From Oscillatoria sp. CS-180 (lineage in GTDB: Bacteria > Cyanobacteriota > Cyanobacteriia > Phormidesmidales > Phormidesmidaceae), in NCBI RefSeq assembly GCF_028330965.1, contig NZ_JAQMUB010000083.1, positions 1 through 64,000 on the forward strand: a DNA stretch of 64,000 nt, in the 5' to 3' direction. Made by a program: the position numbers and the translations under genes. The notes beneath the pieces are model-generated. The model had not been told where the DNA came from and did not search any database. It worked only from the letters and a program-made list of their open reading frames with translations. Position 1 is the stretch's first letter. Every line of letters begins with the position of its first letter. Shown one piece after another: positions 1-64,000 of the stretch.

Positions 1-52
1 AGGTAACCTCGCCCCTACCTGCACGGACACACGCCAATGGGGATGGGTTCTA

Positions 53-1579
53 TTAGGCCCCAACGGCTTCCTTGGCGGCGTACATCACTTCGACGTCAAT
101 TTCAGAGCAGTTGCGATCGCGAGCAAACTTCTCCGTATTTCGCTTCACTTTGCCGCGCACAAAACCAGGTACTCGATTGAGTTCAACTAGGGCTTCTTTA
201 CTCCACACCAGTTCAGAATCAGCGGAAACGGTTTTAGTAATCACTTCCTTTGTGTCATGACCCCCAAAGATTTCCAGCAGGTGGTCTTCCATACCCAAGG
301 TGAAGGAGTTATAGACCAGATCCACAATTTGATTGGAGCCTTCGTATCCTAAGAAGGGACGATAGCCGACGGGGAAATTCTGAATGTGAATGGGAACCGC
401 AATAACGCCGCAGGGAATATCGAGTCGCTTACCCACATGGCGCTCCATTTGGGTACCAAAAATAGCGGCTGGCTCGATGGTGGCAATCTTGTCAGCGATC
501 GCGCCATTATCCTCACTAATCAAAATCTCATCGCAGTACTCGCTCACTTGATCACGGAACCACGCCTCATCGTACTTGCAGTAGGTCCCTGCCAGGACGA
601 CATGGATCCCCATCTCGCGGGCTAGAATCTTCGTCATCGCGGCAGCATGGGTACTGTCGCCAAACACAACAGCTTTTTTACCGGTGAGGTTTTGACAGTC
701 GATAGATCGTGAAAACCAAGCCGCATTAGACACAAACCGAGTTTGCTCGTCGATGAAGGCTTCGTAATCGACAGCTGCCCCTTGAGCGTTAAGAATCTTT
801 TGAATCGCTCGGATGCAACGTGCTGTTTCCACAACCCCCATGGGCGTCACGTCAATGCAGGGCTGGTCAAAGGTCTCTTTCAGATACGCTGCGGTGGAGG
901 GACCGACCTCACGATAGGGCACCAGATTAAACCAGGCCTGCGGCAGCTTCTTGATATCGTCTACCGTAGCCTGATCGGGTAGGACAAGATTCACGTCGAT
1001 GCCCAAATCGCCCATGAGTTTGATTAGCTCAGTGCGATCGTGATTATTGTGGAACCCTAAGGTTGTGATGCCAATGATGTTGACCGATGGCCTTGCCGTT
1101 TTTTCCGTTGAGAGGTTGCCCTTCTTTTGGGCGCGCTCTAGGTAGAACTGAACAATTTGCTGAAGAGTGCGATCAGCGGCTTGCAGTTCATTAACACGGT
1201 AATGGTTAACGTCTGCCAACAGAACATCGCACTGAGCGTCAAGACTAGCTCGCTGCACGAAATTTTGCAGATCTTCTTGCAAGATGCTGGAGGTGCAGGT
1301 CGGGGTGAGGACAATGAGGTCGGGATGCTCTTCGTGATCCTTGCGGACAATATTGTCTACAACTTTTTCCTGGGACCCTTGAGCCAGCACATTGCGGTCC
1401 ACAATGCTGGCCGTTACCGGGGTGAAATCGCGTTCACGCTCTAGCATTGAACGCATGACATTGAAGTAGTCGTCTCCCAGCGGCGCATGCATAATGGCGT
1501 GCACGTTCTTGAAAGAACTTGCGATCCTAAGCGTGCCAATGTGGGCAGGACCGGCATACATCCAGTAGGCCAGTTTCAT
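53..1579 (-). CDS. chlB: Light-independent protochlorophyllide reductase subunit B
   Basis: ChlB with ChlN forms the catalytic component of dark-operative protochlorophyllide oxidoreductase, which reduces ring D of protochlorophyllide in chlorophyll synthesis using electrons from ChlL. The 508-residue protein starts [15 protein letters not shown], the family N terminus. Asp36 (in [10 protein letters not shown]) and Cys95 (in LTPTCTSS) fall exactly at the positions known to ligate the NB cluster in this family. I chose the ATG at 1579 over the longer frame (to 1642) because homologues begin here and an AGGAG lies about 9 nt upstream. The length is normal for ChlB. No chlL or chlN is visible beside it, although the window edge hides what lies downstream. 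Identification is secure. Confidence 0.97.
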
Positions 1580-1866
1580 AAAAGGAGTCTCCTGTCGTAA
1601 GGTTTGAACTGCTAATGAGGTTTTTGCCGAAAACCCTCGCAATCCTTCAACGCAGGCTCCAGTTAAAAAGACTACGCATTGAAGCCTTCAGTATTGGTTT
1701 GTTCTAAGCTTCACTATAGTCATCAACGGAAAAGCTCTAGTGAAATTTACCCCAGCGTTTACACAGTGATAGATTCCGCAATGTTTCTGAAACAGGATTG
1801 GGGTGGCTGGACAAATGCCAAGAGAGACGTGATATACCACGTCTCTCTACGGTGGCTGATGGGGAT

Positions 1867-1972
1867 GCTAGGGCTGTCGTCAGTTCCGGTGGGCCAAGAT
1901 GATTTGCTGTTTGGCTGTGGTCTAAGTACCCGGATCCGATTCGATGGACAAGACTGGTGGTCTAAAGCTATA
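1867..1972 (+). repeat. MITE-like dispersed repeat, copy 1 (diverged)
   Basis: Begins GCTAGGGCTGTCGTCAG and ends TGGTCTAAAGCTATAAC. It aligns end to end with copies at about 48.7 and 55.2 kb, in the same orientation. It occupies most of the 408-bp gap between chlB and the EamA gene, where I see no coding sequence. It is the most diverged full-length copy. Confidence 0.6.
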
Positions 1973-1987
1973 ACTACCGGTGTCCCG

Positions 1988-2977
1988 TTAGCCCTCTTCA
2001 GTCGTGGCTTTGACAGACCCATCACTCGTTCGGGCGATGAAAACACCGCCCAAGATTAAGGCAAACGTTAGCAGATTAACGGGGCCCAAACTTTCCGAAA
2101 AGATGAAGTAGGCAAATATCGCCGTGAGGACTGATTCCAGTAGCAGAAATACATTGACGAAAGCGGATGAAAGATATTTCAAGCTGTAGACCACCAAGCC
2201 ATGCCCCAGAGCTTCGCAGATAGCGGCCAAACACAGGACCATCAGCCACCCTGTTAAAGAGACAGGTAGAATAACCTCTTCTGTGGTTAGAACAATTGGC
2301 AGCATCACGACTGAACCAATAAAACAGCGCCAGAAGAGGATATTTTGCGAACAAATGCTGGCTCGTAGGCGCTCAATGATCAAACAGCTGGCCGCATAGA
2401 AGACGGCTGACAGCAACGCTGCTGCATCTCCGATCGCAGGCATGGTGCCCCCTATACCGAGATCAGAGACCGGGGTGGACAAATCGTTGAGACCTAACGT
2501 CAGGGCACCCATTAGAGCGATCGCCATCCCTAGCAAAAATCGCCGATTAAACCGTTGACCCAGCACCAACCAGCCCCCAAGGACTGTAAAAATGGGCGGC
2601 ATATTAGCCAGCAGAGTGGCATTGACGACGCTGGTTTGAGTGATAGACCATGTCCAAAAGAATCGCCCTACAACATGGATAACAGCAACTATCACCAACA
2701 GCAGCATGTCTTGCCGAGACAGGTTTTCTTGAGGGGGAACCGCTGTTTTGGAGTGTTCAGACCGCATTCTGCTGAGACCGCTCCAAGCCCCAAAAATCAA
2801 CGTTGCAATCCATAAGCGATTGAATAACGTTGAATTGGCGCTGATGTCATACAGCGAGATCTTGATAAAGATTGCCGTAAAGGAAAGAGAAACAAGAGCA
2901 ACGCATAGCAAAAACAGGGCTGGAACAGGAGTTTGTTTAGCCTCCAGTTCAGCCGTATTTAAATAATTACTAACCAT
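1988..2977 (-). CDS. EamA/DMT-superfamily transporter
   Basis: A 329-residue, very hydrophobic protein with about ten predicted membrane segments arranged as two five-segment halves, the layout of drug/metabolite transporters (EamA domains). The first segment is around residues 20-40 (PVPALFLLCVALVSLSF). The second half contains the typical LxEALGHGLVVYSLKYL-type region and a LLLESVLTAIFAYFIF segment, as in the YdcZ/RhaT/EamA group. GAGG lies 9 nt before the ATG. The substrate cannot be read from sequence. The gene is divergent from the HAD-dioxygenase pair and close to mysBCD, so export of a mycosporine or its precursor is possible. That is inference from location only. Confidence 0.85.
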   Translation of the reverse strand: MVSNYLNTAELEAKQTPVPALFLLCVALVSLSFTAIFIKISLYDISANSTLFNRLWIATLIFGAWSGLSRMRSEHSKTAVPPQENLSRQDMLLLVIVAVIHVVGRFFWTWSITQTSVVNATLLANMPPIFTVLGGWLVLGQRFNRRFLLGMAIALMGALTLGLNDLSTPVSDLGIGGTMPAIGDAAALLSAVFYAASCLIIERLRASICSQNILFWRCFIGSVVMLPIVLTTEEVILPVSLTGWLMVLCLAAICEALGHGLVVYSLKYLSSAFVNVFLLLESVLTAIFAYFIFSESLGPVNLLTFALILGGVFIARTSDGSVKATTEEG

Positions 2978-3734
2978 TTATAAAGACCTCATAATGCCGT
3001 GTAGTCTTGCAGCCAAGACCTACACCCTGAGATGCTTGCAGCCGTATCTTAGAAAGCGCGATCGCGCTTTCTAACCATCATCTTTGAGCTATGAACTATC
3101 GCTGCAACAATGACAAGTGACAGAGTTTGAACTGTGTACTCCTGTCAGCTCAGAGCAATTGCATAAGCGGGTTAATCCTTCATCGGAACTGAAAAGCAGA
3201 GCAAAAACCTGAATTCCTTGACGGAGCGAATCGACTGAAAATCTGTGAAAATCGATTCAGACCGCGCCGTCTCGAAAACTAACTTAATACTCAACCCATG
3301 TTTTTTCAGAGGTTTGGTCGATTGAATTTATGAAGTGTTCACATAGCCGTGAAAAGTTTGCTTTCGTCTAATCGTCCGTCCAGAAGTTAATTAATCAGTT
3401 CAGAAACCGAGAAGTACACCACGTCATCCGTCAGAATTTTTAGCAGCGGAATCACCCAACAGCTGGCTCTGTCAATTCTTTAATCAGCTTGTAATGACAA
3501 AACAATTTGAATTCAGGAAATGGTGTCAATATGAAGCAATTTTTTGAAAAATTCATCCATTCGTAGAAAAATTCATCGAGTGACATAGGTAACTGGAGCA
3601 AGCCCCTGGTAATCTTGGCAATGGTCGTATAGTGCTCCGCAAAATGCGGTTTTCAAACTGCGCAAAAAATGGAGTCATTCAAAAATGCATTTTGAAAAGG
3701 GGTCTATACAACTTGGTCATTGTAGAGGTATTGA
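2978..3734. other. 757-bp intergenic region upstream of the HAD/mys locus
   Basis: No coding sequence recognised. The stretch is AT-richer than its neighbours and separates the divergent EamA gene from the HAD gene. It holds the direct repeats and inverted repeats listed separately at 3546-3710. A mysA gene, normally next to mysB, is not here in whole or as a visible remnant in any frame. Confidence 0.6.
3546..3710 (+). promoter_or_regulatory. Putative control region of the HAD-dioxygenase-mys locus
   Basis: Two identical 12-mers GAAAAATTCATC at 3546-3557 and 3566-3577 are spaced 20 bp start to start, about two helical turns. They are followed by the small hairpin CCGCA-AAA-TGCGG (3637-3649), a near-palindrome TTCAAAAATGCATTTTGAA (3678-3696), and a possible -10 TATACA (3705-3710). 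The HAD start codon follows at 3735 with AGAGG 6 nt upstream. These elements are seen directly. Their role as operators or promoter is inference. Confidence 0.35.
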
Positions 3735-4421
3735 ATGCCAGCAATTTTATTCGGTTCCATTGGAACGATCGCAGAAACCTCGGAACTACAGAGACAGGCT
3801 TTTAATCGAGCCTTTGAACGCCACGGTTTAACTTGGCATTGGAATCGTGAAGAGTACGCTGCCCTATTGCAAAAAAGCGGTGGGCGGCAAAGAATTGCAG
3901 CGTATGGGCGATCGCTAGGACAATCGGTTGATGCCGCAGCAATTCATCAGTCCAAGTCTGAAATCTTTCAGCAGTCTATGGCTTCTGGGCAGCTCCAGCC
4001 CCGTGCTGGCGTTGTTCAAACCGTACAGGCAGCAAAACAGCACGATCTAAAAGTCGGGTTGGTGACAACGACCTCCGAATTCAACGTGCATGCCCTCCTC
4101 AAGGCTTTAGGTGACAGACTCTCGTTTGAAGATTTTGACATCGTTGTGACGTCTGCTCAGGTTCAACACGCCAAACCTGCTGCTGCTGCCTATTCGTTGG
4201 CGCTGGCACAGTTGCGTGAACAACCTGGTGAATGCCTTGCAATCGAAGACAATGTGGACGGGTTAACAGCGGCGAAATCTGCGGGTATTGCTTGCATTGC
4301 GTTTCCAGGCGCAAATACTGCGCACCACGACTTTTCGGCCAGTCTATTCAGCACAGATCATTTGGACTTTGCCACCCTGAAACAATTCTTGCCTGCGCTC
4401 AGCAGTCAACTGCGGGGCTAG
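3735..4421 (+). CDS. HAD-superfamily (CbbY/phosphoglucomutase-like) protein lacking the catalytic aspartates
   Basis: A 228-residue protein with HAD subfamily I architecture: an alpha-helical cap around residues 16-85, motif II at VGLVTTTSEFN (about 108-117), motif III lysine in HAKPAAAAY (Lys147), and motif IV AIEDNVDGLTAAKSAGI (Glu171, Asp172). The nucleophile motif, normally FDxDGT, reads FGSIGT at residues 6-11. The nucleophile aspartate is therefore Gly7 and the acid/base aspartate Ile9. It cannot work as an ordinary HAD phosphatase or mutase, so it may bind a sugar phosphate or act as a regulatory or structural partner. The next gene starts 1 nt after its stop, so the two are translationally coupled. 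AGAGG precedes the ATG by 6 nt. Confidence 0.8.
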   Translation: MPAILFGSIGTIAETSELQRQAFNRAFERHGLTWHWNREEYAALLQKSGGRQRIAAYGRSLGQSVDAAAIHQSKSEIFQQSMASGQLQPRAGVVQTVQAAKQHDLKVGLVTTTSEFNVHALLKALGDRLSFEDFDIVVTSAQVQHAKPAAAAYSLALAQLREQPGECLAIEDNVDGLTAAKSAGIACIAFPGANTAHHDFSASLFSTDHLDFATLKQFLPALSSQLRG

Positions 4422-4422
4422 G

Positions 4423-5241
4423 ATGCAGCTATCAAATGCTATTCGTGATTCAAAATCCTATTACGTTCGACCGCTCTCACCGTTTGGTGCGGAGATGATT
4501 GGATTTGATATCACGGCTATCACCTCTGAGGATGCTAAAAGGATTCGTCAGGCGCTGGCCGACCAAGGTGTGCTCGTCATTCGCCATCAAGAGGTGTCTG
4601 ATGCTGATTTTGTCAACTTCCTAAAAGCCTTAGGACCGCTGACCTTTACCACGGGGGAAACCCCCCTAGCCGATCAGCCCTGCCTCAATATCGTCAGCAA
4701 TGTGGGTCGAACGCGCCCGCCGAGAAGCGTTTTTCATACCGACACCAGCTATGTGGCTCAACCGCCTGCTTACACGGCCCTGAAAGCGATCGCCCTGCCT
4801 CAGTCGGGAGGAGAGACCCTATTTTCCAACCAATATCAAGCCTTCGAAACCTTGCCCAATCAGGTCAAAACTCAGCTTTCAAAAGCCCAAGTCCATCATG
4901 TGGTGTCGGGTCTGGACCTGACTGGTGAGCAAGAAACTGAGTGCTGGCATCCGCTCTTTCGACAACACCCGATTTCGGGCCGCACGGCACTGTTTCTGTC
5001 AACGCCAGAGCGGTGTCAGGCCATCTCTGGATTGGAGGCGACCCTAGGACACCGAGCCATTCGTGTGTTGTATAAGCATTCAATTCGGCCTCATCGCCTC
5101 TATCGCCATCGTTGGCAATCCGGCGACATTGTTATATGGGACAACCGCTGTACCATGCACCGTGCTGATCATTCCCAAGTGTTGGGCGATCGCGTTTTGC
5201 ATCGTGGGCTAGTCTCGGGCGAAGTTCCCCTAAACCCATGA
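4423..5241 (+). CDS. TauD/TfdA-family Fe(II)/2-oxoglutarate dioxygenase
   Basis: A 272-residue protein with the TauD-type metal and cosubstrate residues: His105 and Asp107 in SVFHTDTSY, the distal His246 in CTMHRADHS, and a 2-oxoglutarate-binding arginine in LHRGLVSGE (Arg261). The N-terminal part (PFGAEMIGFDIT) and GVLVIRHQEVSDADFV are typical of TauD homologues. Family members hydroxylate or oxidatively cleave small amino or sulfonated substrates. The substrate here is unknown. The gene is coupled to the HAD gene (1-nt gap) and lies 210 bp upstream of mysB in the same direction. It could therefore tailor a mycosporine, as the unrelated PhyH-type MysH does in other cyanobacteria. That role is inference. 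Confidence 0.88.
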   Translation: MQLSNAIRDSKSYYVRPLSPFGAEMIGFDITAITSEDAKRIRQALADQGVLVIRHQEVSDADFVNFLKALGPLTFTTGETPLADQPCLNIVSNVGRTRPPRSVFHTDTSYVAQPPAYTALKAIALPQSGGETLFSNQYQAFETLPNQVKTQLSKAQVHHVVSGLDLTGEQETECWHPLFRQHPISGRTALFLSTPERCQAISGLEATLGHRAIRVLYKHSIRPHRLYRHRWQSGDIVIWDNRCTMHRADHSQVLGDRVLHRGLVSGEVPLNP

Positions 5242-5451
5242 CCGGCGGATCATTTCATCGCCAACCATGATGTTGGTCGGTGCAAAGATTTGCTCTCGCC
5301 AAAACAGTTAGAAAAGACAGTCCGTGCCTTAATATTTTGTTACGATACGGGCTGTATTTCTCATGATTCCTGGGTTGAGCACTTTAAGTAAAAACCAACC
5401 CAGCCCCCTGTAGAAGTTTCTCCCTCAAGCTAATGTCCACATCGATTCAAT

Positions 5452-6405
5452 ATGGTTCGCGCTAATTCACTATTTTCCTCTCCTGAAAGTTTTTCGTCTC
5501 GTTCATCGCCCGCCAATTCAACGGTTTCAGCTGATCCCATCGAGTCTAAACAGCTTGACGAACAACCCACAGATGCTCTCTTTACAGCGTTACCTACCCC
5601 ACGGGCCGTCACGCCTATGGGCATTTTGGTAGAGCGGTTGGACGCGATCGCAGTCATGGCTGAGCAGACTCAAGCATCTGCGTCTGTGCTGATCGCCCTG
5701 CAAGAAACCCTGGCCTTGGCCTCAGGACTTGATCCGTATTTGGCAACCTGCACCACTCCCGAGACTGAAGCCCTGAAACATCTGGCTCAGAAAACAGCGG
5801 CAGAAGATTGGAGTCAGCGGTTTTCCGATCAAGAAACGATTCACCAACTTGAGCAAGAAATGCTCTCCGGTCATGTAGAAGGTCAACTGCTTGGGTTGTT
5901 TGTTCGAATGATTCGTGCCCAGCGTGTACTTGAAGTGGGCATGTTTACCGGATATTCGGCGCTGGCGATGGCAGAAGCCCTGCCGCCAGAGGGTTGTTTA
6001 ATCGCCTGCGAAATGGACGCCTATGCCGCAAAGTTTGCCCAAACCTGTTTTGCAGCCTCGCCCCACGGTCACAAAATTCAAGTCAGAGTTGCTCCGGCGC
6101 TAGACACCCTGGCTCAACTAGCCAACGAACAGCAGTCCTTCGATCTGGTCTTTATCGATGCCGACAAACGAGAGTACATCGACTATTTCAAACAGCTGAT
6201 TGACAAAAACTTGGTTCCCCCTGGTGGCTTCATCTGTGTGGATAACACTCTGCTTCAAGGTGAAGCTTACTTGCCAGCTGCTCAGCAGACGGTGAATGGA
6301 CGCGCGATCGCTGAATTTAATCGGTTTGTCGCTGCCGATGCGCAGGTCGAGCAGGTCCTATTGCCCATTCGAGATGGCTTGACTGTCATTCGCCGTAAGT
6401 ACTAA
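5452..6405 (+). CDS. mysB: Mycosporine O-methyltransferase MysB
   Basis: A class I SAM-dependent O-methyltransferase. MysB methylates demethyl-4-deoxygadusol to 4-deoxygadusol, the cyclohexenone core of mycosporines. The SAM motif LEVGMFTGYSALAMAEALP (about 195-213), FDLVFIDADKREY and the C-terminal VEQVLLPIRDGLTVIRR are characteristic of MysB, and TARPVTPLGIL-like text appears as TPRAVTPMGIL at 49-59. At 317 residues it has about 40 extra Ser/Pro-rich N-terminal residues compared with the usual 275-280, so the true start could be later. It is followed by mysC after 15 nt. The 210-bp gap upstream leaves room for its own promoter. The recognition rests on remembered MysB sequence, with high similarity. 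Confidence 0.93.
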   Translation: MVRANSLFSSPESFSSRSSPANSTVSADPIESKQLDEQPTDALFTALPTPRAVTPMGILVERLDAIAVMAEQTQASASVLIALQETLALASGLDPYLATCTTPETEALKHLAQKTAAEDWSQRFSDQETIHQLEQEMLSGHVEGQLLGLFVRMIRAQRVLEVGMFTGYSALAMAEALPPEGCLIACEMDAYAAKFAQTCFAASPHGHKIQVRVAPALDTLAQLANEQQSFDLVFIDADKREYIDYFKQLIDKNLVPPGGFICVDNTLLQGEAYLPAAQQTVNGRAIAEFNRFVAADAQVEQVLLPIRDGLTVIRRKY

Positions 6406-6420
6406 CGCGCCTTTTGATCA

Positions 6421-7758
6421 ATGCCGTCCAAATTTAACGCTCTCATCAAAACAACAGCCGCGCTTGTGCTCCTTATGCTGGCTTTGCCGTTCAACCTCTT
6501 AGTGGTCAGCACGGCCTACCTTTGGAGTTGGGTTCGCGGATCATCTCCACCAATCCATCCGACTGGTCAGCCCCAGCGAATTTTGATCACGGGCGGCAAG
6601 ATGACGAAAGCCTTACAGCTGGCGCGATCGTTTCATCAGGCAGGCCACTCTGTCGTTCTGATAGAAACTCACAAATACTGGCTGTCGGGGCATCGATTTT
6701 CACGTGCGGTTGATCGATTCTACACGGTACCGATTCCTGAACACGATCCGTCAGGGTATGTGGAGGCACTACTTAATCTTGTTCAACAGGAGAAGATCGA
6801 TGCTTTCATCCCAGTCTCTAGTCCCATTGCCAGCTACTACGATGCGATCGCGGGTGAACGCTTGGCCCCTTATTGCCAAGTCATTCACGGCTCGCCCACC
6901 GTCATCGAAACGCTGGATAACAAATATGAATTGTGTAGAAAGGCAAGTGCTTTAGGGCTGACAACTCCTAAAGCGTTTTTAATCACCCATCCACAACAAA
7001 TTCTTGAGTTTGATTTTCAAGCGGATGGCAGTCGCTATCTGTTGAAAAGCATCCGCTACGATTCAGTGTCTCGACTAGATATGACTCGACTTCCTTGTCC
7101 GGATATGGAGAGCTATGTTAGCCGTTTGCCTATCAGCGAAACAAATCCCTGGGTGATGCAAGAATTCATTAGGGGACAGGAATACTGCACCCACAGCACC
7201 GTCCGCGACGGCAAAATTCGACTTCATTGCTGCTCCAGGTCTTCACCTTTTCAGGTCAATTACGCCCACATTCACAACCCTGCAATTGATGCCTGGGTAG
7301 AAACCTTCGTGGGTGCTTTGGGCTTGACAGGGCAAATCTCTTTTGACTTCATTCAAGCCCCCAACGGTACGGTCTATCCCATCGAATGTAATCCCCGAAC
7401 CCATTCCGCAATCACCATGTTCTATAACCATTCCCAGTTAGCGGAGGCCTACCTCGAAGACGCCGAAACCCAGTCATCGATTCCTATCACTCCGCTACCG
7501 AGTAGTCGTCCGACCTACTGGTTCTACCATGAGGCTTGGCGGCTGACAGCCATAAAGTCCTGGAGTGATGTAAAGACCCGCCTCACAACCCTTTGGCATG
7601 GCACGGATGCACTCCTACAAATCGATGATCCACTCCCTTTCTTCACCGTTCCCCACTGGCAAGTCACACTGCTCTTGCTCAACAATCTGCGCCAGCTCAA
7701 GGACTGGGTCAAAATCGATTTCAATATTGGCAAACTGGTTGAACGGGGGGGCGATTAA
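6421..7758 (+). CDS. mysC: ATP-grasp mycosporine-glycine synthase MysC
   Basis: MysC is an ATP-grasp ligase that joins glycine to 4-deoxygadusol, giving mycosporine-glycine. The 445-residue protein has a hydrophobic N-terminal segment (about residues 12-37), then ILITGGKMTKALQLARSFH and ETHKYWLSGHRFS, both hallmark MysC stretches. The ATP-grasp core includes VMQEFIRGQEYCTHSTVRDG and the metal/ATP-binding SFDFIQAPNGTVYPIECNPR (about 314-333). The C terminus WVKIDFNIGKLVERGGD is conserved in the family. It sits between mysB and mysD in a tight cluster. The membrane-like N terminus is a family feature and suggests peripheral or membrane association. Confidence 0.95.
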   Translation: MPSKFNALIKTTAALVLLMLALPFNLLVVSTAYLWSWVRGSSPPIHPTGQPQRILITGGKMTKALQLARSFHQAGHSVVLIETHKYWLSGHRFSRAVDRFYTVPIPEHDPSGYVEALLNLVQQEKIDAFIPVSSPIASYYDAIAGERLAPYCQVIHGSPTVIETLDNKYELCRKASALGLTTPKAFLITHPQQILEFDFQADGSRYLLKSIRYDSVSRLDMTRLPCPDMESYVSRLPISETNPWVMQEFIRGQEYCTHSTVRDGKIRLHCCSRSSPFQVNYAHIHNPAIDAWVETFVGALGLTGQISFDFIQAPNGTVYPIECNPRTHSAITMFYNHSQLAEAYLEDAETQSSIPITPLPSSRPTYWFYHEAWRLTAIKSWSDVKTRLTTLWHGTDALLQIDDPLPFFTVPHWQVTLLLLNNLRQLKDWVKIDFNIGKLVERGGD

Positions 7759-7760
7759 CC

Positions 7761-8786
7761 GTGTCAAGATTGCGCGTGCTACATTTGACTGGCTCTGCCC
7801 AAGATAGGTTTCACCGCGACCTGTCTCGGCTTTATGCCAGAGATTGTCTGGCGGCCACGGCTGACCCGACGCGCTACGAGTTTCAGATTGCCTACATCAC
7901 ACCAGACAGGCAATGGCGATTTCCACTATCCCTGAGCGATCAGGACATTGCGACAGCAGAAACGCTGGACCTCTCAGAGGCGATCGCGCTCATCCAGTCC
8001 CTCAGGATCGATGTCGTCATCCCCCAAATGTTTTGCCTCGCGGGAATGACACTCTACCGTAACCTGTTTGACCTACTGGGCATTCCTTATGTGGGGAACG
8101 CTGGAGAGGTGATGGCGCTGACAGCTCGCAAGGACAGAGCGAAGGCGATCGCAGCCGGAGCGGGCGTCAAAGTCCCCTACGGCGAACTGCTGAAGACCTC
8201 CAATAGCCCAACCCTGAGGCCGCCTGTGGTCATTAAACCCAGCAGTGCTGATAATTCTCTGGGCGTCAGCTTGGTGAGCGACGAGCATCAATACACAGCA
8301 GCGCTACAAACGGCGTTTAGCTATGCTGACACGGTTCTAGTGGAGGAATACATTGAGCCGGGTCGAGAAGTGAGATGTGGCCTGGTGGAAAAAGAGGGTG
8401 AACTAATTGGCCTGCCGTTGGAGGAGTATCCTGTTGATGCCAAAAACCATCCCATTCGCAGTTATGGCGACAAGCTTGAGCGCAGCGAATCGGGCGATCT
8501 GGCTTTGACGCCAAAAGGCATTAACAAATCTTGGATAGTTGACCCCAGCGATTCCATCACTCCAGTCGTCCAAGCCGCAGCGAAGCAGTGCCATCAAGCT
8601 TTAGGCTGTCGTCACTACAGCCTATTTGACTTTCGGATCGATCCCCAGGGCAATCCCTATTTTCTAGAAGCTGGACTTTACTGCTCTTTTTCCCCCAGAA
8701 GCGTTATTGCTGAGATGGCGAAGTCCGCTGGCTTATCCCTCAATGAATTATTGGCAATGACCTTGAAAGCTGCCTTGAGACCATGA
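7761..8786 (+). CDS. mysD: D-Ala-D-Ala ligase-like mycosporine synthase MysD
   Basis: MysD adds a second amino acid (for example serine, giving shinorine) to mycosporine-glycine. The 341-residue protein begins with GTG, two bases after the mysC stop. It shows RVLHLTGSAQD at the N terminus, DLSRLYARDCLAATADPTRYEF, IPQMFCLAGMTLYRNLFDLL, the ATP-binding loop KPSSADNSLGVSLV (about 153-166) and the metal-binding end SLFDFRIDPQGNPYFLEAGL. These match MysD rather than Ddl of peptidoglycan synthesis. Its 3' end faces the sulfotransferase gene with only 24 bp between them. The side chain it installs cannot be predicted from this reading. Confidence 0.95.
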   Translation: MSRLRVLHLTGSAQDRFHRDLSRLYARDCLAATADPTRYEFQIAYITPDRQWRFPLSLSDQDIATAETLDLSEAIALIQSLRIDVVIPQMFCLAGMTLYRNLFDLLGIPYVGNAGEVMALTARKDRAKAIAAGAGVKVPYGELLKTSNSPTLRPPVVIKPSSADNSLGVSLVSDEHQYTAALQTAFSYADTVLVEEYIEPGREVRCGLVEKEGELIGLPLEEYPVDAKNHPIRSYGDKLERSESGDLALTPKGINKSWIVDPSDSITPVVQAAAKQCHQALGCRHYSLFDFRIDPQGNPYFLEAGLYCSFSPRSVIAEMAKSAGLSLNELLAMTLKAALRP

Positions 8787-8810
8787 AGGAGCGGGTTCAA
8801 CAGTCTCAAG

Positions 8811-9686
8811 CTACTGGTTTTCATAGCCAAAAAGCTTCATGGCATAACCACATTGGCTGCTGATTACAGATTTCAGCTCCGGAGTCAGCTGTTCTTTAAG
8901 CTCCCTAGAGGAATCGCTTTCCCGCACAAACTTGAAATCCTTATCGGCGATGCGATTGTTTTTCAAGCGACGCATAGACTCTAGAGAACAATGATCGCGA
9001 ATTATCTCTGCTCTTTCTCGATCAATATCATGGCCGAGAAAAGCTGCTATTTCTTCAATGAAGTCAACTGTTTTCAATAGTAAGTCTTCATATCGAATGA
9101 GTAGAAAATCTACGTTGTTTTCATGGGCTTTCCACGTTAGTACATTATCCTGCCAGGTTCCCCACTGATTGCCTTGGAAGATGACTTTGTTGATAGAGTC
9201 TTCCAGCTTGTATTGATCAGAGTTGTATCTCTTGAAGTAATGATGATAGGAGCGAATGACATCGAATGGATGTCTAACAATGTAAATAACTCTTCGATAT
9301 GCGAGCTTATTCTGCTGCCCTGGACGAAAAGGATATGAATTGTGAATTTTGAAAACTCTAGGCTGAGGTGATTGATCGTATAAGCCAGTTGCTAATGCAT
9401 TCAAGCCGGAATTTCGGCTTAGATCGGGTACGAAATGATCTATTTCTTTAAGCGTTTGAATACTTTCATTCGGGAAAATAATATTGAAAATGATGTTTCT
9501 GACCCAGGTATTGCCAGATTTTGGATATGAAACTAAAAAAATATCGTCTTCCGTAACTGGAAATTTCAATGAATTACCAGTTGCTTTATCTAGCAATCCA
9601 TGACCTGAACTACTCATTGTTGGCTTTTTCGGAAAAGCAGTATTTTTGACGAATTGGATGCATCGATTAGCAGCGCATTTAATCAT
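8811..9686 (-). CDS. Sulfotransferase domain protein
   Basis: A 291-residue PAPS-dependent sulfotransferase of the Sulfotransfer_1 type. The 5'-phosphosulfate-binding loop is YPKSGNTW (residues 54-61), and the 3'-phosphate-binding segment is RRVIYIVRHPFDVIRSYHHYF, split here around residues 130-150. The C-terminal half has the LLIRYEDLLLKTVDFIEEIAAFLG region typical of soluble sulfotransferases. The gene is clearly more AT-rich than mysBCD and lacks a good ribosome-binding site, which suggests a different origin. It converges on mysD. Known substrates of the family are hydroxylated small molecules, lipids or glycans, and the acceptor here is unknown. A sulfated mycosporine is possible but only a positional guess. 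Confidence 0.87.
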   Translation of the reverse strand: MIKCAANRCIQFVKNTAFPKKPTMSSSGHGLLDKATGNSLKFPVTEDDIFLVSYPKSGNTWVRNIIFNIIFPNESIQTLKEIDHFVPDLSRNSGLNALATGLYDQSPQPRVFKIHNSYPFRPGQQNKLAYRRVIYIVRHPFDVIRSYHHYFKRYNSDQYKLEDSINKVIFQGNQWGTWQDNVLTWKAHENNVDFLLIRYEDLLLKTVDFIEEIAAFLGHDIDRERAEIIRDHCSLESMRRLKNNRIADKDFKFVRESDSSRELKEQLTPELKSVISSQCGYAMKLFGYENQ

Positions 9687-10074
9687 ATCAAAAGGACGAT
9701 ATATTTGCTGTAGAGTGTCAATATAATTTAGAGTTATAGATTGTTTTTATAGATGAGAAAATGCCTTAAATTTCAGATTTGAAATTTGTAGCTTTAGTCA
9801 TCTAGGCTTATGCACCTAATAAAACCTGGCTGCTTAGTCTATAGCCAGAGGGCTCGCCGTCTTGTTCTGATGAAACTGTAGCGGCCATAATCCGCAGCTT
9901 TCCAGAGATGTAAGATGTAACGATGGAAATTCTAGCTTTCTAGGGCTGACATACTATGAGTGATGTCAGTACTATTCTTCAAGAATTCAAAAATCCACTC
10001 TCTGCATGAAGCGTCATTGTTGCGAGCACCCTGATTAATCTTCTGAAGATGCTCCTTCTTATCAGGATCTTGCT
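9687..10074. other. Intergenic stretch between the sulfotransferase and argB
   Basis: No gene recognised. The left part (9687-9780) is AT-rich. The centre is a MITE-like repeat copy (9789-9890). The rest shows no feature I can name. Confidence 0.5.
9789..9890 (-). repeat. MITE-like dispersed repeat, copy 2
   Basis: On the minus strand it reads GGCCGCTACAG at one end, ACAAGACGGCGAGCCCTC, then CTGGCTATAGACTAAGCA, and ends CTAGATGACTAAAGCTAC. It matches copies at 48.7 and 55.2 kb along its length. Confidence 0.65.
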
Positions 10075-10974
10075 TCAATGATCAAAAAAATCAGAGGCCA
10101 CTAGCATAGAGCCAATGCCTGAATCGGTGAAGATTTCCAGCAACACGGCATGGCTGATGCGCCCGTCGAGAATGTGGGCAGCACCGACGCCTTGGGCTAG
10201 CGATCGCACACAGCACTTCACCTTGGGAATCATGCCCCCCGCTACAATCCCCTCTTCGATAAGCCGCCGCGCCCGTTTAATGTCTAGTTTGGGAATCAGA
10301 GTTGACGGATCTTTGTAATCGCGCAGAATGCCAGGAGTGTCTGTTAGGAGAATCAGTCGCTCCGCATTGAGTGCAGCCGCCAACTCTCCAGCCACCGTAT
10401 CCGCGTTGATGTTGTACGCCTGTCCCATCTCATCAGACGCCACGCTGGAGATTACAGGAATGTAGCCATCCTCTACGAGAGACTTCACCAAACCCGGTTC
10501 AATATTGGTGACATCTCCGACAAACCCAAAATCATCCCCTTGGGAACGGGCTGTAATGAGGTTGCCATCCTTGCCGCATAACCCAACGGCTGACCCGCCT
10601 GCTTGGTTAATCAGCGACACCAGCGCTTTGTTCACTCGGCCCACTAAAACCATCTCAACCACATCCATGGTGGGAGCATCGGTAACCCGCAAACCATTCT
10701 TGAATTGCGGCTCGATATTGAGTTTCGTCAGCCAGGTATTAATTTCAGGTCCACCTCCGTGCACCACGACAGGACGAATGCCCACACAAGCCATCAGGAC
10801 AACATCTCGCACTACGCTGGCTCTCAGGGTTTCATCTTTCATAGCTGCTCCACCATATTTGACCACCATGGTGCGCCCTTGGAACTTTTGGATGTAGGGT
10901 AGAGCCTCGCTCAAAATACGGACGCGCTCAGCATCGGTTTCCAAAATTCCAGGGGCTTTGGGTAGGGTAGTCAT
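10075..10974 (-). CDS. argB: Acetylglutamate kinase
   Basis: ArgB phosphorylates N-acetylglutamate, the controlled step of arginine synthesis. In cyanobacteria it is arginine-inhibited and relieved by binding the PII protein GlnB. The 299-residue length is standard. Seen motifs are the phosphate-binding [12 protein letters not shown] (about 36-47), VHGGGPEIN (about 73-81), the AINTWLTK region, [16 protein letters not shown] near 200, and GGMIPKV (about 250). The N-terminal helix [18 protein letters not shown] is the segment that forms hexamers in PII-regulated enzymes. It is encoded 33 bp downstream of aroK on the same strand. Confidence 0.97.
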
Positions 10975-11007
10975 TAGTTCAAGAACAGCAATAATTTCCG
11001 TAGTGTA

Positions 11008-11583
11008 TCAATCGTCAGGGCAGGTCGATGTCTCCGGTGGTGGTAAAATGCGGTCTTCCAGTCGTTTAACTAGGCGATCGCAACTCTCTTCCACCGTTTC
11101 GCCCGCCACAACGGTCAGGTGAATATCCGCCTCTGCATAGCGACGACGACGACTTTCCAAGAGATAAGACAGATGTTTGCGCCAGTCCTCTCGCTGTAGA
11201 AGCGGACGATTCTGGTTACCTTGTAGTCGTCGTTCTAGTTCCGGCAGAGGCACATCTAACCATACAATGACCCCTTGCCGCAGATGCCACCAGTTTTCTT
11301 GATTCAAAACAATGCCACCCCCCGTGGCAATTACCAACCGGGTGTATGGGGAAAGCTGACTGAGGACCTGACTTTCGATCACTCGAAATTCGGTTTCTCC
11401 AACGGTGTCGAAAATCTCTGGAATTGTGTGATGAGCGACCTGCTCAATTAGGGTATCTGTATCGAAAAAGCGATAGCCCAATCGTTCGGCCATTGCAGTT
11501 CCCAGCGTGGACTTGCCCACCCCCATCATGCCAACGAGGTACAAGTTGGTACCCCTCAAAAGATCGAATGTTGAGGTATTCAA
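11008..11583 (-). CDS. aroK: Shikimate kinase
   Basis: AroK phosphorylates shikimate in the aromatic amino acid pathway. The 191-residue P-loop kinase carries Walker A GMMGVGKST (about 18-26), the shikimate-binding DTD (41-43 in FFDTDTL), EFRVIE, and the GGG loop in ATGGGIVL (about 87-93), with the lid region in NQNRPLLQ. The N-terminal ten or so residues before the beta strand are usual for cyanobacterial enzymes. The gene lies between a LapA-like gene (50 bp upstream) and argB (33 bp downstream) on the same strand, so the three may be cotranscribed. Confidence 0.96.
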   Translation of the reverse strand: MNTSTFDLLRGTNLYLVGMMGVGKSTLGTAMAERLGYRFFDTDTLIEQVAHHTIPEIFDTVGETEFRVIESQVLSQLSPYTRLVIATGGGIVLNQENWWHLRQGVIVWLDVPLPELERRLQGNQNRPLLQREDWRKHLSYLLESRRRRYAEADIHLTVVAGETVEESCDRLVKRLEDRILPPPETSTCPDD

Positions 11584-11633
11584 AACGTTTCAAAACTGAG
11601 TCAGTAGACGTTCCGAATTTACCGTATCAAAGA

Positions 11634-12584
11634 TTAGGGACTGCGATCGCCTGTATTTTCATCCTCATTCAGCGGACGATGGGGAGGAATGATGACGCGG
11701 TAGTCAGCATCATAGACGCTCTCGTCGCTCGCTTCAGGATCGCTCCCAGCATCATCTGGAGGACCATAAATAGTATCTTTACGCACCTCTTTCTCGCCAC
11801 CCTCATAGCGTTGAGCATAGGCTGTGCTGGCAGGCGGATCGTCCTCCAAGTCCCAATCATCCCAACCCTCCGTAATGTCATCCAGCGTATCTTGCACCTG
11901 GCTTCCTCCGGGAGCGACATAGACAGTGTCTTGAGCAGAGTCATCCCAACCTTTTTCTAAATCTTGGAGGGTAGCATCGGCTCTCTGCCGTTCTTTACGC
12001 TGCCGTCGAGACAGGTTTTCGTCGGTGGGGTCATTGCTGCTAGCTTGGGACCAATCCTCCCATTGATTAGGAGAGGGCCGTTGCTCCCAGGCCTGCCAAT
12101 CTTCTGCAGCGGCAACGTTATTCACAGGGGGCGGTGTCTCTCGATTCCCTTGAAAGGAGGTTTTAGGCGATGCCTCTCGTACCGGTTCCCGTGGCGGAGC
12201 GGGTTCGCGTGCCGGTCGAGCGCCCTGAAATGGCTGTCTAGTCGAAGCCTCTCTGGGAGACGATGTAGCAGTCGTTCCCCGAGCTTTTCCAGCATTACCT
12301 GCTGAGTCTTGAGGTGCAGTATCCTGGCGAACTGTCCAGCGCCGACGACTGGAGCGATGACGGGACATCATCCCCGTGTCCATCACGATCACGATCAGCA
12401 CTGTAGTCAGAACCCCCAAGGCGATCGCTCCACTGATCCACACCCCTAAGGGCAGCGCCAGACTGTTGAAGCTAAGAAACGTCAACGGCAGTACTGGCGA
12501 CAAATTTTGCACGGTCAGAGAGACCAAAGTGCAAACGATCAAGATAGCAACAACGATTCGCCCAATTCTCATAGCAGAAGACAT
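11634..12584 (-). CDS. LapA-domain-like membrane protein with long disordered tail
   Basis: A 316-residue protein of unknown function. Two hydrophobic segments at about residues 9-28 and 44-70 form a hairpin like the LapA/DUF1049 module (IGRIVVAILIVCTLVSLTVQN, divided here by positions). The remaining about 240 residues are low in hydrophobics and rich in Pro, Arg, Asp and Gly, with repeated phrases GWDDSAQDTVYV and GWDDWDLEDD and a conserved-looking end YDADYRVIIPPHRPL. That end probably reflects a short linear motif. It may also start at the ATG 12 bp later (12572). Location in the inner or thylakoid membrane is inferred from the hairpin. Confidence 0.75.
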   Translation of the reverse strand: MSSAMRIGRIVVAILIVCTLVSLTVQNLSPVLPLTFLSFNSLALPLGVWISGAIALGVLTTVLIVIVMDTGMMSRHRSSRRRWTVRQDTAPQDSAGNAGKARGTTATSSPREASTRQPFQGARPAREPAPPREPVREASPKTSFQGNRETPPPVNNVAAAEDWQAWEQRPSPNQWEDWSQASSNDPTDENLSRRQRKERQRADATLQDLEKGWDDSAQDTVYVAPGGSQVQDTLDDITEGWDDWDLEDDPPASTAYAQRYEGGEKEVRKDTIYGPPDDAGSDPEASDESVYDADYRVIIPPHRPLNEDENTGDRSP

Positions 12585-12645
12585 CTTCTTCGAGTGACTT
12601 CACTATCGTAGAACCTTAGGGCTAATGGGAGGATGAGGGATAGAC

Positions 12646-12708
12646 AGGTGCTAGGCGATCGCTAGATGGCTCGCCGTCTTCTCCTAACACCAGTAGCAAC
12701 GGCTATAC
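12646..12708 (-). repeat. MITE-like dispersed repeat, copy 3 (partial)
   Basis: Contains CTAGATGGCTCGCCGTCTT and a distal AACGGCTATA, matching the end portions of the repeat family. The middle is missing or strongly diverged. It lies in the 244-bp divergent gap between the LapA-like gene and miaB. Confidence 0.4.
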
Positions 12709-12828
12709 TTCGAGTTTTCTAGTGCTGAACTCGGCAGTCCTTGCCAGGCATACGCTACTCGCCAAGCTCAGCCCATCCGCGCTAACATGGAATGCTGCTG
12801 TATCCATCGACTCTTTAACCCTGCTGTC

Positions 12829-14184
12829 ATGTCTAGTGCTCCTCGTCGCTATCACGTCACGACCTTCGGCTGTCAGATGAACAAGGCTGATTCCGAACGC
12901 ATGGCCGGCATTTTAGAAACAATGGGCATGGCTTGGGAAGAAGATCCCTTACAGGCGGATATCGTGCTTTACAACACCTGCACCATTCGCGATAACGCTG
13001 AGCAGAAGGTTTATTCGTATCTAGGACGCCAAGCAAAACGTAAACAGACCAACCCTAATCTGACGCTAGTTGTCGCTGGTTGCGTAGCGCAGCAAGAGGG
13101 TGAAAAACTGCTGCGGCGGGTGCCTGAACTTGATCTGGTTATGGGACCCCAACACGCTAATCGTCTCCAAGATTTGCTGGAGCAGGTGATGAACGGCAAC
13201 CAAGTTGTGGCAACGGACCCGGTCCACATCATGGAGGACATCACCCAACCGCGACGGGACAGCGAAGTCACCGCTTGGGTGAACGTTATCTACGGTTGCA
13301 ATGAGCGCTGCACGTACTGTGTGGTACCGGGTGTTCGTGGGGTTGAACAGTCCCGCACACCGGAAGCTATCTATGCGGAAATGGAAGCGCTAGGGCGTCA
13401 GGGTTTTAAGGAAGTTACTTTATTGGGACAAAATATCGACGCCTACGGTCGTGACTTGCCCGGAATCACTGCGGAGGGCCGTAGACAAAATACGCTGACG
13501 GATTTGCTGTATACCGTTCACGATATTCCCGGTATTGAGCGTATTCGCTTTGCCACTAGCCATCCCCGCTACTTCACCGAACGGCTGATTCAAGCGTGTG
13601 CCGAACTTCCTAAAGTGTGTGAGCATTTCCATATTCCTTTCCAATCCGGTGACAATGATGTGCTGAAGGCCATGGCACGGGGCTACACTCACGAGAAATA
13701 TCGCCGCATTATCGATTCCATTCGTGAATACATGCCTGATGCCGCTATTAGCGCAGATGCGATCGTCGGCTTTCCTGGCGAAACCGAAGAACAGTTCCAG
13801 CGCACCATGCAGCTTGTCGACGATGTTGGCTTCGATCTACTCAATACGGCTGCTTATTCTCCCCGGCCCAATACACCAGCGGCTCTATGGGACAACCAGC
13901 TAAGCGAAGCAGAGAAGAGCGATCGCCTCCAGCGACTCAACCATCTGGTAGGACTCAAGGCAGCAGAGCGATCGCAGCGTTACGCTAATCGCGTTGAACA
14001 GGTTCTCATAGAAGACGTGAACCCTAAAGACCCATCACAGGTTATGGGGCGCACCCGTGGCAACCGCTTGACCTTTTGCACAGGCGATATTACTCACTTG
14101 AAGGGTCAGCTTATTGATGTCCAAATTACTGAGGTTCGGCCTTTTAGCTTAACGGGTGTACATCTTGTTCCGGCTCACGCTTAG
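12829..14184 (+). CDS. miaB: tRNA-2-methylthio-N6-dimethylallyladenosine synthase MiaB
   Basis: MiaB is a radical SAM methylthiotransferase that adds the 2-methylthio group to i6A37 of tRNAs reading UNN codons. The 451-residue protein has Cys15, Cys51 and Cys85 binding the auxiliary cluster ([31 protein letters not shown]). It has the radical SAM triad Cys157, Cys161 and Cys164 ([14 protein letters not shown]), and a C-terminal TRAM domain ([11 protein letters not shown]). I place the start at the ATG at 12829 ([10 protein letters not shown]). An in-frame ATG 14 codons upstream would add a Cys-rich non-family leader. Length agrees with the family. Confidence 0.97.
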
Positions 14185-14335
14185 TGCTGATCACAGGCTG
14201 GCTTGGTGTACTTCAGCGGAATTCAAAATGCAAGGCACTCTACTCTTCGAGAACGCTAAAGGCGAACGAGAAGAGCAAGGCTCTACTAAGCTTTTCTTGT
14301 GTTTTGAATAGTGAACGTATTTCTGCCGTAATCCA

Positions 14336-14920
14336 CTATTTTTCAGAACTGTTGAATTCGACGCCTTCGTAGAGATCGGCAAGGCTCATATTGAAGGGGA
14401 TCGCATTCATGACCAGCTGCTCGTCAGTTGACCAATAGTCTTTGAGCAACCATTGTCCTGTTTCCGTCTTGGTGTGTTGAATGACGTGATGACACGTCTG
14501 ATCAATCAGAATGTATTCCCGCATTGATTCGAGAGAGCGATAATACATAAATTTATCGCCTTGGTCATAATTCTGAGTCGATTTTGATAAGACTTCAGCA
14601 ATCAAGGATGGATTCATAATCGTTGTTTTGCTGTCGTCTGTATAAACGAGTTGCTCTTTCACCAGCATGACGTCTGGATAGGTATATTGGCGATAGTCAG
14701 GAATCCACAAGCGGACATCACCCATGTAAACCTTACAGTTCTGTCCCTTCAAAGACAGCTTTAAGGTCGCCGCCAAATTGAGAGCTAGCTCGTTGTGGTT
14801 GGTGGTCCCGCCAGTTATGGGGACAATGCTCCCGTTCCGATATTCACTTCTATGATCAGCTTTTGCTTCTCGCTCTAAATATTCTTCTGGGGTATACCGC
14901 CGAGACTGAGCTTGAACCAT
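14336..14920 (-). CDS. Uma2-family (DUF820) putative endonuclease
   Basis: A 194-residue protein of the Uma2/DUF820 family, a PD-(D/E)XK-like fold greatly expanded in cyanobacteria. Visible hallmarks are YTPEEYLEREAKADHRSEY with the conserved YRNGSIVPITGGTTNHN at the N terminus, DVRLWIPDYRQYTYPDVMLV (Pro-Asp of the active site), PSLIAEVLSKSTQNYDQGDK (Glu-Val-Leu-Ser), and REYILIDQ. The start at 14920 (MVQAQSRRYTPEEY) is the family start. The longer frame to 14983 runs into a dispersed repeat and was rejected. Cellular role is unknown; links to transposition are suspected for the family. A second member lies at 52335-53015. Confidence 0.88.
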   Translation of the reverse strand: MVQAQSRRYTPEEYLEREAKADHRSEYRNGSIVPITGGTTNHNELALNLAATLKLSLKGQNCKVYMGDVRLWIPDYRQYTYPDVMLVKEQLVYTDDSKTTIMNPSLIAEVLSKSTQNYDQGDKFMYYRSLESMREYILIDQTCHHVIQHTKTETGQWLLKDYWSTDEQLVMNAIPFNMSLADLYEGVEFNSSEK

Positions 14921-14960
14921 GATGACCTCTTCGAAAGGCGCTTCCCTAAAAACTACAGCG

Positions 14961-15053
14961 GTATGCGTTTGAGTCAAGCACACCCCATTCCCTGTTCTCT
15001 ATTCCCTCAAGACACTGAGATGGACTTGACCAAGCTGCACAGGGCTATATCAA
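14961..15053. repeat. 93-bp dispersed repeat, copy 1
   Basis: Matches 46939-47036 over its whole length. Shared blocks are TTTGAGTCAAGC, CCATTCCCTGTTC or CTCATTCCCTGTTC, AAGACACTGAGATG, and CTGCACAGGGCTATATCAA. The copies differ by point changes and small indels. It lies between the Uma2 gene and uvrB. Confidence 0.75.
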
Positions 15054-15082
15054 TGCGGATTAAATTCTGGCGTTCTCTAACT

Positions 15083-17113
<2,031 letters not shown>

Positions 17114-17849
17114 ACACCTCAGCCTAACTAATCTATAATGACGGATTTTTTGGGGCTGTGAAGGGTTTTACCTTTTCTCAGAATTCAAACTGTTCATTCT
17201 CTGCTTCAGCCAATTGACTCCCCCATCTCAAACTCATGTTGAACTGCTGGAGAGAGAAGGCAATGAAATTTAAAGGAGTGACGGATAGCCTTAAGTAGCG
17301 GCAATACCCATCAGAGCCTACAACCCTTCTTCTGTACTTTCCGGATCTCTGGGCACTTTCTAGAAAGCTAGTACACTACGGCAGAAATAGGCTCACCATT
17401 CAAAACATTGGGAAAGCCCATCTGCCTCGGTTTTGAATTCTGAATTTTGAATTTTGAGTTCCGCGTAGCGGTACTAGTAATGTCAAGCTTATAGTCCTAT
17501 CTCGAAAATTGTTTTTCCTTAACTCAAAAATATGTTAAACAAGTTTTATTGTTAAAATAAATCTGTTTTCTTAAACAGCAAATCAAAACGCCCCGAAAGA
17601 ACTTTTATGCTTCTATGTTATGGCGTTATGGCGAAACATCTAAAATGAAAACGCATTCATCTAGACAGGGTTCAGGGTTCGGTTTAGCAGTTTCAGATCA
17701 GTATCTTTAGAAGAATTTCAGGCTTTAAGAGCAGGCAGAGGACAATCAAAGAATGATTCGAGAAATCAAGTCATCTTTTATTTTTTCACGCTATCTAAAT
17801 GCTTTTTAGAACGCGCTTAATCAAAAGTTTGTAATTAAAGACCAGTACT
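17114..17849. other. 736-bp intergenic region between uvrB and the FecR gene
   Basis: No coding sequence recognised. The region holds a GGAATTCAAAAT-type repeat (17432-17490, listed separately) and a strongly AT-rich block at 17500-17640 with repeated GTTAAA words and a small hairpin CTGTTT-TCTT-AAACAG (17563-17578). That block could be promoter DNA for the FecR/cyclase pair. No RNA gene was recognised. Confidence 0.45.
17432..17490 (-). repeat. GGAATTCAAAAT-type dispersed repeat, copy 1
   Basis: The minus strand reads AAGCTTGACATTACTAGTAC, then CGCTACGCGGAACTC, then AAAATTCAAAATTCAGAATT. The first two blocks match 38500-38542 closely (AAGCTCGACAGATTACTGGT, ACCGCTAGGCGGAATTC). A shorter related piece GCGGAATTCAAAATGC lies near 14216. 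Confidence 0.6.
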
Positions 17850-18785
17850 ATGCCAAGTCAAAACTATGGGAATGTCGTCACGGTGGCGACTCAACTCAAG
17901 AGTGTTCTAAATCAGCACAGATCTTTAAAAAAAGCGGCTTTCTCTGCGGTTGGTGCGCTCACTCTTGTTGGCACCACAATTTTGCCTCAAGTTCAGGCGC
18001 AAGCCCCTGAGCGCTGGCTGGAGGTGCAGCGTATTGCAGGCTCTGTCTCCGTCCGAACGAATCAGTCTCGGGCCGCTCAGATCGGCGATCGCCTCTCTCA
18101 ACCGGGTAATAGCCTCACAACAGGATCGGCATCGAGTAGTAACTTGACGCTAGATGACGGCATCGGTTCCATTGCAGTTGCCCAAAACACCCATTTAGCC
18201 GTCCAGCGCTTAGATACTCTACCAGATGGAGCCAAGGTCAGCATTGTTGATGTTTCTAGAGGACAAGCTCGAATTCAGGCTCGTCCCTTTACTCATCCCA
18301 ACACGATTCTGGAACTTAGAACCCCGAGTGGTGTTGCTGCTGTTCGAGGCACTGAGTTCGGCTTAACGGTTGCTGAAGATGGTAAAACAAGCGTTGGCAC
18401 ACTAGAAGGACAGGTCAACGTGACGGCAGAATCCGTTACGGTTAGGGTCAATGCAGATGAGGTTTCAACGATTCGCCCTGGAGAGCCGCCAACTACACCT
18501 GCACCATTAGATAGAGTGTTGGATATTGAGTGGTTTACTCAAGAACGGCGAGGCAATATTCTATTCCTATCAGGGCGAATCGATCCTTCCAACGTCCTGC
18601 TGTTTGAAGGTGAGGAAATTGAGATTTCACGGAGCGGTTACTTTGAGCAACAAGTCAGGTCTGCTCGTCGTAATCGCAGCATCGCTTTCACGGTTCAAAA
18701 TCCTTTAGGAGAGACCCGTTTGCATCCTGTTTCTCTGTGGCGATTACCGGATTTGGATCGGGGTAGCAATCAGGACGGAGAGTAG
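17850..18785 (+). CDS. FecR-domain exported protein
   Basis: A 311-residue protein with a hydrophobic export signal around residues 28-50 (AAFSAVGALTLVGTTILPQ, ending in VQAQA before APERW). The long basic N region (about 27 residues) is typical of cyanobacterial members. A FecR domain follows, with DRLSQPGNSLTTG, LDDGIGSIAVAQNTHL, ILELRTPSGVAAVRGTEFGL (about 151-170) and GTLEGQVNV. The C-terminal part resembles a beta-sandwich repeat (ILFLSGRIDPSNVLLFEG). FecR domains in cyanobacteria commonly precede CHASE2 cyclases or kinases, as here. It is probably periplasmic or outer-envelope. The exact role is unknown. Confidence 0.85.
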   Translation: MPSQNYGNVVTVATQLKSVLNQHRSLKKAAFSAVGALTLVGTTILPQVQAQAPERWLEVQRIAGSVSVRTNQSRAAQIGDRLSQPGNSLTTGSASSSNLTLDDGIGSIAVAQNTHLAVQRLDTLPDGAKVSIVDVSRGQARIQARPFTHPNTILELRTPSGVAAVRGTEFGLTVAEDGKTSVGTLEGQVNVTAESVTVRVNADEVSTIRPGEPPTTPAPLDRVLDIEWFTQERRGNILFLSGRIDPSNVLLFEGEEIEISRSGYFEQQVRSARRNRSIAFTVQNPLGETRLHPVSLWRLPDLDRGSNQDGE

Positions 18786-18900
18786 GCGCGTCTATAATTT
18801 CAGGGTGGGAATTACAACTGCTTCGGTGAAGCCTGTTGTCCCCAATAGCGTATATCCAGGGCATCTTGATCAACTGATTTTCACTGGTATCACTATTGCT

Positions 18901-20913
18901 ATGAAGCAAGCTTTGAAATGGCTTCGTTGCACCTTGGGAAAGCGGTTGCGATCGCTTCCCATTCGGTCTCGACACTGTACGACATCGCCTTGGATAGCCG
19001 GTTTGGCGGCGGCGGCGACGGGTGCTGGACTTTTGCTATTGGGTGCGTGGGAGCCATCAGAGCGCATCGCTTATACAGGACTGTTTCTGCTGCGTGACGC
19101 TCTGCAACCGATTGAATGGGATGAGCGCATCGTTGTTATTGCTATCGATGAGCCCAGCTTAGATGCCTATGGTGCTTTTCCTTGGACACGGGAGCGCTAT
19201 GCTGCCCTCTTAGACACGCTGATGCCGGTTCAACCGGCTGCGATCGGCTTTGATATCCTCATGTCAGAATCGACGCCCACCGATGCTGCTTTGGCTGAGG
19301 CCATCTACTATAGCGGCAACGTCGTTCTATCAGCAGGGACTGATCCATTGGGTAATTCCATTCAAGTGGCGCCCACTGTAGTCGATCAGACGGATGGCTT
19401 TGTTCGGGTAGGGCATGTCAACCACACACCGGATACCGATGGCATCAGTCGTCAGGCTTTTCTGTACGAAGTGTATGGTGCAGATGTTGCTCCTAGCCTT
19501 GCGATTTCGCTATTGGATACCTATGAACTGAGTTTATCGGGTCTGCTGACCCCTGAACCGATTGAGATGCCGGATCTCAATGCCCAGTTCATGCAGCAGC
19601 CCCAGAGATATAGCCAAAACAACCCGCTGTGGCTGAACTGGCCAGGACATACACGATTAGACCACACCGCATCTGTCCCGCAGGGAGTAACCACACTCTC
19701 GTTTTCAGACGTGATAGCTGAGGATGCAGATCCTCAATTGTTGGCCCAGCTGCAAAACAAAATTGTCCTGGTGGGATACACAGCCGTAGGGATCGTTGGA
19801 AATTCCGAAGATGCCCTCAGAACGCCTTTCGAGCAGCAGATTCCCACCGCTGGTGTCTATTTGCATGCAGCGATTTTAGACAATCTTTTAAACGATCGCT
19901 TCTTAATGCGGCTTTCCCCTAAAGCGACTCTACTGCTGGTCATTACGATTGGATTTGTCAGCAGTCTCCTGTTCAGTCCCCGTAGCGCTAACCAGCGTCT
20001 GATGATGATTGTAGGTATCATCTTGCTATGGTGCGCGATCGCCTACGGCAGTTTTTTGAGTGGCCTGTGGATACCCATTGCTGCCCCCATCGGCACAAGT
20101 CTGCTGGGACTCATCGGCATCCAATTTATAGAGCAGCGGGAACGCAAAACCCTGATGGATTTGTTTGCTATCAACCTATCTCCTGAGATGGCCGATTTCA
20201 TTTGGGAGCACAAAGGAGAACTGTTGTCCGAAGGGCAAATTCAACCTCAATCCCTGAACGCAACCCTACTGTTTTCTGATATTCGAGGCTTTACCAGCAT
20301 CAGTGAAAAGCTACCGTCTGACGTCTTACTGCCCTGGTTGAATCGCTATTTCGAAGCCATGACCGACTGCATCATGGCCCACGGCGGCGTGGTTGATAAA
20401 TACATCGGAGACGCCATAATGGCCGCATTCGGAGCGCCCATTGCCCAACCCACCCCGGAGGGCATCCGGCATCAGGCGATCGCCGCCGTCAACGCTAGCC
20501 TTGCGATGGTGGGACGACTGGAAGAGTTGAATAGTGAATTTGCTGCCGAGGGCCTACCTACAGTGCAATTTGGAGTGGGGTTGCATACCGGCGCGATTAT
20601 GGCTGGCACCGTTGGCAGCCGTCATCGCGCGAGCTATTCTCTTTTCGGAGATACCGTCAACGTCGCGGCACGGCTGCAAAATTTGACCAAAACCTTACAG
20701 TCAGAAACGCCGTATCCAATTCTGCTGAGCGGTGCTACTGCCCACCATGTTGAAGAACACTTCCGTTTGACTCAGCAAGGGCAGCTCCAGCTGCAGGGAC
20801 GATCGCAGACAACCAAGCTCTACACGATCGCCCGCGACGACAACGAGGCCAAGCGCCTTGAACAACCGATGGCTGACCGACTTTACAGCTATGGTAATGC
20901 AGCTACGGACTGA
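18901..20913 (+). CDS. CHASE2-domain class III adenylate cyclase
   Basis: A 670-residue membrane-bound cyclase. After an N-terminal membrane segment (about residues 30-50) comes a periplasmic CHASE2 sensor (about 55-340, with IVVIAIDEPSLDAYGAFPWTR split as typical strands). Then come three membrane helices (about 340-420) and a class III cyclase domain. The metal-binding aspartates are in FSDIRGFTS (about 460) and KYIGDAIMAAFG (about 500). The lysine in VDKYIGD, with SLFGDTVNVAARL, fits ATP as substrate rather than GTP. I prefer the ATG at 18901 (MKQALKWLRC); a GTG 96 bp upstream is possible. It probably converts an envelope signal, perhaps via the adjacent FecR protein, into cAMP. Its 3' end overlaps the convergent next gene by 11 bp. 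Confidence 0.92.
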   Translation: MKQALKWLRCTLGKRLRSLPIRSRHCTTSPWIAGLAAAATGAGLLLLGAWEPSERIAYTGLFLLRDALQPIEWDERIVVIAIDEPSLDAYGAFPWTRERYAALLDTLMPVQPAAIGFDILMSESTPTDAALAEAIYYSGNVVLSAGTDPLGNSIQVAPTVVDQTDGFVRVGHVNHTPDTDGISRQAFLYEVYGADVAPSLAISLLDTYELSLSGLLTPEPIEMPDLNAQFMQQPQRYSQNNPLWLNWPGHTRLDHTASVPQGVTTLSFSDVIAEDADPQLLAQLQNKIVLVGYTAVGIVGNSEDALRTPFEQQIPTAGVYLHAAILDNLLNDRFLMRLSPKATLLLVITIGFVSSLLFSPRSANQRLMMIVGIILLWCAIAYGSFLSGLWIPIAAPIGTSLLGLIGIQFIEQRERKTLMDLFAINLSPEMADFIWEHKGELLSEGQIQPQSLNATLLFSDIRGFTSISEKLPSDVLLPWLNRYFEAMTDCIMAHGGVVDKYIGDAIMAAFGAPIAQPTPEGIRHQAIAAVNASLAMVGRLEELNSEFAAEGLPTVQFGVGLHTGAIMAGTVGSRHRASYSLFGDTVNVAARLQNLTKTLQSETPYPILLSGATAHHVEEHFRLTQQGQLQLQGRSQTTKLYTIARDDNEAKRLEQPMADRLYSYGNAATD

Positions 20914-21694
20914 GGCAGAGCTGAATTTCATCGCCAATAGCAAGCCTGAGACGCGCTTGGGCACTGCTGCCATTGACGGCAATTTCAACCCAACCGTGAC
21001 TGCCGATCAGGGCGATCGCGTGTCCAATCTCCACGTCTCCATAGGTTAGGCCGAACGGCATGTCTACCGCTCCAACCATGACCCGACTTCCCCCATGCTG
21101 ATGCTGCGCCATCCGTTCTGGAATCGTCGTAATCAGGTTGCCAAATCCATCGATATGCTGCACATGTCCAACAATGGCATTCTCTGTTTTCCGAGGTTGA
21201 GGCACATCAATTCTCGTCACTGAGATCGGATCGATTGCTTCACCTAAATCAGATAGAGATACACCCATTGCGAGGTGAGCAGCGACGGGGGCAAAGATGT
21301 CTCGTCCATGAAAGGTCCGGCTTGGTTCAGGCACTCGCCAATAGGCAGATTGCGTCAAAGACACCGCCTTTAAGATGCCGACCTGATCGGTGACGCCGCT
21401 GAGAACGCCATTGTCAGGACCGATGAGATAGCCATAGGGCGTCTGTAGGGCGATCGCCCGGCGCGCCGTTCCTACCCCTGGATCAACGACCACGACATGA
21501 ATTGTTTCCTTGGGAAAATAGGCGTAGGCGTTCAGCAGCGTAAACCGGGCTGCCGCAATATGTTGAGAAGGAATAGCGTGGGAAAGATCGACCAGCCTGA
21601 CATCCGAGCAAATGCTGAGGATGACGCCCTTCATCACGCCGACATAGCCATCTTGATAGCCAAAATCAGTCAGCAGCGTGATGAGAGGAGCCAT
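20903..21694 (-). CDS. SAM hydrolase / SAM hydroxide adenosyltransferase (DUF62) family protein
   Basis: A 263-residue member of the S-adenosylmethionine hydroxide adenosyltransferase family, which hydrolyses SAM to adenosine and methionine using water. Hallmarks are ITLLTDFGYQDGYVGVMKGV at the N terminus (catalytic-region Asp), VVVVDPGVGTARRAI, GPDNGVLSG, and TFHGRDIFAPVAAHLA. These sequences relate it to fluorinases and chlorinases, but the family default in bacteria is hydrolase. I take the ATG at 21694 (MAPLITLLTDFGY) over an upstream TTG. It lies 44 bp downstream of uppS on the same strand. Its stop end overlaps the cyclase gene by 11 bp. Confidence 0.92.
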   Translation of the reverse strand: MAPLITLLTDFGYQDGYVGVMKGVILSICSDVRLVDLSHAIPSQHIAAARFTLLNAYAYFPKETIHVVVVDPGVGTARRAIALQTPYGYLIGPDNGVLSGVTDQVGILKAVSLTQSAYWRVPEPSRTFHGRDIFAPVAAHLAMGVSLSDLGEAIDPISVTRIDVPQPRKTENAIVGHVQHIDGFGNLITTIPERMAQHQHGGSRVMVGAVDMPFGLTYGDVEIGHAIALIGSHGWVEIAVNGSSAQARLRLAIGDEIQLCLSP

Positions 21695-21738
21695 TGATTG
21701 CACACCGTCCAATGCTCAAGCGATTTGAGGAACGAGTC

Positions 21739-22485
21739 TTAAGCACTCATTACAGTAGGCAGTTTACCGAATCGACGATCGCGCTGCTGAAAACTCAACA
21801 ACGCTTGATGAAAGGCCGTCCGATCAAAATCCGGCCAGAGGCAGTCGGTGAAGTATAGCTCGGTGTAGGCCAACTGCCAGAGAAGGTAGTTGCTGAGTCG
21901 CTGTTCACCGCTGGTCCGAATGAGCAGGTCAGGATCGCGATCGCCCGCTGTATACAGCTGTTGCTGGAGCAATGCCTCGTTAATGTCTTCAGGAGCCAAT
22001 TGTCCTTGCTGCACTTGCTGAGCGAGCGACTGACAGGATCGGACTAGCTCATGCCGACTACCGTAATTCACCGCTACATTAAACTTGACTGCTTGATTAT
22101 GTTGTGTCGTCTCGCAAGCTTGGTGGATGGCGCCCTGCAGCGTCTCAGGGAGTGGTGACAGATCCCCCAAGAAATTCAGGCAAACCCCTTCCTGATGCAT
22201 TTCCGCAAGTTCCTTGTGCAGCACCCGCTCAAACAGTTTCATCAAAAACGAGACTTCCTTGAGCGGTCGCTGCCAGTTCTCAGTGGAAAAGGCGTAAACC
22301 GTCAGCGCTGGAATGCCCCAATCCTGACAGCACCGTACCAAATCTTTGAGAATCCGAGTTCCCTGACGATGGCCCGCCATGCGCGGTAATCCCCGCTGTT
22401 TCGCCCAGCGTCCATTGCCATCCATGATGAAAGCGACATGTTGAGGTAAGCGATCGCGGTCGAGATCCAAAGGCAGCGTTTTCAT
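21739..22485 (-). CDS. uppS: Isoprenyl transferase (undecaprenyl diphosphate synthase)
   Basis: A cis-prenyltransferase that elongates farnesyl diphosphate with isopentenyl diphosphate to the C55 carrier for peptidoglycan and polysaccharides. The 248-residue protein has the catalytic Asp22 in [17 protein letters not shown], the GHRQG motif, [13 protein letters not shown], and [19 protein letters not shown] with [11 protein letters not shown] near the C terminus. All are diagnostic. The start at 22485 ([15 protein letters not shown]) gives the usual length. The longer frame adds 15 poorly conserved residues. It is encoded upstream of the SAM hydrolase gene and downstream of the ferritin-like gene in the same direction. 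Confidence 0.96.
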
Positions 22486-22572
22486 AATTAATTCCTGTAG
22501 AAAAAACAATAGTTGAGAATCAGAATTCAAGTATCAGAAGGCAACCGTCCAAATTCCGTCACCGTTCTGCTT

Positions 22573-23553
22573 TCATGCGCCATCCTGATGTATTCCCGTT
22601 TGGTGAGGACCAAACAGAGAGTCCAAATAAGCGGGCGTCAGCGTTTGGTTCCATCGCCAGAGCGGTTTAATCACTTGGTCGAAGGTATAGAGCAGCGTCA
22701 TGCGATTGGTTGGCGACCATTGCTGCCACGCGAGTTCAGTCATCATGCGGCGCAGGGTATGCAAGAGGCTGCCTTGGGTTTGGCGATCGCGGAGCTTAGT
22801 CCACAGGGCCCGGCTCATCGTCTTGCCCATTGTCCAAGCAGACGAATCAGGATAGGCCCACATGCCAAAGCCCCAAAACTTGGTCATGTGGTTGATTTCG
22901 TCGATTAATAGCTCCGCTAATACAGTTTGGAGTGCGCCTGTGGAATGCGCCATCATCCAAAGGTATAGGCATGTGGCGCCATACTCTGTGGCCACCCGGT
23001 GCAGCCCATGACGATAGAGATTTTCACGGGGATCCACGGCAGGACGATAGGGGCGTGCTTTATGGGGGATGATCGTCGGTCTTTGACCGCTGAGCAGCGT
23101 GTAGAGCTTGGCCAGCGCAGGGGTATGGCGTTTTTCTTCGCGCTCCCAAAGACCGACTTTAAGCAAGTTACCAGCGTTGTCAACCTCACCGCCGACATAC
23201 TGCGCCATGGCTGGATAGAGCCTCTCTAGGTACTGACGGCTGCTTTGGGTATAGTCCCGGATGGGGGCTTCGGTATTGATGGCCCCCAGCAGAACAGCAC
23301 AAAACGTTGGGGTATCAATGCCCATTAGCTGGTTGGGGTGAACCTCTGACCAAGCGATCGCCCCCCAAGGGCGCACCGTCGGCTGCTGGAACTGGGTCGG
23401 CAGTTCTTCCAAGCGATCGCGCAGGCTAGATTCAGTGACATAGTGCGATCGGAGACACCGAATTCGTTTCAGTATCCGTAACCTATGGGGAGCCAGGGCA
23501 GACTCTTCGTCAAAATAGTAAGGATCATCCTGAGGAACAGGCACATACGTCAT
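22573..23553 (-). CDS. Ferritin-like di-iron protein of unknown substrate
   Basis: A 326-residue protein. Two ExxH motifs, Glu140-His143 (EREEKRHTPAL) and Glu219-His222 (IDEINHMTKFW), with Glu190 in VATEYGATCLYLW, form the carboxylate/His set expected for a di-iron centre in a four-helix bundle. This resembles acyl-ACP desaturases and related oxidases. The spacing is unlike ferritin storage proteins. I do not recognise a specific enzyme name. The gene is 87 bp upstream of uppS in the same direction, so a lipid or isoprenoid substrate is conceivable, but this is only positional. Confidence 0.7.
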   Translation of the reverse strand: MTYVPVPQDDPYYFDEESALAPHRLRILKRIRCLRSHYVTESSLRDRLEELPTQFQQPTVRPWGAIAWSEVHPNQLMGIDTPTFCAVLLGAINTEAPIRDYTQSSRQYLERLYPAMAQYVGGEVDNAGNLLKVGLWEREEKRHTPALAKLYTLLSGQRPTIIPHKARPYRPAVDPRENLYRHGLHRVATEYGATCLYLWMMAHSTGALQTVLAELLIDEINHMTKFWGFGMWAYPDSSAWTMGKTMSRALWTKLRDRQTQGSLLHTLRRMMTELAWQQWSPTNRMTLLYTFDQVIKPLWRWNQTLTPAYLDSLFGPHQTGIHQDGA

Positions 23554-23945
23554 GGTTATCCAGTCTCAAAAACTTGGATTCACCCTACTGCCTGCTAAGG
23601 GGCTATGTCAGTCGGTCAACGTCTGTCGATGCAGAGAAACCACCGTCCAAAAAAGTCGGAAAACGTCTGCGATGTTTTAATTAATACATTAGCGTCAGAA
23701 ATTCTAGCTATGGTCACTGAAGCAGGATGAAGAAAAATTATCAAACCCTATGGACCAATACAGCAGTCGAGTAGCAACGTGAAACATCGTGTTGATAGCG
23801 TTAGCCCTCTAGGCTTGTGCACCCAATAGCGTCCGGGTGCATAGCCCATGGCCCAACGGCTAGCCGTTTTGTCCTAATGAAATGGCGGCCATACCGAACC
23901 CAGTCACCCCTTTCCTACCCTGGACTTCACAATGAGGTTACAGCG
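23554..23945. other. Divergent intergenic region before the STAND gene
   Basis: Contains a MITE-like repeat copy at 23795-23893, directly upstream of the STAND gene start. I see no gene. Translation of the repeat would extend the STAND frame by 43 residues, and that extension was rejected. Confidence 0.5.
23795..23893 (-). repeat. MITE-like dispersed repeat, copy 4
   Basis: The plus strand reads TAGCGTTAGCCCTCTAGGCT, then TGTGCACCCAATAGCG, AACGGCTAGCCGTTTTGTCC and ATGGCGGCCATAC. It matches copy 2 in the same orientation. It ends about 50 bp before the STAND gene start. Confidence 0.6.
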
Positions 23946-26366
23946 ATGAATGCAGATGCGGTTTTAGAACTCGCTGATTCCCTAGTCTTCAATGCCACAG
24001 GAAGACATCTAAGCGATTTACAGCGAAAAATTCTGAAGGACGTTTGGCGACGACAAACCTACAGCCAAATCGCCCGACGGCTGCGCTACACCGAAGGTCA
24101 TATCAAGGATGTGGCTTCTCAAATTTGGCAGGCGTTATCCCAATCCCTGGATGAACGGGTGACTAAAAGCAACAGTTTGTCTGTGCTGGAGCGCTATCTC
24201 CACAAGGCCAAGACCAAACTGACTCAGTTCTCGTTAGACAGCCAGTCCCATGCTGGAGACATCCGGTTGGTTGGGCGCGAGTCAGCGATCAAGGAGTTGA
24301 ATCAGCACATTGCTCAAGGCCAGCGGGCGATCGTGCTCCACGGCGAGGGCGGCATTGGCAAAACGACGCTGGCCCAAGCCTACCTAGAGCGCTGTCCCTG
24401 TGACCGCGTGCTGGAATTGCTGATTGCCAAGGAAACCGCCAACATCACACCCGCAGAACAGGTCGTTGAAGAGTGGCTGCGACAGGACTTTCAGATCGAG
24501 CCAGGACAGGATTTTGGAGTCACCCTCGATCGCCTCAAGCGGCAATTGCGAGACCAACGGGTTGGCATTCTCATTGATAATCTGGAGCCTGCTTTGGATG
24601 CTCAGGGACGGTTTTGGCCGCAGCATTCTCGCTATGGCGACCTGATGCGAGTGCTCTGTGACCCTAAGGGCAAAACCGTTACTCTGCTGACCAGCCGCGA
24701 TCGCCTCTGTGAACCCGGCGTCACCGTGACTCATTATCGCCTGCCGGGTCTCACTCAAGACACTTGGCGGCTTTTTTTTGACCACCACGCGATCGCCCTC
24801 AGTTCTGGCACTCTGAAGGCCATGCACCGGGCCTATGGCGGCAATGCCAAAGCCATGACGATTCTCTGCGGTGCCATTGGCGGCGATTATGCGGGAGATG
24901 GCGATGCCTATTGGCGAGACGTGAACGCCGATCCACTAACGGCCCTGGATCTCAAAAATCTGGTCACCAGCCAGATCAATCATCTGAAAGATCTGGACAT
25001 GGACGCCTATCGTTTATTTTGTCGGTTAGGGGTTTTCCGCTATCAGGACGTGGCTCGCGTTCCCACCGATGGACTGCTGGCGCTGATGTGGGACAGCGAC
25101 CCAACTCGGCATCGTCAAATTATCACGTCCTTGCGGAATCGATCGCTGGTTGAAAGCCACAAAGGAACGTACTGGCTGCACCCCGTCGTTCATGCTGAGG
25201 CCCTGGAACGGCTCCGCCACAGCGCCGATTATTCCAAGGCTCACACCCAAGCCATCCAGTTTTGGACCCATCACATTGCCACCATTGCCTCGATTACAGA
25301 AGCCACCCAGGCGTTCGAGGCATATCACCATGCGTTCGCTATCGCTGACTACGAGGCCGCCGCCGCCGTGCTGCTCAACAGTCGCCACAATCAGTGGGGC
25401 CAGCACCTCACTTTGGGCAGCACACTCTATCGTGTGGGACTCCTGCAACCGGTGATCACGTCAGTGCCCAGGCTGCTCCCACACCTGCCAGAGGACCAGC
25501 GCACCAGCGAACTCCGCAATATCCTGGCCGATGCCTATTGGATTTCCGGCAAGATTCACGCGGCGATTTCCATGCAAAAGCAGGCCCAAGCGATCGCCCG
25601 TCAAGGTCTGGAAGTTGCCCAACAGGCCGCAGCCGACGATCGCGAAATCTACCGCTGGCGCATGGTGGAAGTAGACGCCCTTCTCAGCCTTGGCCTGTAT
25701 CACTTAGACCTGTGGGAATTGACCGAAGCTGCCCAGTTTTTCCAAGCGGCGATCGCCGCTGCCGAAGGTACCCCTCAGCAAAGCTGGGCCGAAAAAGCCT
25801 CCCTGTGTCTCGCGCTGGTGCAGTCCTACCAAACTGCCGACAGGACCACCCCTCGCTCTCCCACGCCGCCCAGTCGGGCAAACCCGACCTCAATCAAGAC
25901 TGCCACCGCACTGGCAGAAACCGCCTACCAAAAAATTGCCGACGTGTCGCAGCCGCAATACACCGGACGCTTCGCCTTCTTCATTCAGCTCCTGGCGCAG
26001 ACCTACACCAATTTGCACAACGCTGAGCGAGCCAACGAGCTATACGAACGGGCGATCGCCTTTGCAGAAGAAAGCCATTACGTTCAAGTCAAAGCCAAAG
26101 CGCTCACTGGCCTGGGTCAACTGTTGCGGTCCCAAGGCGAGTTTTCCGGTGCCGTTCAGCATCTCAACGACGCGATCGTCCTGTTTGAAGACTTGGGTGC
26201 CCAAAGCGATCTGGCTGAAACCCACTACCAGCTGGGGCTAACCCTGCAACACCGCCAAGCAGACACCGCCCAAGCCCACTTCACCAAAGCTGTTCACCTC
26301 TTTGAAGCGATTCAAGCGCCTCGGCAAGTCACTAAAGTGCAGTCTGCGCGGCGAGAGAAAGGATAA
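23946..26366 (+). CDS. VMAP-type HTH / NB-ARC STAND NTPase with TPR repeats
   Basis: An 806-residue signalling NTPase. Residues 1-85 form the vWA-MoxR-associated N-terminal helix-turn-helix type (HLSDLQRKILKDVW, then YSQIARRLRYTEGHIKDV). Residues 108-400 are NB-ARC-like, with LVGRESAI, Walker A GEGGIGKTT (133-141), Walker B VGILIDNLEP, and TLLTSRDRL. From about 490 to the end are TPR-like helical pairs (LYERAIAFAEESHYVQVKAK, GQLLRSQGEFSGAVQHLNDA). No separate toxic effector domain is seen, so the HTH may recruit or signal. STAND proteins often serve in phage defence or regulated cell responses. The CRISPR array 1 kb downstream fits a defence zone, but this is inference. The start at 23946 follows the repeat copy. 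Confidence 0.85.
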   Translation: MNADAVLELADSLVFNATGRHLSDLQRKILKDVWRRQTYSQIARRLRYTEGHIKDVASQIWQALSQSLDERVTKSNSLSVLERYLHKAKTKLTQFSLDSQSHAGDIRLVGRESAIKELNQHIAQGQRAIVLHGEGGIGKTTLAQAYLERCPCDRVLELLIAKETANITPAEQVVEEWLRQDFQIEPGQDFGVTLDRLKRQLRDQRVGILIDNLEPALDAQGRFWPQHSRYGDLMRVLCDPKGKTVTLLTSRDRLCEPGVTVTHYRLPGLTQDTWRLFFDHHAIALSSGTLKAMHRAYGGNAKAMTILCGAIGGDYAGDGDAYWRDVNADPLTALDLKNLVTSQINHLKDLDMDAYRLFCRLGVFRYQDVARVPTDGLLALMWDSDPTRHRQIITSLRNRSLVESHKGTYWLHPVVHAEALERLRHSADYSKAHTQAIQFWTHHIATIASITEATQAFEAYHHAFAIADYEAAAAVLLNSRHNQWGQHLTLGSTLYRVGLLQPVITSVPRLLPHLPEDQRTSELRNILADAYWISGKIHAAISMQKQAQAIARQGLEVAQQAAADDREIYRWRMVEVDALLSLGLYHLDLWELTEAAQFFQAAIAAAEGTPQQSWAEKASLCLALVQSYQTADRTTPRSPTPPSRANPTSIKTATALAETAYQKIADVSQPQYTGRFAFFIQLLAQTYTNLHNAERANELYERAIAFAEESHYVQVKAKALTGLGQLLRSQGEFSGAVQHLNDAIVLFEDLGAQSDLAETHYQLGLTLQHRQADTAQAHFTKAVHLFEAIQAPRQVTKVQSARREKG

Positions 26367-26638
26367 TGCGAGGCGGCAGGCGTTAGTCCCCTTCCATCCC
26401 CCCATACTGTTGCTCCATCCAGTCACTTCTTGTACAGTGTCCCCTACGGGGAATGATTCTAGGCGGGGAAGAGAGGAGTTAGCGGCTCCTCAAATCCCCT
26501 CATCATCCCGAACTTAGCCTAGGTAAGCCGAGATGACTGGGATCAATGGTATCCCCACTATCTTGCCCTTACCACTTCAAAACCAGGGATCTGGATAGTT
26601 CCCCGTTTTCCTTAGTCGAAAACGGAGATAAACCCGTC

Positions 26639-26875
26639 ATGTTTCAATCCAATAGTGGCGAAGAGACCCCCGTCTCTTCAGCTTTCCGCCTGCCGTCTCT
26701 CAATCACGAGACGGTGCGCCACATTCTGCTGGGCGATTATGACGCCTTGACCGAGGTGATGAATCGCTTAGCCGTGTTGGGGTATTGCGACCGAACCGCC
26801 TGGACCGAACCGTTACGCACAGGCCGCAACGGTGAATACATCAGCGTTATGACTCGCAAGCGGACAATCCCTTAG
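26639..26875 (+). CDS. Small conserved cyanobacterial protein of unknown function
   Basis: A 78-residue protein, with the ATG at 26639 (MFQSNSGEETPVSS). The core LNHETVRHILLGDYDALTEV, then MNRLAVLGYCDRTAWTEPL and GEYISVMTRKRTIP, resembles a family of small cyanobacterial proteins that recur next to unrelated genes, often in several copies per genome. There is no signal peptide or membrane segment. It is 272 bp downstream of the STAND gene in the same direction. Recognition is from memory of the core pattern. Confidence 0.65.
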   Translation: MFQSNSGEETPVSSAFRLPSLNHETVRHILLGDYDALTEVMNRLAVLGYCDRTAWTEPLRTGRNGEYISVMTRKRTIP

Positions 26876-27362
26876 CCAATCTGCGTTGACAACGCAGTAG
26901 ATTTAGCTCTTGCCGTTGAGCTGATGCTGATTGCTGTCGCCCCCTGCCCCCAAATCTAGTGCTTCTGAGGTCGAAGTCCCCCAGTCCTGGGGGATTTAGG
27001 GGGCAAAGCGAGTGCTTCTGCCTCACCCTAAATCCCTCTCCCAATCCTGGGAGAGGGACTTTCTCCGGCTCCCCTTCTCCTAACTTTGGGAGAAGGGGTT
27101 GGGGAATGAGGGCAAAATTGCCCAACTGGGATGCACCCGACAAAGCAGGATAGTGTGCTGAATGCAAGATGTCAGGTCTACCCAAGGATAAGCCGAAGAG
27201 CCAGCTTCAATGTTGGGTTCTGGCTCAATGGGTCGCTAGCTGAGCGGAGTTGCAGCCCCATCCTGCTGCCCTCGACTCCGCTCAGGTTCCGGCTGCTGGT
27301 CACTCAACCATCATCACCCAACACAGCCCTCTGCCTTCCTCCCTCTTTCACACCTGCTTTGC
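26876..27362. other. Intergenic region with three consecutive hairpins, before the CRISPR array
   Basis: Three strong inverted repeats stand in a row: TCCCCCAG/CTGGGGGA (26977-26994), CCCTCTCCCA/TGGGAGAGGG (27034-27057) and CCCCTTCTCC/GGGAGAAGGGG (27071-27098). They look like dispersed GC-rich palindromes rather than a gene. The remaining 27100-27362 shows nothing I recognise. Confidence 0.55.
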
Positions 27363-28248
27363 GTTTTCATCCCCTTGCGGGGGAAGTAATTGAAAACAGT
27401 CAATATCGACAGCTCCAGCGACTACACCCGTATGTTTCCGTCCCCTTGCGGGGGAAGTGATTGAAAACCAAACGTTAAATCTAGGAGTCAATCCATGACG
27501 AGGTTTCCGTCCCCTTTCGGGGGAAGTGATTGAAAACCCTGGTGACTACAATGCGGCTTCTGTATATGGTCAGGTTTCCTTCCCCTTGCGGGGGAAGTGA
27601 TTGAAAACCCGAAGGCTCGGTTAAAACCGTTCACCCCTTCCAAAGGTTTCCGTCCCCTTGCGGGGGAAGTGATTGAAAACGGTCAAAGCGTAGCAGTGCA
27701 GAACCACAATGGGGGTTTCCGTCCCCTTGCGGGGGAAGTGATTGAAAACCTGTGGCAAAGAGACCTCTTTCGAGGGATCGACCAGTTTCCGTCCCCTTGC
27801 GGGGGAAGTGATTGAAAACTAGATGGGCTGCAGGAAGATGAGTCTATGGCTTATGTTTCCGTCCCCTTGCGGGGGAAGTGATTGAAAACCATGCTGCCTT
27901 CTTTCTCTGGAGGAATGACATGGGAGTTTCCGTCCCCTTGCGGGGGAAGTGATTGAAAACCCGCGCTACTAAAGCTACTACAAAAACTCGATACCAGTTT
28001 CCGTCCCCTTGCGGGGGAAGTGATTGAAAACCGTAAGGATGTCAGAATACCCGGTCTGTAACAATACAGTTTCCGTCCCCTTGCGGGGGAAGTGATTGAA
28101 AACTGTCGCTTCTACCGTGACCAACGTCAACGTTATCAGGTTTCCGTCCCCTTGCGGGGGAAGTGATTGAAAACTTGTAAAATGGAGGCTATAATTTTGG
28201 ATCAGTAAGTTACGTTTCCGTCCCCTTGCGGGGGAAGTGATTGAAAAC
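27363..28248 (-). CRISPR. CRISPR array, 13 repeats of 35 bp and 12 spacers, no cas genes nearby
   Basis: Repeats start at 27363, 27434, 27503, 27574, 27646, 27715, 27785, 27855, 27926, 27997, 28069, 28140 and 28214. Spacers are 34-39 bp and all different. Plus-strand repeats begin GTTTCCGTCCCC and end AAGTGATTGAAAAC. On the minus strand the repeat ends with hairpin CCCCGCAAGGGG followed by ACGGAAAC, the usual hairpin-plus-8-nt-tag layout of cyanobacterial repeats. That favours leftward transcription. Degenerate repeats (27363 with 3 changes, 27503 and 27574 with 1 each) cluster at the left end, as expected for a trailer. The other ten are identical. No cas gene is in the window, so processing must use proteins encoded elsewhere. 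Subtype is undetermined, though the repeat type resembles those of type III-related cyanobacterial arrays. Confidence 0.97.
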
Positions 28249-28470
28249 CTACCCCTTTTGAAACCCTTATACAGCAAGGCTTTCAGAGGGCGTTTTCGCG
28301 GGGGTCTGGGAAAGGGCGAAATTAATGAGAATTTCTTGCAACAAGACCCCTTCAAAATGGCCGCAAAGCCTTGTATCGCAAGGGCTCCGCGGGGGTCAAC
28401 GAGACTATGCGGTTTTCAAGGATCGGCGGACCCCCGCGAAAGCGTGAATCTTGGATTAAGAATACTCAAT
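28249..28470 (-). promoter_or_regulatory. Probable CRISPR leader
   Basis: The region directly right of the last perfect repeat. On the minus strand it contains two related blocks, each GACCCCCGCG, then CCTTGC-TA-AAGG-type dyads (GCCTTGCTGTATAAGGG; CCCTTGCGATACAAGGC), then AAAGGGGT or AAGGGGTC. A third GGGGGTCCGCCGATCC lies further out. Repeated dyads of this kind flank arrays in other cyanobacteria. Together with the trailer-type degeneration at the far end this marks it as leader, so new spacers should enter near 28214. Confidence 0.6.
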
Positions 28471-28590
28471 CCATCGCGATCTGTCAGTAGATCTGACGCA
28501 TTTCGCAACAGTTGAAAATTTTGTGGCTGAGAAAGGATCTCCAGGAGAGCATTGACCGCCAAGACGCTAGGGATGGCTCTCAGCTCTGAC

Positions 28591-28887
28591 TCAATCGTCG
28601 GAGTCATTCAAGATTTTCGGGACCTTGATGAAGTCGTCTTCTCGGTCGGGGGCGTTGTCGAGGAGGCTTTCGCGATCGCCAAACGTTTCCAATTCATCGG
28701 GACGGCTGATATTGCTGACTTCGATCGCCCGCGTGGTGGGCGGCACATCGGCAGTATCTAGCTCGTTGAGCTGCTCAACGTATTCCAGGATGTTGTTGAG
28801 CTGGGTGGTGAACTGCTCTTCTTCTTCCGCCTCTAAATCGAGTCGCGCTAGATGGGCGACCTTACGAACCTGTTCAAGATCAATCAT
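28591..28887 (-). CDS. gatC: Asp-tRNA(Asn)/Glu-tRNA(Gln) amidotransferase subunit C
   Basis: GatC stabilises GatA and GatB in the amidotransferase that converts Glu-tRNA(Gln) to Gln-tRNA(Gln), the route used by cyanobacteria. The 98-residue protein starts [18 protein letters not shown], with [20 protein letters not shown] in the middle and the conserved RPDELETF...[19 protein letters not shown] end. The start at 28887 is the family start. A nine-residue extension upstream is possible but unlikely. Length is standard (about 95-100). Confidence 0.96.
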
Positions 28888-28954
28888 GACTGTGTACCAA
28901 TCTTTGCTATGCAAACCCTCTTTCGCTGGCTGACCTGATGTAAGGGGGGGTGAT

Positions 28955-29042
28955 ACCAGCCAGGGTGAAGGTGGGCACTGCCCACCCTACGGACTTGGTA
29001 TACGCCAGCCAGGGTAAAGGTGGGCAGTGCCCACCCTACGGA
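28955..29042. repeat. Tandem pair of GGTGGGCA/TGCCCACC palindrome repeats
   Basis: Two nearly identical units, 28955-28993 and 29003-29042, each read GCCAGGGT, then AAGGTGGGCA-S-TGCCCACC, then CTACGGA. The 17-bp palindromes are at 28970-28986 and 29019-29035. This palindrome is a common dispersed repeat in cyanobacterial genomes. Here the pair fills the gap just after ycf3 and before gatC, and could act as an RNA stem-loop at the ycf3 3' end. Confidence 0.8.
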
Positions 29043-29044
29043 TG

Positions 29045-29566
29045 TTAGAAGAACGTATCTGCCTTCATGCGTCCGGTGTTCTTCAGCCAGTTTTGCGCCT
29101 CAATATAGTTGTTCGGGGCGATGCGGATGGCCTCCATCCAGTAAGTGGCGGCCTGGTCAAATAGCTCGGTTGCACCTTGACTGTCGCCAGCGGCCTCTGC
29201 CTGTTCGCCTTGATAGTGATAAATCACCGCGATGTTGTTGAGCGCCTGACAGAGACGAGGGTTGAGTTCCAGCGCTTCTTCGTATTTATCTAAGGCGTTT
29301 TCATGCTCACCATTGCTCGCGTGAATCAGCCCCATGTTGTAGAGGATAAAGCTCTTGTCATAGGGATCCTCTTCTAGGGTCAGAGCTTCCTCATAGTTCT
29401 GCATGGCTTCAGCATATTCGCCATCTGCTTGAGCAGACATGCCGTCTCGATAGTAGGCAAAGGCTTCTTTCGCACTCTGCTTGGTCGGCATCATTTTGAG
29501 GATCATGTCTGCCATGACCGTAAAGGTTTTATCGATGAAGTTATCGTTACGCTGGGTTCTGGGCAT
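29045..29566 (-). CDS. ycf3: Photosystem I assembly protein Ycf3
   Basis: Ycf3 is a thylakoid-associated TPR chaperone needed to assemble photosystem I, where it contacts PsaA and PsaD. The 173-residue protein has the exact family length and N terminus ([20 protein letters not shown]). Three TPRs follow: [20 protein letters not shown] (about 36-55), [20 protein letters not shown] and [20 protein letters not shown] (about 110-130). The conserved C-terminal helix is [19 protein letters not shown]. No signal peptide or membrane helix is present, as expected. Its stop is followed at once by the palindrome pair. Confidence 0.98.
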
Positions 29567-29630
29567 GACGAACAGAAAATTTCAGTGAACGCATTTCTAA
29601 CTACTTTAGCGCTCACTGGAGCGATCGCTG

Positions 29631-30068
29631 CTATCCCGACGGTATCGAGTCGATGGATTGCAGTCGCTGATTCAAAAAACAGACCAGATCTTCAACGGTT
29701 TCCAGCAGGGACTCGTCAAATTCTTCGGTAATGTCGATTTGAAACGTTTCGTAAAAGTCAGCACAGAGTTGGTTGGGCCAATCGAACCAGCAGACTAAGG
29801 GAATTTGCAGATCCTCAATCAGGCGATCGCTCGGACGTAATCTTCCAACATCTAATCCTGAATAGTCGGACAGCTTCGTGTAGATAAAAGTTAAGAGCTG
29901 TTTGGAAACCGCACTAGGCGGGTGAGTAAATAACCGCGTCCAGTCTTCCAATGACAGCGATGAGCGCTTGCGGAGCTGGGCGTTAATTCGACGGCGAATA
30001 CCGATATCGGGACTTAAATCTGGATAAGCCCTTAGGTTTCGCAAGTAGTTGACAACTGATTGCCACAT
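29631..30068 (-). CDS. Acyl-carrier-protein-like protein lacking the phosphopantetheine serine
   Basis: A 145-residue protein with no definite family name. Residues about 78-136 align by pattern with the four-helix ACP fold: LRPSDRLIEDLQIPLVCWFD, then PNQLCADFYETFQIDITEEF, then LLETVEDLVCFLNQ. Where ACPs carry Asp-Ser-Leu, this protein has a VCWFD stretch and no serine, so it could not hold a phosphopantetheine arm. The N-terminal half is basic and predicted helical. A DUF1493-like relationship is possible. It is alone on its strand, upstream of ycf3 by 64 bp. Confidence 0.6.
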   Translation of the reverse strand: MWQSVVNYLRNLRAYPDLSPDIGIRRRINAQLRKRSSLSLEDWTRLFTHPPSAVSKQLLTFIYTKLSDYSGLDVGRLRPSDRLIEDLQIPLVCWFDWPNQLCADFYETFQIDITEEFDESLLETVEDLVCFLNQRLQSIDSIPSG

Positions 30069-30545
30069 GAAGAATTAAAGATCCGCTTGGCAGCTACCTG
30101 ACTCAAGTGTTCCCAGGAAACATGTTGCGACTCTATTGCCGTCGACAATTCAGGGAAGTTGTCGTCTTCTTCATATGTGAAGAAATAGAACAGGTTTGAA
30201 CCGCATAGCCGTACAAGCACGTAGGTCAAAAGTGCTTGGGCGTTCCTGCATGTTGATTGAACGCTCTAACCATTGCACTTAGATGCCTTACTCTACATCG
30301 GTTTTGCTCTCACAAGACTATTAAGGTCTATCTAGATTTACTGAGTTAGATTGACTACGTTGCTCCAAGCTGGCCATACAATCCTTAGCGAAACAGCCGC
30401 AACGCTCCCGTTCCGCGACATTTATTTGGCTCAGCAAAGAAGCCGGGACCGCTCGTCTTGAAGTAGAATTTGGGCTGATTGTAGAGGCTGGGGCGGATGA
30501 ACTCGGGGGATGACCACCCGGAGTTGAAAAGCTGGAAGAGAGGCT
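30069..30545. other. Intergenic region before the SLH protein gene
   Basis: No convincing gene. A 65-codon frame on the minus strand (30032-30229) overlaps the ACP-like gene, has no ribosome-binding site and resembles nothing I know. No repeat copy or RNA gene was recognised here. Confidence 0.4.
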
Positions 30546-32717
30546 ATGGCTCGGCAGGTGCTGTATGTTGACCCCGAACAAGGACGAGACGACCAAGCGG
30601 GTCGTTCTCAAGATCAACCTTTGAAAACCATCGCAGCCGCTCTGCGTTTACATCAAACCGAAACGACTATCCAGCTGAAAGCCGGGCTGTATACCTCAAC
30701 TAGTGGCGAGGAGTTTCCAATCGCAGTTCCAGCCGGATGTGAATTGGTGGGAGAGACGCGTGGCGATCGCCCTGCCACCATTCTGCAAGGCGGCGGCTCG
30801 ATTCAAAGTTCAATTTTGGGACAGCAAACGGCGACCTGTCGGCTCCAGGATGGCGCCAAGCTCAAAAACATCACGATTATCAATACCCAGGCGCAGGGCG
30901 TCGGTCTTTGGCTGGCAGAGGGACGTGCCCAGGCTGAACTGGTTACCGTCATGAAATGTCCGCAATACGGAGCAGTGGCCTTGGAGCAGGCGTTGCCTCT
31001 GTTGAAAAACTGTATATTCGAAGACTGTGGCGTTGCGGGGGTAGCCCTGTTTAGCCAGAGCAAGGGGGTGTTCGAGCGGGTCTTTTGCCGGAAAAATCGA
31101 ACCGGGATGCTGATGCGAGACTCGGCATCACCGCTGATTATGGCCTCTAGCTTTCAGCAAAATGTCATCGGCGTTGCGATCGCCGACACCGCTAATCCTG
31201 TCTTGCGGGGCAACCGCATCACCAACAATCAGACTCATGGGATACAGCTCTCGGAAAGAGCGACGGCTGACTTTGGACAAGCGCAGGATGTGGGTAACAA
31301 CATTGTGCGGAACAATGGGCAGACGGATATTCAGAATAGAGCGCGGCGATCGCTCATCTCTTGCGGTAACGATGTCTTGCCTCAACGGGTGAGCGGCAAC
31401 GTTGATCTGGTGGCCAGCGACATTCCAGATGCTTCTGTTGTGCCGAGTCCACTGCTTGATCGCCCTGCTACCGTTTCCCCGACTCCGCCAACGCCAACGC
31501 CAACGCCCCCCTCCGAATCTAAAGGGGTAACGCCGCCTCAGGGATCGACTCGGTTTACCGACATGGCAAACCATTGGGCGGGTCCTTTCGTAGACGGTTT
31601 AGTGGAGGCCGGAGCCGTTGCCGGGGTTGGAGACGGATCTTTTCGTCCGAACCAGCAGGTCACGCGGGCAGAATTTGCTGCTTTTGTGGTTGCTAGTTTT
31701 CCAGACCGCCCTCTGAAAAATCCACCTGCCCAGTTTCGCGATGTCACATCCGAGTTCTGGGGTTACGAGGTCTTGTCCAAAGCACAGCAGATGGGCTTTT
31801 TGACAGGATTTCCGGATGGCACTATGCGCCCCAATGATCCCATCACTCGGATTCAGGCGATTGTGGCGATCGCGAATGGACTGGAGTTATCCGGCGGACG
31901 AGCAGATGATATTGGCATTTATCGCGATCGCGCCCAGGTTCCTAGTTATGCTATCGATGCGTTGGCTGCGGCCACTCAGCGCCGTCTAGTTGTCAACTAT
32001 CCGGAACCGCTGATACTTAGACCTTTGGAACCCATTACCCGAGGCGAAGTTGCGGCTTTGATCTATCAGGGGCGGCTCGCCGTCGGGACATCAGCGGCGA
32101 TCGCCTCGCCCTACATCGTGCAGCCGGATACGACTCAGCCTTTATTTAGCGATCTGGACAATCACTGGGCCACTGGATTCATTCGAGAACTGGCGGAAGC
32201 TAACTTGATTAGCGGTCTATCAGATGGTCGCTTTGCCCCCGAAGCCCCGATCAATCGGGCCCAGTTTGCCGCTTTGATTGCGAATGCCTTTCAACCTTCG
32301 CCCCAACAACCCTCCCGGAATTTCCGAGATGTGCCAGCCCATCACTGGGCCATCAGAGCGATTCAAACCGCCTATCAGGGCGAATTTATGTCTGGCTTTC
32401 CCGACGGTACCTTCGCCCCCGATCACCGCCTGTTGCGGGTCCAGATCTGGGTTGCTCTGGTCAACGGATTGCAGCTCACCTATCCAGATGTTGATCTCCA
32501 GCCTCTGGGACAGTTTGCCGACTATGCCTCCCTGCCTCGCTATGCCCTGACGCAAACCGCGATCGCTCTAGAACAACAACTCATTACCACTCATCCCAAC
32601 CCCTCGCGCCTGCGTCCCAGCCAAATTGCCACTCGCGCTGATGCCTGCGTCTCCGTCTATCAGGCCCTTGTCGGACTAGACAGATTTCCAGCGATCGCGT
32701 CTCAGTACATTGCTTAA
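30546..32717 (+). CDS. DUF1565 beta-helix protein with six SLH-type modules, no signal peptide
   Basis: A 723-residue protein. Residues 1-300 form a DUF1565/parallel beta-helix (VDPEQGRDDQAGRSQDQPLKT at the start; repeated turns such as NPVLRGNRITNNQTHGIQLS). A Pro/Thr linker follows (about 310-330). Then come six S-layer-homology or SLH-like units starting near 337 (FTDMANHWAGPFVDGLVE), 398, 457, 537 (FSDLDNHWATGFIRELAE), 598 and 657. Units 3 and 6 are degenerate. SLH modules bind pyruvylated cell-wall polysaccharide outside the cell, yet no signal peptide is present. An in-frame TGA lies seven codons before the ATG, and a GAGAGG precedes it, so the N terminus is fixed. Location and export route are unknown. 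Confidence 0.85.
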   Translation: MARQVLYVDPEQGRDDQAGRSQDQPLKTIAAALRLHQTETTIQLKAGLYTSTSGEEFPIAVPAGCELVGETRGDRPATILQGGGSIQSSILGQQTATCRLQDGAKLKNITIINTQAQGVGLWLAEGRAQAELVTVMKCPQYGAVALEQALPLLKNCIFEDCGVAGVALFSQSKGVFERVFCRKNRTGMLMRDSASPLIMASSFQQNVIGVAIADTANPVLRGNRITNNQTHGIQLSERATADFGQAQDVGNNIVRNNGQTDIQNRARRSLISCGNDVLPQRVSGNVDLVASDIPDASVVPSPLLDRPATVSPTPPTPTPTPPSESKGVTPPQGSTRFTDMANHWAGPFVDGLVEAGAVAGVGDGSFRPNQQVTRAEFAAFVVASFPDRPLKNPPAQFRDVTSEFWGYEVLSKAQQMGFLTGFPDGTMRPNDPITRIQAIVAIANGLELSGGRADDIGIYRDRAQVPSYAIDALAAATQRRLVVNYPEPLILRPLEPITRGEVAALIYQGRLAVGTSAAIASPYIVQPDTTQPLFSDLDNHWATGFIRELAEANLISGLSDGRFAPEAPINRAQFAALIANAFQPSPQQPSRNFRDVPAHHWAIRAIQTAYQGEFMSGFPDGTFAPDHRLLRVQIWVALVNGLQLTYPDVDLQPLGQFADYASLPRYALTQTAIALEQQLITTHPNPSRLRPSQIATRADACVSVYQALVGLDRFPAIASQYIA

Positions 32718-32745
32718 GGTGAACGAGCCTTGAATTAAGCGCTAC

Positions 32746-33507
32746 TTAGAAGGGATAGGGCTTGTAGGGAATCCATTGCGCCCAAAGACGATTGAGTGTT
32801 CCATCAGCAATCAGAGCATTGAGGACGCCGTTGAGAGCATCCAGCAGCTCTCGATTGCCGGGTAATACGCCGATCCCGAATGGATGTCGAGTTTGAATTT
32901 CAAAGGCCGTTCGCAGGTTGGTATCTTGCGCTTCCATCGCCATGAGCAAAAGCGAATCTTCAACAATGGCATCAATGTCGCCGGTCTGTAACGCTGACAG
33001 CATCTCAGACGTGACTTTATGTTCTCCATCAAAAAAGATCGGCTCAATGTCAGTCGGGAGCTGTTCTAAAAGCGAGTTGCTGACGGTTTCCTTGAAAAAA
33101 CCAACGCGCTTTTCACTTAAATCAGCTTTGCTATCAATATCCGAAGCTTCACGAACCAGCGCTGCTGTGTCGGAGCGTCCATAGGAGCGAGTAAAGTCAG
33201 CCCAAGCTCGATGTTCTTGCGTAATCGCTTGATTAAAACAGATAACGTCGTAATCCCCTGAACTCAGGGTCGAATAAAAACTTTTTGTAGGAATATCGAA
33301 CCACTGGGGAGTCAAATCAAGGCGATCGCACATGACGCGCGCCAGCGCTGGCTCAAATCCCTGACGCTGGCCGTCGCTGATGAAACTCAGAGGACGGGCT
33401 TCAATATCGCTTGTGATGATGCACAGCTTACCTACCTCAACAGTCGTAAAGCTTGCAGAGGTTTGAGAGTGAGCCATATTTACCATACCTTTGTTGTCTC
33501 CCACCAT
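32746..33507 (-). CDS. Family 3 solute-binding-type protein without signal peptide
   Basis: A 253-residue SBP_bac_3 fold. The LCIITSDIEARPLSFISDGQ opening strand and GFEPALARVMCDRLDLTPQW fit the first lobe. YDVICFNQAITQEHRAWADF, RVGFFKETVSNSLLEQL and the DIDAIVEDSLLLMAME return strand follow, as in amino-acid-binding periplasmic proteins. There is no signal peptide or lipobox. An in-frame TGA stands two codons before the start, so a longer exported form is excluded. No permease or ATPase gene is adjacent. It may be a cytoplasmic ligand-binding or enzymatic relative (cyclohexadienyl dehydratase-like proteins share the fold). Starts at 33486 or 33477 are also possible. Confidence 0.78.
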   Translation of the reverse strand: MVGDNKGMVNMAHSQTSASFTTVEVGKLCIITSDIEARPLSFISDGQRQGFEPALARVMCDRLDLTPQWFDIPTKSFYSTLSSGDYDVICFNQAITQEHRAWADFTRSYGRSDTAALVREASDIDSKADLSEKRVGFFKETVSNSLLEQLPTDIEPIFFDGEHKVTSEMLSALQTGDIDAIVEDSLLLMAMEAQDTNLRTAFEIQTRHPFGIGVLPGNRELLDALNGVLNALIADGTLNRLWAQWIPYKPYPF

Positions 33508-33785
33508 TAATCAGGAAAGAGCGGTGCACACTCATAACATAAAACTTAATAAACCCTAGCAGACTCCCCCGAAGGTAGAAAGGGAACTGCCGCCCCCTAT
33601 TCTGTTTTTATCTCTTCTAACTGGCGTTTGGTGATGACTTTTTGGATGAACCATAAAGCTACTGGTCTATTTCACCATACGTTAACGTAGAAAACTGTGA
33701 CGGCAGTCTCTTTCCCTCTACAGGACTTATTGAGCGAAGTATTGAGTTTTCTTATCAACGAACTCCGAGGCGGTTTCTAGGCAAT

Positions 33786-35627
33786 TTAATCAACCGCAGC
33801 CTGCCAAAACCGAATCGTTTCATCAGCGGCACTGCTAATTAAGCTATTGTCTTCTGCCTGGAACAGTAGATCACGAATGGCCCAGTCGTGATAGAGCTTA
33901 GCGAAGCATTGGTTTGCTCGCCACTGCCAAAGACGAATCTCAGAATCATGGCCACCGACCGCCAACAGCTGATTGTCTGCACTCAAGGCGATCTCGGTAA
34001 TGGCACTGGATCGCTGAGCTAGGAGGCTATGGTCCTTTAAATCTGTCAAAGACCAGGTTTCAAGATGTCCCCTGCTGCTACCTGTGATCAGCGCTGACTC
34101 AACAGTGCTTAGCTGAACAGTCCGGAGACCTGCTTTTGCCGTCCAAGTGTGTAGCAGTTGGCCTTCCGGGATCGTCCATAGGCGCAAAGTTCCCTCTTCC
34201 CCAACGCTTATTAAGCGGCGGCCATCTGGACTTACGATGAGATCATTCACCGCTTGACTGTGACGGATCAGGTCAACTGATCGCTGAGCAGTCGCGGTAT
34301 CCCAAAGAGCAATGCGACCCTCGGTATCCGCAGTGGCCAGCCTATCTCCGTTGGGTGACAGCGCGATCGCTCTCACCTGCCAACCGGGTTGCTGGAGCGT
34401 TTGCAACAACCGGTAGGAGCGCAAATCCCACAGCTTGACAGTGCTATCTCGGCTACCGGTCAACAGCAGTTGTCCAGCAGGGTGGAATGCCACGGCGACG
34501 ACCGCATCGGTATGTCCACTGCCAAACCCTAGCCGTTGGGAAAAGGTCTGCACGAGATCGCCCGTTTGCCGATCCCAGAGCTGAACAGAATTATCGCTGT
34601 TGGCAGTGGCGATCGCTCGACCATCGGGACTAATCGCAAGCGCATTGGCAACTCGTCCAGGGGTTGTCCACACTTGGGTGCAGCGCCACCGAGTCGCCGT
34701 TGTTTGAAAAGTTATGGTGGCCTGCGAGGGCGATTTCGCGGTTAAAACACCTGCTGGATCTAAATCGGCCAGCGCACTGGTAGCGCTGCCATAGCGGTTA
34801 GCCAGAGGACGAGCGATGAGCTTATTTAAGACGCGAGTTAGCGTGATCCCCACTGGGGAAGCCACAAAGGACTTCCAGATCCATCGATCTTCTGCAACTG
34901 AATATAGATTGAAGGGATGTTCTCCTGTCAGCAGATGAACACAGGTCATGCCTAGGCCATACAGATCACTGGCGGGGACAGCTTTGCCTAAGGCTTGTTC
35001 GGGAGCCGCATAGCCTGCGCTGCCAATCACAGTCCCGGTATGTCGCAGTTCAGTGGCAGTCAGTAAGGTTCGGGCAGCCCCAAAATCTACGAGGACCGGG
35101 AGATCATCGGTATCCGGCAAGAGAATATTCTCGGGCTTGATGTCGCGGTGAATAATTCCTTGCTCATGGATGAAGGTCAGTACGGGGAGAAGGGCAAGCA
35201 GCAGCGATCGCACCCGTGCCTCCCCTAAGGGACCCTCTGCTGACAATGTCTGCTCTAAATTTTTGCCTGGGATAAATGCCTGCACCAAACAAATATCGCG
35301 GGAGGATTCCAGCACAGCGATCAATTCTGGAATCTGAGGATGCTGACCCAAATACGATAACCGTTCAGCCTCGGCAATCGTCCTCTGACGCGCATCTTCA
35401 GCAGACCCAGTGGCAGACGGAAGAATTTGTTTGACAACACACTTTTGGAAAGGCTGTTGAGCTTCATCCAAGGCTAGAAAGGTACGTCCAAATCCCCCTT
35501 GACCAAGTTGCTGTAATGGTCGAAAACGCCCTCCCAGAAGCAATTGAGCACCACAACTCTGGCAGCGATCGCGATCGTCTGAGTTCTGTGGTTGAGGACA
35601 TTGAGGGTTTATGCACAGGGTATTCAC
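33786..35627 (-). CDS. Ser/Thr protein kinase with zinc ribbon and WD40 repeats
   Basis: A 613-residue Hanks-type kinase. Residues 1-28 hold a four-Cys zinc-ribbon motif (Cys5, Cys10, Cys22, Cys25). The kinase domain is about 32-295, with LGQGGFGRTFLALD, the ATP lysine in KCVVKQILP, HRDIKPENILLP (catalytic Asp) and VDFGAARTL. The C-terminal half (about 325-613) contains seven WD40-type repeats, for example HTDAVVAVAFHPAGQLLLTG and SRDSTVKLWDLRSYRLL, likely a propeller for protein binding. No membrane segment is evident, so it is soluble. Targets are unknown. This kinase-WD40 combination is common in filamentous and larger-genome cyanobacteria. Confidence 0.95.
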   Translation of the reverse strand: MNTLCINPQCPQPQNSDDRDRCQSCGAQLLLGGRFRPLQQLGQGGFGRTFLALDEAQQPFQKCVVKQILPSATGSAEDARQRTIAEAERLSYLGQHPQIPELIAVLESSRDICLVQAFIPGKNLEQTLSAEGPLGEARVRSLLLALLPVLTFIHEQGIIHRDIKPENILLPDTDDLPVLVDFGAARTLLTATELRHTGTVIGSAGYAAPEQALGKAVPASDLYGLGMTCVHLLTGEHPFNLYSVAEDRWIWKSFVASPVGITLTRVLNKLIARPLANRYGSATSALADLDPAGVLTAKSPSQATITFQTTATRWRCTQVWTTPGRVANALAISPDGRAIATANSDNSVQLWDRQTGDLVQTFSQRLGFGSGHTDAVVAVAFHPAGQLLLTGSRDSTVKLWDLRSYRLLQTLQQPGWQVRAIALSPNGDRLATADTEGRIALWDTATAQRSVDLIRHSQAVNDLIVSPDGRRLISVGEEGTLRLWTIPEGQLLHTWTAKAGLRTVQLSTVESALITGSSRGHLETWSLTDLKDHSLLAQRSSAITEIALSADNQLLAVGGHDSEIRLWQWRANQCFAKLYHDWAIRDLLFQAEDNSLISSAADETIRFWQAAVD

Positions 35628-35737
35628 AAAAAGACCATCTTCTGAGCGATCGTTTCAAACTCTCTTTACCAGTCTGACGTGAATCATCTGGGCCTGATCA
35701 ACAACCCATCCAAAAAGCTTGCTGTTAAGATTCGACC

Positions 35738-36568
35738 ATGTTTGACGCTGTTTGCAAATTTCTGGTCGAAACGTTTTCAGCCGATTTTGCTGGCTGGCTG
35801 CTTGGAGAAACGATGAGTCTCACTGAGCTAAGTCCTTCTGAACTCCTCCTGGAGCCTATTCGGGCAGATGTCCTCCTCTTACAATCAGAGAAGCAAGTCC
35901 TACACTTGGAATTCCAAACCCAGCCTGACGCAGCCATTCCCTTTAGAATGCTGGACTATTGGGTTCGCCTACACCGGCGTCTGCCAGACCACACCATTAG
36001 ACAGGTTGTAGTGTATTTGTTGCCCAGTCAATCATCACTAGTGCAGACAACCGCTTTTCAATGGTCTGAAACCTATCATTCTTTTGAAGTCGTTCGTCTG
36101 TGGGAACAGCCTACTGAAGCGTTTCTGTCGTCTCCAGGGCTTTTGCCACTGGCAATTCTCAGCAATACTCAGGATCCTGAAGCGACTTTACGTCAGGCGG
36201 CCAAACAGATTGAATCCGTTAGCGATCGCCGGACTCAAAGTAATCTATCGGCATCTACTGAAATCCTTGCAGGGCTACTATTAAACAAACCACTTATTCA
36301 GACAATTCTGAGGAGAGACCTGATGCAAGAGTCTGTGATCTACCGAGATATCAGGGAACAAGCTATTCAAGAGGGCCTTCAGCAAGGGCTTCAGCAAGAG
36401 CGACTGCTCGTATGGCGCTTGCTGAACAGGCAGATAGGACCGATTCCGGCCAGCTTGAAGGCGCAATTAGACGCCCTCTCCCACGAACAGGTTGAATCCC
36501 TAGGTGAAGCACTACTCGATTTTGAAGAACAGACAGACCTGATGCAGTGGCTTTCGGCTAACGTTTAG
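35738..36568 (+). CDS. Rpn-family (DUF4351-type) putative nuclease
   Basis: A 276-residue protein resembling the Rpn/PD-(D/E)XK nuclease-transposase-like family. Residues 1-130 include MFDAVCKFLVETFSADFAGW and the predicted active-site strand pair IRADVLLLQSEKQVLHLEFQ (Asp, then Glu-x-Gln), followed by RMLDYWVRLHRRLPD. The tail (about 205-276) has glutamine-rich repeats IQEGLQQGLQQERLLVWRLL and a DUF4351-like end LSHEQVESLGEALLDFEEQ. It is probably involved in DNA rearrangement, as for E. coli RpnA. Members are often present in many copies in cyanobacteria. It starts with ATG at 35738. No inverted repeats bracketing it were seen. Confidence 0.85.
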   Translation: MFDAVCKFLVETFSADFAGWLLGETMSLTELSPSELLLEPIRADVLLLQSEKQVLHLEFQTQPDAAIPFRMLDYWVRLHRRLPDHTIRQVVVYLLPSQSSLVQTTAFQWSETYHSFEVVRLWEQPTEAFLSSPGLLPLAILSNTQDPEATLRQAAKQIESVSDRRTQSNLSASTEILAGLLLNKPLIQTILRRDLMQESVIYRDIREQAIQEGLQQGLQQERLLVWRLLNRQIGPIPASLKAQLDALSHEQVESLGEALLDFEEQTDLMQWLSANV

Positions 36569-36713
36569 GCGAATGATTCACCGATGCACCAGATCCAGAT
36601 CTGAGTTGTCTTGAATCCTTTAAGGAGATTTCTGACAATAAAAGACTCCGGCTGTGGTGCATACTCTGCGCTAATGACACCCTACCAGCGGTCAAGTCTT
36701 TTCTAGAAACCCT

Positions 36714-36962
36714 CTAAGTTGGCACTAACTCCCCGGGACGAAGCTTAGACCACTTGCCCATTTCCTGCTTAAAGCTGTCACAGCCAACCACATCCCACTC
36801 CATCTCAATGATTTCGGCTTCCTGACGAATGTTGACATTGATGGTTGGATTGGTTGCTTCGAAGTTAGGAGACTCTGTGAGGTGAGGCTGTTGATGCTGG
36901 GTTTCCACTGCATGATAGGTCGTGCAGCGATCTACATAATGGCAGTTCACACAAATGCACAT
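36714..36962 (-). CDS. ycf34: Ycf34 family protein
   Basis: An 82-residue protein that starts MCICVNCHYVDRC, with Cys2, Cys4, Cys7 and Cys13, which are conserved and thought to hold an iron-sulfur cluster in cyanobacterial Ycf34. The rest (AVETQHQQPHLTESPNFEA, INVNIRQEAEIIEMEWDVVG, CDSFKQEMGKWSKLRPGELV) is also conserved. In Synechocystis, Ycf34 is linked to photosynthetic electron transport regulation. The ATG at 36962 is the family start, and the longer frame to 37073 is not conserved. The C-terminal end matches the family, so the gene is intact. Confidence 0.93.
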   Translation of the reverse strand: MCICVNCHYVDRCTTYHAVETQHQQPHLTESPNFEATNPTINVNIRQEAEIIEMEWDVVGCDSFKQEMGKWSKLRPGELVPT

Positions 36963-37149
36963 GGATCTTTTCCGGCGAAACGGCCTACTGTTGAGTAAGG
37001 GAAAACAATGAGTTTTCGCTAATCTAACGCAATATCCGTATTGACTGCTTGCAGAGGGGAGGCAATGTTGCAAAATGAAAAGCTGTGCCTTCCAGTTTTT
37101 GCAATTCTGCTCATGCTGAAGGCTCTGTTGTTTATCGTGTCATCCGTCC

Positions 37150-38454
37150 TTGCAAGCTGTTTCCCTCGACCAATTTCCCATCGCAACTGCGGCCCTATCC
37201 GTGAGCTCTGTTCTGTCGCCTCAGTCCTGGCCCTTTGCCCTGTCCCTGTTGCCGAGATCGGCACATCTAGTGGGCGGCAGCGTACGAGATGCCTTGTTAG
37301 GGCGCAAGGCTGACTACCTCGATCTTGATTTTGTGCTGCCTTGTGCTGCCGTGGAGACGGCAAGAGCGATCGCCCGCCATTACGATGCCGGGTTTGTGGT
37401 GCTCGATCCGAAAAATCAGATTGCTCGGGTCGTATTTCGGCAGGCTACTGTGGATTTCGCTCAGCAGGTCGGTGAAAGTCTGGAGGCTGATCTGCATCGG
37501 CGGGATTTTACGGTCAATGCGATCGCCTATCACCCGCACACAGAACTCATCTTCGATCCTCTGGGGGGATGTGCTGATCTCAAACGACGCCTACTGCGGA
37601 TGATTGCCGCCGATAATTTAGCCGATGATCCTTTGCGCTTATTACGGGCCTATCGACAGGCAGCTCAGCTGGGATTTTCGCTGGATGAACAGACTCGTAT
37701 TACTATCCATCAGCTTGCTCCCTTGTTGGGTAAAGTCGCGGCTGAGCGGGTCCGGGGTGAACTGGATTGTCTGCTGAGCAAGCCTGAAGGAACCCCATTG
37801 ATGAAACTGGCTCGGGAAGATGATGTGCTCTGCACCTGGCTACCTGCGTTGTCTGGGGAACAGATCTGCCAGCTGGTTGCCGTTGACCAAGCAGCCAGAT
37901 ATCTTCAGGAACAGCGCCCAGAGTTTGCCCAACTGCTAACCACCTGGATTAAGGAACAAACGCCACCTGGATTTCACCGTAGCTGGTTCAAAGCCGCTAA
38001 GCTAAGCCGTATCCTGTCCCCAAATGTGGCGGTCGCAGAAGCAGAGCTAACTCGCTTCAAATACAGCCGAGTTGAACAGCAGGCTGTCTTGGCGATTCTA
38101 CGAGGATGGGAGTGTTTGCAGGCGATCGCCACGGGAGACAACTCTCGACGTCAGCAATATCATCTCTTCAAGACTGCCGATAGCAGTTTTGTTGCATTGG
38201 TGCTGGTTGGCTTGGCCGAAGGTGTCCCATTCCCGATCCTCAATCACCTTATTGATCGTTTTTTAGACAAAGCTGACCCGGTAGCGCACCCCCACCCATT
38301 AGTCAGCGGTCGGGACTTAATTCGAGAGCTCGGCATCCGTTCAGGACCTCATATTGGGGAAATGCTGTCTGCGATCGAATTGGCTCATGCGGAAGGCCAG
38401 ATCCAATCGTCTCAAGACGCTCTAGAGTGGATTCAAGAGACTTCCAATTTGTAA
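37150..38454 (+). CDS. CCA tRNA nucleotidyltransferase / poly(A) polymerase family
   Basis: A class II nucleotidyltransferase of 434 residues (or 417 if the GTG at 37201 is used). Hallmarks are HLVGGSVRDALLGRKADYLD (GSxRD loop and the DxD in LDLDFVLP), HRRDFTVNAIAYHPH, the RRxRR-like FDPLGGCADLKRRLLRMIA, and DDPLRLLRAYRQAAQLGF. The C-terminal region is helical and ends with a domain typical of cyanobacterial A-adding or CC-adding relatives, so the exact specificity (CCA, CC or A) is not settled. The TTG at 37150 is the upstream start. Homologues that begin just before LSPQSWPF favour the GTG. Confidence 0.9.
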   Translation: MQAVSLDQFPIATAALSVSSVLSPQSWPFALSLLPRSAHLVGGSVRDALLGRKADYLDLDFVLPCAAVETARAIARHYDAGFVVLDPKNQIARVVFRQATVDFAQQVGESLEADLHRRDFTVNAIAYHPHTELIFDPLGGCADLKRRLLRMIAADNLADDPLRLLRAYRQAAQLGFSLDEQTRITIHQLAPLLGKVAAERVRGELDCLLSKPEGTPLMKLAREDDVLCTWLPALSGEQICQLVAVDQAARYLQEQRPEFAQLLTTWIKEQTPPGFHRSWFKAAKLSRILSPNVAVAEAELTRFKYSRVEQQAVLAILRGWECLQAIATGDNSRRQQYHLFKTADSSFVALVLVGLAEGVPFPILNHLIDRFLDKADPVAHPHPLVSGRDLIRELGIRSGPHIGEMLSAIELAHAEGQIQSSQDALEWIQETSNL

Positions 38455-38499
38455 AAGGGATACGTTGGGTTCTCTGGCGGCAACCCAGCTTACATATTC

Positions 38500-38542
38500 A
38501 AGCTCGACAGATTACTGGTACCGCTAGGCGGAATTCAAAATG
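38500..38542 (+). repeat. GGAATTCAAAAT-type dispersed repeat, copy 2
   Basis: AAGCTCGACAGATTACTGGT followed by ACCGCTAGGCGGAATTC matches the minus strand of 17432-17490. The repeat ends at the mntA start codon (AATTCAAAATGG), so the ATG may have been supplied by the repeat edge. Confidence 0.6.
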
Positions 38543-38902
38543 GCAACGTTTCCCACACCTCTGCTCGATGAAATGCTGGCAAAGCGGCAGCAGCAGGCCG
38601 AACAAGAGCGTCAACAACTGCTGGAACAAGCTCTGCAATGGTTATCGCTGCACGGTGAAGAATTTGGCATTACAAGCGGCTTTCTCTTCGGTTCGGTGAC
38701 TCAACCAGACCGTTTCTCTCGCCGATCAGATATTGACCTAGCCATTGAAAGTTTGAAAATAGGCGATCCGTTTGGGTTGATGAGCTATCTTTCCCTGCAC
38801 ATTGATCGCGAGGTGGATTTGGTGCCGCTTGACCAATGCCACTTTTCATCCAAAATTCGCAGAGACGGGATTTTATGGAAAAGTACCAAGCCGCTGGATT
38901 AG
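38540..38902 (+). CDS. MNT-type nucleotidyltransferase antitoxin (MntA-like)
   Basis: A 120-residue minimal nucleotidyltransferase. The signature G51-S52, then Asp64 and Asp66, appears as FLFGSVTQPDRFSRRSDIDL, with 11 rather than the usual 10 residues between GS and DxD. A third acidic residue is likely in EVDLVPLD (about 94-101). A charged helix (KRQQQAEQERQQLLEQALQW) precedes it. In MntA-HepT systems this enzyme adds AMP to the toxin, neutralising it. Its 3' end overlaps the next gene by 28 bp, the arrangement usual for such pairs. The start codon lies at the end of a dispersed repeat and no strong ribosome-binding site is visible. Confidence 0.85.
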   Translation: MATFPTPLLDEMLAKRQQQAEQERQQLLEQALQWLSLHGEEFGITSGFLFGSVTQPDRFSRRSDIDLAIESLKIGDPFGLMSYLSLHIDREVDLVPLDQCHFSSKIRRDGILWKSTKPLD

Positions 38903-39357
38903 CCGCTGAACTCAAGGCACAACTTAGGTTGTTTGAACGGGTTCAAGAGCGCCTACAAGAACGAGTTGCTGCAAATACCGAAACTTCAGCGCAACTCGAC
39001 AGCATTGCACTCCAAATCCATAATCTCTATTGTGCAGCGGAAGATTTAATGAAACTGATAGCACAATCGTTTGAAAATAGGATAGGCAGTGGTGTTGACT
39101 GGCATTGCTCACTTCTGTTGCGGATGAGTGAACCCGTTCCTGGAATCCGGCCAGCTTTGCTGTCCGAGGATTTGTTCGACATCATGAATCGGTTACGAGG
39201 CTTTCGTCACTTTGTTCGCCATGCTTATGTGACGGATATTGATGCCGCTCAGCTGCAAATCAATTTGGCATTCGCTGTGCAATTGACCCATGAGCTTCCA
39301 ACAGCCGTACACCAGTTCATTGGTCAGCTTGAAGATCCCGATTTCAGTTCTGATTGA
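38875..39357 (+). CDS. HEPN-domain toxin (HepT-like)
   Basis: A 160-residue helical protein with the HEPN RNase motif RX4HXY: Arg111, His116 and Tyr118 in FRHFVRHAYV. The tyrosine is the residue adenylylated in characterised HepT. The start at 38875 (MEKYQAAGLAAELKAQL) overlaps mntA by 28 bp and is preferred over an upstream ATG. Homologues in MntA/HepT pairs are tRNA- or RNA-targeting toxins. Function here is inferred from the pair and motif. The 3' end overlaps the convergent tlyA-type gene by 34 bp. The pair is probably type VII in current toxin-antitoxin terms. Confidence 0.85.
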   Translation: MEKYQAAGLAAELKAQLRLFERVQERLQERVAANTETSAQLDSIALQIHNLYCAAEDLMKLIAQSFENRIGSGVDWHCSLLLRMSEPVPGIRPALLSEDLFDIMNRLRGFRHFVRHAYVTDIDAAQLQINLAFAVQLTHELPTAVHQFIGQLEDPDFSSD

Positions 39358-40163
39358 GCACATTCGGTTAGGCTTTGAATTTGGTCTAGCGTTAGCGGTA
39401 AGTTGGCGGACACGGCAGCCTGAGACGTACTTAGCCAAAGCAAGAACTCAATGTTGCCAGCAGGGCCAACAATAGGCGAATACGTTAGCCCTCGATCGCA
39501 CCACCCCAGTTCTCTCGCGGTCAGCAATACTCGCCAGATTGCATCGGCTTGGTCTTGGGGCGATCGCACGACACCGTTCTTGCCGACTTTCTCTTTGCCG
39601 ACTTCAAACTGGGGTTTGACCAGGAGGATTGCTTCTCGGGGAAACTGCAACAGTTGCCAAAAAGCAGGTAAAACCTTGGTCAGTGATATGAAAGAAACAT
39701 CCATGACGCCTAAGTCCGGCCAGATAGACGTTGCTTGATACAGCTCTGTCGGTGTCAGATGGCGTAGGTTAGTGCGCTCTCGGAGAATGACGCGGGTATC
39801 TTGCCGTAGTTTCCAAGCCACCTGCCCATAGCCCACATCAACACCGTAAACTTGCTTGGCTCCAGCCTGTAGCAGACAGTCCGTAAAGCCTCCGGTGGAA
39901 ATTCCGCCGTCTAGACAAATGCGGTGGTCAACAGTGATCTCAAACGTCTGCAAAGCCTTGGCCAGTTTTTCTCCGCCGCGCGACACAAACGGAGCCTTCT
40001 GTTTTACTTTGATATCAGCATCTAGAGCGATCGCGGTTCCAGGCTTGTCAACGACTTGATGATTTACCTGCACTTCGCCTGCTCGAATGGTTCGCTGCGC
40101 TCCCTGGCGTGTGTCACAGAGTCCTCGCTCAACCAGTAGTATGTCTAGCCGTTGTTTAGGCAA
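39324..40163 (-). CDS. TlyA-family rRNA 2'-O-methyltransferase
   Basis: A 279-residue protein. An S4 RNA-binding domain opens it (RLDILLVERGLCDTRQGAQR, GEVQVNHQVVDKPGT). A FtsJ-like methyltransferase domain begins near residue 60, with VSRGGEKLAKALQTF, the SAM site CLDGGISTGGFTDCLLQAGA and VYGVDVGYGQVAWKLR, followed by VMDVSFISL. TlyA homologues methylate cytidine in 16S and 23S rRNA; some are annotated hemolysin A. Its 3' end overlaps the HepT gene by 34 bp on the opposite strand. It is 26 bp downstream of cpcT and likely cotranscribed with it. Confidence 0.94.
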   Translation of the reverse strand: MPKQRLDILLVERGLCDTRQGAQRTIRAGEVQVNHQVVDKPGTAIALDADIKVKQKAPFVSRGGEKLAKALQTFEITVDHRICLDGGISTGGFTDCLLQAGAKQVYGVDVGYGQVAWKLRQDTRVILRERTNLRHLTPTELYQATSIWPDLGVMDVSFISLTKVLPAFWQLLQFPREAILLVKPQFEVGKEKVGKNGVVRSPQDQADAIWRVLLTARELGWCDRGLTYSPIVGPAGNIEFLLWLSTSQAAVSANLPLTLDQIQSLTECAQSELKSGSSS

Positions 40164-40189
40164 CGGTTTCGCTCCAAAACGACTTCTTT

Positions 40190-40783
40190 TTATCCCAAAC
40201 TGACTTCATCTTCAAAAGTGGCACGTCTGACGAAGTGAAAGGGTCCGGCCAATGACCCCCACAAATGCTCATCGGTAGCGGGATCGCGTCCCCGGTCCCA
40301 ACTCTGAAACTGTTCGCCGTCAATTTCAAATTCGCTATCCAGATACGTCGTTTTGCCCTGACGCTCCACCATACAGGCTTTGCCAGGCTCTACCCCCCCT
40401 TTGAAGCTATGCCCTGTCCATTCGACATGCATGTTGCAGTGGGCCATGCGCTCAACCTGATCGCGAGTCAACTGCGCCAATAGAGTGCGATCGCGAGCAG
40501 CCCCATAGAGGCTTTTTTCATCTTTGATAGTGTAATTCTCAATCTCGATGCGATCGCCTTCGGTAACTAACTTCAGCACTCTAGCCCGATAAGGCTGCTT
40601 CAGCATAAAGTCATAGGCCTGCTCTAAATACAGGCTGACACCGTCAAGTAAGCTGTAAGGCAAAGGACGCATACAAACCCGAATGTGGGCGTAGAGGGGC
40701 GGATTTTCGAACGCCTGCTGCTGATTGCTGAAGTCCGCCGCCATCCATCGAGCCAGAGTGGCGATATCGGTTGAATGAGTCAT
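40190..40783 (-). CDS. cpcT: Phycobiliprotein lyase CpcT
   Basis: CpcT attaches phycocyanobilin to the beta-155 cysteine of phycocyanin (Cys-153 in some numbering). The 197-residue protein starts MTHSTDIATLARWMAADFSN, with QAFENPPLYAHIRVCMRPLP, SLYLEQAYDFMLKQPYRARV, then CNMHVEWTGHSFKGGVEPGK and SWDRGRDPATDEHLWGSLAG. All are conserved in CpcT/CpeT. The frame continues 27 codons further upstream but those are not conserved, so the start at 40783 is chosen. It shows that the organism makes phycocyanin. Its downstream neighbour on the same strand is the TlyA-type gene. Confidence 0.95.
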   Translation of the reverse strand: MTHSTDIATLARWMAADFSNQQQAFENPPLYAHIRVCMRPLPYSLLDGVSLYLEQAYDFMLKQPYRARVLKLVTEGDRIEIENYTIKDEKSLYGAARDRTLLAQLTRDQVERMAHCNMHVEWTGHSFKGGVEPGKACMVERQGKTTYLDSEFEIDGEQFQSWDRGRDPATDEHLWGSLAGPFHFVRRATFEDEVSLG

Positions 40784-40952
40784 CGGTCTGTATGGGGAGC
40801 TGATTGATCGACAAAGGCTATTGTACGACTGGATGGTGTGGGACGGGTATGGCAAAGCTGACACCCTACCAGTAGTCAGTTCTGTCCTGGAGCTCCCCTA
40901 AATCTTCGAGGTTGGGTCTTCCTGGGCTGCGGTGCCTTAGGCTGATCAAGAG

Positions 40953-41738
40953 CTAGCTGGAGGCACTGGTATAAAAGCGTAGGGCAAATCGCCAAAACCA
41001 TCGGGATGCCTGGAGTAGGGCGATCGCCAGTAGGACAGAACCCATAACCCAGGCCCACTCGATCCGGCCTAAAAGAGCCTGAGCTGGAATTGTTGTCAGA
41101 AACGCGACGGGAATAATGAAAGTCAAAAAGACACGGTACGCAACCGGATACGCCACAATCGGAAAGCGTCCAGCTTCCAGCAATCCTCTCAATACCTCAG
41201 TAACGTTATAGATTTTGACGAACCAGATGCTGGTGGCTCCCAACATGAACCACAGGCTGTATAAACTCAGGAAACCGAAAAATAATGGCGGTAGGGCCAC
41301 CACGTAAGCGATTGGACTTAACCCCAACCGTACCCCGGCATAGGTCACAATAATTAGCCCAAAGAGTAAATCGGGAAGTCCCCAGGGTGAGAGTGTGCGG
41401 GTTGATAACCAGAATTGTGAACTGATGGGCTTAAGCAACACAAAATCTAGGGTTCCTTCTTCGACCTGCCGTACAATTTTATTGAGATTGGGGGCCAGAA
41501 ATGTGGCTGAAAAGCCCTGTAGCAGCGTGAAAATTCCCAGGACGATGAGGGCTTCTTCCCAAGTCCACCCCGGAAATTGGTATCCCGTTCGATAGAACAG
41601 AAAAAGCCCAAACAAGCTACCCAACAGTCCTCCCAAGCTACTGAGGGCAGCCACCAAGAAATTGAGTCGATACTCCAATTCAGCCGCGATCGCCGTGCTC
41701 CAAAAGAGCTTTAACACACTCCAGTAGCGCTGCATCAT
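40953..41738 (-). CDS. ABC-2 type permease, second of a pair
   Basis: A 261-residue integral membrane protein with six predicted helices and the ABC-2 (DUF990-like) pattern. AELEYRLNFLVAALSSLGG opens the first helix. NKIVRQVEEGTLDFVLLKPI is the conserved cytoplasmic stretch (EGxLDxxLLKP), and PVAYRVFLTFIIPVAFLTTI ends the domain. The start at 41738 overlaps the upstream permease stop by 4 bp (ATGA), so the two are translationally coupled and likely form one heterodimer. A further 56 codons upstream in frame are inside the other gene and are not used. The ATPase partner is not in the window. Confidence 0.88.
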   Translation of the reverse strand: MMQRYWSVLKLFWSTAIAAELEYRLNFLVAALSSLGGLLGSLFGLFLFYRTGYQFPGWTWEEALIVLGIFTLLQGFSATFLAPNLNKIVRQVEEGTLDFVLLKPISSQFWLSTRTLSPWGLPDLLFGLIIVTYAGVRLGLSPIAYVVALPPLFFGFLSLYSLWFMLGATSIWFVKIYNVTEVLRGLLEAGRFPIVAYPVAYRVFLTFIIPVAFLTTIPAQALLGRIEWAWVMGSVLLAIALLQASRWFWRFALRFYTSASS

Positions 41739-42544
41739 GCTCCCATCCCTGAATATTGCCGCAGTCCTCGTCGCCACAGCCAGCGATTGATGGATAGAAA
41801 AATGAGACTCCAGAGGGCGATCGCGATAAATCCCTGTGCCACATTGGTTGATCGCCCGATGATTAAATTTGCTGGGAAATAAATCAGATAAGGGAAAGGT
41901 GTCCACAAAATCACGGCCCTAACGGCTTCAGGAAAGACGTCCAAAGGGGCAATCATGCCTGACGTAAAGGTGTAAATGAGATACCACAGCTGCTCAATAG
42001 CATTAGCCCGCTCTGTCCAAAAGGCGAACATGGCGAACGTGTATTGAACGATAAACCGTAGGCAAAAAGAACCAATAGTCGCTAGCACGCCAAGCAGTAG
42101 GGTTTGTGGCGAAGGTTGCCACAGAGCTTGGGGATACAGTAGGAAAAAAGCTCCCAATAGTATCAGGATGAAGGGAAGCCGAGCAAAGCGCTCCGAAACA
42201 TGACTAAAGAAATGTCGCCAGACCGGATCAATGGGCTGTAGTAAAAAGGGAGACAGCTTACCCTCAATGACCTCACGCTCAAACTCCCAGATAACCCAAA
42301 CGACCGTTAGTTGGCGAACGAGAAAGACGACCAAAAAGTAGCGTACAAACGTAATTGGATCTAGCGCAAACTGGCCGTCCTGAGAGGCTTTCGCCCAGAT
42401 GCCCATGAATATGAGAGGAAAAGTTCCCGAAAGCACCCAAAACATCAACTCTGCCCGATATTCCACCATGTAGGCGTAATACACCGAAAGTGAGACCCGC
42501 GAAACGGAGAGCACTCTACGCAGCAGTCGAATGAATGTATTCAC
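41735..42544 (-). CDS. ABC-2 type permease, first of a pair
   Basis: A 269-residue membrane protein with six helices, similar to the ABC-2 family. The N-terminal VYYAYMVEYRAELMFWVLSG-type amphipathic helix is followed by EFEREVIEGKLSPFLLQPID (conserved EG-LSP-LL-PI loop) and a C-terminal TPFPYLIYFPANLIIGRSTN region. It is coupled to the downstream permease (ATGA overlap). Cyanobacterial DUF990 pairs are usually served by an ATPase encoded elsewhere. The exported substrate is unknown. Divergent from rpsA across a 356-bp gap. Confidence 0.88.
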   Translation of the reverse strand: MNTFIRLLRRVLSVSRVSLSVYYAYMVEYRAELMFWVLSGTFPLIFMGIWAKASQDGQFALDPITFVRYFLVVFLVRQLTVVWVIWEFEREVIEGKLSPFLLQPIDPVWRHFFSHVSERFARLPFILILLGAFFLLYPQALWQPSPQTLLLGVLATIGSFCLRFIVQYTFAMFAFWTERANAIEQLWYLIYTFTSGMIAPLDVFPEAVRAVILWTPFPYLIYFPANLIIGRSTNVAQGFIAIALWSLIFLSINRWLWRRGLRQYSGMGA

Positions 42545-42900
42545 GGCGGCAAGTCACCAAAAGTGTTTCTCTAGGAGACCATAACGCTTGTCTTCTGGCT
42601 TCCCATGCTAATCAGCTCCTTACCATACCATTGAGCGTGCATTAGAATAGAAGCAAGATTTCAGGATAGCTCGGCTCAATGGCTTGACTAGGCACTTTTC
42701 TAGACGTCGGCCAACGACAAGGTCACTATTTCGGGTATAATCTTAAATCTTGTTGCGGGAGATTTCTTCCGCCATCCTTGGCTGCTTGTGCAGCACGTTA
42801 AAGACTGAATCGGAGATAGCCGATCCGGAACTGATTTGCTCGGTCTTTGAGAACTGAGGAGAATACCCAATTACGGAGAAAACGGTAGGTAAACATTAGC
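42545..42900. other. Divergent intergenic region with the rpsA promoter and leader
   Basis: No gene. The right-hand part carries the TATAAT-like box and structured leader of rpsA, listed below. The left-hand part presumably contains a promoter for the ABC-2 permease pair, which I cannot locate. Confidence 0.5.
42736..42900 (+). promoter_or_regulatory. Promoter and structured leader of rpsA
   Basis: TATAAT at 42736-42741 would start an RNA of about 150 nt before the rpsA ATG. The leader can pair AAAGAC (from about 42800) with GTCTTT (from about 42852), enclosing ATCGG/CCGAT. AGGT lies near the start codon. A convincing -35 is not seen. Autogenous control of S1 by its leader is known in enterobacteria and is only a possibility here. 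Confidence 0.4.
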
Positions 42901-43890
42901 ATGGTCAATCAGGTAGAGCAGGAAAAGGATACAGATATTGGGTTTACCCATGACGACTTTGCAGCACTGTTAGATAAGTACGATTATCACTTCAGCCCTG
43001 GTGATACCGTTGCAGGAACAGTTTTCAGCTTGGAGCCACGGGGCGCACTCATCGATATCGGTGCTAAAACTGCCGCCTACATCCCTATTCAGGAGATGTC
43101 GATTAACCGTGTTGAAAACCCCGATGAGGTCCTGAAAGCGGACGAAACACGTGAATTCTTCATCCTCACAGATGAAAATGAGGATGGACAGCTTACGCTT
43201 TCCATTCGGCGCATTGAGTACATGCGAGCTTGGGAACGGGTACGTCAGCTTCAGCAAGAAGACGCAACGGTTCGCTCAGAAGTTTTTGCGACTAACCGAG
43301 GCGGGGCCTTGGTCCGCATTGAGGGTCTGCGTGGGTTTATTCCCGGCTCTCACATTAGTACTCGCAAGCCTAAGGAAGATTTGGTGAGCGAAGAGCTGCC
43401 ACTGAAATTCTTGGAAGTTGATGAGGAGCGCAATCGTCTCGTTCTAAGTCATCGTCGAGCACTAGTTGAGCGCAAGATGAATGGGCTTGAGGTCGGCGAG
43501 GTTGTTTTAGGTACCGTGCGTGGACTAAAGCCCTACGGTGCGTTTATTGATATTGGCGGCGTCAGCGGTTTGCTCCATATTTCTGAGATTTCGCACGACC
43601 ACATTGACACTCCCCATAGCGTGTTCAATGTCAATGATGAGATCAAAGTTATGATCATCGATTTGGATGCGGAGCGCGGTCGGATTTCACTCTCCACGAA
43701 GCAACTGGAACCAGAACCTGGCGACATGGTGAAGAATCCTGATCTGGTGTTTGAAAAAGCAGAAGAAATGGCTGAGAAGTATCGCGAACAGTTGCTCAAA
43801 AAGGCAGAAGCCGAGGCGGCGGAAGCGGCTGGTGAGAGTGACTATTCGGAAGAAGAGGATGTTGATTTCTCTGCTACTGAAGAAGACTAG
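42901..43890 (+). CDS. rpsA: 30S ribosomal protein S1 (three S1 domains)
   Basis: S1 binds mRNA at the small ribosomal subunit. The 329-residue protein has three S1 domains, the cyanobacterial/chloroplast form rather than the six-domain enterobacterial one. They are domain 1 at about 33-105 (GDTVAGTVFSLEPRGALIDI), domain 2 at about 120-190 (RSEVFATNRGGALVRIEGLR) and domain 3 at about 198-268 (GEVVLGTVRGLKPYGAFIDI). An acidic C-terminal tail follows (SDYSEEEDVDFSATEED). The start at 42901 (MVNQVEQEKDTDIGF) and the length agree with cyanobacterial homologues. Confidence 0.97.
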   Translation: MVNQVEQEKDTDIGFTHDDFAALLDKYDYHFSPGDTVAGTVFSLEPRGALIDIGAKTAAYIPIQEMSINRVENPDEVLKADETREFFILTDENEDGQLTLSIRRIEYMRAWERVRQLQQEDATVRSEVFATNRGGALVRIEGLRGFIPGSHISTRKPKEDLVSEELPLKFLEVDEERNRLVLSHRRALVERKMNGLEVGEVVLGTVRGLKPYGAFIDIGGVSGLLHISEISHDHIDTPHSVFNVNDEIKVMIIDLDAERGRISLSTKQLEPEPGDMVKNPDLVFEKAEEMAEKYREQLLKKAEAEAAEAAGESDYSEEEDVDFSATEED

Positions 43891-43925
43891 CGTGATTTTT
43901 TTGCGCTAATGTGCGTCATATCTTG

Positions 43926-43967
43926 ATCAAAAAGAGCCGTAGTTTTAGAATTACGGCTCTTTTTGAT
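43926..43967 (+). terminator. Strong intrinsic terminator after rpsA
   Basis: A perfect 16-bp stem, ATCAAAAAGAGCCGTA (43926-43941) paired with TACGGCTCTTTTTGAT (43952-43967), with a 10-nt loop. The 3' arm contains a T run. It lies 36 bp after the rpsA stop. The outer A/T symmetry would also allow termination on the opposite strand. Confidence 0.85.
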
Positions 43968-44037
43968 GGCTTTATAAATTTGTCATTAGGGCAAATTGAT
44001 AAATTCTTTTCAGGGGATTCCCTTTGTTCACCGAACA

Positions 44038-44103
44038 ACAGCCGGGTGCTTGGCGTACGTTAGATGGTCCGCCATCTTGTCACGGAACTGAGACGGCAAT
44101 ACC
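44038..44103 (-). repeat. MITE-like dispersed repeat, copy 5 (partial)
   Basis: CCGGGTGCTTGGCGTACGTT, AGATGGTCCGCCATCTTGTC and AGACGGCAATACC correspond to the right half of copies 2 and 4. The left end is missing. Located between the rpsA terminator and the next gene. Confidence 0.45.
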
Positions 44104-44150
44104 TCTTCTCCCGGGTTCTGTGTTGCGATCGCCCTGTTCTCAAACCAATC

Positions 44151-44636
44151 TTAGTCCTTCAAAAGTCGGCGTTGAAACATCATCGCAAAAGCGCCGACAC
44201 TGGCAGCAGACACCAGCGCGAGTCCTTCTCGAATGGTTGCCATGAGATGAAAATCTCGGCTGCCACCATGACTGATGTTGTGATAGTCGATGCCCATGTC
44301 ATCTATAGGCACGATGCGGATATCTTCGTGACCTTCTTGTTTGAACTCAATCCGCCAACTACCTAATTGGTCCGCATCTGGGGCAAACGTAAAGTGCCCT
44401 TGCTCATCCGTTTGACTTTCTTGCCAAGGCGTTTCCAAATCTTCAGGCGCATACACGAGGACCGTCGCATCCTGCATGGGTTCACCGGTGCTGAAGGTGG
44501 CCGTAAACTCAAGCTCCAATGCCGAGGCAAATAGATCGACAAAGTAGTCTGTCTGTACTGCGTGTGCCCAAGCTGCCGTGGCGCTCACAAACATGAGCCA
44601 AACACTCAGCAATAGTCCCAATGCAAGCGTTTTCAT
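44151..44636 (-). CDS. Exported carboxypeptidase-regulatory-like protein with C-terminal membrane anchor
   Basis: A 161-residue protein. Residues 1-25 are a signal peptide (LALGLLLSVWLMFVSATAAW, with cleavage probably after AHA or AWA). The mature start HAVQTDYFVD is followed by a beta-sandwich of the kind seen in DUF4198 or carboxypeptidase regulatory modules (FSTGEPMQDATVLVYAPED, then TDEQGHFTFAPDADQLGSWR). A C-terminal hydrophobic segment (EGLALVSAASVGAFAMMF) precedes RRLLKD, which should anchor it. The start at 44636 is preferred to one four codons upstream. Similar small proteins occur near metal-uptake genes in some bacteria. No such neighbour is here, so function is unknown. Confidence 0.75.
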   Translation of the reverse strand: MKTLALGLLLSVWLMFVSATAAWAHAVQTDYFVDLFASALELEFTATFSTGEPMQDATVLVYAPEDLETPWQESQTDEQGHFTFAPDADQLGSWRIEFKQEGHEDIRIVPIDDMGIDYHNISHGGSRDFHLMATIREGLALVSAASVGAFAMMFQRRLLKD

Positions 44637-44884
44637 AGAGGACTCCAAAAAACAATGACCTTCGCAACAGATGTGAATCCACGCGAAATCCTAGCACTTT
44701 GTCGATCAATCGTGTGCGATGTTCCCTTGGAGAATTGAATACGGTTGTCGATCAGCCGAGCCATACACCTGTGTGATCGCTCAAAATGACACCTGAAATT
44801 TTGGAGTGGCATCGTCTCTGTTGTTCGAAGGACAACACCCCCTGCTAGGATCGAGACTGTTGAGCCGGACACTGAACCGGAATT

Positions 44885-46054
44885 ATGCAGATTTACCTGG
44901 ATTACAGCGCTACAACACCGACTCGTCCTGAGGCGATCGCACTAATGCAGACCGTTATGCAGGAACAGTGGGGTAATCCCTCTAGCCTCCATCAGTGGGG
45001 CAATCGGGCTGCCGTTGTATTAGAGCGATCGCGGGCTCAAGTAGCAGGACTGTTGAACGCTCCAGCTGACAGCATCGTCTTCACCGCAGGAGGCACTGAG
45101 GCCAACAATCTGGCTGTGATGGGAGTTGCTCGTCAATACCAGACACCCCAGCATTTGATTGTTTCCAGTGTGGAACATTCAGCGATCGCTGAGCCTGCTC
45201 GTTATCTGGCTTCGATTGGCTGGCAAGTCACCTGGCTGCCGGTTGATCATACCGGGCGTGTTGATCCTGACGCTTTGGCGCAAGCCATTCGCCCCAATAC
45301 TGTCTTGGTATCCATCATTTATGGTCAAAGCGAGGTCGGCACTCTACAGCCGATTCCAGACCTAGCCGCGATCACGAGGTCTCGCGGCGTCCTCTTTCAT
45401 ACTGATGCTGTGCAGGTGGTTGGGCGGCTGCCACTGGACATGCAAACGCTGCCGGTTGACCTGCTATCAATCTCCAGCCAAAAGTTTTATGGCCCACAGG
45501 GTTCAGGGGCGCTTTATATTCGTCCAGGAACAGACCTCATGCCGCTGCTCGGTGGTGGCGGTCAAGAAATGGGTTTGCGATCCGGTACTCAAGCTCTGCC
45601 CAATATTGCTGGATTCGGCCTCGCAGCTGAGCTGGCAACAGGTGAGATGCCCTGTGAAACCATACGGCTCATTCAGCTTCGCGATCGTCTGTTTCATCAA
45701 CTGGCTGATGTTCCAGGTCTAGAGGTGACTGGCGATCCTCGCGATCGCCTGCCTCACCACGCCAGCTTTTGTCTGACCCATGCTAACGGTGTCGATATCA
45801 CTGGGAAAGCCGTCGTGCGCCAGATGACTCTAGCGGGGATCGGTATCAGTGCTGGGGCGAGCTGTCGGAGTGGTAAGCTGAGTCCCAGTCCGGTTTTGCA
45901 GGCGATGGGCTATGGCGATCGTGCTGCCACGGGCGGTATCCGCCTGACACTTGGCAAGCACACAACAGCCGCCGACGTTGATTGGACTGCTATGGTGTTG
46001 CGTCAGATTCTGGACCGCATGTTATCTCCTCTAACCCCTGCCCACATGTCGTAG
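44885..46054 (+). CDS. Cysteine desulfurase (NifS/IscS family)
   Basis: A PLP-dependent class V aminotransferase-fold enzyme of 389 residues that takes sulfur from cysteine for FeS clusters or thio-modified tRNA. MQIYLDYSATTPTRPEAIAL is the family N terminus. FTAGGTEANNLAV and SSVEHSAI bind PLP, the Schiff-base lysine is in SISSQKFYGPQGSG (about residue 199), and the catalytic cysteine is in ISAGASCRSGKLSPS (about residue 326). This loop is of the IscS/NifS type with a long mobile segment. It is followed after 9 bp by a DUF1995 gene, which may be cotranscribed. Which acceptor it serves is not known. Confidence 0.94.
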   Translation: MQIYLDYSATTPTRPEAIALMQTVMQEQWGNPSSLHQWGNRAAVVLERSRAQVAGLLNAPADSIVFTAGGTEANNLAVMGVARQYQTPQHLIVSSVEHSAIAEPARYLASIGWQVTWLPVDHTGRVDPDALAQAIRPNTVLVSIIYGQSEVGTLQPIPDLAAITRSRGVLFHTDAVQVVGRLPLDMQTLPVDLLSISSQKFYGPQGSGALYIRPGTDLMPLLGGGGQEMGLRSGTQALPNIAGFGLAAELATGEMPCETIRLIQLRDRLFHQLADVPGLEVTGDPRDRLPHHASFCLTHANGVDITGKAVVRQMTLAGIGISAGASCRSGKLSPSPVLQAMGYGDRAATGGIRLTLGKHTTAADVDWTAMVLRQILDRMLSPLTPAHMS

Positions 46055-46063
46055 ATAAAAATT

Positions 46064-46795
46064 ATGACTGGAGTGCCTCGTAACATTGATGCTGCTGTTG
46101 AACAGGCTAAAGAAGCCACTCGTGCCGCGATTCAGGCAGGCGTTCCTCGCATCTTGATTGAACTCAATATTCCAGAACTGAAGGGTATGCCCATTGCCGA
46201 ACAGTTCTATCCGGTTTTGCAAGAGTTGGGTTTTCAATTCAAGGTCTATTTTCCAGACGCTGGGGCTGCGGCTTTGGCCCGTCGGGATTGGGAGGAGCCA
46301 GAATTTAGCATTCGCGGCATCAATGAGGTCAAAGGACAGCTGGAACCTGACGATGACGCTTGTTTGATTGTTGAGCCATCCTCAGTAGAAGTCGGAACTG
46401 TCGAAGCGTTCTGCAATGCGGCAACAGGCAAGTATGTTGTGATGCTGAATCCTAAGCTAGAGGATATCGCCATCGTCGGGATTGGCTATGCTGCTCGACA
46501 GCTCAGAGAACGGTTTCTCAGCACGCTGGAATCTTGCTATTATCTCCAACCTCAGGAGGGCTACACGCTGCTGCGGATTTATCCAGGATCTTGGCAAGTC
46601 TGGGGTGAAGTCGATGATGATTATGAGTTGCTGGGGGAATTCCCGACCAAGCCCTCTGGAGAAGCGATCGCGGCTCTATTTGCTGAAGACGCAACCGAAG
46701 GCGATAGCTCTGATCCAGAAACAAACCGCCCCCGACCCCAAAAGCGAGGACTGCTCTCAGAGTTGGGACAATTTATCCGTGCGCTAACACAGTAA
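46064..46795 (+). CDS. DUF1995 family protein (LPA3-like)
   Basis: A 243-residue protein of the DUF1995 family, related to plant LOW PSII ACCUMULATION 3. Residues 1-190 contain the family pattern: RNIDAAVEQAKEATRAAIQA, PRILIELNIPELKGMPIAEQ, CLIVEPSSVEVGTVEAFCNA, and VMLNPKLEDIAIVGIGYAAR, then YPGSWQVWGEVDDDYELLGE. The tail is charged and poorly conserved (TEGDSSDPETNRPRPQKRGL). No signal peptide or membrane segment is visible. The role in bacteria is unsettled. Plant homologues help photosystem II assembly. It follows the cysteine desulfurase closely. Confidence 0.9.
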   Translation: MTGVPRNIDAAVEQAKEATRAAIQAGVPRILIELNIPELKGMPIAEQFYPVLQELGFQFKVYFPDAGAAALARRDWEEPEFSIRGINEVKGQLEPDDDACLIVEPSSVEVGTVEAFCNAATGKYVVMLNPKLEDIAIVGIGYAARQLRERFLSTLESCYYLQPQEGYTLLRIYPGSWQVWGEVDDDYELLGEFPTKPSGEAIAALFAEDATEGDSSDPETNRPRPQKRGLLSELGQFIRALTQ

Positions 46796-46938
46796 TCTCA
46801 CAACTTGCAGGACTTTCATTCATGATTGGTGCTTCATTCAAACTGAACCTGCATTGGGCAGAATTCACAAAGTGATTTTCAGTAAGGGAAAACCTCCACA
46901 CAGGTCGGAGATGATACTCAATCAGGCTTAAAGATGGC

Positions 46939-47036
46939 ATATGCTTTGAGTCAAGCTCACCTCATTCCCTGTTCCCATTCCCTGCTCCCTTAAGACACTG
47001 AGATGTACTTAACCGAACTGCACAGGGCTATATCAA
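46939..47036. repeat. 98-bp dispersed repeat, copy 2
   Basis: Matches 14961-15053 in the same orientation, including TTTGAGTCAAGC, CTCATTCCCTGTTC, AAGACACTGAGATG and CTGCACAGGGCTATATCAA. It lies between the DUF1995 gene and the 3' end of the glycosyltransferase gene. Confidence 0.75.
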
Positions 47037-47051
47037 GACTGAAAGTTGCCT

Positions 47052-48221
47052 CTATCGCATTTCTGCCAGGAAGTTTCGGCTCTGATAGTCGATCTTCTCC
47101 AAGTCACTTTGTAATTTGGATGGAATAGGCAAGCGCAGCTGATCTAAACAGGCTTTAACGCGCCAGCGGGTATCGTGTTTTTTGAGCATCTGCCAATAGT
47201 TGCGGCGATGAATGGCCGTCAACCGCTCCTTATCGGCCAGCAAATTCATAATGGCTTCGACGCCCTCTTCGGGGCGATCAGGCAATTCAATGGTGGCGTC
47301 TTTCCAGTCCAATAGTCTGTCGGCTTCTTTGGATGGTGGACGTTTGCCCACGATCGCGGTGCCTGAGGCCAGACCTTCAAACCAGCGGGGCGTCAGCGTA
47401 GGTTTTCGATAGAAGTAAGACGGGTGTTCTTGATAGTTTGACAATGCCACACTTCCTTTGGAGGTGTAAGTAAAGTCAAACGCCAGCGAAATCTTGCTCC
47501 GGCTGAGTATTTTTTTCAAAAGCACCTTGTGCTGATAGTCAAACCGCTGGGGAGTGTAAGGTTCATCGGGATAGAGATCAGCTTCTTCAGGAACTTGTCG
47601 GTAATAGAATAAGTCCTGACTGGACTGGTTGCATCTCTCAAAGAGTTGCGCGTGGTATTGGGTGGGAACGCGCCCATAGCTTGCAATATCGATGCATCGA
47701 GCAATATTCGCAGAGCCATGATCCAAAACATTAGCGCTATGAGGCCAATAAGACACTGGGATCGAAAATTCTTTTTGTAGAGGCTCAATCAGTCCATTTA
47801 GAGGGACAAAAAGGTGATCCAGCTGTTGTGTCAAGCTAGGAAAAGCATCGACTAACCAAGCGTCAAAAATATAGGCAACAACAACATCAAATTTTTCTCG
47901 CCACTCAGGAATACTCTTGAGAATTTCTAAGAAAGCACCATGCACTCCAATCAAAATAAGCACGTTCGTCTCATCAGACGGAAGCATTTTGCTAATATCA
48001 ATCGGCTCATAATACCCCAATCCTTTACGAACAAATTTATTGGCCATGTTTTTAATGGGCTGAGGCCAAGCGGATTTGTCGATGGATTTTGTGATTTTTC
48101 GAGCCTTGGGTCTGATTAGGTTAGCATCGCAAGTATCAACAATAACGTCTTCAATATTGAATGCAGGTGCATTATGAGGTGCAGCATGAATATCGCGCAT
48201 CGAGAGGACGTGAATTTTCAT
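47052..48221 (-). CDS. Glycosyltransferase-like protein
   Basis: A 389-residue protein with an MKIHVLSMRDIHAAPHNAPA start and a GT-B-like pattern in the second half: TPRWFEGLASGTAIVGKRPP (about 283-302), then EEGVEAIMNLLADKERLTAI and RRNYWQMLKKHDTRWR. This resembles CgeB/DUF3880-type family 1 glycosyltransferases. The first half (WREKFDVVVAYIFDAWLVDA; VSYWPHSANVLDHGSANIAR) fits an acceptor-binding domain. The sugar and acceptor cannot be predicted. Neighbours give no clue, and it is preceded by a long non-coding stretch with a MITE-like copy. The gene looks intact. Confidence 0.75.
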   Translation of the reverse strand: MKIHVLSMRDIHAAPHNAPAFNIEDVIVDTCDANLIRPKARKITKSIDKSAWPQPIKNMANKFVRKGLGYYEPIDISKMLPSDETNVLILIGVHGAFLEILKSIPEWREKFDVVVAYIFDAWLVDAFPSLTQQLDHLFVPLNGLIEPLQKEFSIPVSYWPHSANVLDHGSANIARCIDIASYGRVPTQYHAQLFERCNQSSQDLFYYRQVPEEADLYPDEPYTPQRFDYQHKVLLKKILSRSKISLAFDFTYTSKGSVALSNYQEHPSYFYRKPTLTPRWFEGLASGTAIVGKRPPSKEADRLLDWKDATIELPDRPEEGVEAIMNLLADKERLTAIHRRNYWQMLKKHDTRWRVKACLDQLRLPIPSKLQSDLEKIDYQSRNFLAEMR

Positions 48222-48856
48222 CTATAGAATTCCTCAATATTCTTAATTGAAAAGCTGCAATTTAGACATGACGTACTTTTTGCTGAGTTCTAAAGATACT
48301 TTAGAAATTTCCCTTAGGAACATAATAGGTAGAGATTTATCCACTTCTGAGCATCAGAAATATCCCAATAGCGCTACTGCGAATCTCTTACATGCTTTTT
48401 AGTTAGTCTGAAGAGGCGCGTCGTCGACGTACTCTCTTACCGGTAGATGACATCTCTTTCTTCTCATTCAAACATACAAATAAGTGGACATCAGGAATAT
48501 CACGGAGATGCCTTTTGACTTCTTTATAAAAGGTTTGGAATTGTAAAATCTCGTCTTTCCAGAACGTCTGCTGTTCTATTTACGGGGCTACAATCACACA
48601 TTTCAGAACGTGGGATTACAGACTTGAGACGTATATTTTGAATGCTGATACGTAAGTGTTTGGTTGCTTGAAACGGATAGAAAAGAGTCAGTGAAAGTAT
48701 TACTCATCCGACGTCTTGCTCAACTATAGCCGTCGTCAGTTCCGTTAGGACAAGACGGTGAGCCATCTGGCTATGGGCTAAACACCCAGATGTTGGATGC
48801 ACAAACCTAGATGGCTACAACTATAAAATGGACCAATTGTCTTCACCCGCAGCACA
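48222..48856. other. 635-bp intergenic region between the glycosyltransferase and the FAD oxidoreductase
   Basis: No gene recognised. It carries MITE-like copy 6 (48722-48826) close to the 3' end of the FAD oxidoreductase gene. The left part (48222-48700) is AT-rich and likely contains the glycosyltransferase promoter. Confidence 0.5.
48722..48826 (+). repeat. MITE-like dispersed repeat, copy 6 (reference copy)
   Basis: Begins AACTATAGCCGTCGTCAGTT, contains GACAAGACGGTGAGCCATCT and ACCCAGATGTTGGATGCACA, and ends CTAGATGGCTACAACTATA. Its ends form an imperfect inverted repeat (TATAGCCGTC against TATAGTTGTAGCCATC). AGCC-ATCT-GGCT forms an inner hairpin. Best reference for the family with copy 7. 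Confidence 0.75.
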
Positions 48857-50038
48857 TCATAACTGTGAGACAAAACGTTGGGGAGCGATCGCCTCCATCA
48901 CCGATGATGTTTCTCCGGTGACTGACTGGGCAAAATGGACTGCCGCAGCTGGCACCAAGGCAAAGGGACTCGTAAAGCCTGAGAAGACAAATGCGCCTGT
49001 GAGTTCAGGGACGGCTCCTGCTAGGGGTAGACCATCACGGCTAAATGCGACACGACAGGCTCGCCAATCGCCTGGAGCCTTTGCTAGGGCAGGAATGAGG
49101 GGAGCAATGCCAGAACGAATCGTGTTTTCACCTGTTTCGGCGTCCAGATGGGGCTCAAGTGCGGTGGTAATGCGGCTAATTTGCCCAATTCGAACCGTCT
49201 GATTGAGGAACTGGACGCAGCCAGCATCTAAAAAGGGGGGGCGAATGTTGTGGTTGGGCTTCTCCCACAGATCGTCAGTATCATCTTCGGTCGCCTCAGA
49301 TTCGATCGCTGAGCGCGTCAAATCCGCCGGCATAATCAATGCTCTCAGCTGCGTCGTTAGTGGTGGCGTTTCCACAATCTCGGCGTATGTGAAATACACA
49401 GGAACTTTGACACCAGCGGTTTTGAGGAGCTTGCGAGTCAGTCCACCCGCAGCGATCGCCACATTTCCAGCCGCATAAGCCTGAGTCGGTGTTGTCACGC
49501 CGGTAACGCGATTACCCACACGCACAAGTCCGGTCACCGTTGCGATAATAATCTGTCCGTCTAGCGCTTGCAGGCCGCGATTATAAGCTTTCACTAGCGC
49601 CATGGGATGGACATGGCCGTGACGGACGGTTAGAGCACCCGCGATCGCCTCTCCATTCAATTGCGGTTCTAGTTCAATGGCCTCTTGGGAAGTAATAGGG
49701 ACGGGGGGAATTTCGCTAGCGCTGTATCGCTCGCATAATGGTTGAGGGTCTTGGTCACGGTCAACCGTTAGGACCAAATCCAGTTCGCGATACTCTGGCG
49801 ACCAACCTGTCTCGTCTGGAAGTGCCTGATAGCGCTTTAGCCCTTCGTGGCAAAGCTGACGAAGTAAATCACTAGTGCCCGACCAGAACGGCACGCCACC
49901 ATAGCTATACCGTGTTGCGCTTTCTGGGTCCACGGACTTTTCTAGGAGCAGAACAGAGCAGCCTTTTCGTGCTAATTCATAACTGAGGGCTGCGCCTGTT
50001 AAACCATTGCCGACCACAATCCAGTCAAAGGTCTGCAT
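48857..50038 (-). CDS. FAD-dependent oxidoreductase (DAO family)
   Basis: A 393-residue DAO-type flavoprotein starting MQTFDWIVVGNGLTGAALSY, with the FAD-binding VVGNGLTGAALSYELARKG (about 8-26) and LLLEKSVDPESAT. The glycine-rich NVAIAAGGLTRKLLKTAGV, and the C-terminal AFSRDGLPLAGAVPELTGAF and FVFSGFTSPFALVPAAA, fit the family. Substrates in the family are amino acids or N-methyl amino acids; the specificity here is unknown. The ATG at 50038 overlaps nothing and is 2 bp from the upstream HAS-barrel gene stop, so the two are cotranscribed with the photolyase gene. Confidence 0.9.
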   Translation of the reverse strand: MQTFDWIVVGNGLTGAALSYELARKGCSVLLLEKSVDPESATRYSYGGVPFWSGTSDLLRQLCHEGLKRYQALPDETGWSPEYRELDLVLTVDRDQDPQPLCERYSASEIPPVPITSQEAIELEPQLNGEAIAGALTVRHGHVHPMALVKAYNRGLQALDGQIIIATVTGLVRVGNRVTGVTTPTQAYAAGNVAIAAGGLTRKLLKTAGVKVPVYFTYAEIVETPPLTTQLRALIMPADLTRSAIESEATEDDTDDLWEKPNHNIRPPFLDAGCVQFLNQTVRIGQISRITTALEPHLDAETGENTIRSGIAPLIPALAKAPGDWRACRVAFSRDGLPLAGAVPELTGAFVFSGFTSPFALVPAAAVHFAQSVTGETSSVMEAIAPQRFVSQL

Positions 50039-50040
50039 AG

Positions 50041-50682
50041 TCAAGGATGTATTTGGGACAGAATGATGCGGAGGCGATCATAATCGTCTTTAAGCAATAC
50101 GTTCAGAACGCGACCTGTTTGTACTAACCAATCGCGATCTAATTTTCGTAGCTGGTAGACCTGGCGAATCACGGCGGCGATCAGTCCGTCCACAGGAGCA
50201 CTCCGCATATCCATCAAGGTTCTGATGAAATCAAGCTGTTCTGTAAAGGCGATAATGTCGTCAGCTTCGCAAGTGTAGACCGCTTGATGAACTTGTGGGG
50301 GGCGGGGGGGCAAATGCTGATAAAAAATAGTGTCGCCTGCGGGCTGAAATCCGGCGATCGCTACCCGAAATTCCGTTTTCAACATGGCGAAGATCTGCGG
50401 TTGCTGTTCCCGTAGCTCTGCTAAAGAGAGTCCCAAAGCAGTCGCCCGATGGACAGAATCGAGAGGGCTTGTAGTGGCGTGATACACCACACCAAAAATC
50501 TGATTTCCCGAATCTTCATCTGCCGCTTTGACCCAGCTGCCGAAGGGGGGCATTTGAGCAAAGCTCAGGGAGTCCGGTTCAAGACATTGCGCCAGAAACT
50601 CAACCGTCGAGGTCTCGATCACTTCGGCAATGTGATTGGGCTGATGAGCCTGGGATGCAAATTGAGGCAGGGGCAGTCGCAT
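50041..50682 (-). CDS. HAS-barrel domain protein
   Basis: A 213-residue protein that fits the HAS-barrel (HerA-ATP synthase barrel) family. It begins MRLPLPQFASQAHQPNHIAE and has SWVKAADEDSGNQIFGVVYH, TSPLDSVHRATALGLSLAEL and a helical C-terminal half (VDGLIAAVIRQVYQLRKLDR, VQTGRVLNVLLKDDYDRLRI). HAS-barrels occur with HerA-type translocases and in small cyanobacterial proteins. No ATPase is attached here. It lies between the photolyase gene (17 bp) and the FAD oxidoreductase gene (2 bp), so it belongs to that operon. Function unknown. Confidence 0.75.
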   Translation of the reverse strand: MRLPLPQFASQAHQPNHIAEVIETSTVEFLAQCLEPDSLSFAQMPPFGSWVKAADEDSGNQIFGVVYHATTSPLDSVHRATALGLSLAELREQQPQIFAMLKTEFRVAIAGFQPAGDTIFYQHLPPRPPQVHQAVYTCEADDIIAFTEQLDFIRTLMDMRSAPVDGLIAAVIRQVYQLRKLDRDWLVQTGRVLNVLLKDDYDRLRIILSQIHP

Positions 50683-50699
50683 AAGGGTTTGATTTCAAC

Positions 50700-52208
50700 T
50701 TAGGACGCCTTAGAGGAAAGATAGTGAGTGGCGCGATCGCGGATTTCCTCTAGGTCTTTGGGCTTCATTTTATCCAAGTTTTTTAGGATAAAGCTCATGC
50801 GCCCTTGAGACTGAAGTTTACCGCGGTGACGATCTAAGAAATCCCAGTAATAGAAATTGAACGGACAAGCATCATCCCCTGTGCGCTGTTTGGGGTTGTA
50901 GCGACAGTCCTTGCAGTAATCGCTCATTCGATTCACGTAATTGGCGGAAGCTGAATACGGCTTTGAAGCCAACACGCCACCATCCGCAAACAGTCCCATC
51001 CCAATGACATTGGTCTGCATGACCCAATCATAGGCATCGATAAAGGCAGCATGGAACCAGTCTTCAACGGCTTGGGGTTGCAGGCCCGCAATGAGCGAGA
51101 AATTTGCCAGAATCATCAGCCGCTGAATGTGGTGACCGTATCCAGTGCGTTTAACTTGGTCGATCACCTGATGCAGACAGTTCATGTCAGTCTCGCCTGT
51201 CCAGAAAAAGTCAGGCAAGGGGCGATCGTGCTCAAACCAGTTGCGCTCAAAGTATTCCTCTGCCACATGCCAGTACAGACCTCGCATGTACTCTCGCCAG
51301 CCCATCACCTGCCGAATAAAGCCCTCGACGCTGTTGAGCGATAATCCCTGTTCCTGATAGGCCGTTTCGGCAGCTTCAATGACCTCTTGAGGATTCAACA
51401 GTCCTAGATTCAAGTAAGGGGACAGCATCGCGTGCCACATCGTGTCTTCCCCAGTCACCATGGCATCCTGATAAGGTCCGAAGGTTTCCAGTCGGTCTTG
51501 AATGAAATAGTCTAAGACCGCGATCGCCTGCTCCCGAGTCACCGCCCATGCGAAAGGTTCAGCCTCACCAAAGGTCGGAAAATCCAGCTTTTCAACCGCT
51601 TCAATGACGGCTTGGGTGACCTCATCCGGCTCGAAGGTCATCGGTACAGGGGTGTTGAGTTTGCCCTTAGGAGGCTTACGATTCTCTTTGTCAAAATTCC
51701 AGCGACCTCCCTCCGGCTCGTCTCCCACCATGAGCACCCCAAAGCGCTTGCGGCCTTCTCGATAGAAGCTCTCCATGAGTAGGCTTTTGCGTTGACTAGC
51801 CCACTGATTAAAGTCGTCTACGCTCCAGAGGAAGTGATTGTTGGGCAGCAGTTCGATATCACAGGGTAAATCTAAAGACTCAAGGAACTTAGCAAAGGGG
51901 CGATCGCTCGGCGTCATGACTTGGAGCGTGGTAATGTCCTGCGCTTTGACCCATTCTCTCAGTGGCGACTCAAAGTTCTTCGCAATCTCATAGGTGACCG
52001 ACCAGCCTGCATCTTTCAGCTCAGCCGCAAAGTGGCGCATGGCTGACCACACTAAAATCAACTTTTGCTTGTGGTATCGCCGCTGTTGGCCATGCTGATG
52101 AGACTCGATCAGAATGACTGGAGTGTGATCTTTTTGCTCCTGGTTCTGGATCAGTGCCGTCTGTCCCTGCGACAGCTGATCCCCTAAAACCCAAATGCCC
52201 GTCGTCAT
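50700..52208 (-). CDS. FeS-type (6-4) photolyase / cryptochrome-related protein
   Basis: A 502-residue cryptochrome/photolyase-family member of the iron-sulfur bacterial group. Cys344, Cys432, Cys435 and Cys448 (DMNCLHQ, YCKDCRYNP, DDACPFNFYYWDF) show the same spacing as the four cluster cysteines of Agrobacterium PhrB. His359-His360 (GYGHHIQRL) match the His pair needed for 6-4 repair. FAD-binding residues appear around HAMLSPYLNLGLLNPQEVIE and ASKPYSASANYVNRMSDYCK. Family members repair (6-4) photoproducts or act as photoreceptors. It is a repair enzyme by residue pattern, not by test. The operon partners are the HAS-barrel and FAD oxidoreductase genes. Confidence 0.93.
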   Translation of the reverse strand: MTTGIWVLGDQLSQGQTALIQNQEQKDHTPVILIESHQHGQQRRYHKQKLILVWSAMRHFAAELKDAGWSVTYEIAKNFESPLREWVKAQDITTLQVMTPSDRPFAKFLESLDLPCDIELLPNNHFLWSVDDFNQWASQRKSLLMESFYREGRKRFGVLMVGDEPEGGRWNFDKENRKPPKGKLNTPVPMTFEPDEVTQAVIEAVEKLDFPTFGEAEPFAWAVTREQAIAVLDYFIQDRLETFGPYQDAMVTGEDTMWHAMLSPYLNLGLLNPQEVIEAAETAYQEQGLSLNSVEGFIRQVMGWREYMRGLYWHVAEEYFERNWFEHDRPLPDFFWTGETDMNCLHQVIDQVKRTGYGHHIQRLMILANFSLIAGLQPQAVEDWFHAAFIDAYDWVMQTNVIGMGLFADGGVLASKPYSASANYVNRMSDYCKDCRYNPKQRTGDDACPFNFYYWDFLDRHRGKLQSQGRMSFILKNLDKMKPKDLEEIRDRATHYLSSKAS

Positions 52209-52334
52209 TACTCTACCTCTTCAGCTATTCGCTATTGTGACGGCTTTTAGCGATCGCTGCCGCGCTCTCCGATTGGTTCACACCCGTAGACAGCAGTACA
52301 ATAGTCTTAATCCCACGCCAGAGGTCAATCAGCG

Positions 52335-53015
52335 ATGGTACTCACGGCCCAGGAACTGGCAGATTTGATGCCAGATGCCACTCAGCTAGAAAGCAACGAA
52401 CCAGAGATGGAAAGTTCTCTTCACTACGCTCAGCTAGCTCTACTGGTGACCTGCTTAGAATGGCTCTGGCGTGACCAAGGCGATTTTTTCATCGGGGCGA
52501 ATTTGACGATTTACTTCAGCCGAGAGCAGCTGAAAAACCGTGACTATCGCGGCCCCGACTTTTTCTTGGTGAAGAATACTGAAAAGCATCCCCGAAAATC
52601 CTGGGTGGTTTGGGAAGAAGGGGGTCAATATCCTGATTTGATCGTTGAACTGCTGTCCGACTCGATCGCCAGAACCGACAAAAATCTCAAAAAGGAACTC
52701 TATCAGAACCGTTTTAGAACACCTGAATACTTTTGGTTCTCACCCGAAAATCTGCAATTTGAAGGATTTCGACTCGAAAATCGCCGTTATGAGTCGATTG
52801 ATGCCAACTCAGACGGATTGCTGTGGAGTGATGTTCTGGGACTTTATCTTGGCATTCACGACGGCAAGCTGCGCTATTTTCACGAAACAGGCGAACTGGT
52901 GCTCACCCCTGAGGAAGACGCAGTGCGATCGCAGCAACAAGCAAAAGCAGCTGAGGCAAGGGCTACCCGCTTAGCTGAGCAGCTCAGAGCAATGGGAATC
53001 GACCCGAATGACTAA
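52335..53015 (+). CDS. Uma2-family (DUF820) putative endonuclease
   Basis: A 226-residue Uma2 protein. DYRGPDFFLVKNTEKHPRKS holds the conserved Pro-Asp, WEEGGQYPDLIVELLSDSIA the Glu-Leu-Leu-Ser motif, and RTPEYFWFSPENLQFEGFRL the strand near Lys-x-Tyr-x-x-x. The C-terminal LTPEEDAVRSQQQAKAAEAR ends in a coiled-coil-like tail typical of the subgroup with a RLAEQLRAMGIDP end. It starts with ATG at 52335. It is divergent from the photolyase operon across 126 bp and is followed by the DUF928 gene after 188 bp. Confidence 0.9.
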   Translation: MVLTAQELADLMPDATQLESNEPEMESSLHYAQLALLVTCLEWLWRDQGDFFIGANLTIYFSREQLKNRDYRGPDFFLVKNTEKHPRKSWVVWEEGGQYPDLIVELLSDSIARTDKNLKKELYQNRFRTPEYFWFSPENLQFEGFRLENRRYESIDANSDGLLWSDVLGLYLGIHDGKLRYFHETGELVLTPEEDAVRSQQQAKAAEARATRLAEQLRAMGIDPND

Positions 53016-53203
53016 AGTCTCGCTGTAGCCTTTTGCCTGTACCTCCGCTTTTCCGATCCCCGTACTCCTCTCCTTTCTTACAACATCGGGCGAGAATCTT
53101 TTCGGACTTTAAATCGTCAGGTTTGAAGTTATCGGAGAAGACAACAGTCAGCTTTATGCCACCAGACTGTATCGTCGTCACGATCTATTGCAGCAAGCGC
53201 CTT

Positions 53204-53923
53204 ATGAAAATGGTTATGATTCCTTCCTGGACTTCACAATTCCTGACTCTTCTATTAGTAATCGGTACCAGCGCTACTGCCCTCGCTGCACCTTACGTTC
53301 CCCCTTCTGGCATCGGTGCTCCAGGTCGTCGAGAGAGTGCTGGAACAAGAGGCTGTTTATTTGGCAATCCCAGCAATCTTGTGGCTTTGGCCCCAGAAGA
53401 GAATATGGGGTGGACCACACAAGCCTATCCTCGCTTTTACTGGTACTTACCCACCAATCAAGCCAGCTTTGTGGAATTCACTTTGGCAAAGGCGATCGCG
53501 GATTCCGACACCGTCGAAGACATCTACAGTACCCGCTTCGATATCACGGGTGATGCCGGCATTATGAGTTTGGAGCTGCCTGCGACTGCTAGCATTCCAC
53601 CATTGCAGACCGGCGATCGCTATCGTTGGCAAGTGACGATTTTCTGCAATCCAGAGGCTGAAGAGGGCGAGCTGAGTATTTACGGATGGATTGAGCGACG
53701 GCTCCCTGAGGACAACTTGGCAGACCAGTTAGAACTGGCTTCGGAGATTGAGAAAGCTGACTTGTATGCCACCAACGGTTATTGGTTTGATGCCGTTGAT
53801 CAACTGGTGTCGCTGTCTGGCTCCATGCAGGAGAACATTGAGATCCAGACGCGCTGGGTCGAACTTTTGGATTCGGTGCAGCTTGGAAACCTGGTCGAGC
53901 AGCCCGTACTGATGGACGAGTGA
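53204..53923 (+). CDS. DUF928 exported protein
   Basis: A 239-residue protein with a signal peptide at residues 1-27 (TSQFLTLLLVIGTSATALA, cleavage near ALAAPY) and a DUF928 domain. PPSGIGAPGRRESAGTRGCL contains the conserved first Cys, followed by LVALAPEENMGWTTQAYPRF, then FYWYLPTNQASFVEFTLAKA. DRYRWQVTIFCNPEAEEGEL has the second Cys that may form a disulfide, and the end is helical. DUF928 proteins occur in many cyanobacteria, often near CHASE2 genes, with unknown role. The ATG at 53204 is chosen because it places the signal peptide at the N terminus. Two more ATGs follow within five codons. Confidence 0.85.
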   Translation: MKMVMIPSWTSQFLTLLLVIGTSATALAAPYVPPSGIGAPGRRESAGTRGCLFGNPSNLVALAPEENMGWTTQAYPRFYWYLPTNQASFVEFTLAKAIADSDTVEDIYSTRFDITGDAGIMSLELPATASIPPLQTGDRYRWQVTIFCNPEAEEGELSIYGWIERRLPEDNLADQLELASEIEKADLYATNGYWFDAVDQLVSLSGSMQENIEIQTRWVELLDSVQLGNLVEQPVLMDE

Positions 53924-54037
53924 AGGTATGCGTAGTGAACAAAATTCCGATGGATGAATCTTGAATTTTAAACACTGAAGTTGAACTGCTTGGAGAAACC
54001 CTCTACTCTAATTCCATTTGTTGATCTGGTCTTGCCT

Positions 54038-55117
54038 ATGCCCCTGTTAGACCGTTTGCACATCGAAGTCACCAATGTCTGCAACTTCAAGTGTGAGTTC
54101 TGTCCGGACGCGATTATGGCGCGTCGTCGAGGGCACATGGACTTCGAGCTTTTGGACAATCTCCTAGAGGCGATCGCGACTCAAGATTTGGCCCGCATCG
54201 TCACCTTTCACCTGATGGGCGAGCCATTCATCTATCCTCATATCTTTGAGGGCATTCAAAGCGCTGTGCGTCGGTCAATTCGCCTACACTTGACGACCAA
54301 CGGCAGTACCTTTCATTTATTTCCAGAACATATCGAAGCATTGGTGCGATCGGGCGTCCCCAAAGTTACGATTTCACTCCAAACGCCCGACCCAAAAACA
54401 TTTCAGCTACGAGGTGCGCCACCCCGTTTGCAGTCCGAGGCTTACTTTCAAGGAATCATTGAGTACGTTCAGGCTAACCTCAAGGCGATTGACTCCCCTA
54501 CTCGTATACACGTCAAGTTTTTAGACACAACGCCCCATCCGTTTTTAGTGCCTCATAAACCGATGCAGGTCGTTGATGGCAAAGCTCATATGCAGGAAGA
54601 ACTCACAACATGGGCTCACCGGTTCCTGGATGGCATCGCTGATTCAACCATCCACTGGTCACACATTGCGCGATCGATTGAACGTCATCGTTCTGGCCAA
54701 TGGCAGCTCATTCCCCTCCATCCCAAGCTCGTGCTGGAAACGTTTCCACTCGACAGTTGGGGCAATATTGAGTCTGCTGCGGTGCTTCCCGCTAGCTTTG
54801 GCTACTGCAATGGCGCTTCACAACAGGCAGGGGTGCTTTATGACGGCACGGTAGTTCCCTGCTGCAAAGATTTCGAAGGGCAGATTCCGTTGGGAAAGGT
54901 TACTGAGCAACCTTTGAAAACTATCTTGGAGGGGTCAGCTGCCTGCGCCCTGCGACAGAGCTTTGACCGTTTTCGAGTCGATCATCCGGTGTGTCAGCGC
55001 TGCATGGGAGCAGATACGCGCACAAAATCCTGGCTGCGACAGCTCGGTTCTGTGGCCTATTTCAAGGCTTACAGCCCTCTCATGCGAGCTGTTTATCCAG
55101 GTTGGGGAGAGGTTTGA
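54038..55117 (+). CDS. Radical SAM protein with SPASM-like C terminus
   Basis: A 359-residue radical SAM enzyme. The CX3CX2C cluster motif is Cys15, Cys19 and Cys22 (VTNVCNFKCEFCPDAI), followed by VTFHLMGEPFIYPHIFEGIQ (GEP motif) and LHLTTNGST. The C-terminal part has a SPASM-like set of cysteines: FGYCNGASQQAGVLYDGTVV, then PCCKDFEGQIPLGKV and HPVCQRCMGAD, likely an auxiliary cluster. Many such enzymes modify peptides or sugars, and no precursor peptide gene is visible nearby. The start at 54038 (MPLLDRLHIEVTN) is preferred to an upstream TTG. Confidence 0.9.
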   Translation: MPLLDRLHIEVTNVCNFKCEFCPDAIMARRRGHMDFELLDNLLEAIATQDLARIVTFHLMGEPFIYPHIFEGIQSAVRRSIRLHLTTNGSTFHLFPEHIEALVRSGVPKVTISLQTPDPKTFQLRGAPPRLQSEAYFQGIIEYVQANLKAIDSPTRIHVKFLDTTPHPFLVPHKPMQVVDGKAHMQEELTTWAHRFLDGIADSTIHWSHIARSIERHRSGQWQLIPLHPKLVLETFPLDSWGNIESAAVLPASFGYCNGASQQAGVLYDGTVVPCCKDFEGQIPLGKVTEQPLKTILEGSAACALRQSFDRFRVDHPVCQRCMGADTRTKSWLRQLGSVAYFKAYSPLMRAVYPGWGEV

Positions 55118-55159
55118 AAAGAAGAAACGATGCAATTTAGGCACAAGCTCAACTGCAAG

Positions 55160-55265
55160 AGCTATAGCTGTCGTCAGGTCAGTTAGACGACGATGAGGAG
55201 CCATCTGGCTATGCGCTCAGCACCTGGATGCCATTGAGTGCATAAACCTAGATGGCTAAAGCTAC
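55160..55265 (+). repeat. MITE-like dispersed repeat, copy 7
   Basis: Begins GAGCTATAGCTGTCGTCAGG, includes GATGAGGAGCCATCTGGCTA and TGCCATTGAGTGCATAAACC, and ends TAGATGGCTAAAGCTAC. The terminal inverted repeat is GCTATAGCTGTCGTC against GTAGCTTTAGCCATC. It lies between the radical SAM and protease gene ends, with its last base next to the protease stop. Confidence 0.75.
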
Positions 55266-55266
55266 A

Positions 55267-56496
55267 TTAATCTGTAGGCAGCGCTTCAGGTCGTACCGTT
55301 ACAGTCTGGGCTTGACCACCGCGACTCAACTCGATGGAGAGGGGGTCACCGATCGCGGTTGCCGACACTTGCTGCTGCACAGCGGTGGCGGTGTCAACGG
55401 ATTGTCCGCCAATGCTCGTGATGACATCACCGACTTGCAGTCCCGCTGCGGCAGCTGGAGAGCCAGAGACCACATCCACAACCAAAACGCCTTCCTCTTC
55501 TTGAACGTTGAAGTCGCTTTGAGCATTGACCGCATCCCTCGTTTCAGCCGTTAGCTCCAGCATGCGAATGCCGATGTAAGAGTGATCAACTCGTCCGTTT
55601 GCCACTAACTGATCGGCAATACGCCCAACGGAATTAATCGGAATCGCAAAACCAATGCCCCGAGCGTTTTGAATGATGGCAGTGTTCATGCCAATCACTT
55701 CGCCACGCTCGTTCAGCAAAGGTCCACCTGAGTTGCCTGGGTTAATGGCAGCATCAGTTTGGATAAAATCGATCCGCTTATCAGACACACCAATTTGTCC
55801 GCTTGTCCGCCCAGTGGCGCTGACAATACCAACGGTTACTGTGTTGTCCAGCCCTAAGGGATTTCCAATTGCGATCGCCCATTCGCCAGGCTGCAACTGA
55901 TCAGAATCGCTAAGTGGAATCGTAGACAAGTTCTCAGCATCAATGTCGATTACGGCTACATCTGTCAGGGAATCGGTACCGACTACACGACCTTCTACGA
56001 TGCGGCCATCCTTTAAGGTCACATTAACTGTGTCGGCGCCATCAACCACATGGGCATTGGTGAAGATAGTCCCCTCTTCAGATACGATGAAGCCAGATCC
56101 AACGCCTTGCTCAACTCGCTGCTGAGATTCTGGCATGTCACCAAAGAACTCACGGAAGAAGGGGTTTTGAAACGCATCCGGCAGCTGAGTGGTCACTGTC
56201 CGCGAGGCGTCAATACGCACAACGGCTTCACCAGCGTCTTGGACAATATCAGCCACGAAGCTGGACGACGTAGCCTCTGCTCCTGGCACGGGAGCGATCG
56301 CAGTTTGCTGAGTCGAGGTCAGTGTACTGGACTGTTGATTGAGTTCCGGTTGCACTGCTCGAAGTGCTCCAGTTCCGGCAGTGGCTAAGCCGGCACCGGC
56401 TACCATCAGAAGGAGGGACTGTCCCACACGCTGAAACAGTCGATTGGAACGACGTGAAGAAACAGGGACAAATTCGCTATCTGTCAGGTTTCTCAT
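55267..56496 (-). CDS. HtrA/Deg-family serine protease
   Basis: A 409-residue Deg protease, HhoA/HhoB/HtrA type. A membrane-spanning or signal segment lies at about residues 23-48 (RVGQSLLLMVAGAGLATAG) after a basic start. The catalytic triad is His149 (FTNAHVVDGA), Asp179 (SLTDVAVIDI) and Ser256 (INPGNSGGPLLNE). One PDZ domain occupies about 300-405 (GVLVVDVVSGSPAAAAGLQV). These proteases degrade or refold damaged extracytoplasmic proteins. Which of the three cyanobacterial paralogues it represents is not settled. Start at 56496 (MRNLTDSEFVPVSSRR). Confidence 0.94.
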   Translation of the reverse strand: MRNLTDSEFVPVSSRRSNRLFQRVGQSLLLMVAGAGLATAGTGALRAVQPELNQQSSTLTSTQQTAIAPVPGAEATSSSFVADIVQDAGEAVVRIDASRTVTTQLPDAFQNPFFREFFGDMPESQQRVEQGVGSGFIVSEEGTIFTNAHVVDGADTVNVTLKDGRIVEGRVVGTDSLTDVAVIDIDAENLSTIPLSDSDQLQPGEWAIAIGNPLGLDNTVTVGIVSATGRTSGQIGVSDKRIDFIQTDAAINPGNSGGPLLNERGEVIGMNTAIIQNARGIGFAIPINSVGRIADQLVANGRVDHSYIGIRMLELTAETRDAVNAQSDFNVQEEEGVLVVDVVSGSPAAAAGLQVGDVITSIGGQSVDTATAVQQQVSATAIGDPLSIELSRGGQAQTVTVRPEALPTD

Positions 56497-56681
56497 GAAT
56501 GTGTTTTCCTGCTGTTTAAGAAACGTTTGCTGTCTTTACATCCTTACTGTAAGGACTCGATTTGACGGTCTTGTTACAGCAGTGTGATAGGCCTGTGAAA
56601 GTTTGTCTAAAATCCCAACATCGACAAGTTATCCACAGTTGTCGGCACCCTCTTGATATCGCTCCACAAGGAAAATAAGTC

Positions 56682-59600
56682 ATGCTGAAAGTTTTTGCTG
56701 ATCGCGGCGGCACCTTCACCGATCTGGTCGCCGTTACCGATGACGCCAATGTAGCAGAACGACTTGCTGAACAGAGCCGCTTTCAAGTGACACCGTTGCC
56801 CAATCACCAGTGGGTGATCATTTACAAACTCTTGTCCGAGCAGCCAGAGCGCTATCAGGATGCCGTCATTCAGGGCATTCGTGACATTCTCGGACTGGCG
56901 CCTGCCGCACCGATGCCCAGCGATGAAATTGAAGTCGTCAAAATGGGAACGACGGTGGCGACGAACGCACTGCTAGAGCGTCAAGGCGATCGCACCCTCT
57001 TGGTGACGACCCGTGGCTTTCGCGATGCGCTGCGAATTGGCTATCAAAACCGACCAAACATCTTTGCTCGCAAGATTGAGCTGCCTGAAATGCTGTATGA
57101 GCAAGTCGTGGAGGTGGCAGAACGCTACAGCGCTGAGGGCGAGGTAATTCTGCCTTTGAGCGACGATGCTCTGGCAGATACGCAACAGCACCTCCAGCAT
57201 GCTTACGACGATGGCATTCGGGCCTGTGCGATTGTGCTAATGCACGGCTATCGCTATCCCAACCATGAACAACAGATAGCGGCGATCGCGCGACAGATTG
57301 GCTTCACCCAAATTTCGGTATCCCATGAGGTCAGCCCGCTGATGAAATTCGTTAGTCGGGGGGATACGACCGTTCTGGATGTCTATCTCTCGCCCATTCT
57401 GCGCCGCTATGTTGACCAAGTGGAGGCAGCCCTGCAGCCCACTGCTGCCGCCAAGTTGGCACCCCGACTGGAGTTTATGAAATCTGACGGTGGCCTGACA
57501 GATGCCCGGCTGTTTCAGGGTAAAGACAGCATCTTATCGGGACCTGCGGGGGGCATTGTCGGCGCGGTGAAAACCAGTCTGCGGGCTGGCTTTGACAAGA
57601 TCATCGGCTTTGATATGGGCGGCACCTCCACCGATGTTTCTCACTACAACGGTGAGTACGAACGCACCTTTGAAACCGAAGTCGCTGGTGTGCGATTGCG
57701 GGCACCCATGCTGTCAATTCATACGGTTGCAGCGGGGGGTGGCTCGGTCCTGAGTTTCGATGGTGCTCGCTATCGAGTCGGACCTGAGTCAGGGGGAGCG
57801 GATCCGGGACCAGCCTGCTATCGCCGAGGTGGACCGTTGACGGTGACCGACTGTAACGTGATGCTAGGCAAGCTCCAGCCTGAGTTCTTTCCCCAAGTGT
57901 TTGGCCCTGATGGCAACCAGCCCTTAGATACAAAGGTCGTGCGCCAAGCTTTTATAGACCAAGCAGCGACGATCGCGACCCAAACGGGCGATCGCCGTTC
58001 ACCCGAGCAGGTTGCCGCCGGATATCTAGCCATTGCGATCGACAAAATGGCAAGCGCCATCAAAAAGATTTCAGTCCAGCGTGGCTATGACGTCACCGAG
58101 TACACCCTCTGCTGCTTTGGCGGTGCAGGGGGACAACATGCCTGCCTGATTGCTGAAGCCTTGGGCATGAAGCAGATCTTTCTCCATCCCTATGCCGGGG
58201 TGCTTTCCGCCTACGGCATTGGTCTAGCAGATATTCGCAACCTGCGGGAAAAAGCAATTGAGGCAGAACTCTCTGCCGAACTCTTGCCCCAGCTTGAGCA
58301 CACTCTAGAACCCCTCACAGTAGAGGGACGGGCTGAAGTAGAGCATCAGGGCATCGCAACTGACGCCGTTGAAGTGATCCGCAAGGTGCATTTGCGCTAT
58401 GTCGGGACAGACTCGTCGCTACTGGTTCCCTTTGGCACGTTGACAGACATGCGATCGCACTTTCAAAAGCAGCACCAACAGCGCTATGGCTTTACCCGAC
58501 CCGACAAAGCGCTGATTGTCGAGTCGCTGTCAGTTGAGGTGATTGGCCACACCCCTGCTCTTGAAGAACCGCAGCTTGCAGTCCGGTCCACGTCGCTGGA
58601 ACCGATGGCTGTGACGTCGTTCTACAGTCGCGATCAGTGGCATCAAGCGCCTGTATATCACCGGGACGACTTGCGAGCGGGCGATCGCATCATGGGTCCG
58701 GCACTTATCATTGAAGCAACGGGCACAAACATTATCGAACCGGACTGGACGGCTACCCTAACGGAGCAAAACCATCTCATTCTGCGGCAAGCGCAGACGA
58801 CCAAAGCTGCACCGGAAACCAAAACGCTAATGGCGACAGACGCCCCCGATCCCGTATTGCTGGAAATTTTCAACAACCTATTTCAATCCATCGCAGAGGA
58901 AATGGGAATCACACTGCAAAACACCAGCCATTCCGTCAACATCAAGGAGCGCCTCGACTTCTCCTGTGCGCTGTTTGATGCTGCTGGTCAGCTCGTGGCT
59001 AACGCGCCTCATATTCCGGTTCACCTGGGATCTATGAGCGAGAGCGTCCATAGCCTGATTGCTGCTCAGGGCGATCGCCTCAAACCGGGTGACGTCTATG
59101 TTTCCAACAATCCCTACAACGGCGGCACGCACCTGCCGGACATCACCGCCATCACCCCCGTTTTTATTGATTCGGAACGTCCCATCTTTTACGTCGCTTC
59201 ACGGGGTCACCATGCTGACATTGGTGGCATTACGCCGGGTTCCATGCCGCCCCACAGCAGCACTATCGAGGAAGAAGGGGTGCTGTTAGATAATGTGCAA
59301 CTGGTTGATCAGGGACAGTTTTGCGAAGCCGACATTTTGGCACAGCTGACGGGTGGTTCCTACCCCGTTCGTAATCCCCATCAGAACATTGCTGACTTGC
59401 AGGCCCAGATTGCCGCGAACGAGCGAGGCAGTCAGGAACTCTGCCGTATCGCCACTCATTACGGCCTAGACGTGGTACAGGCGTACATGCATCACGTACA
59501 AAGCAATGCCACAGAGTCCGTACAGCGGGTTATTGCAACTCTGAGTAACGGTAAGCTCACCTATGCAATGGATGGTGGCCTTTCGATTCAGGTTGCCGTC

Positions 59601-60413
59601 GCCCTTGATCGCCAGCAGCGCACAGCTCATGTCGACTTCACAGGAACATCCCCTCAGCAGGCTGGGAATCTTAATGCACCGTTAGCGATCGCCAAAGCGG
59701 TAGTTCTCTACGTTTTTCGCACCCTAGTAGACGACGACATTCCCCTCAACGCAGGCTGCCTTAAGCCTATTACCCTCACGGTGCCCGAGGGATGCCTGCT
59801 GAATCCGCGCTATCCGGCGGCAGTGGTGGCAGGCAATGTGGAAACCTCACAGGCGATCGCCAATGCGCTCTACGGTGCGCTGGGCGTTATGGCCGCTTCA
59901 CAGGGCACCATGAATAACTTCACCTTCGGCAACGAGCGCTACCAATATTATGAAACGATTTGTGGCGGAGCTGGAGCCGGTCCCGACTTTGACGGCGCTG
60001 ATGCTGTCCAAACCCATATGACCAACTCACGGCTAACTGATCCCGAAGTGCTGGAATGGCGCTTTCCGGTATTAGTCGATGGTTTTATGATTCGTCCAAT
60101 CAGTGGCGGCAATGGTCACTATCGTGGGGGCAACGGCGTTATTCGCTGCATTCAGTTCCGCGAACCGATGACAGCGGCAATTCTGTCAGGCCATCGGCAG
60201 GTTCGTCCCTTTGGTTTGCGAGACGGCTGGCGTGGGAGCGCAGGTAAAAACTGGATACAGCGTCGAGACGGCACCATTGAAGAGCTTGATGCTTGTGCAG
60301 AGGTGTCCATGCAGCCTGGGGATTACTTCGTCATTGAAACACCGGGTGGCGGCGGCTATGGCATGTCGTCCAGACGCTACATCGATGGGATGGGTGAAAT
60401 GTTGCTGCACTAA
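56682..60413 (+). CDS. ATP-dependent 5-oxoprolinase (fused HyuA-HyuB)
   Basis: A 1243-residue fusion of hydantoinase A and B type domains, as in eukaryotic-like 5-oxoprolinases that hydrolyse 5-oxoproline to glutamate with ATP. The A part (about 1-715) has [14 protein letters not shown], then [46 protein letters not shown] and [20 protein letters not shown]. The B part (about 730-1243) starts [20 protein letters not shown], followed by [40 protein letters not shown] and [20 protein letters not shown]. The length is typical of the fused form. It is alone, with divergent neighbours, and no other glutathione-cycle gene is nearby. Confidence 0.94.
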
Positions 60414-60639
60414 TTCTGCCAACTTTGGCGCGCAGGTTTGCCGATAACTGTAACGGGATTGCACGCACTCAGGTCATTAGCGAATCTGATTTTTAGAAGA
60501 CCCATCCCTATCGTCCGGACAGAACAAGGAAACGATCTGATTTAGCCTGTCGCCTTGAGTCAAGGCTCGTTGGCCCTATGTGCGACGTTCGGTCTGACGT
60601 GCTGACTCATTAAGTATTCTTGTTAGCTTTTGAAATTCG

Positions 60640-60666
60640 AAGCTTCGCTTACCATGAGCGAAGCTT
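60640..60666 (+). promoter_or_regulatory. Hairpin enclosing the potassium-channel start codon
   Basis: AAGCTTCGCT (60640-60649) and AGCGAAGCTT (60657-60666) form a perfect 10-bp stem with loop TACCATG, which contains the ATG at 60654-60656. No Shine-Dalgarno sequence is seen nearby. The pairing is seen directly; translational control by it is inference. Confidence 0.55.
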
Positions 60667-61733
60667 TTGGCACTGCTATGCAAACGTCCTTCCAAAGAAT
60701 TGTCATTGGGATTACAACCTTTCTGCTGACCGTAGTTGTTGCGGTCACAGGCTACGTCTTGGCAGGATGGACGCTACTAGACGCCATCTATATGGTTGTG
60801 ATCACCATTTTTGGGGTGGGATATGGAGAAGTTCAGCCGCTGACCTCAACGTCCCTCAAGATATTCACCATCTTGGTCATCATTGCTGGGGTTTTATCCG
60901 CTGCCTACATTGTCTCTGGCTTTGTACAACTCATTACCGAAGGCGAAATTAGCAAGCTTCTCAACGTAAAGCGCATGAATAAAGATATTGAGCGACTTGA
61001 AGATCACGTCATCATTTGCGGTTTCGGTCGCATTGGACAGATGGTAGCTCGCGAACTCAAGGTCGCCCATCAGTCGTTTGTCATTGTGGACAATAATCCT
61101 GACCGCATTGCGCTAGCGCAAGATCAGGGATACCTCATGTATCTTGGCAATGCAACGGATGAAACCAGTCTGCAAGATGTGCAAATTCACAAAGCCCGGA
61201 CTTTAGCGACGGTCCTGCCTAACGATGCGGCCAACGTGTTTATTACCTTAACCGCGCGGGAAATGAATCCTCAGCTTGCCATCCTTGCCCGTGGCGAGAT
61301 TCCATCAACCGAAAAAAAGCTTCGTTTGGCAGGCGCCAACCATGTCATTCTGCCAGCTTCAATTAGTGCGGTACGGATGGCCCATCTGATTACAAACCCG
61401 TCTGCTGTTGATTTTTTATCACAAACAGATGGACAAACCAGCTTGAACGAACTGCTAGCAGAATTGGATATTCAAATCCAAGAATTGCCCGTAGCCGATG
61501 CTCTAGTTGGTGGCACCATCGGGGATCTGGAAACGCGGGGCAAAGGTACTTTCATTATCGTGGCATTACGCCGTGCAGACGGTGAAGTCGTCATCCATCC
61601 AGGCCGAAATCTATATCTATCAAAAGGCGATGTGCTGATGTTGATGGGCCATCAAGGAGACATGCCCAACTTTGCCCAGCAAGTTGCCCTGAAACGAGAG
61701 ATCCGCTATCGGGGAGCAAAAATAAGAAAATAA
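60654..61733 (+). CDS. Two-helix potassium channel with TrkA-N/RCK domain
   Basis: A 359-residue channel of the two-transmembrane plus RCK type. Helix 1 is about residues 16-38, the pore helix and filter are VVITIFGVGYGEV (about 48-60), and helix 2 is about 68-90 (FTILVIIAGVLSAAYIVSGF). A TrkA-N Rossmann domain begins near 108 (VIICGFGRIGQMVARELK) with FVIVDNNPDRIA, and a TrkA-C domain ends the protein (ETRGKGTFIIVALRRADGEV; GDVLMLMGHQGDM). The filter reads GVGYGE where TVGYGD is usual, so ion selectivity is uncertain. The start at 60654 lies in a hairpin loop. An ATG eight codons later (60678) or an upstream TTG (60630) cannot be excluded. Confidence 0.9.
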   Translation: MSEAFGTAMQTSFQRIVIGITTFLLTVVVAVTGYVLAGWTLLDAIYMVVITIFGVGYGEVQPLTSTSLKIFTILVIIAGVLSAAYIVSGFVQLITEGEISKLLNVKRMNKDIERLEDHVIICGFGRIGQMVARELKVAHQSFVIVDNNPDRIALAQDQGYLMYLGNATDETSLQDVQIHKARTLATVLPNDAANVFITLTAREMNPQLAILARGEIPSTEKKLRLAGANHVILPASISAVRMAHLITNPSAVDFLSQTDGQTSLNELLAELDIQIQELPVADALVGGTIGDLETRGKGTFIIVALRRADGEVVIHPGRNLYLSKGDVLMLMGHQGDMPNFAQQVALKREIRYRGAKIRK

Positions 61734-61781
61734 TTCAAATGTCTTTCAAGAAGGGACTTGCAGGATATAAGCCAGCATCCT

Positions 61782-62369
61782 TTATTCATGATCATCGTCA
61801 GCATCATGGCCTAGCGATGGCAGAGCAGGCGTTGGTTGTTGTGCTGAATCATCCTCCGTTTTAGCCACTTGTGTCACGTATACCTCAACATCTCGCTGAA
61901 TGACCTCTTCCACCTGATTGGCGAAAATCATAAAGGCATCTTTGTGGGTAGGAAACTTGGCATAGGGACCACTGAGTTGTGAAAACTGCCAACCATAAGT
62001 TTTGAGGGATTCGACGGTACGGCGATAGTGATACCAGCGTTCACCATAATGAAAAAACTCTTCGACGGCGGCGCTCACCGCCACCACTGCACTCAGTCCA
62101 ATGGTGACGTATTCTTTGACTTTGTCGGCTCTCTCATTTCCGGTACTAACGCCGATCAAGACAGGGACAATCACCCCCAGAACGATGGCTGTAAGTCTGA
62201 GGCGGTAATGGCGATCGCGACAGTGATTCGCCTTTTTCTCCATCCACAGCACCTGATCCAGCCAGCGGGATCCCAAGAATTTTCTTTGCACATCGGTCAG
62301 TTCTAGCTGGCTGAAAAGGTCTTGAAAGTCTTCTTTCAGAAATTCAGCATACGGATCTGTTTTAGCCAT
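61782..62369 (-). CDS. DUF4231 membrane protein
   Basis: A 195-residue protein with two hydrophobic segments at about residues 57-77 (LRLTAIVLGVIVPVLIGVST) and 87-103 (VTIGLSAVVAVSAAVEEFF), flanked by soluble parts. The stretch FFHYGERWYHYRRTVESLKT-YGWQFSQL after helix 2 and the preceding RWLDQVLWMEKKANHCRDRH are the DUF4231 pattern. The start at 62369 (MAKTDPYAEFLKEDFQDLF) is preferred over a longer frame that crosses a repeat fragment. The family is related to SLATT-type two-helix proteins, some of which act as effectors. This one is isolated, so its role is unknown. Convergent with the potassium channel gene, 48 bp apart. Confidence 0.82.
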   Translation of the reverse strand: MAKTDPYAEFLKEDFQDLFSQLELTDVQRKFLGSRWLDQVLWMEKKANHCRDRHYRLRLTAIVLGVIVPVLIGVSTGNERADKVKEYVTIGLSAVVAVSAAVEEFFHYGERWYHYRRTVESLKTYGWQFSQLSGPYAKFPTHKDAFMIFANQVEEVIQRDVEVYVTQVAKTEDDSAQQPTPALPSLGHDADDDHE

Positions 62370-62403
62370 TGGTCTCCCTAAGTTGCTCTGACAATACAGT
62401 CTT

Positions 62404-62452
62404 GACCATGTAGGCTTATGCACCCGACAGCCTGCGGATGCTCAGCAATACC
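62404..62452 (-). repeat. MITE-like dispersed repeat, copy 8 (truncated)
   Basis: CCATGTAGGCTTATGCACCC, then GACAGCCTGCGGATGCTCAG, matches one end of copy 2 (reverse orientation) and stops after about 50 bp. It lies directly upstream of the DUF4231 gene. Confidence 0.45.
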
Positions 62453-62584
62453 TTTTTTAACTGGGATCCCAGAATTCGATTCTCTTTATGGAAAATTATT
62501 CACGTTTGCATCCCAAAAACCAACCATCGCAAAACATACCCGTAGGCTATTTTTTGCGCAGCAATGCACCCCTTTCCCCATCAT

Positions 62585-63817
62585 TCAGTCCTTTGCCATT
62601 GCCTGTCCCGCCAGCCAACCCGTTGTCCAAGCACTTTGGAAATTAAAGCCCCCAGTCACACCATCAATATCCAAAATCTCCCCAGCAAAAAACAAACCTG
62701 AACAGCGACGACTCGCCATCGTCTTGAAATCAACCTCCGAAAGCTTCACGCCGCCGCAGGTCACAAATTCATCTTTGAAAGCACTTTTCCCCTGAATTGC
62801 AAACGTGGTGCGATGAGTCCGTTCCACCAGTTGATTCAAAGCTTTCTTGGATAGATTTGCCCAGGTCACTGTTTCATCCAAGCCCGTTTGCTCAACCCAA
62901 TAGCGCCAGAGTCGTTTCGGCAATTGAAATGGACAGTAGTTCGCGATCGCCCGCTTAGGCACCTCATCCTTAGCTCTTACCAGTACTTGTCGCACCGCTT
63001 CAAAACTCAAGGCAGGTAGCCAATTCACCTGCAACGTTCCCTGATATCGAGTTGTGTGCAGTATCCGTGCCCCCCATGCCGATAGCTTCAGGACAGCTGG
63101 TCCACTCAGACCCCAATGGGTAATCAACAGCGGACCTGACTGGGCCAACGGTTTCGCATCAGGCACAGTGAGTTTCAGCGCAACTGGATCAACCGAAACG
63201 CCCGCCAGCTGGCGCAAGGCTTTGTCAGGCACATTAAACGTGAATAGCGAAGGAACAGCCGATTCGATCGTATGCCCCAAGGACTGAGCAATGCGATGTC
63301 CTTGAGGGCTGCTGCCCGTTGCCAGCAGCAGGCGATCGCACTCCAAAACCTCTCGCGATCGCAAGTTCACCGCAAATCCCGTTGCGGTGCGCTCCACTCC
63401 AGTGACCGCCGTTTTGGTCCGCACCGCGACGCCAACCCGCCGCGTCTCGCCCATCAAACAGTCGATAATGGTTTCCGAATCATCCGTTGTGGGGAACATG
63501 CGGCCATCTGTTTCCGTTTTGAGACGCACGCCCCGACGTTTGTACCAAGCAATGGTGTCTTGGGGCTGAAAACGAGTGAAGGCTCCCCGCAAAGCTTTGC
63601 CCCCGCGAGGATAGTGCTGCACCAGTTCAGCCGGATCAAAACAGTGGTGGGTTACGTTGCAGCGTCCGCCACCCGAAATGCGAACTTTCCCTAGTGGCTC
63701 TGCCGCTGCTTCTAGCAGAGTAATTTGAGCATCAGGAGCCACTTCAGCACAGGCGATCGCCCCAAAAAATCCCGCCGCCCCGCCGCCAATCACAATGACT
63801 TGCAACCGATCCACCAT
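62585..63817 (-). CDS. HI0933/YhiN-type FAD flavoprotein
   Basis: A 410-residue flavoprotein with the HI0933 pattern. VIVIGGGAAGFFGAIACAEV (about 7-26) binds FAD, LGKVRISGGGRCNVTHHCFD (about 42-61) is the family signature, and GGKALRGAFTRFQPQDTIAW follows. The C-terminal VTCGGVKLSEVDFKTMASRR and GLFFAGEILDIDGVTGGFNF end with SAWTTGWLAGQAMAKD. Substrate is unknown, as for the family generally. The ATG at 63817 is taken; a GTG lies one codon before. It is divergent from the partial gene at 63893. Confidence 0.93.
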   Translation of the reverse strand: MVDRLQVIVIGGGAAGFFGAIACAEVAPDAQITLLEAAAEPLGKVRISGGGRCNVTHHCFDPAELVQHYPRGGKALRGAFTRFQPQDTIAWYKRRGVRLKTETDGRMFPTTDDSETIIDCLMGETRRVGVAVRTKTAVTGVERTATGFAVNLRSREVLECDRLLLATGSSPQGHRIAQSLGHTIESAVPSLFTFNVPDKALRQLAGVSVDPVALKLTVPDAKPLAQSGPLLITHWGLSGPAVLKLSAWGARILHTTRYQGTLQVNWLPALSFEAVRQVLVRAKDEVPKRAIANYCPFQLPKRLWRYWVEQTGLDETVTWANLSKKALNQLVERTHRTTFAIQGKSAFKDEFVTCGGVKLSEVDFKTMASRRCSGLFFAGEILDIDGVTGGFNFQSAWTTGWLAGQAMAKD

Positions 63818-63892
63818 CACTCATTCACCATTTCGTTAAGAAATATGTCATGGTTTTAAAGGAAACGTATTGTTATTCCTTGCATTCCCACC

Positions 63893-64000
63893 ATGACTCG
63901 CCGCTGGTTTAGCTTACTCCTTGTTCTTTTCACTTACTTTAGTAGCGCAACTCCTGCGATCTCTGCGCCGCATAGCCCGACTGCTACTGCTGTCTTTGCT
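63893..64000 (+). CDS. Start of an exported protein, cut by the window end
   Basis: The first 36 codons from the ATG at 63893 (MTRRWFSLLLVLFTYFSSAT) look like a signal peptide: two arginines, a hydrophobic core and a likely cleavage after AISA. The remainder is missing, so the product cannot be named. There is a 75-bp divergent gap from the flavoprotein start. Confidence 0.6.
   Translation, partial: MTRRWFSLLLVLFTYFSSATPAISAPHSPTATAVFA

Follow-up and report, generated by a model that had tools for sequence, protein, structure and literature searches.

A mysBCD Cluster without mysA in an Oscillatoria Strain, Its HAD-TauD Gene Pair, and a Long MysA-Like Cyclase as Candidate for the Ring Step

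Introduction

MysA, or demethyl-4-deoxygadusol synthase, converts sedoheptulose 7-phosphate to demethyl-4-deoxygadusol. Its gene does not always accompany the other mys genes. In Halothece sp. PCC 7418 (Aphanothece halophytica) the mysBCD operon lies away from mysA, and the mysA gene PCC7418_1590 together with the mysB-D operon 1078-1076 results in mycosporine-2-glycine in Synechococcus (PMC12981126). For Hyella patelloides and other Pleurocapsales, the cited portion of a published report describes a mysA 'deletion', with mysBC present without mysA and a mysA-like gene of unknown role located elsewhere (PMC8472315).

Two further systems are relevant here. HAD and TauD/TfdA genes were found with GATOR-GC in MAA clusters of Actinomycetota, Pseudomonadota and Bacillota, and are stated in the portion of that report cited here to be absent from Cyanobacteriota (PMC11888242). 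In Nostoc sp. UHCC 0926 the TauD/TfdA-family protein is MysI, which, according to the cited section of the source, is always found beside MysF and a Gly-specific MysE (PMC10510106).

Results

The window, by which we mean the whole 64,000-nt stretch of Oscillatoria sp. CS-180 DNA that was analysed, contains HAD, tauD, mysB, mysC and mysD genes as intact open frames (Table 1). An earlier note on this DNA had described mysB, mysC and mysD as adjacent and without a mysA; this was borne out by the frames and by the Pfam/NCBIfam assignments, which revealed no DHQ-synthase-family gene in the window. The three genes thus show the adjacency and integrity of an MAA cluster, but mysA is not within that cluster. 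The N-terminus of the window MysB is approximately 50 residues longer than in most relatives.

Table 1. Coordinates of the features at the mysBCD locus of the window.
Feature	Position	Strand	Family or remark
EamA-family exporter	1988..2977	-	EamA (Pfam/NCBIfam); pathway membership uncertain
CbbY-like HAD, FGSIGT, without motif-I nucleophile; mys-associated pseudo-HAD	3735..4421	+	HAD_2
TauD/TfdA Fe(II)/2-oxoglutarate dioxygenase, likely palythine-type tailoring	4423..5241	+	TauD
Empty mysA slot between tauD and mysB	5242..5451	.	Slot occupied in related clusters
mysB, O-methyltransferase	5452..6405	+	Methyltransf_3
mysC, ATP-grasp ligase (glycine addition)	6421..7758	+	'PRK06849' protein, MysC-like
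mysD, D-Ala-D-Ala-ligase-like	7761..8786	+	Pfam/NCBIfam assignment, MysD-like
Sulfotransferase, probably outside the set	8811..9686	-	Sulfotransfer_1

The interval between tauD and mysB looks like a vacant mysA slot because two related clusters read HAD-TauD-mysA-mysB-mysC. The slot position is occupied by a type II mysA in one of these (L145) and by a type I mysA in the other (L148), where mysD follows mysC. When positions 5150-5700 and 2950-3760 were searched by tblastn for a mysA remnant, only chance-level matches were obtained, the best for the slot spanning 11 residues (E 0.08). The slot and its flanking genes are internal to a single contig of 149,552 bases.

The DHQ-synthase family has three matches above cut-off in the genome: AroB on contig C44, an EboD-like protein on C19, and a 608-residue cyclase on C49 that we designate SPC-L. 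This cyclase-family search found neither a canonical nor a type II MysA in the assembly. A second mys cluster with mysA was also not found, there being a single MysC in the genome and no mys gene among the frames inspected by eye around SPC-L. The suggestion in the earlier note that the ring core could come from elsewhere in the genome is supported by SPC-L, the best and most likely candidate for the first (ring) step of the window cluster.

SPC-L (C49:60725-62551) is a sugar-phosphate cyclase with an extra N-terminal domain and a motif of its own, GPSPRTCCDG. The best structure match by sequence is the DDGS of A. variabilis (5tpr, E 2.5e-80), which is also the best fold match of a close SPC-L orthologue (L047), as expected of a DHQS-fold cyclase related to DDGS. 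Canonical MysA was defined by an identity of about 60% or more and by the stretch IDAxxAIKVAVNHxKLKNRLGAYH, the 49 genomes assigned to this type having 62-100% identity. The SPC-L of the window genome has 38% identity to canonical MysA (35-40% for SPC-L overall) and carries IDAGPSPRTCCDGFGYKNLFGAYH in place of that stretch, the positions beside the active site being changed from K to R, N to D and R to L. In a 'quick' tree, as were all trees reported here, SPC-L formed a separate clade sister to type II MysA, 10 near-duplicate SPC-L rows having been left out. The N-terminal domain matched no Pfam family above cut-off. In the predicted structure of L047 (mean pLDDT 81), residues 4-144 of this domain are helical and the tail is poorly predicted; no fold relative was found with this prediction (Foldseek best E 1.3, VIA Z <=3.1), a result that does not imply a novel fold.

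A scan with two N-terminal patterns recovered 42 SPC-L loci, many of which stop at contig ends, and the use of these two patterns makes 42 a lower bound. SPC-L is adjacent to, or one gene away from, mysB, mysC or mysD at 11 of the 42 loci (Cyanobacteria, Pseudomonadota and Bacteroidota), and a DUF6492-like gene follows SPC-L at 29 of them, as it does in the window genome. Nine genomes of Pseudomonadota and Bacteroidota have SPC-L as the MysA-like protein adjacent to mysBC(D) or in its vicinity, and canonical MysA was not found in them; these loci were located by way of SPC-L, so the frequency of other cyclases in that place cannot be deduced from them. The 43 SPC-L genomes, among them that of the window, gave no match to canonical MysA above 40% identity. 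In a sample of 388 cyanobacterial genomes, for which MysA types were called from identity and frame length with the sequences read in part, canonical MysA and SPC-L occur together in none, and type II MysA and SPC-L in one.

The sample contains 32 cyanobacteria with SPC-L, of which six have MysC; we therefore dropped the assumption that all SPC-L genomes make MAAs. MysC at E <= 1e-60 is absent from the other 26; counting a fragment in G107 (= G076) as MysC lowers this to 25. Given this distribution, SPC-L cannot be regarded as a mys enzyme alone, and it probably has an additional role besides MAA synthesis. Among five sampled congeners, SPC-L is present in four and MysC in none of them, which fits the cyclase being an older resident and the mys cluster an addition.

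We infer from gene order and spacing that genome G443 is Halothece PCC 7418; it encodes SPC-L at 1,742,864-1,744,627 and mysBCD at 1,175,634-1,179,261. If G443 is that strain, the Halothece mysA is of the SPC-L type, as is the candidate of the window genome, and the two resemble each other in having the mysBCD operon away from the cyclase gene (PMC12981126). Unlike the window, G443 has no HAD or TauD match around mysBCD (1162000-1201800) or SPC-L (1736000-1752000), and its MysD belongs to a different clade, with 39% identity to the window MysD. H. patelloides likewise has SPC-L (L048) and, separately, mysBC with mysD (L107), but differs from the window in having a transporter and a GNAT gene between mysC and mysD and in lacking, at the thresholds used, a comparable HAD or TauD.

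Motif I of the window HAD reads FGSIGT, compared to FDVDGT in CbbY, and so lacks the DxD and the nucleophilic Asp of CbbY/HAD phosphatases; motifs II-IV (Thr, Lys, Asp/Glu) are retained in the VTTTS, KP and IED stretches. Motif I contains G[SG]IG in each of the 15 mys-type HADs, which group in a single clade (SH-aLRT 100); the 20 ordinary CbbY proteins, all with an intact FDVDGT, fall outside it. All but one of the 15 lie at most two genes from a mysA/B/C/D or SPC-L gene. Loss of the nucleophile spans three phyla, making a simple phosphatase role unlikely. At E <= 1e-34, a class threshold too strict to recover HADs as divergent as the Haliea ones (32-33%), the 388 cyanobacterial genomes contain five mys-type HADs, the window's included, all in mys clusters beside TauD. 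One of the five HAD matches beyond the window's (G353, L160_5) was rejected as an ordinary CbbY, having FDVDGT and lying in a stretch without mys genes.

TauD adjoins the mys-type HAD in all six cyanobacterial genomes in which such a HAD was found. These data support placing the HAD-dioxygenase pair within mys biology. Its proposed conservation with mysBCD in relatives holds across the class but not within the order, where TauD was found in 1 of 63 genomes. As in the clusters reported with GATOR-GC, HAD stands beside TauD; in contrast to the cited portion of that report, the pair is present in six cyanobacterial genomes, whose HADs have lost the nucleophile (PMC11888242). The HTD, H and R of the window TauD align by eye with TauD structures, so that TauD/TfdA family, Fe/2OG ligands and linkage to mys genes are combined here as in MysI. 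The Nostoc system, as described in the cited section, is also alike in its MAA pathway and discontiguous genes, and differs in the neighbors, which in the window are HAD and, across the slot, mysBCD, with MysF and MysE not adjacent (PMC10510106). A search for MysI on plasmids gave TauD matches that were all below 60% identity, with none cyanobacterial among the 15 matches listed. The window TauD is likely to perform palythine-type tailoring, and a palythine-type product is a simpler expectation than the 'unusual mycosporine' envisaged in the earlier note.

The flanking genes had also been considered as pathway members. No relative of the sulfotransferase was present in 46 mys-bearing loci, and a role for it in tailoring is not supported; it probably lies outside the mys set. 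Relatives of the EamA exporter were found at 2 of the 46 loci, one lying within the G411 mys operon (L158; 39% identity) and the other, weaker (24%), close to a different one, so the case for the exporter is weak despite its relative in one operon. The 46 loci are not independent, because two contigs occur twice and some genomes give two stretches.

Decay of the cluster was assessed at alignment columns invariant in all other rows, after exclusion of 11 loci by name, L077, the CbbY L160_5 and short fragments. The window proteins are changed at 1 of 54 columns in MysB (33 rows), 1 of 72 in MysC (33 rows), 0 of 41 in MysD (24 rows) and 1 of 28 in HAD (13 rows), all falling in the range seen among the other rows. 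Judged from these sequences, mysBCD and HAD show no decay. TauD is changed at 7 of 134 columns, the most of only six rows, the others having 2 to 6 changes. In the MysB, MysC, MysD and HAD trees most neighbors have shorter branches than the window sequences, with MysB of G239 as an exception that is longer; the long window branches could reflect relaxed constraint. The window MysC groups with MysC partnered by type II MysA, at an SH-aLRT of 90 only.

Discussion

We consider it probable that HAD-TauD-mysBCD is a working MAA cluster that lost mysA from its slot and for which SPC-L, a putative long third type of MysA-like cyclase, makes the ring in trans. The sequences themselves show the gene content, the slot, an assembly without either a canonical or a type II cyclase, the association of SPC-L and mys genes across three phyla, and the conserved loss of the HAD nucleophile. 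If G443 is Halothece PCC 7418, an SPC-L gene has already served as mysA alongside a separate mysBCD, with mycosporine-2-glycine as the product (PMC12981126). In the proposed pathway, SPC-L, encoded on another contig, would convert sedoheptulose 7-phosphate to demethyl-4-deoxygadusol; MysB would methylate it, MysC would add glycine to the MysB product, and MysD would add a second amino acid. We infer the later events: TauD may oxidise an amino-acid side chain to give a palythine-type imine as the product of the cluster, and the nucleophile-less HAD may assist without phosphatase chemistry. The substitutions beside the SPC-L active site, the many SPC-L cyanobacteria in which no MysC was found and the mostly longer window branches weigh against this scheme.

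A much less likely reading treats these genes as a relic or dead end, in which mysA was deleted, SPC-L and its DUF6492 neighbor serve another pathway, and no MAA is made. The mostly longer window branches, the changes in TauD, the 26 of 32 SPC-L genomes without full MysC and the frequency of the DUF6492-like gene after SPC-L agree with this, as does a correlation of scattered mys genes with no detectable MAAs in the cited part of a published survey (PMC9918943). The genes contain no stops, however, the invariant columns of MysB, MysC, MysD and HAD are retained, and in nine Pseudomonadota and Bacteroidota genomes SPC-L accompanies mysBC(D) without canonical MysA being found. It is improbable that the core arises without any MysA, by a shikimate branch in which AroB (through 3-dehydroquinate) or the EboD-like protein supplies the ring to MysB. 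Both genes are in the genome, the shikimate pathway has been linked to MAAs in A. variabilis according to the cited portion of one report (PMC7693272), and Synechocystis PCC 6803 is said in the cited part of another to make MAAs without mysA (PMC9918943). Against this, AroB is a general shikimate enzyme also present where MysC is absent, and no AroB or EboD best match stood beside mys genes in the mys-bearing loci annotated. In the ebo cluster the EboD gene lies beside a UbiA gene, and the EboD-like gene on C19 likewise adjoins a UbiA-like gene. Least probable is a canonical or type II mysA hidden in an assembly gap; the assembly has 102 contigs, but its completeness is 100, the slot is internal to a contig, and canonical MysA never accompanies SPC-L in the 388 genomes, though type II does once.

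We tentatively envisage a history that is itself rather doubtful. SPC-L may be a separate lineage whose usual product, made with its DUF6492 neighbor in the majority of SPC-L cyanobacteria, is another, perhaps glycosylated, cyclitol; it may have been recruited as MysA where mysBC arrived, the original mysA then being lost, as here. In this doubtful reading the mys-type HAD may still bind phosphate and Mg, and hold or pass on a phosphorylated ring compound, an intermediate of the ATP-grasp ligases.

The recurring puzzle of mysBC clusters 'without mysA' acquires a testable answer, which is to look for SPC-L. According to the cited section, a published survey applied a cut-off of 45% identity to established MysA (PMC10510106), and such a cut-off would miss SPC-L because SPC-L has 35-40% identity to a canonical MysA. 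HAD-TauD MAA clusters had already been published and are here extended to Cyanobacteria. The cyanobacteria that have SPC-L, often beside a DUF6492 gene, and lack mysC may point to a further product.

A mysBCD locus with an empty mysA slot

The window forms the left end of contig C25 in the 6.53-Mb genome of this cyanobacterium (102 contigs), and its EamA, HAD, TauD, MysB, MysC, MysD and sulfotransferase frames lie where the earlier note had placed them. The claim that mysA is missing also held, as no DHQ-synthase family cyclase was found in the window. No mysA remnant was recognisable in the slot between tauD and mysB (5242-5451), where related clusters have mysA. Adjoining this slot, about 50 N-terminal MysB residues (5452-5600) have no counterpart in most relatives. 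Both flanking genes had been proposed as pathway members; the sulfotransferase was dropped, with relatives in 0/46 mys-bearing loci, and the EamA exporter is a possible member, with relatives in 2/46 of these loci, one of them (39%) inside the mys operon of genome G411.

Positions of the mys locus and of the long cyclase SPC-L in the window genome and in G443, the genome taken to be Halothece PCC 7418
Feature	Position	Strand	Remark
EamA	1988-2977	-	open frame
HAD	3735-4421	+	open frame
TauD	4423-5241	+	open frame
MysB	5452-6405	+	open frame
MysC	6421-7758	+	open frame
MysD	7761-8786	+	open frame
Sulfotransferase	8811-9686	-	open frame
SPC-L	C49:60725-62551		608 aa
SPC-L of G443	1,742,864-1,744,627		
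mysB, mysC, mysD of G443	1,175,634-1,179,261	-	

A MysA-like cyclase elsewhere in the genome

The whole-genome search for a mysA homologue proposed earlier yielded a candidate source of the ring core on contig C49. The DHQ-synthase family has three matches in the genome: AroB, an EboD-like protein whose gene adjoins a UbiA-like gene, and SPC-L, a MysA-like sugar-phosphate cyclase. A mysA beside a second mys cluster, named beforehand as counter-evidence, was not found: MysC is single-copy in this genome, and no mys gene was seen by eye around SPC-L. The C-terminal two thirds of SPC-L match the demethyl-4-deoxygadusol synthase 5tpr (E 2.5e-80), which is also the top PDB match of the fold predicted for L047, a close orthologue (E 4.6e-26, TM-score 0.84 on the target). 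The N-terminal extension of about 180 residues is mostly helical in the prediction made on L047.

MysA-like proteins fall into three types in the tree: canonical type I (motif IDAxxAIKVAVNHxKLKNRLGAYH), type II (about 450 aa, IDAGPSPRTC[TV]NG) and SPC-L (IDAGPSPRTCCDGFG[YF]KNL, with V instead of I in 2/43 rows), type II being the sister of SPC-L (99 starred). The SPC-L of Oscillatoriales RM2_1_1 is read as two overlapping frames (L136:7834-9605), a pseudogene or a sequencing error. At locus L159 (6545-9892), a mysC-like gene stands two positions after an EEVS-like cyclase (VDAAIGAKTAVNF, cf. ValA); the single gene that separates them is distantly mysB-like (29%), and the set is possibly another cyclitol pathway.

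MysC occurs in 10 of 63 genomes of the order, the window genome counted. Directly before mysB, six of the other nine have a canonical MysA of 416-445 aa and three, all of genus g10, an SPC-L orthologue (65-67% identity). The gene order of the window is that of G344 and G187 minus mysA: G187 has HAD-TauD-mysA-B-C-D, and G344 has HAD-TauD-mysA (type II)-mysB-mysC as far as the contig end, with a further mysC piece and mysD on a second contig. In G182 and G306, HAD-TauD is divergent from mysA-B-C-D; the G306 mysB appears as two overlapping frames (L149:3889-4532; pseudogene or sequencing error). Because window MysB and MysC have their shortest tree paths to the partners of type II MysA, the gene lost from the slot may have been a type II mysA, a reading that these sequence relationships support moderately; MysD has its shortest path to the type-I-paired MysD of a Nostoc HK-01 plasmid and its top identity to that of G344.

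Distribution and neighbours of SPC-L

A scan of named genomes gave at least 42 SPC-L loci, a lower bound with many loci ending at contig ends: 33 cyanobacterial, 5 from Pseudomonadota (Halomonas, Haliea, Halioglobus) and 4 from Bacteroidota. A mysB, mysC or mysD gene adjoins SPC-L or lies one gene off in 11/42 loci, and MysC is present in 18/42 genomes, once as a fragment. Canonical MysA at >40% identity had no match in the 43 SPC-L genomes including the window genome; G076 among them has a type II protein besides SPC-L. In a sample of 388 cyanobacterial genomes, assigning cyclases to types on identity and frame length put canonical MysA in 49, type II in 12 and SPC-L in 32, two others being untyped. 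Type II and SPC-L co-occur in one genome (G107, identical to G076) and canonical MysA and SPC-L in none (Fisher P 0.02, uncorrected for relatedness). MysC at E <= 1e-60 accompanies 48/49 canonical, 11/12 type II and 6/32 SPC-L genomes, leaving 26/32 SPC-L cyanobacteria without full MysC; G107 has a MysC fragment just under this threshold.

A DUF6492-like gene follows SPC-L in 29/42 loci (e.g. L004:8726-11579), the family being assigned on the window genome's protein and extended to other loci by BLAST. Its presence also where mysC is absent suggests a second SPC-L product. The gene after mysC encodes a second O-methyltransferase, of Methyltransf_2 type, in seven loci of SPC-L cyanobacteria (L017, L018, L019, L109, L110, L111, L112), some of which also hold a sodium:solute symporter.

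A probable split pathway and its origin

We consider it probable that the locus belongs to a split mycosporine-like amino acid (MAA) pathway in which SPC-L, an unusual ring enzyme, acts in trans. Functional evidence for the split layout, with SPC-L in the role of mysA, most likely exists already: mysA PCC7418_1590 and the mysB-D operon 1078-1076 of Halothece PCC 7418 gave mycosporine-2-glycine in Synechococcus (PMC12981126), and G443 fits these tags in strand, order and spacing (about 1.1 kb for each tag); we infer that PCC7418_1590 is the SPC-L of G443. Tags 1590, 1078 and 1077 are also given in a passage of PMC9374696. That AroB or the EboD-like protein supplies MysB, the core being made without any MysA, is improbable, even though PMC9918943 reports MAA production by Synechocystis PCC 6803 in the absence of mysA.

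SPC-L is present in four of the five other sampled congeners and MysC in none of them, and within the order TauD was found in the window genome alone. The mys set may have arrived late, in a genome already carrying SPC-L, and then lost its own mysA; late arrival and mysA loss explain the distribution without extra steps. Alternatively, the set may have been retained in this species alone.

The HAD-TauD pair

The nearest solved structures to the window HAD are CbbY, but its motif I lacks the nucleophilic Asp and its partner. This change is common to 15/15 HADs of the window kind, one clade spanning three phyla, whereas FDVDGT is kept in 20/20 ordinary CbbY; motifs II to IV remain mostly intact, L148 (the G187 locus) having IEN for IED. 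The five congeners G002-G006 each have an ordinary CbbY-like match (E 1.2e-26 or better), and the window genome has none at E <= 1e-25 except the nucleophile-less HAD.

At E <= 1e-34, window-kind HADs were found in five of the 388 genomes of the class, the window genome counted; a sixth match, in G353, was an ordinary CbbY. All five sit in mys clusters with an adjacent TauD, so that the expected association of the pair with mys genes in relatives stands across the class but not within the order, where only the window genome has TauD. Fourteen of the 15 window-kind HADs lie at most two genes from a mysA/B/C/D or SPC-L gene, although among the searches behind this set only those of the class (5/5) and the order (window alone) did not begin from SPC-L genomes. 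The fifteenth (G104, L133) adjoins TauD, with mysBC elsewhere in the genome. Two Halomonas genomes have HAD-mysD split from mysBC-SPC-L (L134:8050-9832, L135:3716-5646). The HAD is not required, since none was found in the full mysBC regions of five SPC-L cyanobacteria (G064, G075, G081, G082, G086).

The pair itself is not new: according to a 2025 preprint (PMC11888242), HAD and TauD are conserved where Actinomycetota, Pseudomonadota and Bacillota have MAA clusters and are missing from Cyanobacteriota. The preprint also cites unpublished heterologous work yielding palythines, and PMC10510106 proposes a TauD-type MysI for palythine formation in Nostoc. Among the papers listed by a literature word search, none named a haloacid dehalogenase together with mysD and a mycosporine gene cluster; genes under other names escape such a search, as those in PMC11888242 did. 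This analysis adds the occurrence of the HAD-TauD pair in cyanobacteria and the lost nucleophile of its HAD.
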